Assembly (NCBI GenBank): GCA_028724545.1
Contig: JAQYCU010000075.1
Span: forward strand, 1-35,869
Reading direction: 5' to 3'
DNA length: 35,869 nucleotides
From: a bacterium
GTDB taxonomy: Bacteria > Bacillota > Clostridia > Lachnospirales > Lachnospiraceae
Shown here piece after piece: positions 1-35,869 of the stretch; position 1 is the stretch's first letter; each line of letters opens with the position of its first letter. A model generated the notes under the pieces. The model had not been told where the DNA came from and did no database searches. It saw nothing but the letters and a program-made list of their open reading frames with translations. The position numbers and the translations under genes are program-made.

Positions 1-86
1 CGTACCAGTTCGTCCGTTGTTTCAATGGAACCAGCCAGATTTGTTTTGCCCAAAAGCATCCCTCCCTGCATGTCAGGGGATAACAT
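1..86 (-). CDS. Possible 5' end of an unrecognised gene, cut by the window edge
   Basis: Reading leftward from an ATG at base 86, 28 codons stay open to the window edge. The peptide starts MLSPDMQGGMLLGKTNLAGS and has normal-looking composition. An in-frame stop lies 11 codons upstream of the ATG, so the ORF cannot begin much further out. An AAGGGG stretch sits about 13 bases before the ATG, which is long for a ribosome site. A possible minus-strand promoter lies at 240-268. I do not recognise the family. A chance ORF is possible because only 28 codons are visible. Confidence 0.33.
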   Translation of the reverse strand, partial: MLSPDMQGGMLLGKTNLAGSIETTDELV

Positions 87-239
87 GAGCAGTTTTATCC
101 CCTTTTTTGGAATGAAAATTTATTTTAGAAATAAAAGCAGAGAAAAAATAAACTCCGGATACGTATCAGAGGGCGAAAATGCCGTTACCGGAAAGTCCGG
201 TATCATTGCATGCAAATAAATAACATCTGCTTCAAATAG

Positions 240-268
240 AATATATCATAACATATGTTAAAAAACAA
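240..268 (-). promoter_or_regulatory. Possible leftward promoter with a palindrome in the spacer
   Basis: On the minus strand, TTGTTT (263-268) and TATATT (240-245) are separated by 17 bases. The spacer contains a perfect 12-base palindrome, TAACATATGTTA (249-260), which could be an operator. It would drive the partial leftward ORF at the window edge. The -35 match is weak and the region is AT-rich, so this is tentative. Confidence 0.3.
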
Positions 269-397
269 TAGGGCAAAGTTGCCAATTATGCAGGGGTGCA
301 TTTAGCAAAATTCAATGAACTAAGCCAGAGCAGCTGTCTTTTTGGAAAGGGGATTTTTGTAAAAAGTGCTGTTTTTGGACAGTGCTTTTTGGAGATG

Positions 398-461
398 TTT
401 CCAGATGGTGTACCCGTCAGCACGTTTCGTCAGCTTTTCCAGATGGTGTTCCCGTCAGCAC
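398..461. repeat. Tandem repeat, period 38, two copies
   Basis: A 26-base segment at 398-423 recurs at 436-461 with a single mismatch (A to T in the middle). The start-to-start distance is 38 bases. No convincing gene covers it. The rest of 87-397 shows nothing further that I can name. Confidence 0.85.
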
Positions 462-588
462 AGGACTCCGTTTTCTATCAAGGTCACGCTCTCGCTGCGC
501 AAACTACGCAGCAGTACATAGTATCCTGAAAAACAGGATACAAGTACTGGCGAGTTTGTAAGCACCCTTTTATAGAAAAGGAGTCCTG
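461..588. repeat. Long imperfect palindrome (nested hairpins) in noncoding DNA
   Basis: Outer arms 461-478 and 572-588 are inverted copies with one indel (CAGGACTCC..TTTTCTAT). Inside is a strong hairpin, GTATCCTG (521-528) / CAGGATAC (534-541), with a five-A loop, flanked by AGTAC (513-517) / GTACT (544-548). A smaller GCTGCG / CGCAGC hairpin lies near 494-512. The whole unit could fold into a cruciform or a structured RNA. It resembles a miniature repetitive element or a REP-like palindrome, but its copy number in the genome cannot be judged here. Confidence 0.7.
479..514. repeat. 36-bp direct repeat, copy 1
   Basis: Bases 479-514 match 673-708 at 34 of 36 positions (differences at 484 and 500). 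The shared block contains the small GCTGCG..CGCAGC hairpin. It is part of the larger palindrome at 461-588. Confidence 0.85.
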
Positions 589-672
589 CACTGCCGGGCA
601 ATCCAGGCTATTGACAAAAACTATTTTAAAATCCTGCCTATGTAGTGACATAGCAGCAACCGACATTATTTA

Positions 673-734
673 CAAGGGCACGCTCTCGCTGTGCAAACTA
701 CGCAGCAGCCACACTGTTTCCAAGCGAGAGCGTG
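673..734. repeat. 36-bp direct repeat copy 2, with its own hairpin
   Basis: Bases 673-708 repeat 479-514. This copy lies within a second hairpin whose 12-base arms are perfect: CACGCTCTCGCT (679-690) and its complement (723-734). The stem is too long and its loop too large for a simple terminator, and no T-run follows. Confidence 0.8.
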
Positions 735-801
735 TTGCTGAAGGAAAGTCTGTTTTTATCACATGCTCCTTAAAAGCACAGCAGCAGAACAACTCTTTTC
801 C

Positions 802-830
802 TTGTGAGAATGCATAAAATGTGCTATCCT
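802..830 (+). promoter_or_regulatory. Weak candidate promoter for flagellin
   Basis: TTGTGA (802-807) and TATCCT (825-830) are 17 bases apart, each matching the vegetative consensus at four of six positions. I looked for a sigma-28 motif (TAAA-N15-GCCGATAA), which is usual for flagellin genes, and found no good match. This is therefore only a tentative placement. Confidence 0.28.
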
Positions 831-881
831 AAAAGGTAAGGAGTCAAAAAAACTAGGAAGAATTTGTTTCAGGGAGGAAGC

Positions 882-2831
882 ATGATTATTCAGCATAACA
901 TTTCAGCCGTTGCTGCATCAGGACAGGAAAAAATCAATCAAAAAACAAAACTAAAATGTTTAGAAAAACTGAATAGTGGCTATAAAGTAAATCGTTCTGC
1001 TGATGATGCAGCCGGATTATCGATTTCCGAAAGTATGCGTGCGCAGATACGTGGCTTGGACCAGTCTGTCAGAAATATAGAGGATGGTGTCAGTTATGTG
1101 CAGGTGGCAGACGGAGCATTGTCGGAAGTGCATGATATTCTGCACCGTATCAGAGAATTGTCTGTGCAGTCCGTTAATGATACCAATACAAATGAAGACA
1201 GAGAAAATATTGATAAAGAGGTGCAGGCACTAAAGAAAGAAGTAGATAAGATTTTTGAAACGACAGAGTTCAATACAATTAAAATCTGGGATACCAAAAC
1301 AAATGACAGAGTGCAAATCGGTACCGTAAAGCAACAGGCAGCGAAGCTTATTAATTATGGAACACAGGGGTTTTCGCTGACCGAGAAAAACAAAGGTGCC
1401 ATTGCATATAACGGATATCAGATTGAAGTGCAGGGAACAGATGAAAACGATTTGGACAGTTATGGTTTTAAAGTGACGTGGGAAGGATGGAATAAGCAGA
1501 AATATTCCACGGAATTAGTCAGCTGGAAAGATGTCGGTACAGGAAGTTTTTCGATGAAAATTTCGGATTATATAGATACAGTGGCACATCCTGAACTGGA
1601 AGGTATAGATTTCAAACTAGGCTGGAATACAGCAGAAACGGCGACGATAGAAGATATTGCAAAGGCTGTGGATAAGGTATATTATTCTAACTCGCAGTCT
1701 TCCAGCGAATATATTTCTACGAAAAAAGATGTATCGGGTGTCAGTTTTTCAATTACGACCAATTTTCTGTCAGAACTTGCCAGTGACCGAAATGTAGAAC
1801 AATACGATACGGACTGGATAGAGCCAAAGGTGAGTGGAACAACCAATGTTGCGACGCAGCCTAAGTATACCAATACAGCAGAAGATACAGGATGGCAGAT
1901 TAAGTTTACTATGAAAAATATAGGAACTGTAACGGCAACTTCAAATGATGTTCAATATTATTGCCCTTATTCAGATGAAGAGGAAAATTTATGGTGGAGA
2001 TGGGTAAAATATAGTGATGGAACACGAGACAAGTCTACTCTGATTCATACTCCTGACAAGGGTGCGTCAGGAACGCTTCTTGGGGTGACGGATTGTATTA
2101 CGGATTCTGCCGGAAATGGAGATTCCATTACAAAAAATTCAAAACACGGTGGTACGATTATTGTATCCTTTAATATTAAGCCGGATAGTGGCTCTTTCAA
2201 TTATAATGGAAGAACTGGTAATTCAATAGGAAATATGACGATGTGTCTTGATGTATCAAAAACGGATACGGAAGATACCATTATGGCAAAACTGAGTCAG
2301 GCATTAGGAAAAAATTCCGTTATAGATGCTTACGAAGGAAATGAAACTACAAATAAAGCGAGCAGGACACGGGAATATATTTATGCTGGAAAAGAAAGGA
2401 CAAATATGATAGATGTGCCGGTTTATAAGGCAGCTCATAATGTTGTGATTCAGGCGGGGGCAAATTCGCATCGGGGAATCCATATCCGGTATGATTCGTT
2501 ACGGACGAAAAATCTGGGGTTGGAAGATACCAATGTACTGACAAGCAAAACAGCAACAAAAGCGATTGCGCAGGTGGACCATGCAGAGGAGATTGTTTCT
2601 GGACAGCGTAGCAAATTTGGCGCGTATCAGAACAGAATGGAGCATGCAGCTATGGCAAATGCCAATACTTCCGAAAATCTGCAAATATCGGAAAGTAAGA
2701 TTCGGGATGCTGATATGGCAGACGAAGCAGTTGCTCTGGCAACGGCAGATATTCTGGCGCAGGCGTCACAGTCAATGATTGTGCAGGCGAACAGCAGCCA
2801 AAAGGGGATTTTGGAACTGCTAAAAATGTAA
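882..2831 (+). CDS. fliC: Flagellin with a large variable central domain
   Basis: This is the flagellar filament subunit, exported through the flagellar type III apparatus and polymerised outside the cell. The start at 882 is chosen because GGGAGG lies just upstream and the product then begins MIIQHNISAV, the canonical flagellin start. Residues 1 to about 140 form the conserved D0/D1 helices, with RSADDAAGLSISESMRAQIR clearly visible. The last ~130 residues form the matching C-terminal helices, ending QANSSQKGILELLKM. Between them lies a ~370-residue variable region, unlike short Firmicute flagellins of about 270 residues, giving 649 residues in total. A cysteine sits in the N-terminal D0 helix (KLKCLEKLNS), where a small residue is more usual. 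No other flagellar gene is visible nearby. Confidence 0.95.
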   Translation: MIIQHNISAVAASGQEKINQKTKLKCLEKLNSGYKVNRSADDAAGLSISESMRAQIRGLDQSVRNIEDGVSYVQVADGALSEVHDILHRIRELSVQSVNDTNTNEDRENIDKEVQALKKEVDKIFETTEFNTIKIWDTKTNDRVQIGTVKQQAAKLINYGTQGFSLTEKNKGAIAYNGYQIEVQGTDENDLDSYGFKVTWEGWNKQKYSTELVSWKDVGTGSFSMKISDYIDTVAHPELEGIDFKLGWNTAETATIEDIAKAVDKVYYSNSQSSSEYISTKKDVSGVSFSITTNFLSELASDRNVEQYDTDWIEPKVSGTTNVATQPKYTNTAEDTGWQIKFTMKNIGTVTATSNDVQYYCPYSDEEENLWWRWVKYSDGTRDKSTLIHTPDKGASGTLLGVTDCITDSAGNGDSITKNSKHGGTIIVSFNIKPDSGSFNYNGRTGNSIGNMTMCLDVSKTDTEDTIMAKLSQALGKNSVIDAYEGNETTNKASRTREYIYAGKERTNMIDVPVYKAAHNVVIQAGANSHRGIHIRYDSLRTKNLGLEDTNVLTSKTATKAIAQVDHAEEIVSGQRSKFGAYQNRMEHAAMANANTSENLQISESKIRDADMADEAVALATADILAQASQSMIVQANSSQKGILELLKM

Positions 2832-2862
2832 TGAAGGGAAAAGCCAAATAAGAATAAAAAAG

Positions 2863-2960
2863 CAAAGCCAAGCAAGACAGAAAGAAATAAAAAGTAAAGC
2901 CAAGCAAGACAGAAAGAAATAAAAAGTAAAGCGAAAAAAGACAAAAAGAAATAAGAAATA
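2863..2960. repeat. Purine-rich tandem repeat, period 32, about three copies
   Basis: The unit starts with AAAGCCAAGCAAGACAG. Copies begin at 2864, 2896 and 2928, exactly 32 bases apart. The first two are nearly identical and the third is degenerate. It occupies the gap between flagellin and the small membrane ORF and has no evident coding role. Confidence 0.9.
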
Positions 2961-3002
2961 AGAACAAAATATAGTAACAAATTAGAAGGGAGGTTGAAAA
3001 GT

Positions 3003-3113
3003 ATGGCATTAATAGCAGGAGTAATCGGCATTGTAGTTGTTGCAGTAGTAGTTGTCGTGGCAGCAACAGTAGCAGTTATTGCCGGAGTCAAAGATACGTT
3101 AAAAGATGAATAA
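3003..3113 (+). CDS. 36-residue single-pass membrane peptide
   Basis: A short ORF has a strong ribosome site, GGGAGG (2988-2993), nine bases before the ATG. The peptide begins MALIAGVIGIVVVAVVVVV and ends VKDTLKDE. One hydrophobic helix made almost wholly of valine, alanine and isoleucine fills residues 2-28, followed by a short charged tail. It lies between flagellin and aroD with no terminator seen on either side, so it may share a transcript with them. I do not recognise a family. The good ribosome site, clean stop and amphipathic end favour a real small protein, but low-complexity codon runs could produce it by chance. Confidence 0.6.
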   Translation: MALIAGVIGIVVVAVVVVVAATVAVIAGVKDTLKDE

Positions 3114-3154
3114 TTTCTAAGACTTGACAAAATGCAGGAGAAATGAGGAAAACT

Positions 3155-3970
3155 ATGGTTCAGGTAAAATCATTGCAGATAGGGACAGGTATGCCTAAAA
3201 TTTGTGTCCCTATTGTAGGAGAAACACAGGAACAGATATTAGAACAGGCACAAGACATACTGCAGGCATCCGTTGATTTAACAGAATGGCGTGTCGATTA
3301 TTATGAAGATGTGGCTGATTTGGATAAAGTGCTGGAAACAGCAAGTCTGTTGCAGAGTATATTAGGAAAAATCCCTCTTTTGTTTACGTTTAGAACGGCA
3401 AAAGAAGGTGGCGAACGTGCGATTTCCTTTACAGAATATAAAATTCTGCTGGAACATATTGCTGACAGTGGCTTCGTTGATATGATTGATGTTGAGATGT
3501 TCCGTGGATATGACGCAGCAGAAGAAAATGTAAAAGAGTGGAAATCAACAGATGCCTGCAATAAAAAAGTAAAGGCTCTGGTTGAAAAAATATCGCAAAA
3601 AGTTGTCGTTATCGGTTCCTATCATGATTTTGAAAAAACACCTTCGCAGGAAGAAATCGTAAGAAGACTGCTTTTTATGGATGGTATGAATGCTGCGATT
3701 CCGAAAATGGCTGTTATGCCACAGGAGAGAGAGGACGTGTTCCGGCTGATGACAGCAACTTCCCTGGCTGACAGATTGTTGCCGGAAAAACCGGTTATTA
3801 CAATGTCGATGGGAGCAATGGGAGTGGTAAGCCGTCTGGCAGGAGAAACATTTGGCTCTGCTGTCACATTTGGCTGTATGGGAAAAGCGAGTGCGCCGGG
3901 ACAGATAGAAGTGGAACGTCTGCGTGCCGGGCTGGAACTTTTGCATATAGAAGATAGGAGAGAATCATGA
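3155..3970 (+). CDS. aroD: 3-dehydroquinate dehydratase, type I
   Basis: Converts 3-dehydroquinate to 3-dehydroshikimate, the third step of the shikimate pathway, by a Schiff-base mechanism. With the start at 3155 (271 residues) the catalytic pair is His157 in GSYHDF and Lys184 in IPKMAVMP. The substrate-contact segments EWRVD (44-48), FTFRT (78-81) and the closing SRLAGETFGSAVTFG are also present. An ATG at 3143 is possible, but its only ribosome-like sequence is two bases away; GAGGAA before 3155 fits better. The stop overlaps the aroK start (ATGA), so the two genes are translationally coupled. The small membrane ORF lies 41 bases upstream. Confidence 0.95.
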   Translation: MVQVKSLQIGTGMPKICVPIVGETQEQILEQAQDILQASVDLTEWRVDYYEDVADLDKVLETASLLQSILGKIPLLFTFRTAKEGGERAISFTEYKILLEHIADSGFVDMIDVEMFRGYDAAEENVKEWKSTDACNKKVKALVEKISQKVVVIGSYHDFEKTPSQEEIVRRLLFMDGMNAAIPKMAVMPQEREDVFRLMTATSLADRLLPEKPVITMSMGAMGVVSRLAGETFGSAVTFGCMGKASAPGQIEVERLRAGLELLHIEDRRES

Positions 3971-4488
3971 AATTAACAAAACACATATTTTTAATTGGTT
4001 TTATGGGTGTAGGAAAAACAAGTACGTCCAGAGAACTCAGCAAAAAACTACAGGTAGCAGAAACAGATACCGATGCAATGATTGTTGAGCGTGAGCAAAG
4101 GAGTATCGCAAAAATATTTGAAGAGTCTGGTGAAGCATATTTTCGCTCTGTGGAAACCGGGATGTTAGATGAGTTAGCACAGGAGAGTCCTTGTATTGTT
4201 TCCTGTGGTGGTGGTATGGCGATGAGGGATGAAAATGTCCGGAAAATGAAAGAGAGTGGAACTGTTATTTTTCTGACGGCAACACCGGAAACTATTTATG
4301 AGCATGTAAAAGACAGTACGGACAGGCCATTGTTAAATGGCAATATGAATGTGCCATATATACAGAAACTGATGGAGCAGCGTGAGCCGAAATACAGTGC
4401 TGCAGCAGATATTTTTATTGCAACAGATGGAAACACGCCGGATGAAGTAGCAGATAAAATCATACAGGCACTGGAAGTAGAGGGCTAA
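3967..4488 (+). CDS. aroK: Shikimate kinase
   Basis: Phosphorylates shikimate with ATP, the fifth shikimate-pathway step, in the cytosol. The 173-residue size is normal. Visible features are the P-loop GFMGVGKT (11-18), the shikimate-binding Asp pair ETDTD (32-36), Arg60 in YFRSVE, the glycine triplet SCGGG (79-83) and the lid arginine in DRPLL (119-123). The start overlaps the aroD stop by four bases. No clear terminator follows. A separate promoter for efp lies about 120 bases downstream. Confidence 0.95.
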   Translation: MKLTKHIFLIGFMGVGKTSTSRELSKKLQVAETDTDAMIVEREQRSIAKIFEESGEAYFRSVETGMLDELAQESPCIVSCGGGMAMRDENVRKMKESGTVIFLTATPETIYEHVKDSTDRPLLNGNMNVPYIQKLMEQREPKYSAAADIFIATDGNTPDEVADKIIQALEVEG

Positions 4489-4606
4489 AAGTATCTACGG
4501 AGAGAAGCGAAAAAGGAAACAGCTTTTTATGGCAGGAAAGAGGCGTCCGTTTTCTATCGTAAAAAAATCATTTTTTGTATAGGGAAAAAGACAGTAACTT
4601 TCCTAC

Positions 4607-4635
4607 TTGAAAAGAGAGGAAAAATAAGGTAATAT
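4607..4635 (+). promoter_or_regulatory. Candidate vegetative promoter for efp
   Basis: TTGAAA (4607-4612) and TAATAT (4630-4635) are separated by 17 bases. The start codon of efp is about 70 bases further on. This gives efp transcription independent of the aro genes. Confidence 0.55.
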
Positions 4636-4708
4636 AGAATAAGGATTTTGTAAGTGCTGTATTCTGGAAATATAGTATTTTGCAATTACATTAAGGAGGA
4701 TTATAATC

Positions 4709-5263
4709 ATGGTATCAGCAGGAGATTTTAGAAACGGTTTAACGATTGAATTTGAAGGAAACGTATATCAGGTTATTGAGTTTCAGCATGTTAAGCCAGG
4801 TAAGGGTGCTGCTTTCGTAAGAACGAAGTTAAAGAACATCAAGAGTGGTGGTGTGGTAGAGAAAACATTCCGTCCAACAGAGAAATGTCCACAGGCACAT
4901 ATTGACCGTTCTGACATGCAGTATTTGTACAGTGATGATATGTACCATTTTATGAATACAGAGACATATGATCAGATTGATATGACAGCAGATCAGGTTG
5001 GCGATTCTTTGAAGTTTGTGAAAGAGAATGAGATGGTAAAAATGCTTTCACACAATGGCGAAGTATTTGCTATTGAGCCACCATTATTTGTAGAACTTGA
5101 AGTTACAGAAACAGAGCCAGGTTTCAAGGGTGATACTGCACAGGGTGCAAATAAGCCAGCTATCGTAGAAACTGGTGCACAGGTCAATGTACCACTCTTC
5201 GTAGAAACAGGAGATGTGATTCAGATTGATACACGTACAGGCGAATATCTTAAGAGAGTATAA
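4709..5263 (+). CDS. efp: Translation elongation factor P
   Basis: EF-P binds between the P and E sites of ribosomes stalled on proline runs and promotes peptide-bond formation. The protein is 184 residues, the usual length, with an N-terminal KOW-like domain and two OB-like domains. The tip loop reads [10 protein letters not shown], with Lys32 at the position that is post-translationally modified in many bacteria. The C-terminal signature [20 protein letters not shown] is intact. The ribosome site AAGGAGG lies eight bases before the ATG. efp next to the spoIIIA operon is a familiar Clostridia arrangement. Its strong preferred-codon use differs from the neighbouring genes. Confidence 0.97.
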
Positions 5264-5310
5264 TTACGAGATACGAGCAGTAGTAAAATAAGAAATATAA
5301 TAAGATTTTA

Positions 5311-5356
5311 AGCCGGAGAGATATATCGGACAAGATATGCTTCTCCGGTTTTGTTT
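5311..5356 (+). terminator. Rho-independent terminator of efp
   Basis: The stem CCGGAGA (5313-5319) pairs with TCTCCGG (5342-5348), extended by A-T and G-T pairs, and is followed by TTTTGTTTT. Confidence 0.75.
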
Positions 5357-5525
5357 TATGATATTTTTTCGTTTTATTGTATTTTTGGCTTTGTGATATT
5401 TCAGATAAAAATGATAGGAATGAAAGTAAATCAAATAAAATTGTTTTGGCAGGATTTAAAAAAGAAGATTTAAAAATAGAGTTTTCCTATAAAAGATATT
5501 GTAAAAAAGTATTTTAGACAGTATG

Positions 5526-5558
5526 AAAGGGTGCCGCTGTTGCGGGACGGCACCCTTT
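5526..5558. repeat. Perfect 11-bp hairpin in the efp/aroE convergent gap
   Basis: AAAGGGTGCCG (5526-5536) pairs perfectly with CGGCACCCTTT (5548-5558) around an 11-base loop. Neither side has a strong T-run immediately after the stem, so it is a poor classical terminator, though it lies downstream of aroE on the minus strand. The gap 5264-5642 holds this, the efp terminator and another inverted repeat (5589-5620). No gene is visible in it. Confidence 0.7.
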
Positions 5559-5588
5559 CGAAAGAAAAACTCGAATGACGAAATATAC

Positions 5589-5620
5589 GTGACACATAAC
5601 GAATAACTAAAAAGTGTCAC
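5589..5620 (-). terminator. Possible weak hairpin after aroE
   Basis: GTGACAC (5589-5595) and GTGTCAC (5614-5620) form a 7-bp stem with an 18-base loop, starting 23 bases past the aroE stop on the minus strand. No T-run follows the stem. It may stabilise the 3' end or act together with the stronger hairpin at 5526-5558. Confidence 0.35.
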
Positions 5621-5642
5621 CTTCTATGATAAAGGTCATGCA

Positions 5643-6413
5643 TTACCTAATATCCTTAGCCTTGTAAATTGTCTGGTAAACTTCGTTGATTTTTGACTCG
5701 TCCAACTTTGTGTCAAGGAAAAATTCAACAGCATAGAGTGCTTGTGCTACAAGCATTTCCAGACCATTTACTCCAATCATATCCAGTTCTTTTGCCTGAG
5801 CTACTAATTTTGTTTCCAAAGGATTGTAAATCACATCAGCGACAGCACTACAATTTGGAAACTTTCTTAAATCAACCGGACTGGCATCACATTTTGGATA
5901 CATACCAACCGGACTAGTATTGGCAATAAACTCTGCGTCTGTGTGATGTGCAAAACATTCTTCATAAGTAATTGCAGATTCTGTCTTACGGATATCTACA
6001 ATAATGACTTCCCGGGCACCCATCTTTTTTAATACGGCAACCACTGCTTTGGAAGCACCACCATCACCTAATACAACACATTTCTTGCCTTCTACTGCTA
6101 TATTATGTTTTTTTAACATATACATAAATCCGGAGAAGTCAGTGTTATGACCACATAACTTTCCATCTTTATTAACAATTGTATTAACGGCTCCTATTGA
6201 TTTGGCGTTATCATCAATTTCGTCCAGATATGGAATAACATCCTGTTTATAAGGAATAGTAACATTAATTGCTTTAAATGTGTGTTCACTCATAAAAGAC
6301 TTAAATTCATCTCTGGAAAGAGGACATAAATCATAAGTATAATCTGCTAACATTTCATGAATATCTTTTGAATAACTATGTCCTAACTTTTCACCAATCA
6401 AACCGTATTCCAT
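5643..6413 (-). CDS. aroE: Shikimate dehydrogenase
   Basis: Reduces 3-dehydroshikimate to shikimate with NADPH, the step between AroD and AroK. The start at 6413 gives MEYGLIGEKLGHSYSK, which opens with the family's conserved substrate-binding segment, and has GAGG nine to ten bases upstream. The reading frame is open for 26 more codons upstream, but these look unlike the family. Visible sites are Lys56 in NVTIPYK, Asn90 and Asp92 in GHNTDFSG, the nucleotide loop GDGGAS (116-121), NTSPVGMYP and GLEMLVAQA. The length of 256 residues is slightly short, as in many Clostridia. It is transcribed away from the spoIIIA operon and converges on efp, so aroD, aroK and aroE are near each other but not in one operon. 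Confidence 0.95.
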   Translation of the reverse strand: MEYGLIGEKLGHSYSKDIHEMLADYTYDLCPLSRDEFKSFMSEHTFKAINVTIPYKQDVIPYLDEIDDNAKSIGAVNTIVNKDGKLCGHNTDFSGFMYMLKKHNIAVEGKKCVVLGDGGASKAVVAVLKKMGAREVIIVDIRKTESAITYEECFAHHTDAEFIANTSPVGMYPKCDASPVDLRKFPNCSAVADVIYNPLETKLVAQAKELDMIGVNGLEMLVAQALYAVEFFLDTKLDESKINEVYQTIYKAKDIR

Positions 6414-6479
6414 AACGGTATAACCTCTTTCCGACTCTGCAATACGATATATTGTAGAACCTTTTCTTATGCTACTTCT

Positions 6480-6508
6480 AATATAACGCATAACCTATAA
6501 AAAAGCAA
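6480..6508 (-). promoter_or_regulatory. Candidate vegetative promoter for aroE
   Basis: On the minus strand, TTGCTT (6503-6508) and TATATT (6480-6485) are separated by 17 bases, about 60 bases before the chosen aroE start. It lies back to back with the spoIIIA promoter. Confidence 0.45.
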
Positions 6509-6580
6509 GCATAAATTGCATAAAATTTCACATTATGTTGATTTTTGAAACGAGATAGCATTCTGGCAAAAAAAATGAGG

Positions 6581-6609
6581 GAATAATTCACTTGTCCTTT
6601 CATATATAT
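6581..6609 (+). promoter_or_regulatory. Likely sigma-E promoter of the spoIIIA operon
   Basis: GAATAATT (6581-6588) followed after 12 bases by CATATATAT (6601-6609) resembles the mother-cell sigma-E consensus (ATATT-like -35, CATACAAT-like -10). The spoIIIA operon is under sigma-E control in Bacillus subtilis. The -10 differs from consensus by a T in place of C. Confidence 0.55.
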
Positions 6610-6632
6610 GGAGTAGGGGAGGTGATAAAAGA

Positions 6633-7607
6633 GTGGAAAAAATAGGCAAAATTCTTGCTGTTGATGTCAGAAAAGTATTGTTTCAGTCCCAGCTTGAGTT
6701 TTTTAAATTGCAAGAAATCCGTTTGCGTGTGGATTCTCCTCTTTTAATAGTATATGAAGGGAAAGAACACTTTCTGGACAGGAAGGGAATGCTGACACAA
6801 AAAAAGGAGCAGGCATTTGTTGTTTCACATGAGCATGTGCAGGAAACGATGGAATACATAAGTAATTATTCGATGTATGCGTTTGCAGAAGAAATGAAGC
6901 AGGGATATATCACCATACGGGGTGGACATCGGATTGGAATTGCAGGAAAAATGATTTGGGAGCGTAATGGGCAAAAAAATTTAACACATATTTCGTGTCT
7001 GAATATTCGTCTGGCACATCAGGTAATAGGTTGTGCTGACAGGGTAATGCCATATTTGTTTGAAAAAAAGGATTTTTGCCATACGCTGATTATTTCGCCA
7101 CCGGGATGTGGAAAAACGACATTGCTGCGTGACCTCATTCGCCAGTTATCAGATGGCAGTTGTTATTGCACGGGAAAGACGGTGGGGGTTGTGGACGAAC
7201 GTTCCGAACTGGGAGCATGTTATCTGGGACAGCCTCAGAATGATTTGGGCTGCAGGACGGATATTCTGGATGCCTGTCCGAAAGCAGACGGAATGATGAT
7301 GCTGGTTCGTTCGATGGCACCCAAAATTATTGCCGTGGATGAAATTGGTTCCGGCAGGGATGTAGAGGCGATGGAGTATGTTATGAATTGTGGTGTCCGG
7401 CTGCTGGCAACCGTGCATGGAAATACCGTTGAGGAAATCAAGAATAAGCCGGTGCTTGGAAGGTTGGTAAGAGAAAGAATATTTCAGCGTTATATCGTGC
7501 TGATGCCGGATAAAACCGGTGGCATTCAGGCTGTTTTTGATGAACGGGGAACGATACTTCTGTCAGAAAGAAATATGAAAAAAGTATCGGAGCAAAAAGC
7601 ATGTTAA
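6633..7607 (+). CDS. spoIIIAA: Stage III sporulation protein AA, secretion-type ATPase
   Basis: This is the presumed motor of the SpoIIIA-SpoIIQ channel, acting on the mother-cell face of the engulfed forespore. The start is GTG at 6633, with GGGGAGGTGAT seven bases upstream. It has 324 residues. The P-loop reads SPPGCGKTTLLRD near residue 155, followed by VDERSELGA near 187 and a Walker B/Asp-box VDEIGSGRD near 235, as in PilT/VirB11-like secretion ATPases. The N-terminal ~140 residues carry the family's IRLRVDSPL and SMYAFAEEMKQGYITIRGGH segments. The stop overlaps spoIIIAB by seven bases. Confidence 0.96.
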   Translation: MEKIGKILAVDVRKVLFQSQLEFFKLQEIRLRVDSPLLIVYEGKEHFLDRKGMLTQKKEQAFVVSHEHVQETMEYISNYSMYAFAEEMKQGYITIRGGHRIGIAGKMIWERNGQKNLTHISCLNIRLAHQVIGCADRVMPYLFEKKDFCHTLIISPPGCGKTTLLRDLIRQLSDGSCYCTGKTVGVVDERSELGACYLGQPQNDLGCRTDILDACPKADGMMMLVRSMAPKIIAVDEIGSGRDVEAMEYVMNCGVRLLATVHGNTVEEIKNKPVLGRLVRERIFQRYIVLMPDKTGGIQAVFDERGTILLSERNMKKVSEQKAC

Positions 7608-8116
7608 AAGGAGTGGGAATCTGCCTGGTCATAGCAGGATGCAGTGGAATGGGATGGTATATGGCAGAACGCCATGCATTAAGAATCCGGATGCTGAATG
7701 AATTTGAACAGGCATTGCAGTTTTTGTATGGAGAAATCGAATATGCCGGATGCGATATGGTGGAATTGTTTGACAAACTGGCATTCCGGGGTGGCTATTT
7801 CGCCCCATTCTGGCTTCAGATGAGTGGAAAATTGCGCAGTTACGATGGAGTCCGTTTTTGGGAGCACTGGTGCAGAGAACTTCCTAAAATATCGGGTTAT
7901 CAGAATTTGCAGGAAGAAGATTTGGAAATCCTTCTGGGGATAGGGGCAAATCTTGGAAATCTGGACCGTCAGACACAGCTTCACACAATACAGATTTTTC
8001 AAAAGAGGCTGCAGGAAGTTATTGTGACGGCACGACAGGAATATAGAGGAAAAGCGAAAGTGAGTTGTGTTATTGGAATAACGGCTGGGATTTTTCTGGC
8101 ATTGTTACTGATATAA
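7601..8116 (+). CDS. spoIIIAB: Stage III sporulation protein AB
   Basis: Membrane-associated component of the SpoIIIA channel, thought to pair with the AA ATPase in the way type II secretion platform proteins do. The 171 residues include an N-terminal hydrophobic segment (4-18), the signature LNEFEQALQFLYGEIEY, a cytosolic helical middle and a final hydrophobic helix (VIGITAGIFLALLLI). The ATG lies inside the end of spoIIIAA, with GGAG eight bases before it, implying coupled translation. Confidence 0.93.
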   Translation: MLKGVGICLVIAGCSGMGWYMAERHALRIRMLNEFEQALQFLYGEIEYAGCDMVELFDKLAFRGGYFAPFWLQMSGKLRSYDGVRFWEHWCRELPKISGYQNLQEEDLEILLGIGANLGNLDRQTQLHTIQIFQKRLQEVIVTARQEYRGKAKVSCVIGITAGIFLALLLI

Positions 8117-8140
8117 CAAAAGCAGAAAGGTAATAAAGTT

Positions 8141-8335
8141 ATGACAATTAATTTGATATTTAAGATAGCAGCAGTGGGAATACTGGTGTCGGTTCTGGGA
8201 CAAGTACTAAAGCATTCCGGCAGGGAAGAACAGGCATTTCTGGTAAGTCTTGCCGGCTTGATTCTGGTTCTGTTGTGGGTAGTCCCCTATATATTGGAAT
8301 TATTTGAAACGATACAGTCGTTGTTTTCGTTATAA
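8141..8335 (+). CDS. spoIIIAC: Stage III sporulation protein AC
   Basis: A small integral membrane component of the channel (64 residues, the normal size) with two hydrophobic helices, one near residues 4-22 and one near 35-54. The family string LIFKIAAVGILVSVLGQVLK and the linker HSGREEQA are present. It sits 24 bases after spoIIIAB and 14 before spoIIIAD, within the conserved operon order. Confidence 0.94.
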   Translation: MTINLIFKIAAVGILVSVLGQVLKHSGREEQAFLVSLAGLILVLLWVVPYILELFETIQSLFSL

Positions 8336-8349
8336 AACAGGAGGAAATG

Positions 8350-8724
8350 ATGCTAAAAGTTGCAATCATTGGTGTTATGGCAGTGTTTCTGGCAATGATA
8401 CTGCGTCAGGATAAGGCAGAATTTGGAATGTTGGTGATTCTGGCTGCGTGTCTGCTGATTGTAACACTATCGCTTGACAAACTGCGTGGTGTGGTGGAAG
8501 CGATTCAGACGCTGGAGCAGTATTTAGGAAAAGGCTCTATGTATATCGGGATTCTCTTAAAAATGATAGGCATTACTTATGTGGCAGAATTTGGGGCAAA
8601 TCTTTGCAGCGATGCCGGGTATAAAGCTGTCGCTAATCAGATTGAGTTTTACGGAAAATTAATGATTCTGGCAGTCAGTATTCCTATTTTGACAACATTA
8701 GTGGAAATGATAGGTGGCCTGTAA
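8350..8724 (+). CDS. spoIIIAD: Stage III sporulation protein AD
   Basis: Membrane component of the SpoIIIA channel, related to AC, with about four hydrophobic segments in 124 residues. Two ATG codons are adjacent (8347 and 8350). The ribosome site AGGAGG at 8339-8344 favours the second, giving MLKVAIIGVMAV. The motifs LRQDKAEF, the LLKMIGITYVAEFGANLCSDAG segment and the final VEMIGGL fit the family. A tandem duplication of its stop region fills the gap to spoIIIAE. Confidence 0.94.
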   Translation: MLKVAIIGVMAVFLAMILRQDKAEFGMLVILAACLLIVTLSLDKLRGVVEAIQTLEQYLGKGSMYIGILLKMIGITYVAEFGANLCSDAGYKAVANQIEFYGKLMILAVSIPILTTLVEMIGGL

Positions 8725-8800
8725 GAAATAGAAGATGGTGAAAACAACGGGTGGCGTGTCAGAAAATAGTGATAGTGGAAACAATAGGTGGTTTGCCGGA
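8713..8800 (+). repeat. Tandem repeat, period 37, spanning the spoIIIAD stop
   Basis: Copies start at 8713, 8750 and 8787 with GGTGGCCTGT, GGTGGCGTGT and GGTGGTTTGC. The first copy includes the last codons and stop of spoIIIAD. The second is about 75% alike and the third is partial. It appears to be a decayed duplication of the gene end. Confidence 0.75.
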
Positions 8801-8822
8801 ATAAGAAAGGGGAAAGGGCAGT

Positions 8823-9884
8823 ATGGAAGAAACAGATGCAATATTTGATGAGATTTCCTGTACGGAAATTCAAAATATGATGGACAAGATGCTTGGCAAT
8901 ACGACATTTTCCTTTTCTGATTATGTGACAAAACTAATGCATGGACAGATTCCTTTTTCTCTGGAAAATTCTTTGCAGACAATAGGAAATGGTCTGGCTG
9001 CCAATCTGGTACAGGAAAGAAAATTATATATTTATTTGATTTTACTGGCAGTGATAGGGGCAGTTCTGGGAAATTTTGCAACGCTGCTGCAGGGAAAGCA
9101 GGTCGCCCAGACAGCATTTTATGCCGTATATCTGCTCTTTTTTTCGGTGCTGATAACTTCTTTTGCACAAGTGTCCCAGATAGCAGAAACGACACTGGAA
9201 CAATTGCTGGAGTTTATGAAAGTGCTGTTGCCTTCTTACTTTGCAACAATGGCATTTTCGCAAGGAACGGCAGCAACGGGGGTCTATTATGAATTTGCAT
9301 TATCGATGATTACTATAGTTGATTATGTGTTGCTGAAATTTGTTTTTCCGGCTATCCAGGTCTATTTTCTGCTGTGCATTGCCAATCAGTTATCACGACA
9401 GGATATGTTTTCCAAAATGGCAGAATTGATTCAGGATTTTGTGAAATTCATTGTGAAAGCAATGTTTGGCATTATGATGGGGATTAATGTGGTGCAGGGA
9501 CTGGTTTTGCCGGTGACATCACAATTGCAGAACTCTGTCGTGCTGAAGATGTCGGGTGCCATACCGGGAGTTGGAAATACGGTCAGCAGCGTTGCGAGTA
9601 CGGTTTTGTGTGCCGGGACGCTTGTGAAAAATGCAGTAGGAATCACGGGGGTTATTGCTGTGGCGTTATACTGCGGTATTCCTTTATTGCGTCTGGTTCT
9701 GCACAAATTTTTTTTCCAGATGGCAAACGCACTGATTCAGCCTGTTTCTGATAAAAGGGTGATAGAGAGCATCAGTTCGGTGGTGTCGTCATTCCGGCTC
9801 TTGATTTATGCTGTGTTCGCAGGCTGCATGATGTTTGTGGTTTCCATCGCACTGATGAGCGCGATGACAAGCTTCCGGCAGTGA
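8823..9884 (+). CDS. spoIIIAE: Stage III sporulation protein AE
   Basis: The largest integral membrane subunit of the channel complex, with about eight hydrophobic helices after residue 60. The 353 residues are shorter than the ~400 of B. subtilis, mainly because no N-terminal signal peptide is present. The soluble N-terminus (MEETDAIFDEIS..) leads directly into the conserved LYIYLILLAVIGAVLGNFA helix. Family strings such as LLPSYFATMAFSQGTAATG and MMGINVVQGLVLPV are intact. The ribosome site is GAAAGGGGAAAGGG before 8823. Confidence 0.94.
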   Translation: MEETDAIFDEISCTEIQNMMDKMLGNTTFSFSDYVTKLMHGQIPFSLENSLQTIGNGLAANLVQERKLYIYLILLAVIGAVLGNFATLLQGKQVAQTAFYAVYLLFFSVLITSFAQVSQIAETTLEQLLEFMKVLLPSYFATMAFSQGTAATGVYYEFALSMITIVDYVLLKFVFPAIQVYFLLCIANQLSRQDMFSKMAELIQDFVKFIVKAMFGIMMGINVVQGLVLPVTSQLQNSVVLKMSGAIPGVGNTVSSVASTVLCAGTLVKNAVGITGVIAVALYCGIPLLRLVLHKFFFQMANALIQPVSDKRVIESISSVVSSFRLLIYAVFAGCMMFVVSIALMSAMTSFRQ

Positions 9885-9955
9885 GAATGTGGTAATAAAT
9901 TTTGCCGGCAGTAAGAATGAGGTAATGAAAAGTTACCTGCAGCAAGGATTAGGGT
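9875..9955 (+). repeat. Decayed tandem repeat, period 30, spanning the spoIIIAE stop
   Basis: CCGGCAGTGAGAATGTGGTAA at 9875 (last SpoIIIAE codons and stop) recurs as CCGGCAGTAAGAATGAGGTAA at 9905 and as a remnant, CCTGCAGCAAGGATT, at 9936. It fills the gap up to spoIIIAF. Confidence 0.8.
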
Positions 9956-9961
9956 GGTTTT

Positions 9962-10573
9962 TTGAAAGAATTAATACAAAATATTTTGGTGTATGTTGTA
10001 ATTGTTTCGGTATTGAGGGGACTGATTACGAACACAAAATATGCACAGTACTTTCAGTTTTTTAGTGGAATGATTATGGTGCTGATAATGCTCAACCCAC
10101 TGTTACATTTCTTTCAGTTTGAGAACACATGGTACGATTTGCTGGAAGAGAATTTTGTGAAAATGGATTTGGAAGATATACAGGAAGAAATGAAAATTGC
10201 AGATGACAGTTTTGCAGATATGGTAAAAGAAGAATATAAAAAAACAGTGGAAAAGCAGGTTAGTGCGATGGCAGAGGAAAAAGGCGTGACATTAGAAGAT
10301 GTGACGGTTACGCTGGCAGAAAAAGAGGAAGTATGCCAGATTGCAGCAATTACCGGAAAGACTGTTTCTAAAAAAACGGGAGCAAATGCCGGTACAGGAA
10401 AACAGGAAGATACGGATAATCTGATATCTGTGGAAACGATTCAGATAGGACAAAACAAATGGCAGGAAGAAGGAGAAAAACAGGAAGATACCTCAAAGCA
10501 GGCAAGAAAATTGCAACAGCAGATATGCAGTTATTTTTTGATTGGAGAGGACCGTGTGCATTTATGGAAATAA
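9962..10573 (+). CDS. spoIIIAF: Stage III sporulation protein AF
   Basis: Channel component with two N-terminal membrane helices (about 8-24 and 29-48) and a soluble domain. The start is TTG at 9962 with AGGGTGG four bases upstream; no ATG fits. Residues MKELIQNILVYVVIVSVLRG and FSGMIMVLIMLNPLL are typical. The C-terminal half carries a Lys/Glu/Gln-rich linker (about 135-180) before a final ISYFLIGEDR-like segment (seen as ICSYFLIGEDRVHLW), as in other AF proteins. The end overlaps the start of spoIIIAG. Confidence 0.92.
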   Translation: MKELIQNILVYVVIVSVLRGLITNTKYAQYFQFFSGMIMVLIMLNPLLHFFQFENTWYDLLEENFVKMDLEDIQEEMKIADDSFADMVKEEYKKTVEKQVSAMAEEKGVTLEDVTVTLAEKEEVCQIAAITGKTVSKKTGANAGTGKQEDTDNLISVETIQIGQNKWQEEGEKQEDTSKQARKLQQQICSYFLIGEDRVHLWK

Positions 10574-11145
10574 AAGGGAAACAAAAACTCAGGGAACTGG
10601 TACAAAAAGCAGGAATCCCCCGTCTTATTCTTCTGGTGCTTGCCGGTATCCTGCTTTTGGTAGTATCGATTTCGGGCAGGCAGCCTACGGAAACGGAAGA
10701 AGAGGAAGTCAGTACAGGGCAGACAGAAGAAATTGCGCTGACGGCAATGCAGCAATATGCCAAAAAGCAGGAGCAGAAAACAGAAGAGATTTTGTCCAAA
10801 GTAGAAGGGGTGGGCAAGGTAAAAGTTATGCTGACGCTGGCATCATCTGAAGAAAAAGTGACATTACAAAATAATCATATAACGGACCAGGACACGGATG
10901 AGAAAGATCAGGCAGGAGGTACCCGGAAAGAGGAAAAATACGAATCGGAAAAAGAAAGTGTGCTGGTGCAGAAAGAAGGGGAAGAAACTCCCTATGTGGT
11001 GCAGATTCAGTCGCCGTCGGTGGAAGGGGTGTTAGTTGTGGCGCAAGGTCTGGATTCCGGCAAAATAGAAACAGAAATTATTGAAGCAATCCAGGCATTA
11101 TTTCCGATTGAACCACATAAGATTAAAGTAATGAAAATGGAATAG
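10564..11145 (+). CDS. spoIIIAG: Stage III sporulation protein AG
   Basis: Ring-forming component of the mother-cell side of the channel, of the YscJ/FliF ring-building type. The ATG at 10564 gives 193 residues. An in-frame GTG at 10555 has a better-spaced ribosome site (GGAGAGG, five bases) and is a real alternative. One membrane helix (about 19-37) is followed by an acidic segment and the domain containing KVEGVGKVKVMLTLASS, then EGVLVVAQGLDS and a final segment similar to AH. It overlaps spoIIIAF, so the two are likely coupled. Confidence 0.94.
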   Translation: MEIKGKQKLRELVQKAGIPRLILLVLAGILLLVVSISGRQPTETEEEEVSTGQTEEIALTAMQQYAKKQEQKTEEILSKVEGVGKVKVMLTLASSEEKVTLQNNHITDQDTDEKDQAGGTRKEEKYESEKESVLVQKEGEETPYVVQIQSPSVEGVLVVAQGLDSGKIETEIIEAIQALFPIEPHKIKVMKME

Positions 11146-11154
11146 TACTGTTTA

Positions 11155-11200
11155 CTGTATGCATCATACAGAACGGGCAAAAAACAGAACGGTTTGCCCG
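11155..11200 (+). other. Two consecutive hairpins between spoIIIAG and spoIIIAH
   Basis: CTGTATG (11155-11161) / CATACAG (11165-11171) is a tight stem with a three-base loop, and CGGGCAAA (11174-11181) / TTTGCCCG (11193-11200) is a second. Neither has a T-run, so they are more likely processing or stabilising structures within the operon mRNA than a terminator. Confidence 0.6.
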
Positions 11201-11220
11201 GACAGAGATAGGAGGGTTTG

Positions 11221-11988
11221 GTGAAAAAAGCAGTCAGAAAAAATCAGATTATTATTACGTCACTGGCAATTATGATTGTAGTAGCCGGGTATTTAAATTT
11301 TACGGGACAGGAGATTAGCAGCAGTGGATTGGTTTCTTCTGAAAAGAAAGAACAGCCGGTAGCAACGGGAACTGTCAATACGGCAGAGAAAGATTCAGAA
11401 GAACAGGAAAAAAAGAAGACGACAGATAAAGAAGAAACAACAGTAGAAACAACGGCGACGGAAAAAGGAGCAGCAGAAGACGAAGCAGAAAAAGAAGATG
11501 TGAAAGAAGAGGCAAAGAGTGACATTTCGGCAGAAGATGATGGAACAGACGGCTATACGGTAAATGATAATGGAGAGGTTGTGGCATCAGAAGAAAATCC
11601 GGGTGAAGCCGTTATGGTATCAAACAGCCTGAGCAGCGATTATTTTTCTTCAGCAAAATTGTCCAGAGAGCAGAGCAGGGCAAAGAATAAAGAAACGCTG
11701 ATGGAAATTATCAATAATGAATCGGTTGCCTCAAAAGATAAACAGGCAGCAGTTAAGGAGGTTGCCGAGATTACGGAGGCAGCAGAAAAAGAAAATGCAG
11801 CAGAACTGATGCTGGAGGCGAAAGGGTTTGAAAATGCAGTTGTCAGTATTAGTGGAAAAGAAGCTGATGTAATTGTTGATTCCGATGAATTAACAAGCCA
11901 GCAGATGGCGCAGATTCAGGATATTGTAAAACGAAAGGCTGATATTGCAGCAGAGAATATTGTGATTACGCCGGTTAAGTGTGAATAA
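11221..11988 (+). CDS. spoIIIAH: Stage III sporulation protein AH
   Basis: Mother-cell membrane protein whose extracellular domain binds forespore SpoIIQ across the intermembrane space. The start is GTG at 11221, with GGAGGG four bases away. The product begins MKKAVRKNQIIITSL with one membrane helix (8-26). Residues ~40-140 are an unusually long acidic, low-complexity linker rich in Glu, Lys and Thr. The C-terminal ring-building domain (about 145-255) contains SREQSRAKNKETLMEIINNE and ends AENIVITPVKCE. The 255 residues exceed the ~218 of B. subtilis because of the linker. Confidence 0.95.
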   Translation: MKKAVRKNQIIITSLAIMIVVAGYLNFTGQEISSSGLVSSEKKEQPVATGTVNTAEKDSEEQEKKKTTDKEETTVETTATEKGAAEDEAEKEDVKEEAKSDISAEDDGTDGYTVNDNGEVVASEENPGEAVMVSNSLSSDYFSSAKLSREQSRAKNKETLMEIINNESVASKDKQAAVKEVAEITEAAEKENAAELMLEAKGFENAVVSISGKEADVIVDSDELTSQQMAQIQDIVKRKADIAAENIVITPVKCE

Positions 11989-12059
11989 GAAAATAAATCT
12001 GCCAAGTCAGAGAGAATAAATCCGGATAAATCCGGGTGAACAAAGGGAAGAAATCAGCA

Positions 12060-12087
12060 TTGCAAATACTTTGAAATTTGGTATAAT
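12060..12087 (+). promoter_or_regulatory. Vegetative promoter for the asp23-nusB run
   Basis: TTGCAA (12060-12065) and a perfect TATAAT (12082-12087) are separated by 16 bases. This gives the housekeeping genes their own promoter, independent of the sporulation operon upstream. Confidence 0.65.
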
Positions 12088-12178
12088 GGAACATATCGGA
12101 AAAATGGCATATGGTGACAAACCGGTTTGTTTTATTCCGTTAGATGAGTAAATGATGGATATGCTAGGAGGTATTAGT

Positions 12179-12559
12179 GTGACGAACGAGCAGGAAACAC
12201 AAGAATATGTTGTAGATAAAAAGGGAATAGGCGAAGTAAAAATCGCTTCTGACGTAGTTGCTGTTATCGCAAGCCTTGCAGCAAACGAGGTAGACGGTGT
12301 GGATTCTATGGCAGGAAATATAACCAATGAAATTATTGGAAAACTTGGTGTGAAAAACCTTTCCAAAGGCGTTAAGGTAATGATGGAAGAGGGAATTGTC
12401 CGTGTGGATATGGCACTTAATATTAAGTACGGATACAGTATTCCTAAGATTTCCAGACAGGTGCAGGAAAAAGTAGGACAGCAGATTGAAAATATGACAG
12501 GTCTGAATGTGACAGAGGTAAATGTACGTGTTGCAGGTGTTAGTCTTGCCGATGAATAG
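12179..12559 (+). CDS. yqhY: Asp23/Gls24 family protein (YqhY-like)
   Basis: A small cytosolic protein of the Asp23 envelope-stress family; B. subtilis YqhY has been linked genetically to acetyl-CoA carboxylase control. The start is GTG at 12179, because AGGAGG (12166-12171) lies seven bases upstream. The product is 126 residues. Typical strings are GEVKIASDVVAVIASLAANEVDGV, the VRVDMALNIKYGYSIP strand and the final VNVRVAGVSL. In B. subtilis accB and accC sit between spoIIIAH and yqhY; they are absent here, as in many Clostridia. Confidence 0.92.
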   Translation: MTNEQETQEYVVDKKGIGEVKIASDVVAVIASLAANEVDGVDSMAGNITNEIIGKLGVKNLSKGVKVMMEEGIVRVDMALNIKYGYSIPKISRQVQEKVGQQIENMTGLNVTEVNVRVAGVSLADE

Positions 12560-12583
12560 AAACAGAGAGAAGGAAACCGTAAT

Positions 12584-13033
12584 ATGACTAGAAAAAGAAT
12601 AAGAGAAAATCTGTATATTATGTTATTTCAGATAAATTTCCATGACGAAACAGATGTGGAGAACCAGGCAGAACTTTATCTGGAAAGAATGGAAGATGCA
12701 GATGCAACGCAGAAAGCAAAAGAAGAATTAAAGAACCGATTCCGTCAGGTATTGGCACATGCATCGGAGATTGATGAAATTATCGAAGAAAAATCGCAGG
12801 GCTGGACGGTATCAAGACTGGCAAAAGCAGATTTAACGATTTTACGTCTTGCTGTTTTTGAAATTTTATATGACGAAGAAGTTCCGAATGGTGTTGCCAT
12901 TAATGAAGCAGTCGAACTGGCAAAGAAATATGGTGGCGACAAGTCACCGGGATTTGTCAATGGCGTATTGGCAACGATTGCAAAAGAGGCAAAGGCCAAA
13001 GAAGAAAAAGACAACGAAGAAGAGGCAGAATAA
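12584..13033 (+). CDS. nusB: Transcription antitermination protein NusB
   Basis: Binds boxA RNA with NusE (S10) during rRNA transcription. The 149 residues form the all-helical NusB fold. The N-terminus MTRKRIRENLYIMLFQINF and the C-terminal signature LRLAVFEILYDEEVPNGVAINEAVELAKKYG, with KSPGFVNGVLATI, are diagnostic. A lysine/glutamate-rich tail follows residue 132. It lies 24 bases after yqhY. The folD gene that follows nusB in Bacillus is missing. Confidence 0.96.
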   Translation: MTRKRIRENLYIMLFQINFHDETDVENQAELYLERMEDADATQKAKEELKNRFRQVLAHASEIDEIIEEKSQGWTVSRLAKADLTILRLAVFEILYDEEVPNGVAINEAVELAKKYGGDKSPGFVNGVLATIAKEAKAKEEKDNEEEAE

Positions 13034-13084
13034 AACAGGAAAAGTCTGTGGGCAGGCTGCAGACAGATAGAAACGGAGATTCGT

Positions 13085-14320
13085 ATGCAGAAAGTCAGAA
13101 CGGTTTCGCAGATTACGAAGTATATCAAAGATATGTTTGTGCAGGATAATACGTTACGCCTGTTGTATGTCAAAGGCGAAGTATCCAACTGTAAGTATCA
13201 TTCTTCCGGACATATCTATTTTACTATCAAGGACAGAAGTTCCCAGTTATCCTGTGTAATGTTTGCTTCCTATGTCAAAAGACTGGATTTTCGGCTACAG
13301 GAAGGACAGAATGTTGTTGTGGAAGGAAACATCGACGTTTTTGTCAGAGATGGCAAATACCAGATGTATGCGACAGACATTAAACAGGAAGGTGCCGGAC
13401 AGTTATATGAAGAATATGAAAAATTAAAAAAGCGCCTCTTCGCAGAGGGGCTTTTTGACGAAAACAGGAAAAAACCAATTCCGAAATATGCCAGAAAAAT
13501 TGGTGTTGTCACGGCAGAAACGGGAGCTGTTATTCAGGATATCTGTAATGTTTCGCACAGGCGAAATCCTTATGTGCAGATATTGCTTTATCCGGCAAAA
13601 GTGCAGGGAAAAGATGCACATCGCACGATAATAGAGGGTATTCGTTATTTTGAACAGACAGATGTGGATACCATCATCATAGGAAGAGGTGGTGGTTCCA
13701 TTGAGGATTTATGGGAATTTAATCAGGAAGCATTGGCATATGCTATTTTTGAATGTACGAAGCCGGTTATTTCGGCAGTAGGGCACGAAACGGATACAAC
13801 GATTGCTGATTATGTATCTGATTCAAGGGCACCTACACCATCGGCTGCAGCAGAAATAGCTGTATTTTCCTATCATGAGTATGAAGTCCGTGTACAGGAA
13901 TATACTTATAAAATAAGCAGGCAGATGGAAAATATGCTGCAGTTTTATAAGATGCAAATAAAACAATATGAAACTTCATTAGGTCGGGTAAGTCCAAAAA
14001 ATCTCATACAGCAGAAACGTATGCTGGCTGTAGATTATGCGAACCGTCTACAGTATATGATGGAGCAGAAACTGACTTCAGCAAAACATCAGATGGCATT
14101 ATATGCGAAGGAGTTACAAGGACTTTCGCCACTTCAGAAATTACAGGACGGTTATTCGTATGTTTCTGATTTGCAGGGAAATAATATCCGGACTGTGGAG
14201 GGACTGACGGAAGGGCAGCAGTTGCGCCTGTCAATGGCAGACGGACAAGTCACTGCGACGGTAGATGAAGTGGAAAAACAGAGAGAACTGGAAAGTAATG
14301 AGAAGATAGCAGAAAGTTAG
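13085..14320 (+). CDS. xseA: Exodeoxyribonuclease VII large subunit
   Basis: Degrades single-stranded DNA to oligonucleotides together with XseB. The 411 residues contain an N-terminal OB-fold (about 5-100, with CKYHSSGHIYFTIKD), the catalytic core with GVVTAETGAVIQDI, the IIIGRGGGSIEDLWEFN signature near residue 200, VGHETDTTIADYVSDSRAPTPSAAAE, then a long helical coiled-coil region that binds small subunits. The stop is 44 bases before the small-subunit start. Confidence 0.97.
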   Translation: MQKVRTVSQITKYIKDMFVQDNTLRLLYVKGEVSNCKYHSSGHIYFTIKDRSSQLSCVMFASYVKRLDFRLQEGQNVVVEGNIDVFVRDGKYQMYATDIKQEGAGQLYEEYEKLKKRLFAEGLFDENRKKPIPKYARKIGVVTAETGAVIQDICNVSHRRNPYVQILLYPAKVQGKDAHRTIIEGIRYFEQTDVDTIIIGRGGGSIEDLWEFNQEALAYAIFECTKPVISAVGHETDTTIADYVSDSRAPTPSAAAEIAVFSYHEYEVRVQEYTYKISRQMENMLQFYKMQIKQYETSLGRVSPKNLIQQKRMLAVDYANRLQYMMEQKLTSAKHQMALYAKELQGLSPLQKLQDGYSYVSDLQGNNIRTVEGLTEGQQLRLSMADGQVTATVDEVEKQRELESNEKIAES

Positions 14321-14364
14321 TGCGAAAAATAAGGAAGTTGCTTATTTTGGAATGGAGAATTATT

Positions 14365-14559
14365 ATGGCTAAAAAAATTACATTAGAAGAGTCTTTTGAA
14401 GCATTGGACGATATTGTTGACCAGATGCAGAGTGGCGAACTGACATTAGAAGAATCCTTTCAAAAGTATGAAGAAGGGATGAAAATGATTAAAAATTGTA
14501 ATGACGCCATTGATAAGGTAGAGAAAAAACTGGTTATCATCAATGGAGGCGAGGAATAA
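14365..14559 (+). CDS. xseB: Exodeoxyribonuclease VII small subunit
   Basis: The small helical subunit, of which several copies decorate the XseA coiled coil. The ATG at 14365 gives 64 residues beginning MAKKITLEESFEALDDIVDQ and has TGGAGAA upstream. The frame is open back to 14320, but that extension is not family-like. The signature MQSGELTLEESFQKYEEGM is complete. The last base of its stop is the first of the ispA ATG (TAATG), implying coupled translation. Confidence 0.95.
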   Translation: MAKKITLEESFEALDDIVDQMQSGELTLEESFQKYEEGMKMIKNCNDAIDKVEKKLVIINGGEE

Positions 14560-15467
14560 TGAAATATTTAGAGGCAGCAGAGTTTCAAAAGCAGATGACA
14601 GAAAAAACAGATGCCATTGAAAAAATATTACGCGATTTTCTGCCAAAAGAAGATTCGTTTCAGAAGACTATTTTTCAGGCAATGGATTACAGTCTGATGG
14701 CAGGTGGAAAAAGGCTTCGTCCTATGCTGATGCAGGAAGCATATTATCTGTTTGGAAATGGACAGGAAGAAGTCCTTCGCTATTTTATGGCAGCAATCGA
14801 GATGATTCACACATACTCTCTGGTTCACGACGATTTGCCTGCGATGGATAATGATGATTATCGCAGAGGCAAGAAAACGACGCATAAGATGTTTGGGGAA
14901 GATATGGGGATTCTGGCAGGCGATGCGTTGCTGAATTATGCTTATGAAACAGCTCTGAAGGGGGCGTTAAAGGCAACAGATAAAGATGCTGCGCTGAAAG
15001 CAGTGCAGATATTGGCAGAAAAAGCCGGCATATATGGCATGGTGGGTGGCCAGGTTGTAGATGTGGAGATGACAGGCAAGGCATTGAACACCGAGCAGAT
15101 AGATTTTATCTACCGGTTAAAAACCAGTGCATTGCTGGAGGCAGCTTTGATGGCAGGAGCCGTTCTGGGTGGAGCAGATGAAAAAGAAGTTGCCTGTATG
15201 GAAGAAATAGGACGCAATGTAGGAATGGCGTTCCAGATACAGGATGACATTCTGGATATTACGGCAACTACGGAAGAACTGGGCAAACCGGCACACAGTG
15301 ATGAGAAAAATGAAAAGACAACATATGTAACAATTTATGGACTGGATGCATCCGTAAAAGCAGTAGAAGAATATTCGGACAAGGCATTAGCTACTTTAGA
15401 GAGTATGCCGAAGCAGAATCTGTATCTGAATACGCTGATTCAGAAACTGGTTCACCGGAAAAAGTAA
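14559..15467 (+). CDS. ispA: Farnesyl/geranyl diphosphate synthase
   Basis: Condenses isopentenyl diphosphate with allylic diphosphates to make farnesyl (or geranylgeranyl) diphosphate for undecaprenyl and quinone synthesis. Both aspartate-rich motifs are present: DDLPAMDNDDYRRG near residue 90 and QDDILDIT near 228. GGKRLRPML and the KTSALLEAALMAGA lysine segment are also present. The 302 residues are normal. It sits between xseB and dxs, grouping early and late isoprenoid steps in one operon. Confidence 0.95.
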   Translation: MKYLEAAEFQKQMTEKTDAIEKILRDFLPKEDSFQKTIFQAMDYSLMAGGKRLRPMLMQEAYYLFGNGQEEVLRYFMAAIEMIHTYSLVHDDLPAMDNDDYRRGKKTTHKMFGEDMGILAGDALLNYAYETALKGALKATDKDAALKAVQILAEKAGIYGMVGGQVVDVEMTGKALNTEQIDFIYRLKTSALLEAALMAGAVLGGADEKEVACMEEIGRNVGMAFQIQDDILDITATTEELGKPAHSDEKNEKTTYVTIYGLDASVKAVEEYSDKALATLESMPKQNLYLNTLIQKLVHRKK

Positions 15468-15478
15468 GGAGAATAATC

Positions 15479-17371
15479 GTGAGTGAGTTACTAGAACAGA
15501 TAAACAAACCAAACGATATCAAAAATATAGATTCCAAAGATTATGATGCGTTAGCAAAGGAAATCCGTCGCTTTATTGTAAGAAATGTCAGCCATACGGG
15601 AGGCCATCTGGCATCTAATCTTGGTGTTGTGGAACTGACGATGGCAATTCATCTTTGCTGTGACCTGCCGGAAGATAAGATTGTCTGGGATGTGGGCCAC
15701 CAGAGTTATACGCACAAGGTGCTGACGGGGCGAAAAGAAGGTTTTGCACATTTGCGCCAGCACGGTGGAATGAGTGGATTTCCGAAACGTTCGGAGAGCG
15801 ACTGTGACGTGATTGACACGGGGCACAGTTCTACGTCTATTAGTGCAGCACTCGGACTGGCAAAGGCACGCGACATTAAGGGAGAGCAGCACAAGATTTT
15901 TGCTGTAATCGGAGATGGTGCACTTTCTGGCGGGATGGCTTATGAAGCTTTAAATAATGCTGCAAGATTAAAGTCGAATTTAATTATTGTTTTGAATGAT
16001 AACCAGATGTCGATTTCAAAAAATGTAGGTGGTATGTCCAAGTATCTTGCAGAAATCCGTACCAATACAAACTATACAGATTTAAAAGAAGACATTGAAA
16101 AGGTATTGCAGAAAATGCCACATATTGGTAATGTTCTGACAAACCAGATACGGAGTGTGAAAGACCTGATAAAAAGGTTGTTTATTCCGGGAATGCTTTT
16201 TGAAGATATGGGTCTGACGTATATCGGACCTATAGACGGACATAATGTGAAGCAGATGAAAGCTGCTTTTGAAAGTGCAGCAAAATTAAATAAAGCAGTG
16301 ATTGTTCATGTCAGCACGAAAAAAGGAAAAGGTTATCCACCGGCACAGAAGGACCCGTCGGCATTTCATGGGGTATCCCCTTTCTTTATTCAGGACGGCA
16401 GGGAACGCTCACAGGGCAAAAAAGCACTGACTTATACGGAAGTTTTCAGTAAAACGATTGTACAGGAAGCAAAGGAAAATGATTCGGTTATTGCCGTTTC
16501 AGCAGCAATGCCTGCCGGAACAGGACTCACGGAGTTTTCACAGAAATATCCGGAACGTTTTGTCGATGTCGGCATTGCAGAAGAACATGCCGTAACATTT
16601 GCGTCGGGTATGGCAGCAGGAGGATTGCATCCGGTTGTGGCAATTTATTCTACTTTTTTACAGAGGGCTTATGACCAGATTATCCATGATGTCTGTATTG
16701 ATAAATTTCCGGTTGTTTTTGCTGTTGACCGTGCCGGTCTGGTTGGAAGTGACGGGGAAACGCATCAGGGAATTTTTGATATTGCATTTTTAAGCCAGAT
16801 GCCGAATCTGACAGTTATGGCACCCAAAAATGTGACAGAACTGAAAAGTATGCTGCATTTTGCACTGGAATTAGATGAGCCGGCTGCTATCCGTTATCCA
16901 CGTGGGGAAGCGTATACAGGACTTTCTGAATTTGACGCGCCGGTTGAAAAAGGAAAGAGTGAATGGATTTACAGAGGTAATACGATTGCACTGCTGGCAT
17001 TGGGAAGTATGGTGGAAACGGCTGTTGAGGTCAGAGAGCGCCTGCAGGAATTTGGATATGACGTATCGCTGATTAATGCACGGTTTGTAAAACCACTGGA
17101 TGAGGAAACCTTAGAAGAAATTATGCAGGAACATACATTAGTTGTGCCGATGGAGGAAGGTGTCATAACCGGTGGTTTTGGACAGGCTGTTGCTGCGTGG
17201 TATCAGGGCAAAAAAGACATTATGGTATGTCCGGTTGCGTTGCCGGATTGCTTTATTGAGCACGGTTCTGTTTCTGTCCTGAAGAAAAAATATGGAATGG
17301 ATGCAGAAGGAATTGTCGAGAAGATAAGAAATACCATAGAAACTACAGAGATTGTTAAGAAGAGCAAATAG
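15479..17371 (+). CDS. dxs: 1-deoxy-D-xylulose-5-phosphate synthase
   Basis: A thiamine-diphosphate enzyme that joins pyruvate and glyceraldehyde 3-phosphate, the first and usually limiting step of the MEP isoprenoid pathway. The start is GTG at 15479 after AAGGAGAA. The 630 residues show the ThDP domain with GGHLASNLGVVELT, WDVGHQSYTHKVLTGR, IGDGALSGGMAYEALNN and NDNQMSIS, and the central domain with DVGIAEEHAVTFASGMA and DRAGLVGSDGETHQG. The C-terminal transketolase domain follows. Its need for thiamine diphosphate links it functionally to the thiC locus downstream. Confidence 0.97.
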   Translation: MSELLEQINKPNDIKNIDSKDYDALAKEIRRFIVRNVSHTGGHLASNLGVVELTMAIHLCCDLPEDKIVWDVGHQSYTHKVLTGRKEGFAHLRQHGGMSGFPKRSESDCDVIDTGHSSTSISAALGLAKARDIKGEQHKIFAVIGDGALSGGMAYEALNNAARLKSNLIIVLNDNQMSISKNVGGMSKYLAEIRTNTNYTDLKEDIEKVLQKMPHIGNVLTNQIRSVKDLIKRLFIPGMLFEDMGLTYIGPIDGHNVKQMKAAFESAAKLNKAVIVHVSTKKGKGYPPAQKDPSAFHGVSPFFIQDGRERSQGKKALTYTEVFSKTIVQEAKENDSVIAVSAAMPAGTGLTEFSQKYPERFVDVGIAEEHAVTFASGMAAGGLHPVVAIYSTFLQRAYDQIIHDVCIDKFPVVFAVDRAGLVGSDGETHQGIFDIAFLSQMPNLTVMAPKNVTELKSMLHFALELDEPAAIRYPRGEAYTGLSEFDAPVEKGKSEWIYRGNTIALLALGSMVETAVEVRERLQEFGYDVSLINARFVKPLDEETLEEIMQEHTLVVPMEEGVITGGFGQAVAAWYQGKKDIMVCPVALPDCFIEHGSVSVLKKKYGMDAEGIVEKIRNTIETTEIVKKSK

Positions 17372-17391
17372 TATTGGAAATGAGGTAGCAG

Positions 17392-18330
17392 GTGAAAGAG
17401 CAGAAAAAGAAAGAAAGATTAGATGTTTTGCTGGTAAAACGGGCAATGGCTGAATCAAGGGAAAAAGCAAAGGCGATTATTATGACGGGAAATGTTTTTG
17501 TGAATGACCAGCGCGAAGACAAAGCCGGCAGTACATTCCCGGAGGATGCCCGTATTGAAATCAAGGGAACACCGATGAAATATGTCAGCCGTGGTGGCTA
17601 TAAATTAGAGAAGGCAGTCGATTTGTGGCAGGTTGACTTGACGGACAAAATCTGTATGGATGTTGGTTCATCCACGGGAGGATTTACTGACTGTATGCTG
17701 CAAAATGGTGCAAAAAAAGTTTATGCCATTGATGTCGGAACAAATCAGCTGGCGTGGAAACTGCGCCAGGATGAAAGAGTTGTATCGATGGAAAAAACAA
17801 ATATCCGTTATGTCACACATGAGAATGTTCCGGATGAGATTGCTTTTTCATCAATAGACGTTGCATTTATTTCGTTGAAAAAAGTGCTTATCCCGGTAAG
17901 AAATCTTCTGGAAACCGGTGGACGGGTAGTATGTCTGGTAAAACCGCAGTTTGAGGCCGGCAGGGAAAAAGTCGGGAAAAAAGGTGTTGTCCGTGATAAG
18001 AAAGTACATCTTGAGGTGGTATGCCAGATTATGACATACGCACTCAGCATAGGATTTACCATATTGGAACTTAGTTTTTCGCCGATAAAAGGTCCGGAAG
18101 GAAATATAGAATATCTGCTGTATTTAGAGAAGAAGGCAGAGAATGTAACAGGAGAAATTCCAGAAAAAACAGAAGGCGAAAGTGCAGGAAAAATGGATGA
18201 AAACACCTGCCCTAAAAATGGGACAGAAGAAACGGAAGAAGCCTTAGAAGAAGCGCAGGAATATTTTGAAGAAAATTATCTGGAACTGGCAAAAACAGTA
18301 GTTAATCAGGCGCATAGTGCATTGGATTAG
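17392..18330 (+). CDS. tlyA: TlyA-type rRNA 2'-O-methyltransferase
   Basis: An S4-domain plus FtsJ/RrmJ-like methyltransferase; homologues methylate 16S and/or 23S rRNA riboses, and some act as hemolysins. The start is GTG at 17392. The S4 domain occupies residues 4-65 (LDVLLVKRAMAESREKAKAII) and the SAM-binding motif is DVGSSTGGFTDCMLQNGAK near residue 88. Family strings KPQFEAGREKVGKKGVV and FSPIKGPEGNIEYLLYL are present. The 312 residues exceed the usual ~270 because a Glu/Lys/Thr-rich segment (about 248-290) is inserted before the terminal helix. Confidence 0.93.
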   Translation: MKEQKKKERLDVLLVKRAMAESREKAKAIIMTGNVFVNDQREDKAGSTFPEDARIEIKGTPMKYVSRGGYKLEKAVDLWQVDLTDKICMDVGSSTGGFTDCMLQNGAKKVYAIDVGTNQLAWKLRQDERVVSMEKTNIRYVTHENVPDEIAFSSIDVAFISLKKVLIPVRNLLETGGRVVCLVKPQFEAGREKVGKKGVVRDKKVHLEVVCQIMTYALSIGFTILELSFSPIKGPEGNIEYLLYLEKKAENVTGEIPEKTEGESAGKMDENTCPKNGTEETEEALEEAQEYFEENYLELAKTVVNQAHSALD

Positions 18331-18353
18331 AAATAATAGAAATGAGGAAACTT

Positions 18354-19220
18354 ATGAAGCATTTTTGTATTATTACAAATAGCGACAAAGATGCCAACGA
18401 CAGTATGGCAGAATATATCGTATCTTATCTGGAAAAACGGGGCTGTACCTGTGTTGTAATGGAAAATCGTAAGTGGCAGAGCAATGGTATTTTTCATTTT
18501 ACGGATGTGGACAAGATAACAGATGATATTGAGTGTGCCATCGTGCTTGGTGGTGATGGAACTATGATTCAGGCTGCGATTGATTTGGTACACCGGGATT
18601 TGCCTATTCTGGGAGTAAATACGGGAACACTGGGATTTCTGACGGAAGTAGAGCAGAACAAAGTTGACATTGCATTGGAACGTCTGCTGGCAGGCGAGTA
18701 CACGATAGAAAGCCGTATGATGTTAAAAGAATGCAGTATGTTTTTGCAAAAGGACAGCCGTTCTTCCTGTTATGCACTAAACGATATGGTGATTACAAAA
18801 CGTGGCGACTGCCGACTGATTACCATTAAAGTTTATGTCAATGATGAATTGGCCGATATTTACCGTGCAGACGGATTGATTATTGCAACGCCGACAGGTT
18901 CTACCGGGTATAATCTTTCGGCAGGTGGTCCGGTTATGGCACCAAATGTTCACGCAATGGTTGTTACGCCGATTTGTGCCCATTCGCTGAATAAGAGGAG
19001 TCTTGTTCTGGACCGTTCTGACAAACTGACACTGGAAATTGGCCAAACCAAGGAAGTTTGTGAAGACAAGGCAGTGCTGACGGCAGACGGAAGAAATGTA
19101 GGACCACTGGCAACAGGCGACGTTCTGGTCATTCAGGAGCCACATGCTGATACGAAACTGATAAAACTTTCGGGCATTGAGTTTTACGAGAGAATGCGTG
19201 AAAAGTTAAATGGAAATTAA
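18354..19220 (+). CDS. nadK: NAD kinase
   Basis: Phosphorylates NAD to NADP with ATP or polyphosphate. The ATG at 18354 is preferred because GAGGAA lies six bases before it; 18342 has no site. The 288 residues include the catalytic GGDGTMIQAA, GVNTGTLGFLTEVE, a conserved NDMVITK, and DGLIIATPTGSTGYNLSAGGP. nadK between tlyA and argR is a common Clostridia order. Confidence 0.96.
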   Translation: MKHFCIITNSDKDANDSMAEYIVSYLEKRGCTCVVMENRKWQSNGIFHFTDVDKITDDIECAIVLGGDGTMIQAAIDLVHRDLPILGVNTGTLGFLTEVEQNKVDIALERLLAGEYTIESRMMLKECSMFLQKDSRSSCYALNDMVITKRGDCRLITIKVYVNDELADIYRADGLIIATPTGSTGYNLSAGGPVMAPNVHAMVVTPICAHSLNKRSLVLDRSDKLTLEIGQTKEVCEDKAVLTADGRNVGPLATGDVLVIQEPHADTKLIKLSGIEFYERMREKLNGN

Positions 19221-19272
19221 GGGGATAAAAAAGAAAGTATTTATGTGCAGTGCACAGGAAGGGAGTTAGCGT

Positions 19273-19728
19273 ATGAAAATGGAACGTCGTGCCAAGATTA
19301 TCGATTTGATAGGCAAGTATCCGATAGAAACCCAGGAGGAGCTGGCAGAACGTCTGGAGCAGGCAGGGTTTCATGTAACACAGGCGACGATATCCAGGGA
19401 TATCAGGGAATTGAAACTGACAAAAGTATCCGTAGACGGTGTGCATCAGAAATATACTTTATTACAGGAAAAGGAAACAAATCTGGTACATAAATATACC
19501 CGTGTACTAAAAGACGGATACCTGTCAATGGACCAGGCAGAAAATCTTCTGGTTATCAAGACCATTTCCGGAATGGCGATGGCTGTGGCAGCAGCGATTG
19601 ACAATCTGGAAGTTCCGGGCGTTGTTGGCAGCATAGCAGGAGATGATACCGTTATGTGTGCCATTCATTCCGTGGGAGAAGTTCCTTCGGTTATGGAAAA
19701 AATACAAAAACTGATGCGGGAAGATTGA
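19273..19728 (+). CDS. argR: Arginine repressor ArgR/AhrC
   Basis: A hexameric arginine-dependent repressor of biosynthesis and activator of catabolism. The 151 residues have a winged-helix N-terminus (RAKIIDLIGKYPIETQEELA, with the recognition helix TQATISRDIRELKL) and a C-terminal oligomerisation/arginine domain with AENLLVIKTISGMA, AAAIDNLEVPGVVGSIAGDDT and the conserved GDDT aspartates. The -35 box of the thiC promoter overlaps its stop codon. In most relatives recN follows directly; here about 7 kb intervene. Confidence 0.96.
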   Translation: MKMERRAKIIDLIGKYPIETQEELAERLEQAGFHVTQATISRDIRELKLTKVSVDGVHQKYTLLQEKETNLVHKYTRVLKDGYLSMDQAENLLVIKTISGMAMAVAAAIDNLEVPGVVGSIAGDDTVMCAIHSVGEVPSVMEKIQKLMRED

Positions 19729-19753
19729 CTTTTTTCCGTTGCAATACTATACT
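19725..19753 (+). promoter_or_regulatory. Vegetative promoter of the thiC riboswitch transcript
   Basis: TTGACT (19725-19730) and TATACT (19748-19753) are separated by 17 bases. The -35 box overlaps the argR stop codon (19726-19728). Transcription would begin about 25 bases before the riboswitch. Confidence 0.75.
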
Positions 19754-19787
19754 GATATAGATTTTAACGCAAAATTGAATATGAATT

Positions 19788-19866
19788 TATCTGGGGAGCT
19801 GATAAGCTGAGAGGGATAGAATCCGACCCATAACCTGATACGGATAATGCCGTCGTAGGAAGAATA
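19788..19866 (+). ncRNA. TPP riboswitch (THI element)
   Basis: The conserved core is unmistakable: GGGGAGC, then GCTGAGAGGG (19806-19815), ACCC, AACCTGATACGGATAATGCC (from 19832) and GTAGGAAG. It binds thiamine diphosphate in the nascent mRNA. A terminator lies directly downstream at 19884-19915, so the likely mode is premature termination of thiC when thiamine diphosphate is abundant. Confidence 0.96.
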
Positions 19867-19883
19867 AAGACAAAGTGTTTTTT

Positions 19884-19915
19884 AAAACTCCGATGTTTTT
19901 TATTCGGAGTTTTTC
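19884..19915 (+). terminator. Riboswitch expression-platform terminator
   Basis: AAAACTCCG (19884-19892) pairs with CGGAGTTTT (19905-19913) and is followed by T-rich sequence. It stands between the TPP aptamer and thiC and is the regulated terminator. Confidence 0.85.
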
Positions 19916-19971
19916 TTTGTAATAAAGGAGTTTGTTAAGAAGTTTGTGAAAACGAAAGGAGATTAAAAAAT

Positions 19972-21279
19972 ATGGAATACGCAACACAGATGGAGGCTGC
20001 AAGAAAAGGAATACAGACAAAGGAATTGCTTTGCGTTGCAGAAAAAGAGCATATGAAACCGGAAGAATTGATGGACCTTGTCGCAAAAGGACAGGTAATT
20101 ATTCCGGCAAATAAAAATCATAAATGCCTGAATCCTTCCGGTATCGGCAGCAAACTGTCAACAAAGATTAATGTCAATCTGGGAACTTCGCGTGACTGGA
20201 CAGATTTGGATATGGAGATGGAAAAAGTCAAAAGTGCTGTTGATATGGGGGCAGAAGCGATTATGGATTTAAGCTCCTATGGAGATACGCAGAAATTCCG
20301 TCGTAAGCTGACAAGCGAATGCCCGGCAGTCATTGGTACGGTTCCGATTTATGATGCCGTAGTATATTATCATAAGCCGTTAAAAGAAATCACAACAGAA
20401 GAGTGGCTTCAGATTGTGGAAATGCATGCCAAAGACGGCGTGGACTTTATGACAATTCATTGTGGCATCAACAAAGAAACAGCAAAACATTTCAAGGAAA
20501 TGAAACGACTGACAAATATTGTTTCCCGTGGTGGCTCTATTATTTTCGCATGGATGGAGATGACAGGAAATGAGAATCCGTTCTATGAGCACTACGACAG
20601 GATTCTGGATATCTGTCGGGAATATGATGTAACAATGAGTCTTGGAGATGCGTGCCGTCCGGGATGTTTAGAGGATGCATCTGATATTTCACAGATTCAG
20701 GAATTGATTACACTTGGCGAACTGACGAAGAGAGCCTGGGAAAAAGATGTTCAGGTTATGATTGAAGGACCGGGACATATGCCGATTGACCAGATAGAAG
20801 CCAATATGAGAATCCAGCAGACTATCTGTAAGGGAGCACCTTTCTATGTGTTAGGACCTCTGGTAACTGACGTGGCACCGGGATATGACCATATCACCTC
20901 AGCAATCGGAGGAGCAATTGCTGCTACTTATGGAGCATCTTTCCTTTGCTATGTTACACCGGCAGAGCATTTGCGTTTACCGGATGTTGATGATGTAAAA
21001 GAAGGAATTATCGCTGCAAAGATTGCAGCACATGCTGCTGATATTGCAAAAGGTGTTCCGGGAGCAAAAGAGTGGGACAAAGAAATGAGTACTGCCAGAA
21101 AGCAGCTTGACTGGGAGAAGATGTTTGATTTGGCAATTGACCCGGAGAAGGCAAGAAGATATCGTGAAACGGCAAAACCAGAGAAGGAAGACACCTGCTC
21201 TATGTGTGGAAACTTCTGCGCCGTGAAAAATATGAACCGGATTCTGGATGGGGAAATCGTATCCATTTATGATGAATAA
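19972..21279 (+). CDS. thiC: Phosphomethylpyrimidine synthase ThiC
   Basis: A radical-SAM enzyme that rearranges aminoimidazole ribotide to hydroxymethylpyrimidine phosphate for thiamine. It has 435 residues, the short form typical of Clostridia and archaea. [19 protein letters not shown], the [14 protein letters not shown] strand and [16 protein letters not shown] are intact. The iron-sulfur motif near the C-terminus reads CSMCGNFC (CX2CX3C), one residue tighter than the CX2CX4C of the long E. coli type. It stands alone under the TPP riboswitch; no other thi genes are in the window. Confidence 0.97.
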
Positions 21280-21322
21280 AAAGAGTTTTGCCAGTCAGCC
21301 TGTTTATGCAAGAATTGCAAAA

Positions 21323-21352
21323 TTGGACAGATGAAGTGAAAAGTGATAGAAT
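21323..21352 (+). promoter_or_regulatory. Candidate promoter for yebC
   Basis: TTGGAC (21323-21328) and TAGAAT (21347-21352) are separated by 18 bases, 70 bases before the yebC start. Confidence 0.42.
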
Positions 21353-21421
21353 AAAAAAGTTGGACATATCGTTTTGACAGAATTTTGTGCGAAAGCATTT
21401 ATTGCAGAAATGGAGGTTATT

Positions 21422-22150
21422 ATGTCAGGACATTCAAAATTTTCAAATATTAAGCATAAGAAAGAAAAAAATGACGCAGCAAAGGGTAAGATTTTTACTA
21501 TATTAGGACGTGAAATTGCAGTTGCCGTCAAGGAAGGTGGTCCGGACCCGGATAACAACGGAAAACTTCGTGATGTCATCGCAAAGGCAAAGGCAAACAA
21601 TATGCCGAATGATACAATTGAGCGTGGTATCAAAAAGGCAGCGGGTAATATGGATGCCGTTAATTACGAAGAGGTTACATATGAAGGATATGGACCAAAT
21701 GGTACAGCCATTATCGTAAAGGCGCTGACAGATAATAAAAACCGTACGGCAAGTAATGTGCGTAATGCATTTACAAAAGGCAGTGGAAGTGTTGGTACAC
21801 AGGGCTGTGTTTCCTATATGTTTGATAAAAAAGGACAGATTATCATTGACAAAGAAGAATGCGAGATGGAAGCAGATGATTTGATGATGATAGCATTAGA
21901 TGCCGGTGCAGAAGATTTTGCAGAAGAGGAAGATTCTTTTGAAATCATTACGGCACCAGACGATTTTTCGGCTGTTCACACAGCATTAGAGCAGGAGCAG
22001 ATTGCAATGGCAAGTGCTGAAGTGACGATGATTCCACAGACATATGTTACGCTGACAGATGAAAATGATATCAGACAGTTACAGAGAACGCTGGATTTAC
22101 TTGACGAAGATGATGATGTGCAGTGTGTATATCATAACTGGGATGAATAA
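21422..22150 (+). CDS. yebC: YebC/PmpR family protein
   Basis: A conserved cytosolic protein, annotated historically as a transcription regulator; recent work links the family to translation. The ATG at 21422 follows GGAGGTTAT and gives the canonical start MSGHSKFSNIKHKKEKNDAAKGK. The frame opens earlier (21374), but that extension lacks family features. The 242 residues include AKANNMPNDTIERGIKKAAG, YEGYGPNGTAIIVKALTDN and NRTASNVRNAFTK. It has its own promoter and a strong terminator, so it is a single-gene unit between thiC and the large surface protein. Confidence 0.95.
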   Translation: MSGHSKFSNIKHKKEKNDAAKGKIFTILGREIAVAVKEGGPDPDNNGKLRDVIAKAKANNMPNDTIERGIKKAAGNMDAVNYEEVTYEGYGPNGTAIIVKALTDNKNRTASNVRNAFTKGSGSVGTQGCVSYMFDKKGQIIIDKEECEMEADDLMMIALDAGAEDFAEEEDSFEIITAPDDFSAVHTALEQEQIAMASAEVTMIPQTYVTLTDENDIRQLQRTLDLLDEDDDVQCVYHNWDE

Positions 22151-22165
22151 ATACCTATAAAAAAG

Positions 22166-22217
22166 AAAGGCTGTTGTCCTGACGGATGCGATTTCCGTAA
22201 GACAGCAGCCTTTTTCT
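22166..22217 (+). terminator. Strong terminator of yebC
   Basis: AAAGGCTGTTGTC (22166-22178) pairs with GACAGCAGCCTTT (22201-22213, one G-T pair), followed by TTTCTCTT. Confidence 0.85.
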
Positions 22218-22251
22218 CTTGCAGCGATAGTGAAAATTGTCTTTTGTCATA

Positions 22252-22294
22252 TTGAAATATGAAATTTGAAATGCTATACTAAGATTTGGTATAG
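22252..22294 (+). promoter_or_regulatory. Promoter of the Ig-like repeat protein, with an inverted repeat at the -10
   Basis: TTGAAA (22252-22257) and TATACT (22275-22280) are 17 bases apart. CTATAC (22274-22279) and GTATAG (22289-22294) form an inverted repeat over the -10 and likely start site, a possible repressor site. The 5' untranslated region is about 100 bases. Confidence 0.6.
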
Positions 22295-22390
22295 TTATGT
22301 GCAATTTATGCCGATATAGTAAGTATAAAATCACAAAAATGACAAAAGTTAGGATTACATTTTACATAGAATATTGTTGGGAGGAGAAGA

Positions 22391-25300
22391 ATGTCGCGGA
22401 TAGTAGAGAGCATTAAGAAAAGGTGGAAATGGGGAGTCAGCATTATTTTGCTGTTTTCTGTCCTGTTTGCCGGTTATTTTATGGTAAAGGAGCAGCAGAG
22501 TGTCAAGGCAGCAGATTATGCGTTTCTGGACAGTTCCGGTAATGAAATCAGCAGTGGTGGTCAGATGACTATGCGCCGTACTATGGATACATTTTCCATC
22601 AAAGGAATCCAGGCGACAGACAAGTCCTATGTCTGGGAGAGTCTGAATACGAATATTATTGAAATCCAGAATGCAGATGCCAGTGGCAAATGGAGTGGAA
22701 CTTCGGCAAGACTGAAGGCAAAGACAACCGGTACGGTGGCCATTCAGGTTACGGTTACGCATGCTGATGACACAACAGATGTATTAAATATGTCAATTGA
22801 TGTTGTATTCTCTATCAATGAATTTTTAGATGGTGTTTCCGGTGTGAAACTGGAAAAACTGTATGCAGCAGATGCAAGAAAATCACTGATTATGGACTAT
22901 CAGTCATCGGTTCATATCGGTAATGCTGATTCCGGAAATGACCATTTGAAACTGGTCTTTGGTAATGGAGAAGATGCCGACTGGGTCAGCAGTAATAAGG
23001 ACGTTATCCAGTATAACTCGTCAACCAAAGTATTGACGGCAACCGGTGCCGGTCCTGCTACTCTGACGGTAACGTGGACAGAGGGTACACAGAGTTATTC
23101 CGATACCATTAATGTTTATGTCAGACCACAGATTCTGGCAGAAGATGGTACGGTACTTGCCGGTACATCATATGCCCTACATACGGTTGAAGTAAAAGAT
23201 GGGGACAAAATCAAAATTACCGTCGAAGATGATGCGAATCCACAGATTGGTACCGGCGATAAGATTGTATGGGTTATTTCCAAGAGTGCCGGCAGTGGTT
23301 CTGCTGATACGGTTTTGGTGCGTGATTCTCTTGGTAATCATGGTCAGGATTGGGAAGAAGCCAATCTGTATTATATCAGTTCGGAAAAGGCATATCGTAT
23401 CGACGCGATGGCAGGAGAATATACGGTACAGTTTTATGTAAAAGGTACCTATAAGAGTTTTGCTGACAGTAAGATTGAGCAGAGTAAATGTGATTCTGTC
23501 AATCTGGCAACGAAGGTGGATTGTGAATTTACAGACAAAGATGTCACACTGAGTCTGGGTGGTACCTACAGTTTAAGTGAAGCCTTTAATATTCCGCTTT
23601 CCGTATTAAAAGACAACTTTACGGCAACCATACAAGGCTCCGGCAATACCTATGTCGGCATAGAAGAAACTTTGATGGCAGTTACCACAAAGTCTTTGGG
23701 ACGTGCCGAAATTTCCGTGAAATTAAACAGTGGTGTTGCAACGACAGAAATACCGGGATTTCCAAGTGGAAGAGATACCGTTACCGTTACCGTTACGGTG
23801 GCAGATACATTCCATCTGAACATCGCAGAAACAATGATAGCAGTTGGTGCAGAATTAGATTTACATGGAATCATTGGCTCTGATGCTGTAGCAGAAGCGT
23901 CTCAGTTTAAATGGACAGTCAGCAGTGAAGATTATCTGGAATTAAGCAAAGATGAAGGACAGTATATTACTGTAAAAGCAAAGAAAGAAACACCATCTAA
24001 TAAACCGGCAACCGTTACTTTAGCGTGGACAGATACCGAAGGTGTTACATGGGTTGCCAGCTGTACGATTACAGTAACGAAAGCTGCAACAAGTTTTTCA
24101 ATTACGGAAAAGGATGTCAAGATTGAAGTAAATCAAACCTGTACGTTACATACGGATATTGATTCAAAGAAAGCCAATATTTTGTGGACTTCTTCGGATA
24201 ATTCTCTGGTAACGGTAACAGCAAATGATGGAGCTGTTTCGGCAGAAGTAAAAGCTTCCAGCAAAGTCGGAAGTGCCGTTATTACGGCTGTCAACAAGGA
24301 CAATGATACATATGCAACGTGTGTAGTTACCGTAACGGCGCCGATTACAGACATAAAGATTGACAAGGGAGAGAAATATACAACAACACTGGCAAGTGGT
24401 TTCGTTTTCTTAAAACCGGTTTATCAGCCAAGTAATGCAACAGAAACAACGATGAAATGGTCATCCAGTGATGAAACGATTGCTACGGTTGACTCGACAG
24501 GTACCGTGACACTATTATCAGAAGGAACGACGCGAATCACCGTCCAGCCGACAAATAACCCGAACGGTGTCTGGGCGTGGTGCGATTTAACCATAGCAGA
24601 AGACCCGATTACGGATATTGAAACGGATGTCACCACCCTGAATATGGTAAAAGGTGATATTTATGAAGTGAAGACGACGATAACGCCGGAAAATCCGTCT
24701 GACCCGACACTGATATGGAGTGTATTGCAGGACAAGACAGATATTGTATCGGTAGACCAGACAGGTGCCATTACGGCAGTTGGTGTCGGTACGGCAACGG
24801 TTATGGTAGAGGGAACTGCGAAAACCGGCAAACCGGCGCAGGCTTATATTGAAGTCAATGTGCGTGACCGTTTGCAAAAAATAGAATTTGAGTCGAAGAA
24901 TGTGGAAGTTCCGGTAAAGAGTTCACTGCAGTTAAATGTTCTCTTTACTCCGTCGGAAAATGTCAATAAGACATTGCATTTTGCTTCGGCAGATGAAGAA
25001 CTGGCAACGGTTACAGATGATGGTGTGGTAACCGGTGTGCAGGAAGGTATTGTATTGATTACCTGCTGGGCTGAAGATATCGGAAAGCAGAATCCAATCC
25101 AGTGTCTTGTTACGGTAACGAAAGAAGTGATTCCGGCGACGGGATTTGAGATATCGCCAACGAACAAAACGGTTATGGTCGGATATTCCTTTAACATTGA
25201 GCCGATATTTACGCCGGAAAATACATCAGACCAGACTGTTATTTACAAGTCGATGAACGAGAGTGTTGCTAAAGTAGATGAAAATGGTAAAGTAACCGGT

Positions 25301-26614
25301 GTGAAAGCAGGCATGACAGTCATTACCTGTACGCCAGTGCAAAATTCCGGAGAGATAGAAGCGAAGTCCTGTACCGTTACGGTAGTTCCTGCCGTGAAGT
25401 TACGGCTTTCGCCATCCAGCAGAGAGATTGCAAAAGGAAAGAGTTTCCAACTTCATAAAATAGTAACTCCGGAAACGGCAAGCACGACAGCTACATGGAA
25501 GTCTTCCAACAGTAAGATTGCTACGGTTTCTTCCAGTGGAAAGGTAACCGGCAAGGCTCTTGGTTCTTGTACCATTACCTGTACACTGACAAAATATGGT
25601 GTCAGTGCTACCTGTCGCGTCAAAGTAGCTAAACTTCGCACGACACTGAAATTGAATAAGACAAGCATCCGTATGAATATCGGTTCCACATACCGTCTGA
25701 AGAAAACAGTCTGGACAAACAATACGAAGAATCCGTCTGTTAAGTTTACTTCAAAGAATAAACGGATTGCTTCGGTAGGCAAAACAAGTGGAAAGATTAA
25801 GGCAAGAAAAATCGGTTCTACCTATATTACGGCGAAGACAACGGATTCCATTCATGCAACGGCAAGATGCCGTGTTACGGTTATCCGTAGAATTACCAGT
25901 CTTTCCCTGAATAAGACATATGCAATTTGTTATGTAGGAAGAACAACAAAATTAAAAGCAACGGTAAAACCAAAGAATGCTACGATAAAGAAATTAGCGT
26001 GGTCCTCTTCAAACTCTAAAATTGCAAGAGTAACGGGCAGTGGCAAGATTACCGGACTTGCAGAGGGAGAAGCATATATTACCGTCAAAGCAAAAGACGG
26101 CAGTAATAAGAAGGCAAAATGTTTTGTAAAGGTATTAGAAACGGTTCCGGTAACGGATATTCTGGTAGCCCAGTCTGAAATTACAATGAAGAAGGGCGAC
26201 AGGGATAAACTGTCCTATACGGTATTGCCGAGTGAAAACTCTGATTCCTTTAAGTTTGCATCTGATAACAAGAGAGTAGTAAAAGTATCAAGCAAGGGAA
26301 CAGTCAAAGCTGTTGGAACAGGAACGGCTAATGTGACTATCACAAGTTCCAGTGGTGTAGTTACAACGGTTACCGTGAATGTTGTTTCGCTGAACAAGAC
26401 ATCCTTACGAATCCGTCAGTATGATACAGAGCAGCTGACAGTGATTGGTACCAGTGCTCCGATTACCTGGTATTCAGCAAATAACAGAATTGCCAGCGTA
26501 ACAAATGGTAAGATTACCGGACGTGGAACAGGAACGACATATGTATATGCTTATGTCAATGGATGTAAGATGGGATGCAGGGTTAAGATTGTTTCCGTCA
26601 ATACGAAAAAGTGA
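22391..26614 (+). CDS. Large secreted protein with bacterial Ig-like (Big_2) repeats
   Basis: A 1407-residue surface or secreted protein. Residues 9-13 are basic (KKRWK), 14-32 form a hydrophobic segment, and a possible signal-peptidase site follows Ala40 (SVKA before ADYAF). At least eight Big_2-type repeats of about 85 residues start near 651, 739, 827, 916, 1002, 1083, 1168, 1254 and 1331. Each has the pattern of a basic strand, then WSSSD/N-ATV, then G-V/I-TG...G-T-ITC. More divergent repeats fill 45-650. No LPXTG signal, S-layer homology or other anchor is seen; the protein ends VSVNTKK. The N-terminal half is acid-leaning, while residues ~1000-1407 are strongly basic. It has its own promoter and terminator. 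Adhesin or wall-associated scaffold roles are inferred only. Confidence 0.9.
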   Translation: MSRIVESIKKRWKWGVSIILLFSVLFAGYFMVKEQQSVKAADYAFLDSSGNEISSGGQMTMRRTMDTFSIKGIQATDKSYVWESLNTNIIEIQNADASGKWSGTSARLKAKTTGTVAIQVTVTHADDTTDVLNMSIDVVFSINEFLDGVSGVKLEKLYAADARKSLIMDYQSSVHIGNADSGNDHLKLVFGNGEDADWVSSNKDVIQYNSSTKVLTATGAGPATLTVTWTEGTQSYSDTINVYVRPQILAEDGTVLAGTSYALHTVEVKDGDKIKITVEDDANPQIGTGDKIVWVISKSAGSGSADTVLVRDSLGNHGQDWEEANLYYISSEKAYRIDAMAGEYTVQFYVKGTYKSFADSKIEQSKCDSVNLATKVDCEFTDKDVTLSLGGTYSLSEAFNIPLSVLKDNFTATIQGSGNTYVGIEETLMAVTTKSLGRAEISVKLNSGVATTEIPGFPSGRDTVTVTVTVADTFHLNIAETMIAVGAELDLHGIIGSDAVAEASQFKWTVSSEDYLELSKDEGQYITVKAKKETPSNKPATVTLAWTDTEGVTWVASCTITVTKAATSFSITEKDVKIEVNQTCTLHTDIDSKKANILWTSSDNSLVTVTANDGAVSAEVKASSKVGSAVITAVNKDNDTYATCVVTVTAPITDIKIDKGEKYTTTLASGFVFLKPVYQPSNATETTMKWSSSDETIATVDSTGTVTLLSEGTTRITVQPTNNPNGVWAWCDLTIAEDPITDIETDVTTLNMVKGDIYEVKTTITPENPSDPTLIWSVLQDKTDIVSVDQTGAITAVGVGTATVMVEGTAKTGKPAQAYIEVNVRDRLQKIEFESKNVEVPVKSSLQLNVLFTPSENVNKTLHFASADEELATVTDDGVVTGVQEGIVLITCWAEDIGKQNPIQCLVTVTKEVIPATGFEISPTNKTVMVGYSFNIEPIFTPENTSDQTVIYKSMNESVAKVDENGKVTGVKAGMTVITCTPVQNSGEIEAKSCTVTVVPAVKLRLSPSSREIAKGKSFQLHKIVTPETASTTATWKSSNSKIATVSSSGKVTGKALGSCTITCTLTKYGVSATCRVKVAKLRTTLKLNKTSIRMNIGSTYRLKKTVWTNNTKNPSVKFTSKNKRIASVGKTSGKIKARKIGSTYITAKTTDSIHATARCRVTVIRRITSLSLNKTYAICYVGRTTKLKATVKPKNATIKKLAWSSSNSKIARVTGSGKITGLAEGEAYITVKAKDGSNKKAKCFVKVLETVPVTDILVAQSEITMKKGDRDKLSYTVLPSENSDSFKFASDNKRVVKVSSKGTVKAVGTGTANVTITSSSGVVTTVTVNVVSLNKTSLRIRQYDTEQLTVIGTSAPITWYSANNRIASVTNGKITGRGTGTTYVYAYVNGCKMGCRVKIVSVNTKK

Positions 26615-26693
26615 TAAACAAAGTTAGGAAGACATATGAAGTGAAAACAAACGTCAGACTTCATAATCGGCAAAAACGAGAAAGAAAATGAAT

Positions 26694-26756
26694 AAAAGGT
26701 ATTGGAGCAATTCGGAAATTGTTTTATAATAGAGTTGCCCCAATACCTTTTTTGGT
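26694..26756 (+). terminator. Strong terminator of the Ig-like repeat gene
   Basis: AAAAGGTATTGGAGCAA (26694-26710) pairs with TTGCCCCAATACCTTTT (26735-26751) with one mismatch, followed by TT. Confidence 0.88.
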
Positions 26757-26760
26757 GTTA

Positions 26761-26836
26761 AAGCAGGCGTGACGGATTTGTTTTCCTTGTAAGAGATAAA
26801 GCAGACGTGAGCGTTTTGCTTTCACGGAAGGGATGG
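26761..26836. repeat. Decayed tandem repeat, period 38, upstream of recN
   Basis: AAGCAGGCGTGA at 26761 recurs as AAGCAGACGTGA at 26799, and the flanking bases align over about 38 positions with mismatches. Confidence 0.6.
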
Positions 26837-26887
26837 AGGCAGATGCGTGGGGGCATCATCTTACAGGCAAAAGAAAGGAGAAATAGA

Positions 26888-28570
26888 TTGTTACTGAATT
26901 TGCATGTAAAAAATCTTGCAATCATTGATGAAATTGAGGTTGATTTTACCAATCATTTAAATGTACTGACGGGAGAAACTGGTGCAGGAAAATCAATTAT
27001 CATTGGTTCCATTAATATTGCATTGGGTGGAAAAGTTTCAAAGGATATGATACAAAAAGGGGCTGAGTTTGCGTTAGTGGAATTGCTCTTTTCGGTAGAA
27101 GAGGAGAAGACGAGGAAAAAAATCGAACAGCTGGGTGTCAGTTTTGAAGATGATACGCTTTTGATTTCAAGAAAGATGACGCAGACACGAACCATAAACC
27201 GTATTAACGGAGAGAGCGTGACTGTTGCCATGATTAAAAAAGTGGCAGATTTGCTGATTGATATTCATGGGCAGAATGAGCAGCAATCACTGCTTCATAA
27301 GGCAAAGCATCTGGAAATTGTTGACCGTTATGCAAAAGAGCAGATGCAGGGAAAAGAGGAAGAACTGGCACAGACATATTATGAATATAAGAAATTATCG
27401 GAAGAGCTGGCGCAGAATGAAGTTCCGGAGGAGGAGCGTCTGAGAGAAATTTCTTTTATGCAGTATGAATTAGAAGAAATCGAAAATGCCAAACTGGTAT
27501 CAGGCGAAGAGGAAGAACTGGCGCAGGAATACCGTCGATTGTCAAATGCAGCTGATATTGCACAGGGACTTTCGGAGGTGTATGAGATGACAAGCCGGGA
27601 AAGTGGCTCTGTATCGGACAAACTGAGTGAAAGTATACGGGTATTGTCAAGGATAGCCGAATATGATGATACGATAGCTGAGTTTTTGAATCAGTTATCC
27701 GACATTGATAATTTAGTTACGGATGTAAACCGGGATATTTCTGCGTATATGGATGAATTTGATACCGGAACAGAAGAATTTGATGCAATTGAAAAGCGTC
27801 TTGATTTTGTCAGGGGTATCAAAGCAAAGTATGGCGCAACGACAGAGCAGGTACTTGCCTATGCACAGGAACTTCGTGAAAAACTGCAGAAGTATCAGGA
27901 ATATGATGATTATCGTAATGAACTTCGTAAAAAGATAGAGGCAGAAGAGAAAAAACTGAAAACTTTGTCAAAAGAAGTATCAGATATCCGTAAAAAATGT
28001 GCTGCCGTTTTGGAAAAAGAGATTACGGAAGCACTCATTGACTTGAATTTCCTGCAGGTGCGTTTTGCAATAGAAGTAAGAGAAAAAGAAACCTATTCGG
28101 CAAATGGTATGGATGATATCGAATTTATGATATCTACAAATCCGGGGCAGGATTTACGACCACTGGGCAGTGCTGCATCCGGTGGTGAACTTTCCCGTGT
28201 GATGCTGGCAGTCAAAGCTGTGTTAGCTGAGCATGATGAAATCGGCACGATGATATTTGATGAAATTGATGTGGGAATCAGTGGAAGAACGGCACAGATG
28301 GTCGCAGAAAAGATGGCATTGATAGGAAGAAAACATCAGGTTATCTGCATTTCCCATCTGGCACAGATTGCTGCAATGGCTGATACGCAATATCTGATAG
28401 AAAAAGAAAATCAGAAAGAGCATACAAATTCTCAGATACACAGGCTGAATCAGGAAGAGTCGGTGCAGGAGCTGGCACGTATTCTGGGTGGTGCGCAGAT
28501 AACGGATGCTGTATTGCAGAATGCCCGTGAGATGAAAGAACTGGCCTGTCGGGTGAAAGAAGAGATGTAG
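26888..28570 (+). CDS. recN: DNA repair protein RecN
   Basis: An SMC-like ATPase acting early at double-strand breaks. The start is TTG at 26888, seven bases after AAAGGAG, giving MLLNLHVKNLAIIDEIEVDF, the standard RecN beginning. The longer frame from 26807 adds unrelated residues. The 560 residues hold the P-loop GETGAGKSI (29-37), a long coiled coil, the ABC signature ASGGELSRVMLA and the Walker B GTMIFDEIDVGISG. The C-terminus ends RVKEEM. A decayed duplication of its stop region follows, then a terminator. Confidence 0.96.
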   Translation: MLLNLHVKNLAIIDEIEVDFTNHLNVLTGETGAGKSIIIGSINIALGGKVSKDMIQKGAEFALVELLFSVEEEKTRKKIEQLGVSFEDDTLLISRKMTQTRTINRINGESVTVAMIKKVADLLIDIHGQNEQQSLLHKAKHLEIVDRYAKEQMQGKEEELAQTYYEYKKLSEELAQNEVPEEERLREISFMQYELEEIENAKLVSGEEEELAQEYRRLSNAADIAQGLSEVYEMTSRESGSVSDKLSESIRVLSRIAEYDDTIAEFLNQLSDIDNLVTDVNRDISAYMDEFDTGTEEFDAIEKRLDFVRGIKAKYGATTEQVLAYAQELREKLQKYQEYDDYRNELRKKIEAEEKKLKTLSKEVSDIRKKCAAVLEKEITEALIDLNFLQVRFAIEVREKETYSANGMDDIEFMISTNPGQDLRPLGSAASGGELSRVMLAVKAVLAEHDEIGTMIFDEIDVGISGRTAQMVAEKMALIGRKHQVICISHLAQIAAMADTQYLIEKENQKEHTNSQIHRLNQEESVQELARILGGAQITDAVLQNAREMKELACRVKEEM

Positions 28571-28680
28571 CGAAAATAAAGCAAAAAGCAAAAGAAGTGA
28601 GATAAAATAAAAAGCGAATAGAGCGAAAAGCAAAAAGAAGAGAGATAAAGCGAAAAGCAAAAGACGAGAAAAACAAGTAA
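28555..28680 (+). repeat. Purine-rich degenerate repeats after recN
   Basis: Variants of AAGAAGAGATGTAGCGAAAA (the recN end) recur near 28590 (AAGAAGTGAGATAAAATAAAA) and 28637 (AAGAAGAGAGATAAAGCGAAAA). It is a purine-rich spacer like the one at 2863-2960, and no ORF on the plus strand is convincing. Confidence 0.6.
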
Positions 28681-28688
28681 ACGAAAAA

Positions 28689-28718
28689 TGAATAAAACGA
28701 AAAGACTGGTATATGATA
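28689..28718 (+). promoter_or_regulatory. Possible forespore (sigma-G/F) promoter of spoIVB
   Basis: TGAATA (28689-28694) and TATGATA (28712-28718) are 17 bases apart, resembling the sigma-G consensus. spoIVB is forespore-transcribed in B. subtilis. The -10 lies inside the recN terminator stem, so the start site would fall in the middle of the hairpin. Confidence 0.4.
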
Positions 28719-28739
28719 ACAAATATACCAGTTTTTTTA
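28705..28739 (+). terminator. Terminator between recN and spoIVB
   Basis: ACTGGTATAT (28705-28714) pairs perfectly with ATATACCAGT (28723-28732), followed by seven T. A second perfect hairpin, GACGGAT (28743-28749) / ATCCGTC (28756-28762), follows before the spoIVB ribosome site. Confidence 0.85.
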
Positions 28740-28786
28740 TTAGACGGATGTTCCTATCCGTCAAAATTATATAGTTGGAGATGGCA

Positions 28787-30184
28787 ATGACGGAGAAAAC
28801 AAAGAAGACAGGCAGACAGAAAAGCAAGTGTCAGACAGACAGGATAATCCTACAAAGAAGAAAACGATATCGTCTTTTTCTTTGTTTTTTGCTGCTGATT
28901 AATATTGGGGTTATTAGTGCCTGGTATTGGAAAAAAATGGATGATAAGGTGGCTAATCATATTTATCTTTATCAGAATCAGCAGGTTGATATTAATTGGG
29001 ATGTGCCCTTAGAAGGCAGCTTAAAAGAGGCACAGGATGTAATTGCAATCAGAAATGCAGGCAGTGCAGAAGCAGTAGTCAAAAATGCAAATCATGCAGG
29101 AAATACAATTAACAATGCGAACAGTGCAGAAAAAATGAAGCAGTCTTTTCAGCTAAACCATCCGGTTACTGTGACAGCAAGTACATTAGGCAGTTATCAG
29201 GCAGAACTGAAACTATTTGGTATTATTCCTTATAAAAGTATTCAGTTTGATGTAATTGAAGAAGCAAAAGTAATGCCGTCAGGAAGGGCAGTCGGGCTGT
29301 ATCTGCAGTCAGATGGCATTATGGTGCTGGGAACATCACAAATTGATGGAAAAGATGGATTTTCTTATGAACCGGCAAAAGATATTCTGCAACCGGGAGA
29401 TGTTATTTTGAAAGTGAACGGTACAGCAGTTGGGACAATTGACCAGGTGGCAGAAAAATTGCAGCAGGGCAAAGAAAAAAAGGTAAAACTGGAAATCAGG
29501 AGAGGCAAGAATAAACTGTATCTTAAATTAGACAAGATATTGGCGCAGGACGGGCAGTACAAAATAGGTGTATGGCTGCGTGAAGATACAGAAGGAATCG
29601 GAACATTATCTTTTATAACAGAGAAAAACCAGTTTGCTGCGCTAGGACACGGCATTGCTGATGTCGATACAGGAAAACTGATTTCATTGCGCAAGGGCCT
29701 GATGTATCTGGCAAAAATTGAGGGCATCCGGAAAGGCAAATCAGGCAGTCCCGGGGAACTGGAAGGAAGTGTTAATTTGAGTTCTGTAAACTGCATTGGA
29801 AAAATAGAGAGCAACACGGCGTTAGGGATAACAGGGACGATAATTGGAAAGGATGTTTCCTATCGAGAAAAAGAGGCACTTCCGGTTGGGCTGAAGCAGG
29901 AAGTAAAAGAAGGGAAAGCATGGATATTGTGCCAGCTGGGTGATACCGTGGAACGGTTTGAAGTGACAATCGAAAAGATAAATGTTAATTCACGTGACAA
30001 CAAAGGAATGGTCATTCGCGTAACAGACAAGAAGCTGATTCGGAAAACAGGAGGCATTGTGCAGGGAATGAGTGGCAGCCCGATTATGCAGAACGGGAAA
30101 GTTATCGGTGCTATCACGCACGTATTTGTCAATGAACCGACGAAAGGGTATGGGACGTTTATAGAAAATATGCTGGGAGAGTGA
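28787..30184 (+). CDS. spoIVB: SpoIVB signalling serine protease
   Basis: Made in the forespore and secreted to the intermembrane space, where it starts pro-sigma-K processing through SpoIVFA. The ATG at 28787 has GGAG six bases upstream (28781 and TTG 28775 are alternatives). The 465 residues include a membrane anchor (29-48), a PDZ domain near 150-240 (YLQSDGIMVLG, LQPGDVILKVNGT) and the S55 peptidase domain with His near 288 in AALGHGIAD and Ser near 431 in GGIVQGMSGSPI. Residues ~88-115 hold an Asn/Ala-rich insertion (RNAGSAEAVVKNANHAGNT). spo0A, its near-universal next gene, is absent. Confidence 0.95.
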   Translation: MTEKTKKTGRQKSKCQTDRIILQRRKRYRLFLCFLLLINIGVISAWYWKKMDDKVANHIYLYQNQQVDINWDVPLEGSLKEAQDVIAIRNAGSAEAVVKNANHAGNTINNANSAEKMKQSFQLNHPVTVTASTLGSYQAELKLFGIIPYKSIQFDVIEEAKVMPSGRAVGLYLQSDGIMVLGTSQIDGKDGFSYEPAKDILQPGDVILKVNGTAVGTIDQVAEKLQQGKEKKVKLEIRRGKNKLYLKLDKILAQDGQYKIGVWLREDTEGIGTLSFITEKNQFAALGHGIADVDTGKLISLRKGLMYLAKIEGIRKGKSGSPGELEGSVNLSSVNCIGKIESNTALGITGTIIGKDVSYREKEALPVGLKQEVKEGKAWILCQLGDTVERFEVTIEKINVNSRDNKGMVIRVTDKKLIRKTGGIVQGMSGSPIMQNGKVIGAITHVFVNEPTKGYGTFIENMLGE

Positions 30185-30233
30185 GTTATACGGTGGGATG
30201 AGAAAAAGAATGCGGCTTAAAAAATAGCAATGT

Positions 30234-30251
30234 ATTTGACGCACGTCAAAT
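30234..30251. promoter_or_regulatory. Palindromic operator copy 1
   Basis: ATTTGACGCACGTCAAAT has 8-base arms around a central CA. It overlaps the -35 box (TTGACG, 30236-30241) of the promoter for the HipA-like pair. An identical second copy lies 41 bases downstream. Confidence 0.9.
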
Positions 30252-30264
30252 AAAATGATATAAT
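30236..30264 (+). promoter_or_regulatory. Strong promoter of the HipA-like operon
   Basis: TTGACG (30236-30241) and a perfect TATAAT (30259-30264) are separated by 17 bases. The -35 lies inside operator copy 1, and the expected start site (about 30271) is just before operator copy 2. Repressor binding would block both polymerase entry and early elongation. Confidence 0.85.
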
Positions 30265-30274
30265 ATGTAAAATT

Positions 30275-30292
30275 ATTTGACGCACGTCAAAT
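30275..30292. promoter_or_regulatory. Palindromic operator copy 2
   Basis: The same 18-base palindrome, ATTTGACGCACGTCAAAT, is repeated exactly just downstream of the predicted start site. The 41-base centre-to-centre distance is close to four helical turns, favouring cooperative binding on one face. Confidence 0.9.
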
Positions 30293-30311
30293 GCATTAAA
30301 GGGGGCCGATG

Positions 30312-31124
30312 ATGAAATCACAAATCATAAAAGAAAAACAGGATCTTACTTACCTTAAATGGTCGCATATTCGTAGTTCCAGTGGAACTGCAGGAACTTT
30401 TTTGAAATCTGAGTCTACGATAGATGGCATTAAGAAATATTATAAACTATCTAACTTTGATTCCATAAAAGGTGTTGTTGGACATGAATGCATAAACGAG
30501 TTAATTGTTGATCGTTTATTAACCTTGTTAGAGGTTGAACATTTAAGCTATGAGCTTATACATGCAGATATAGATATAGAGGGAAACATATACGATACCT
30601 ATCTATGTGCTTCAGAAAATTTTAAAAAGCGCAATGAAAGTAAAATAGCATTGGATGATTATTATAGAATAAATGCACGAAAGGGAGAATCTCATTATAA
30701 TTTTTGTGTAAGGCAAGGCTGGAAAGAATATATAGATACAATGTTAGTTGTAGATTATCTTATATTAAATAGAGACAGGCATGGTGCTAATATAGAAGTT
30801 CTTAGAAATGCGAGAGCGCATACGCTTAGGATAGCTCCACTTTTTGATCACGGACTGTCGCTTTTATATTCATGTATGTCTGATAAGGAAGCAAAAGAAT
30901 TTGATGTTCTGGAAGATAAGCGTTGTCAGAATTTTATAGGGGGATATTCCTGTTATGAAAATTTAGGATTAATAGATAAAAAAAATAAACTGTTTGTAGA
31001 CAAATTACATGAATGCGATAAAAAATATATATTTGACGGATTAGAAGATATATTATCAGAAACTTTTATTGATAAAATTTGGCGCATGATTTATGAGAGG
31101 TATCAAGTATATGAAAATTTATGA
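30312..31124 (+). CDS. Short HipA-like serine/threonine kinase (putative toxin)
   Basis: A 270-residue kinase-like protein (ATG 30312; 30309 is also possible). The glycine/serine-rich loop is SSSGTAGTF (22-30), with a likely ATP lysine in KKYYKLS (41-47). The catalytic region reads NRDRHGANIEVL (153-164), with Asp155 and Asn160 at the positions of Asp309 and Asn314 of E. coli HipA, and APLFDHG (175-181) supplies the second metal aspartate. Classical HipA has ~440 residues; the N-terminal subdomain is missing here and may be supplied by the next gene. It is AT-rich, with many ATA codons unlike its neighbours, suggesting transfer. It overlaps the downstream gene by 14 bases and sits behind a doubly operated promoter, typical of toxin-antitoxin loci. 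The substrate is unknown. Confidence 0.82.
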   Translation: MKSQIIKEKQDLTYLKWSHIRSSSGTAGTFLKSESTIDGIKKYYKLSNFDSIKGVVGHECINELIVDRLLTLLEVEHLSYELIHADIDIEGNIYDTYLCASENFKKRNESKIALDDYYRINARKGESHYNFCVRQGWKEYIDTMLVVDYLILNRDRHGANIEVLRNARAHTLRIAPLFDHGLSLLYSCMSDKEAKEFDVLEDKRCQNFIGGYSCYENLGLIDKKNKLFVDKLHECDKKYIFDGLEDILSETFIDKIWRMIYERYQVYENL

Positions 31125-31908
31125 AATCTATGATGAAGAAAGTGATATGTCACTAGGGATTTTAATGTATTATGAAAAATCAAAGGGATACGTGATTGAA
31201 TTACAAAGCTATCTGGATGAATGGTCCGCTCCGTTGTTATTTTCAAAATATGTGAAGGAAAACATATATACAATACCGTCAGATGTTAGTTTTTTATGGG
31301 TGAAAGAAAGAGTTATTCCTAGTGGAAGACAAAATATAAATGATATATTAAAGTGGCATAATTTAAAAGAATATGATGAGATGAAATTTCTTGAAATCGC
31401 AGAAGGCAGATGCTCACAAGATAGCATATGCATTAAAAAGTTGGAGCGTCTGCCAAACTATGTAGAACAGAGAATGGAAAAAAATATCGTAGAGTGTGTC
31501 GTTACCGATGATAAGAAACTGCTATGTATATTTGCGGATGATAAAATAAAAAGGGTTGATGTATCGAAGCTAACATATGTGGATGATGTTGATAAAATCT
31601 TAAAGAATACGAAAGTATTTGAATCTGCGAAGATAGGTTTGGGCGGATTTTCGGTTGTATTTAATGATACAATAGAAATATCAGCACGATTGCTGTATAA
31701 AGAAGGGAATACAATTCCTTTTTCAATGAAGGACATAAGGAATTTTGTTGAGAAGAATATATGTGATACATCGGAATGCTGTGAACTCTTAGGTTGTACA
31801 AGACAGAATATATCATATATGGTAAATGAAAAACAAATCACACCTATTAAAGAAAATGTAAAAGGAAATTTGTATATGAAAGGTGATGTGATAAAGAATA
31901 CTTGGTAA
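31111..31908 (+). CDS. HipA-N-like / DUF2442-like / HTH fusion (putative antitoxin and autorepressor)
   Basis: A 265-residue protein; ATG 31111 has GAGAGG ten bases upstream, and a frame from 31093 is possible. Residues 1-112 (GILMYYEKSKGYVIEL, then WVKERVIPSGRQNINDIL and LEIAEGRCSQDSICIKKL) follow the order of motifs in the HipA N-terminal subdomain. Residues 126-202 match the DUF2442 pattern (ECVVTDDKKLLCIFADDK, VDVSKL, VVFNDTIEISARLLY). Residues 205-262 form a helix-turn-helix (DTSECCELLGCTRQNISYMV, then a wing ending YMKGDV). The DNA-binding part would recognise the upstream palindromes, and the N-terminal part would contact the kinase. The domain calls for the first two regions are inferred from pattern only. 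It is AT-rich like the kinase. Confidence 0.65.
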   Translation: MKIYEIYDEESDMSLGILMYYEKSKGYVIELQSYLDEWSAPLLFSKYVKENIYTIPSDVSFLWVKERVIPSGRQNINDILKWHNLKEYDEMKFLEIAEGRCSQDSICIKKLERLPNYVEQRMEKNIVECVVTDDKKLLCIFADDKIKRVDVSKLTYVDDVDKILKNTKVFESAKIGLGGFSVVFNDTIEISARLLYKEGNTIPFSMKDIRNFVEKNICDTSECCELLGCTRQNISYMVNEKQITPIKENVKGNLYMKGDVIKNTW

Positions 31909-31970
31909 GCATTTATTGAACAGTTGTACCAAAGTTAGAAATATCTACACGGAATATGTTACAAAATTCC

Positions 31971-31999
31971 TTGACAAAACTCCATATTAGAACTACACT
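31971..31999 (+). promoter_or_regulatory. Promoter of the TetR-family gene
   Basis: A perfect TTGACA (31971-31976) and TACACT (31994-31999) are separated by 17 bases. Confidence 0.72.
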
Positions 32000-32000
32000 A

Positions 32001-32026
32001 ATAACAGCGTTATAAAACAGTGTTAT
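32001..32026 (+). promoter_or_regulatory. Likely TetR-family autoregulatory operators
   Basis: AACAGCGTTAT (32003-32013) and AACAGTGTTAT (32016-32026) are direct repeats 13 bases apart. The first sits in ATAAC-AGC-GTTAT, a small palindrome. They lie just after the -10 box, where binding would block transcription. Confidence 0.55.
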
Positions 32027-32055
32027 CAAACATAATAATCGAAAGGATGAATACG

Positions 32056-32706
32056 ATGCCTCCGAAACCTAAATTTACAAGAGAAGAAGTTGCCGCTACG
32101 GCTCTTGCCATCATAAAAGGAAGTGGCGTATCGGCATTGACTGCCAGAGAAGTAGGAAAACGCCTGGGCACCACTGCAAGCCCGATTTTTACCATTTTTA
32201 CCAATATGGAAGATTTGAAAAGGGCAGCCAGAGCACTGGCATTAAAGGAATTTGAAGAATATGTCGGCGACTACAGGGAGTACACGCCTGCCTTTAAGCG
32301 GGTCGGCATGAAGATGGTATCCTACGCCATATATGAACCGGAGCTTTATAAGCTGCTGTTCATGCAGGAGTATCCCAGTGGACAAAGTTTTTCTGATACC
32401 ATGAAAGAACTGGGGGAGATGGTGGATATCTGCATTGCCCTGATGCAACGGGACTATAATCTGAACGAACCGGAAGCGAAGGTTCTTTTTGAACAAACCT
32501 GGATATACACCTTTGGAATTGGTTCACTGTGTGCGATGAAGGTCTGTGATTTTACGGAAGAGGAGATTTCAAATCGTCTGGGACAAGTATTCATGGGACA
32601 ATTAACGATGATTAAGAGTGGACAAATGAACTATATTACCGGTGTGCCACAGAAAGAAACCGAGAAACAGAATGAGAAAACGGAAAAGGAGAACGAAATA
32701 GAGTGA
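32056..32706 (+). CDS. TetR-family transcriptional regulator
   Basis: A 216-residue repressor. The ATG at 32056 follows AAAGGA by eight bases; 32047 is an in-frame alternative. The N-terminal helix-turn-helix (about 27-50, VSALTAREVGKRLGTTASPIFTIF) is TetR-like. The C-terminal domain (TWIYTFGIGSLCAMKVCDFTEEEI) resembles the WHG/TetR_C ligand-binding type. The tail is a charged Glu/Lys/Asn run. It stands before the acetyltransferase and the ABC transporter genes and probably controls them and itself. The ligand is unknown. Codon use is closer to the core genome than that of the HipA-like pair. Confidence 0.88.
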   Translation: MPPKPKFTREEVAATALAIIKGSGVSALTAREVGKRLGTTASPIFTIFTNMEDLKRAARALALKEFEEYVGDYREYTPAFKRVGMKMVSYAIYEPELYKLLFMQEYPSGQSFSDTMKELGEMVDICIALMQRDYNLNEPEAKVLFEQTWIYTFGIGSLCAMKVCDFTEEEISNRLGQVFMGQLTMIKSGQMNYITGVPQKETEKQNEKTEKENEIE

Positions 32707-32753
32707 TAAGTCACGGCTTTCTTAAGAGATAGGAAACATTGGAGGGAATTAAT

Positions 32754-33275
32754 ATGGAATTTAGAGTCGCTCAAATAGAGGATTTTGCCAGAGTGGTATC
32801 CTTCTATAAATATGTGATTGAAAATACTCAAGAAATAGAAAAATATGCACGTTGGATATACGGTCAACATCCAACGGATAAAATGATTCTAAATTATATT
32901 GAACAAGAAGCGATGTATCTTCTTAAAAAGGATCAGATAATCATAGGAGCAATGGCTATTACAATGTCTCAAAGTGATGATTACCATTACATAGATTGGG
33001 GCATCGAAGCAACTGATGATGAGGTAGCAGTAATACACATTTTGTGTATAAATCCGGATTATCAGAAACAGGGGATAGGAAAGAGAATGATTCGTGAAAG
33101 TATCATTCTCGCAAAGAAAGAAATGAAAAAAGCGATTCGTCTTGATGCATTGGCTAGTAATACACCTGCGCTTCAGCTGTACCAATCTTTTGGATTTAAA
33201 TATAGGGGAAAACAGCATTTGTATGCTGAAAATACAGGATGGACTGATTTTTGTTTTTTTGAATTATTGGAATAA
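32754..33275 (+). CDS. GNAT-family N-acetyltransferase
   Basis: A 173-residue acetyl-CoA-dependent transferase. The ATG at 32754 follows GGAGGG by six bases; the frame opens earlier with TTG at 32739 but without a site. The acetyl-CoA loop is in motif A, HILCINPDYQKQGIGKRMI. Motif B is ALQLYQSFGFKYRGK. The N-terminal half has the helix-strand pattern of small GNATs. The substrate cannot be told; amines, antibiotics and protein N-termini are all possible. It lies 47 bases after the TetR gene. Confidence 0.87.
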   Translation: MEFRVAQIEDFARVVSFYKYVIENTQEIEKYARWIYGQHPTDKMILNYIEQEAMYLLKKDQIIIGAMAITMSQSDDYHYIDWGIEATDDEVAVIHILCINPDYQKQGIGKRMIRESIILAKKEMKKAIRLDALASNTPALQLYQSFGFKYRGKQHLYAENTGWTDFCFFELLE

Positions 33276-33299
33276 AGGCTATGTCACAAAAACTATTAT

Positions 33300-33377
33300 C
33301 AAAGTATTCAGAGAAAAAATCATATGACACAAACGAAGTTGGCAGATTTGTTATCAGTGAGCGATAAGATGAAATGA
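33300..33377 (+). pseudogene. Truncated Xre-type helix-turn-helix remnant
   Basis: In the frame of ATG 33324 the peptide reads MTQTKLADLLSVSDKMK then stop, preceded in frame by QSIQRKNH. TQTKLADLLSVSDK is the second and third helix of a typical Xre/Cro DNA-binding domain (usually continuing SISKWERG). Everything after the recognition-helix start is missing. No ribosome site is seen. It is probably debris of a regulator once paired with the ABC genes that follow. Confidence 0.65.
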
Positions 33378-33408
33378 TTGTGTAATCAATTTTGGGAGAA
33401 AAGAATAT

Positions 33409-34323
33409 ATGGAAAATATTATAGAAATCAAACACTTACATAAATCCTTTAAGGATGTAAAGGCAGTACAGGATTTAAGTTTTTGCGTGAAGCGTGGTGA
33501 ACTCTTCGCATTTCTCGGTATCAATGGTGCAGGCAAATCTACTACAATCTCCATCCTTTGTGGGCAACTGCAAAAGGACAGTGGTAAGGTAGAAGTCTGT
33601 GGGGAAAATATCGAAGAAGCTCTAAGCAGCGTAAAACGTCGATTGGGAGTTGTTTTCCAAAATTCTGTATTGGACGGTGCATTGACAGTAAAGGATAACC
33701 TGCAAAGCCGTGCAGCTCTTTATGGCATAACAGGTCAGACATTTCACGAGAGAATGTCTGAACTTGCCAAACTGTTAGACTTTGACGATTTACTGAACCG
33801 AACTGTATCAAAACTCTCCGGCGGACAGCGAAGACGCATCGACATTGCACGGGCGCTTCTTCACAAACCGGAAATTTTGGTGCTCGACGAGCCTACCACA
33901 GGTCTTGACCCTCAGACGAGAAAACTCTTGTGGGATGTGGTTTCCAAACTTCGGGAACAGGAGAATATGACCGTTTTCCTGACGACTCACTATATGGAGG
34001 AGGCAGCAGAGGCGGACTATGTCATCATTTTGGACAGTAGAAAGATTGCTGCCGAGGGAACACCGCTCATGCTGAAAAACAGTTATGCCAGTGACTATAT
34101 CAAGCTGTATGGTATTACTGGGGAGCAGGTTAAGGCATTGAACCAACCATATACAGTCATTCGTGATGGTTATCTGATTTCGGTACCGGATACCAAATCG
34201 GCTACCGGATTAATTTTGGAACATCCGGATTTATTTACGGATTATGAAATTATGAAAGGAAAAATGGATGATGTATTTTTGGCGGTAACCGGCAAAAAGC
34301 TCACGGGAGGTGATGATAAATGA
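33409..34323 (+). CDS. ABC transporter ATP-binding protein (DrrA-like)
   Basis: The ATPase of an ABC-2 type exporter, 304 residues. The Walker A is GINGAGKST (37-45), the signature LSGGQRRR starts at 136, the Walker B is ILVLDEPTTGLDP (156-168) and the switch histidine is in LTTHYMEEAA. The C-terminal ~90 residues form the extra domain seen in DrrA/antibiotic and lantibiotic-immunity ATPases. The ribosome site is GGGAGAA. The last four bases overlap the permease start (ATGA), so the two genes form one unit. The likely role is drug or peptide efflux; the substrate is unknown. Confidence 0.93.
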   Translation: MENIIEIKHLHKSFKDVKAVQDLSFCVKRGELFAFLGINGAGKSTTISILCGQLQKDSGKVEVCGENIEEALSSVKRRLGVVFQNSVLDGALTVKDNLQSRAALYGITGQTFHERMSELAKLLDFDDLLNRTVSKLSGGQRRRIDIARALLHKPEILVLDEPTTGLDPQTRKLLWDVVSKLREQENMTVFLTTHYMEEAAEADYVIILDSRKIAAEGTPLMLKNSYASDYIKLYGITGEQVKALNQPYTVIRDGYLISVPDTKSATGLILEHPDLFTDYEIMKGKMDDVFLAVTGKKLTGGDDK

Positions 34324-35216
34324 CACAACTTGGTGCATTGATAAAACGAAATTGCAAGCTGTTTTTTAAGGATAAAGGCATGTTTTTTACATCCCTGATT
34401 ACACCCTTGATTTTGCTTGTGCTTTACATAACCTTCCTTGCAAAGATTTATCGGGACAGCTTTGCAGATGCGATACCACCTGGATTTTCTATTTCGGATA
34501 GCGTGATAGATGGGATTGTAGGTGGACAATTGGTATCGTCCCTGCTTGCAGTGTGCTGTGTGACAGTGGCATTTTGCTCAAATTTACTTATAGTGCAGGA
34601 CAAAATCAGTGGTGCAAGGCGTGACTTAACTATGTCGCCGATAAAATCATCTACTCTGGCACTTGGTTATTTTGTGGCAAGTTTTGGCGCAACTCTTATT
34701 ATCTGTTTTGTGGCATTGGGTGCTTGTCTGGGATATCTTAGCTTTATGGGATGGTATCTGTCTGCGATGGATGTATTTCTTCTGGTTTTGGATGTGGTGA
34801 TTCTTGCCTTATTTGGCACGGCACTATCCTCGCTTATCAATTGCAATCTCTCCACCAACGGACAGGGCTCTGCAGTGGGCACCATTGTCAGCGCAGGCTA
34901 TGGCTTTATCTGTGGTGCTTATATGCCGATATCCAACTTTGGAGAGGGACTGCAAAAGGTGCTGTCCTTCTTCCCGGGGACTTACGGAACATCACTTTTG
35001 CGCAATCATGCGTTGCGTGGGGCGTATGCGAAACTGTCTGAACTTGGCGTTCCAGAGAAAATCATAGAAAAGATTAAAGACGGCATTGACTGCAATATTT
35101 ACTTCTTTGGAGATAAGGTAGAGCTTTCTGCTATGTATGGAGTTATGGTTGCAACGGTTGTTTTGCTGATTCTTGGATATGTCCTTCTGTGCCGGGTGAG
35201 AAAAGAGAAAGGTTAA
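34320..35216 (+). CDS. ABC-2 type transporter permease
   Basis: The membrane partner of the preceding ATPase, 298 residues. A cytosolic N-terminal helix (IKRNCKLFFKDKG) leads into the first membrane helix (22-42), an extracellular loop, then four helices between about 68 and 215 and a last one near 272-292, the ABC-2 six-helix plan. YGFICGAYMPISNFGEGLQKVLSFFPGTYG is the conserved re-entrant segment before the final loop. It overlaps the ATPase gene by four bases. Confidence 0.92.
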   Translation: MTQLGALIKRNCKLFFKDKGMFFTSLITPLILLVLYITFLAKIYRDSFADAIPPGFSISDSVIDGIVGGQLVSSLLAVCCVTVAFCSNLLIVQDKISGARRDLTMSPIKSSTLALGYFVASFGATLIICFVALGACLGYLSFMGWYLSAMDVFLLVLDVVILALFGTALSSLINCNLSTNGQGSAVGTIVSAGYGFICGAYMPISNFGEGLQKVLSFFPGTYGTSLLRNHALRGAYAKLSELGVPEKIIEKIKDGIDCNIYFFGDKVELSAMYGVMVATVVLLILGYVLLCRVRKEKG

Positions 35217-35229
35217 AAGGAGACTTCCC

Positions 35230-35283
35230 GATGGTGGCAGCCGGATTAGTGAGGAAAATTTGGACGCAGTTCTTGGGGGATAG
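35230..35283 (+). pseudogene. Relic resembling a double-glycine leader peptide
   Basis: In the frame through 35236-35283 the sequence reads GSRISEENLDAVLGG and then stops. L/I-S-E-E-x-L-D-x-V-x-GG is the pattern of double-glycine leaders cleaved from bacteriocin-like peptides. No start codon exists in this frame. An ATG with a good site (AAAAGGAG, 35215-35222) begins at 35231 in another frame and gives a 23-residue peptide (MVAAGLVRKIWTQFLGDREK..). A single insertion or two-base deletion near the ATG would join ATG and leader. It may be a frameshifted remnant or chance. Confidence 0.4.
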
Positions 35284-35326
35284 AGAAAAATTATTGAAGT
35301 AACATAATTTTAAGGAGGAAAATAGT

Positions 35327-35869
35327 ATGCCAGAATCAATTTCAATTAATTCAATTATTATGATGGGTGTCACCGCTGCAATTTTATTTTTTCTGCCGGT
35401 AATTGTTACAATCGTATGGAAAAAGAAGATGGGAGAGAAGGTATCATGGAAATCTTTGTTGATTGGTGCCGTTGGATTTTTCGTAACCGTGCGGGTACTG
35501 GAGCTTGGTGTTCATATGGTCTGCCTTGTGCTTGATACCCCGATTTCCCGTTTTATAAATGGAAATACTGTCGCATTTGTCCTTTATGGAATTTTCATGG
35601 CAGGTATATTTGAAGAATGTGGTCGTTATATCATCATAAAATACATAGTGAAAAAGAACAAGACCACTGAGAATATGATTATGTATGGCATCGGGCATGG
35701 TGGTATGGAAGTGTGGGCAATTTCACTGCTGACAGTAATCTCTAACCTTGCCATGGCAATTATGTTAAACACATTAGGGGTTGAAGCGTTTATGAAAGCG
35801 ACTGCTGTAACAGCAGAAAATCAAGCCACTGCAACAACAATGATGAACCAGATTGGAACGTTTGGTTTT
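35327..35869 (+). CDS. YhfC-family intramembrane metalloprotease-like protein, cut by the window edge
   Basis: 181 codons are visible from ATG 35327, which follows AAGGAGG (35312-35318) by eight bases, and the frame is open at the window end. At least four hydrophobic helices are present. The conserved motifs FEECGRY (with EE and R, near residue 101) and GHGGMEV (near 127) are those of the YhfC family, related to CPBP/PrsW-type membrane proteases and putative antibiotic-resistance or immunity proteins. It follows the ABC exporter by 110 bases, with the leader-like relic in between. The substrate is unknown. Confidence 0.85.
   Translation, partial: MPESISINSIIMMGVTAAILFFLPVIVTIVWKKKMGEKVSWKSLLIGAVGFFVTVRVLELGVHMVCLVLDTPISRFINGNTVAFVLYGIFMAGIFEECGRYIIIKYIVKKNKTTENMIMYGIGHGGMEVWAISLLTVISNLAMAIMLNTLGVEAFMKATAVTAENQATATTMMNQIGTFGF

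Follow-up and report, generated by a model that had tools for sequence, protein, structure and literature searches.

HipA-type kinases are encoded beside their partners in more than one order. In hipBA, the gene for HipB lies upstream of that for HipA, a protein of about 440 aa that includes an N-subdomain. The HipBST systems of E. coli O127 and Legionella consist of three genes in the order B-S-T, and their kinase, which has no N-subdomain, phosphorylates TrpS. HipS is the antitoxin of these systems and contacts the glycine-rich loop of the kinase HipT (PMC10627512). Gerdes et al. (2021) described pairs in which the kinase comes first, namely hipIN (partner with a HipS-like part and HIRAN), hipJS (HipS) and hipMP, and gave hipAB and hipEB as arrangements of reversed order (PMC8262856).

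The window, by which we mean the whole stretch of 35,869 nucleotides that was analysed, carries a kinase-first pair with the features below.

30235..30251, no strand assigned: putative operator site 1, TTTGACGCACGTCAAAT, a perfect palindrome containing the -35 box TTGACG (30236-30241)
30259..30264, + strand: -10 box TATAAT, 17 nt after the TTGACG of site 1
30276..30292, no strand assigned: putative operator site 2, TTTGACGCACGTCAAAT, a perfect copy roughly over the expected transcription start
30309..31124, + strand: HipA/HipT-like short Ser/Thr kinase, open reading frame of 271 aa, likely toxin
30375..30395, + strand: glycine-rich loop SSSGTAG, kinase residues 23-29
30768..30791, + strand: catalytic motif NRDRHGAN, kinase residues 154-161
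30834..30854, + strand: Mg-binding motif APLFDHG, kinase residues 176-182
31111..31908, + strand: partner with HipS-like, DUF2442 and winged helix-turn-helix (HTH) domains, 265 aa, likely antitoxin and autorepressor
31111..31446, + strand: HipS-like domain, partner residues 1-112, by fold comparison
31483..31719, + strand: DUF2442 domain, partner residues about 125-203, by fold comparison and hhalign
31726..31905, + strand: excisionase/MerR/BldC-like winged HTH, partner residues 206-265, by fold comparison

Both open reading frames, the three kinase motifs and the overlap of 14 bases between the genes are as an earlier, sequence-only reading of this DNA had described them, and the overlap is identical in 58 of the 74 relatives with a motif-found kinase (among the best 80 of 332). 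That reading had also favoured the second ATG of the kinase, at 30312 (270 aa); as this codon is better placed relative to AGGGGG (30300-30305) and the relatives agree, translation probably begins there rather than at 30309.

Like hipJS (clade XI, PMC8262856), the locus has a short kinase gene followed by a HipS-encoding gene, and 4 of 32 relatives are of exactly this form; in the other 28, however, the partner continues with DUF2442 and a winged HTH, whereas the hipJS partner is described there as HipS alone. It resembles hipIN (PADLOC PDC-M03) in placing the kinase first, in a partner with a HipS-like start and a second module, and in kinase profiles that align, but the second module of hipIN is given as HIRAN and here it is DUF2442 plus HTH. 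PDC-M03 belongs with hipIN: L115, which matches it best, starts with a HipS-like region and, according to a profile built from five such proteins, ends in HIRAN. With HipBST the locus shares a kinase that, by sequence, has no N-subdomain, the HipS fold, an HTH and the same three predicted functions; it differs in having two genes instead of three, with the kinase first, S and HTH joined via DUF2442, and an HTH of another kind. Neither the long HipA nor the upstream HipB of hipBA is present. NE0471 (PDB 2auw) has DUF2442 followed by an HTH, and no HipS domain was seen in its chain of 151 residues.

Bacteria of the same order also carry a second Hip arrangement (L030, L175-L185 and L188), in which the gene for an HTH-HipS protein of about 180 aa lies upstream of the gene for a kinase of about 270 aa. 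It too joins an HTH and a HipS-like domain in one polypeptide, but its HTH is Cro-like and comes first, HipS is second, the gene precedes the kinase and DUF2442 is absent, so that the arrangement looks like a hipBST system whose B and S have become one protein. We saw no fusion of an N-terminal HTH to HipS in the results section of PMC8262856.

The statement in the sequence-only reading that no described system has this architecture was therefore too strong, since kinase-first hipJS and hipIN had been described (PMC8262856). Gene order and inhibitor domain were known before; what is new is the kinase-first order together with a HipS-DUF2442-winged HTH partner, of which we found no description among the open-licence PMC papers listed. 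Because hipIN, hipJS and the HTH-HipS fusion share parts with the cassette but differ in the partner, we regard it as a new variant.

Domains of the kinase and its partner

The glycine-rich loop of the kinase starts at residue 23, which leaves no space for an N-subdomain and agrees with the earlier description of a kinase without one. Residues S24, S25, G26, T27 and G29 are invariant in kinase alignment A4 (71 rows). Among the profiles, PADLOC PDC-M03A fits the kinase best (8.7e-10); the kinase CtkA from the PDB also gave a profile match (1.2e-4), and hhalign of the window kinase family against a profile of four hipIN-type kinases gave a probability of 96 and an E value of 6e-9, yet the window and hipIN-type kinases form separate lineages in small trees with long branches. 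All 12 rows of alignment A2 match Pfam HipA_C, the best of them at E 0.0018, while the window's own row scored 15.8 bits, under the curated cut-off of 30.5. By these profile matches the kinase is a short member of the HipA superfamily. Direct sequence comparison gave no NCBIfam match and only weak Pfam matches.

Rows of A4 were filtered on N.DRH, which excluded L039, L040, L056, L072, L111 and L114, so that the invariance of His158 in A4 follows from the selection. Four further loci were left out of A4 as unclear in start or loop (L058, L064, L080 and L098), and L098, with its non-ATG start, was left out of A3. Two of the filtered loci, L039 and L072, encode full-length kinases that carry NRDRRGAN instead of NRDRHGAN (residue 158) beside intact partners; judging from this motif, these kinases are possible attenuated toxins.

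The partner had been read as one protein, encoded after the kinase, with S-like, DUF2442-like and HTH regions, and each of the three was recovered in this two-gene, kinase-first layout. PF13657 (HipA N-domain) is scarce in the phylum (3 of 149 genomes) and offers no good HipA-N profile; HipA-N was therefore assessed by fold comparison, which found the HipS/HipA-N fold in residues 1-112, with HipA structures 2wiu and 3tpb among the matches. No sequence similarity of the HipS domain was detected between E. coli K-12 HipA and the partner profile. Partner residues 70-73 may correspond to the Glu63/Trp65 loop of HipS, an alignment on which no conclusion here depends. The middle region matches DUF2442 (PF10387) by hhalign (E 6.6e-10, probability 96.6) and, over residues 120-200, by fold, and Pfam itself detects one of 12 members (E 0.0029). 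The C-terminus is an HTH by Pfam HTH_17 (E 0.047), PHROG 4691 'excisionase' (3.6e-14) and fold comparison. PDC-M03B matches the partner weakly (3.5e-4), and hhalign to HipN-type proteins spans residues 67-107 only. A HIRAN C-terminus was considered and set aside, the region after HipS being positively DUF2442 (hhalign) and HTH (PHROG, fold).

Mean identity over 71 pairs, from the best 80 of 332 loci, is 66% for the kinase, 64% for HipS, 52% for the HTH and 45% for DUF2442. HipS is thus about as conserved as the kinase, and DUF2442 and the HTH are less so, which is in favour of the division of labour proposed below. Against it, a crude covariation test by mutual information leans more towards DUF2442 than towards HipS as the kinase contact, with 19 and 6, respectively, of the 30 highest-ranked pairs between kinase and partner. 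The set has few sequences (Neff 53) and carries phylogenetic signal, and its top pair is an artefact of the gene overlap.

Pairing, loss and mobility of the two genes

In a first draw of 246 genomes of the order, the partner gene lies downstream of the kinase in all 11 loci with a close homologue (46-74% identity). A second draw of 397 genomes of the family gave 32 kinases at E 1e-40 or better, the window included, and the partner gene was directly downstream in all 32. The draws overlap (they share the window and four of the 11), and neither contained a partnerless kinase of this family (11 + 32 loci). The partner ends after HipS in four of the 32 loci (L231, L233, L234 and L235; kinase identity 39-48%), in one of which, L235 (G814), the kinase match contains one stop; the 28 three-domain partners were recognized by BLAST alignments that extend across the HTH. 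These four loci amount to a natural ablation, by which HipS is the part of the partner kept in 32 of 32. In the kinase tree the HipS-only loci are interspersed among three-domain loci.

A scan of genome contigs returned 332 partner relatives, and the best 80 of these, most of them from Lachnospiraceae by record title, were analysed. Of these 80 loci, 76 have a full-length kinase upstream, detected by motif in 74 and by tblastn in L039 and L072. The contig edge truncates L056, and in L040, L111 and L114 the partner is retained with the kinase gone or reduced to a C-terminal tail. The resulting asymmetry of loss, in which the kinase is missing from 3 of 79 partner-found loci and the partner from 0 of 32 kinase-found loci, is small and insufficient alone. 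An orphan three-domain partner was also seen at L180:426-1241, - strand (G266), where the adjacent kinase trace is a C-terminal remnant only; the L180 stretch carries a separate HTH-HipS/kinase pair as well.

The two-gene cassette is mobile. Its 148 nearest neighbour open reading frames (72 upstream and 76 downstream, among the best 80 of 332 loci) fall into 123 sequence clusters, the largest of 6. In the window it is preceded by what we take to be recN and spoIVB and followed by presumable TetR-like, GNAT and ABC transporter genes (stretch 28775-32000). A spo0A-like gene follows spoIVB in 7 of the 8 same-genus loci examined (12 fetched), and in the window the cassette stands there instead; the spo0A-like gene of this genome, with 92% identity, is on a different contig. 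In another species of the genus an unrelated open reading frame, presumably Uma2-like, follows spoIVB (L197:928-1461, - strand), so the junction after spoIVB may be a recurrent place of insertion.

Promoter and operator sites

The two copies of the palindrome flank the -10 box at a spacing of 41 bp, and 70 of the 71 relatives with at least two sites keep a spacing of 40-51 bp (best 80 of 332). Scored at no more than 3 of 15 fixed positions differing, the 76 kinase-bearing loci among these best 80 have two sites (69 loci), three (2) or one (5), and none is without. A TATAAT matching in at least 5 of 6 positions lies at 16-18 nt in 57 of these 71 relatives, vs 9 of 71 with shuffled spacers. Shuffles of the window gave a mean of 0.14 matches at up to 2 mismatches, with two matches in 1 of 100 shuffles. 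When up to 1 mismatch is allowed, these two places are the only matches to the pattern in the entire genome of 2.27 Mb; a backwards control pattern equally had 2, so the genome-wide count shows nothing alone and the case for operators rests on position and conservation. The surrounding DNA of the 80 loci holds 11 further matches in 855,726 bp. With its own-genome matches confined to the cassette promoter and so few sites elsewhere in the 80 loci, a host regulon of the operator was dropped.

In the family draw of 32 loci, 23 of the 28 HTH-bearing loci have one or more sites, and the four HTH-less loci have none. The remaining 5 HTH-bearing loci have no site at up to 3 mismatches, and the absence from the HTH-less loci is suggestive rather than proof because those four are more distant (kinase identity 39-48%). 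A second operator pair, with a spacing of 43, was seen at L037:2618-2677 beside no significant kinase or partner match. The gene near it is, we assume, SfsA-like, and a gene resembling it lies next to the cassette in L006-L008 as well; the L037 pair may mark a place from which a cassette has been lost.

Proposed mechanism and alternative explanations

On balance we consider it probable that the locus, whose kinase belongs to the HipA superfamily, is a self-contained toxin-antitoxin cassette of type II, made up of a kinase toxin and a three-domain antitoxin and autorepressor. The free minimal Ser/Thr kinase would phosphorylate an essential host protein and so stop growth. The HipS-like domain, recognized by its fold, would by analogy with HipBST bind the kinase and hold it inactive, and the C-terminal winged HTH is predicted to shut the shared promoter by binding the palindromes, which cover the -35 box and the expected transcription start. 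The weakest step is the part played by DUF2442, which probably serves to join or dimerise the complex or else is where an outside signal or protease acts. Of the earlier proposal that one polypeptide is both antitoxin and repressor, the repressor side is backed by the conserved paired palindromes in the promoter, and the putative antitoxin side by fold and pairing. A more specific proposal, which we think unlikely, is that DUF2442 is the trigger: since it would couple HipS to the repressor, one event on it (a phage product, a protease or a ligand) would at once free the kinase and derepress the operon in an all-or-none manner, and the domain would do the same job in other toxin-antitoxin pairs.

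The same parts could instead serve as an anti-phage (abortive infection) module, in which the DUF2442-HTH part would sense infection and release the kinase, the trigger and purpose being different; this is a tentative reading, to which we give distinctly less credence than to a self-contained toxin-antitoxin cassette. Published work has suggested such a role for hipIN and hipRF/hipRG, the profile that fits the kinase best is that of a phage defence candidate, with the second component, PDC-M03B, matching the partner weakly, and the cassette is patchily distributed among varied neighbours. Phage-borne kinase relatives exist but are weak (8 records, at most 51% identity); the phage search gave two partial, weak matches to the partner, and the viral contigs searched gave no match to either protein. 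On the other side, PDC-M03 denotes a candidate only. The genes around the window cassette, as we assume them to be, resemble housekeeping and transport genes.

It is quite unlikely that the pair is a kinase-controlled transcription switch with no toxin, in which the kinase would phosphorylate the partner, relieve repression and tune host genes. The DNA-binding domain of the partner and the operator pair would make a clean promoter switch, but no regulon was seen in the operator counts given above, a circuit of the host would not be expected at such varied genome positions, and the HTH is missing in 4 of 32 relatives. We similarly doubt strongly that the kinase requires HipS as a subunit in order to be complete, with the pair as the active toxin and the HTH or DUF2442 as the sole restraint: the same fold is integral to HipA (2wiu, 3tpb) and HipS and kinase occur together in 32 of 32 loci, but this fold is reported as the antitoxin in HipBST (PMC10627512), and the four HipS-only relatives would then be without a linked inhibitor. 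A chance pair of open reading frames is excluded by the kinase-partner pairing in 32 of 32 loci.

Returning to the proposed toxin-antitoxin cassette, record titles indicate that it is common among rumen and gut Lachnospiraceae. Its partner places DUF2442, annotated as a family of unknown function, beside an inhibitor domain of known mechanism, and since HipS-only and three-domain partners share one kinase lineage, the role of each added domain is testable by natural ablation. Together with the HTH-HipS fusion, the cassette indicates that HipA-type kinases have come under DNA-binding control through HTHs of different kinds, fused to one or the other side of HipS.
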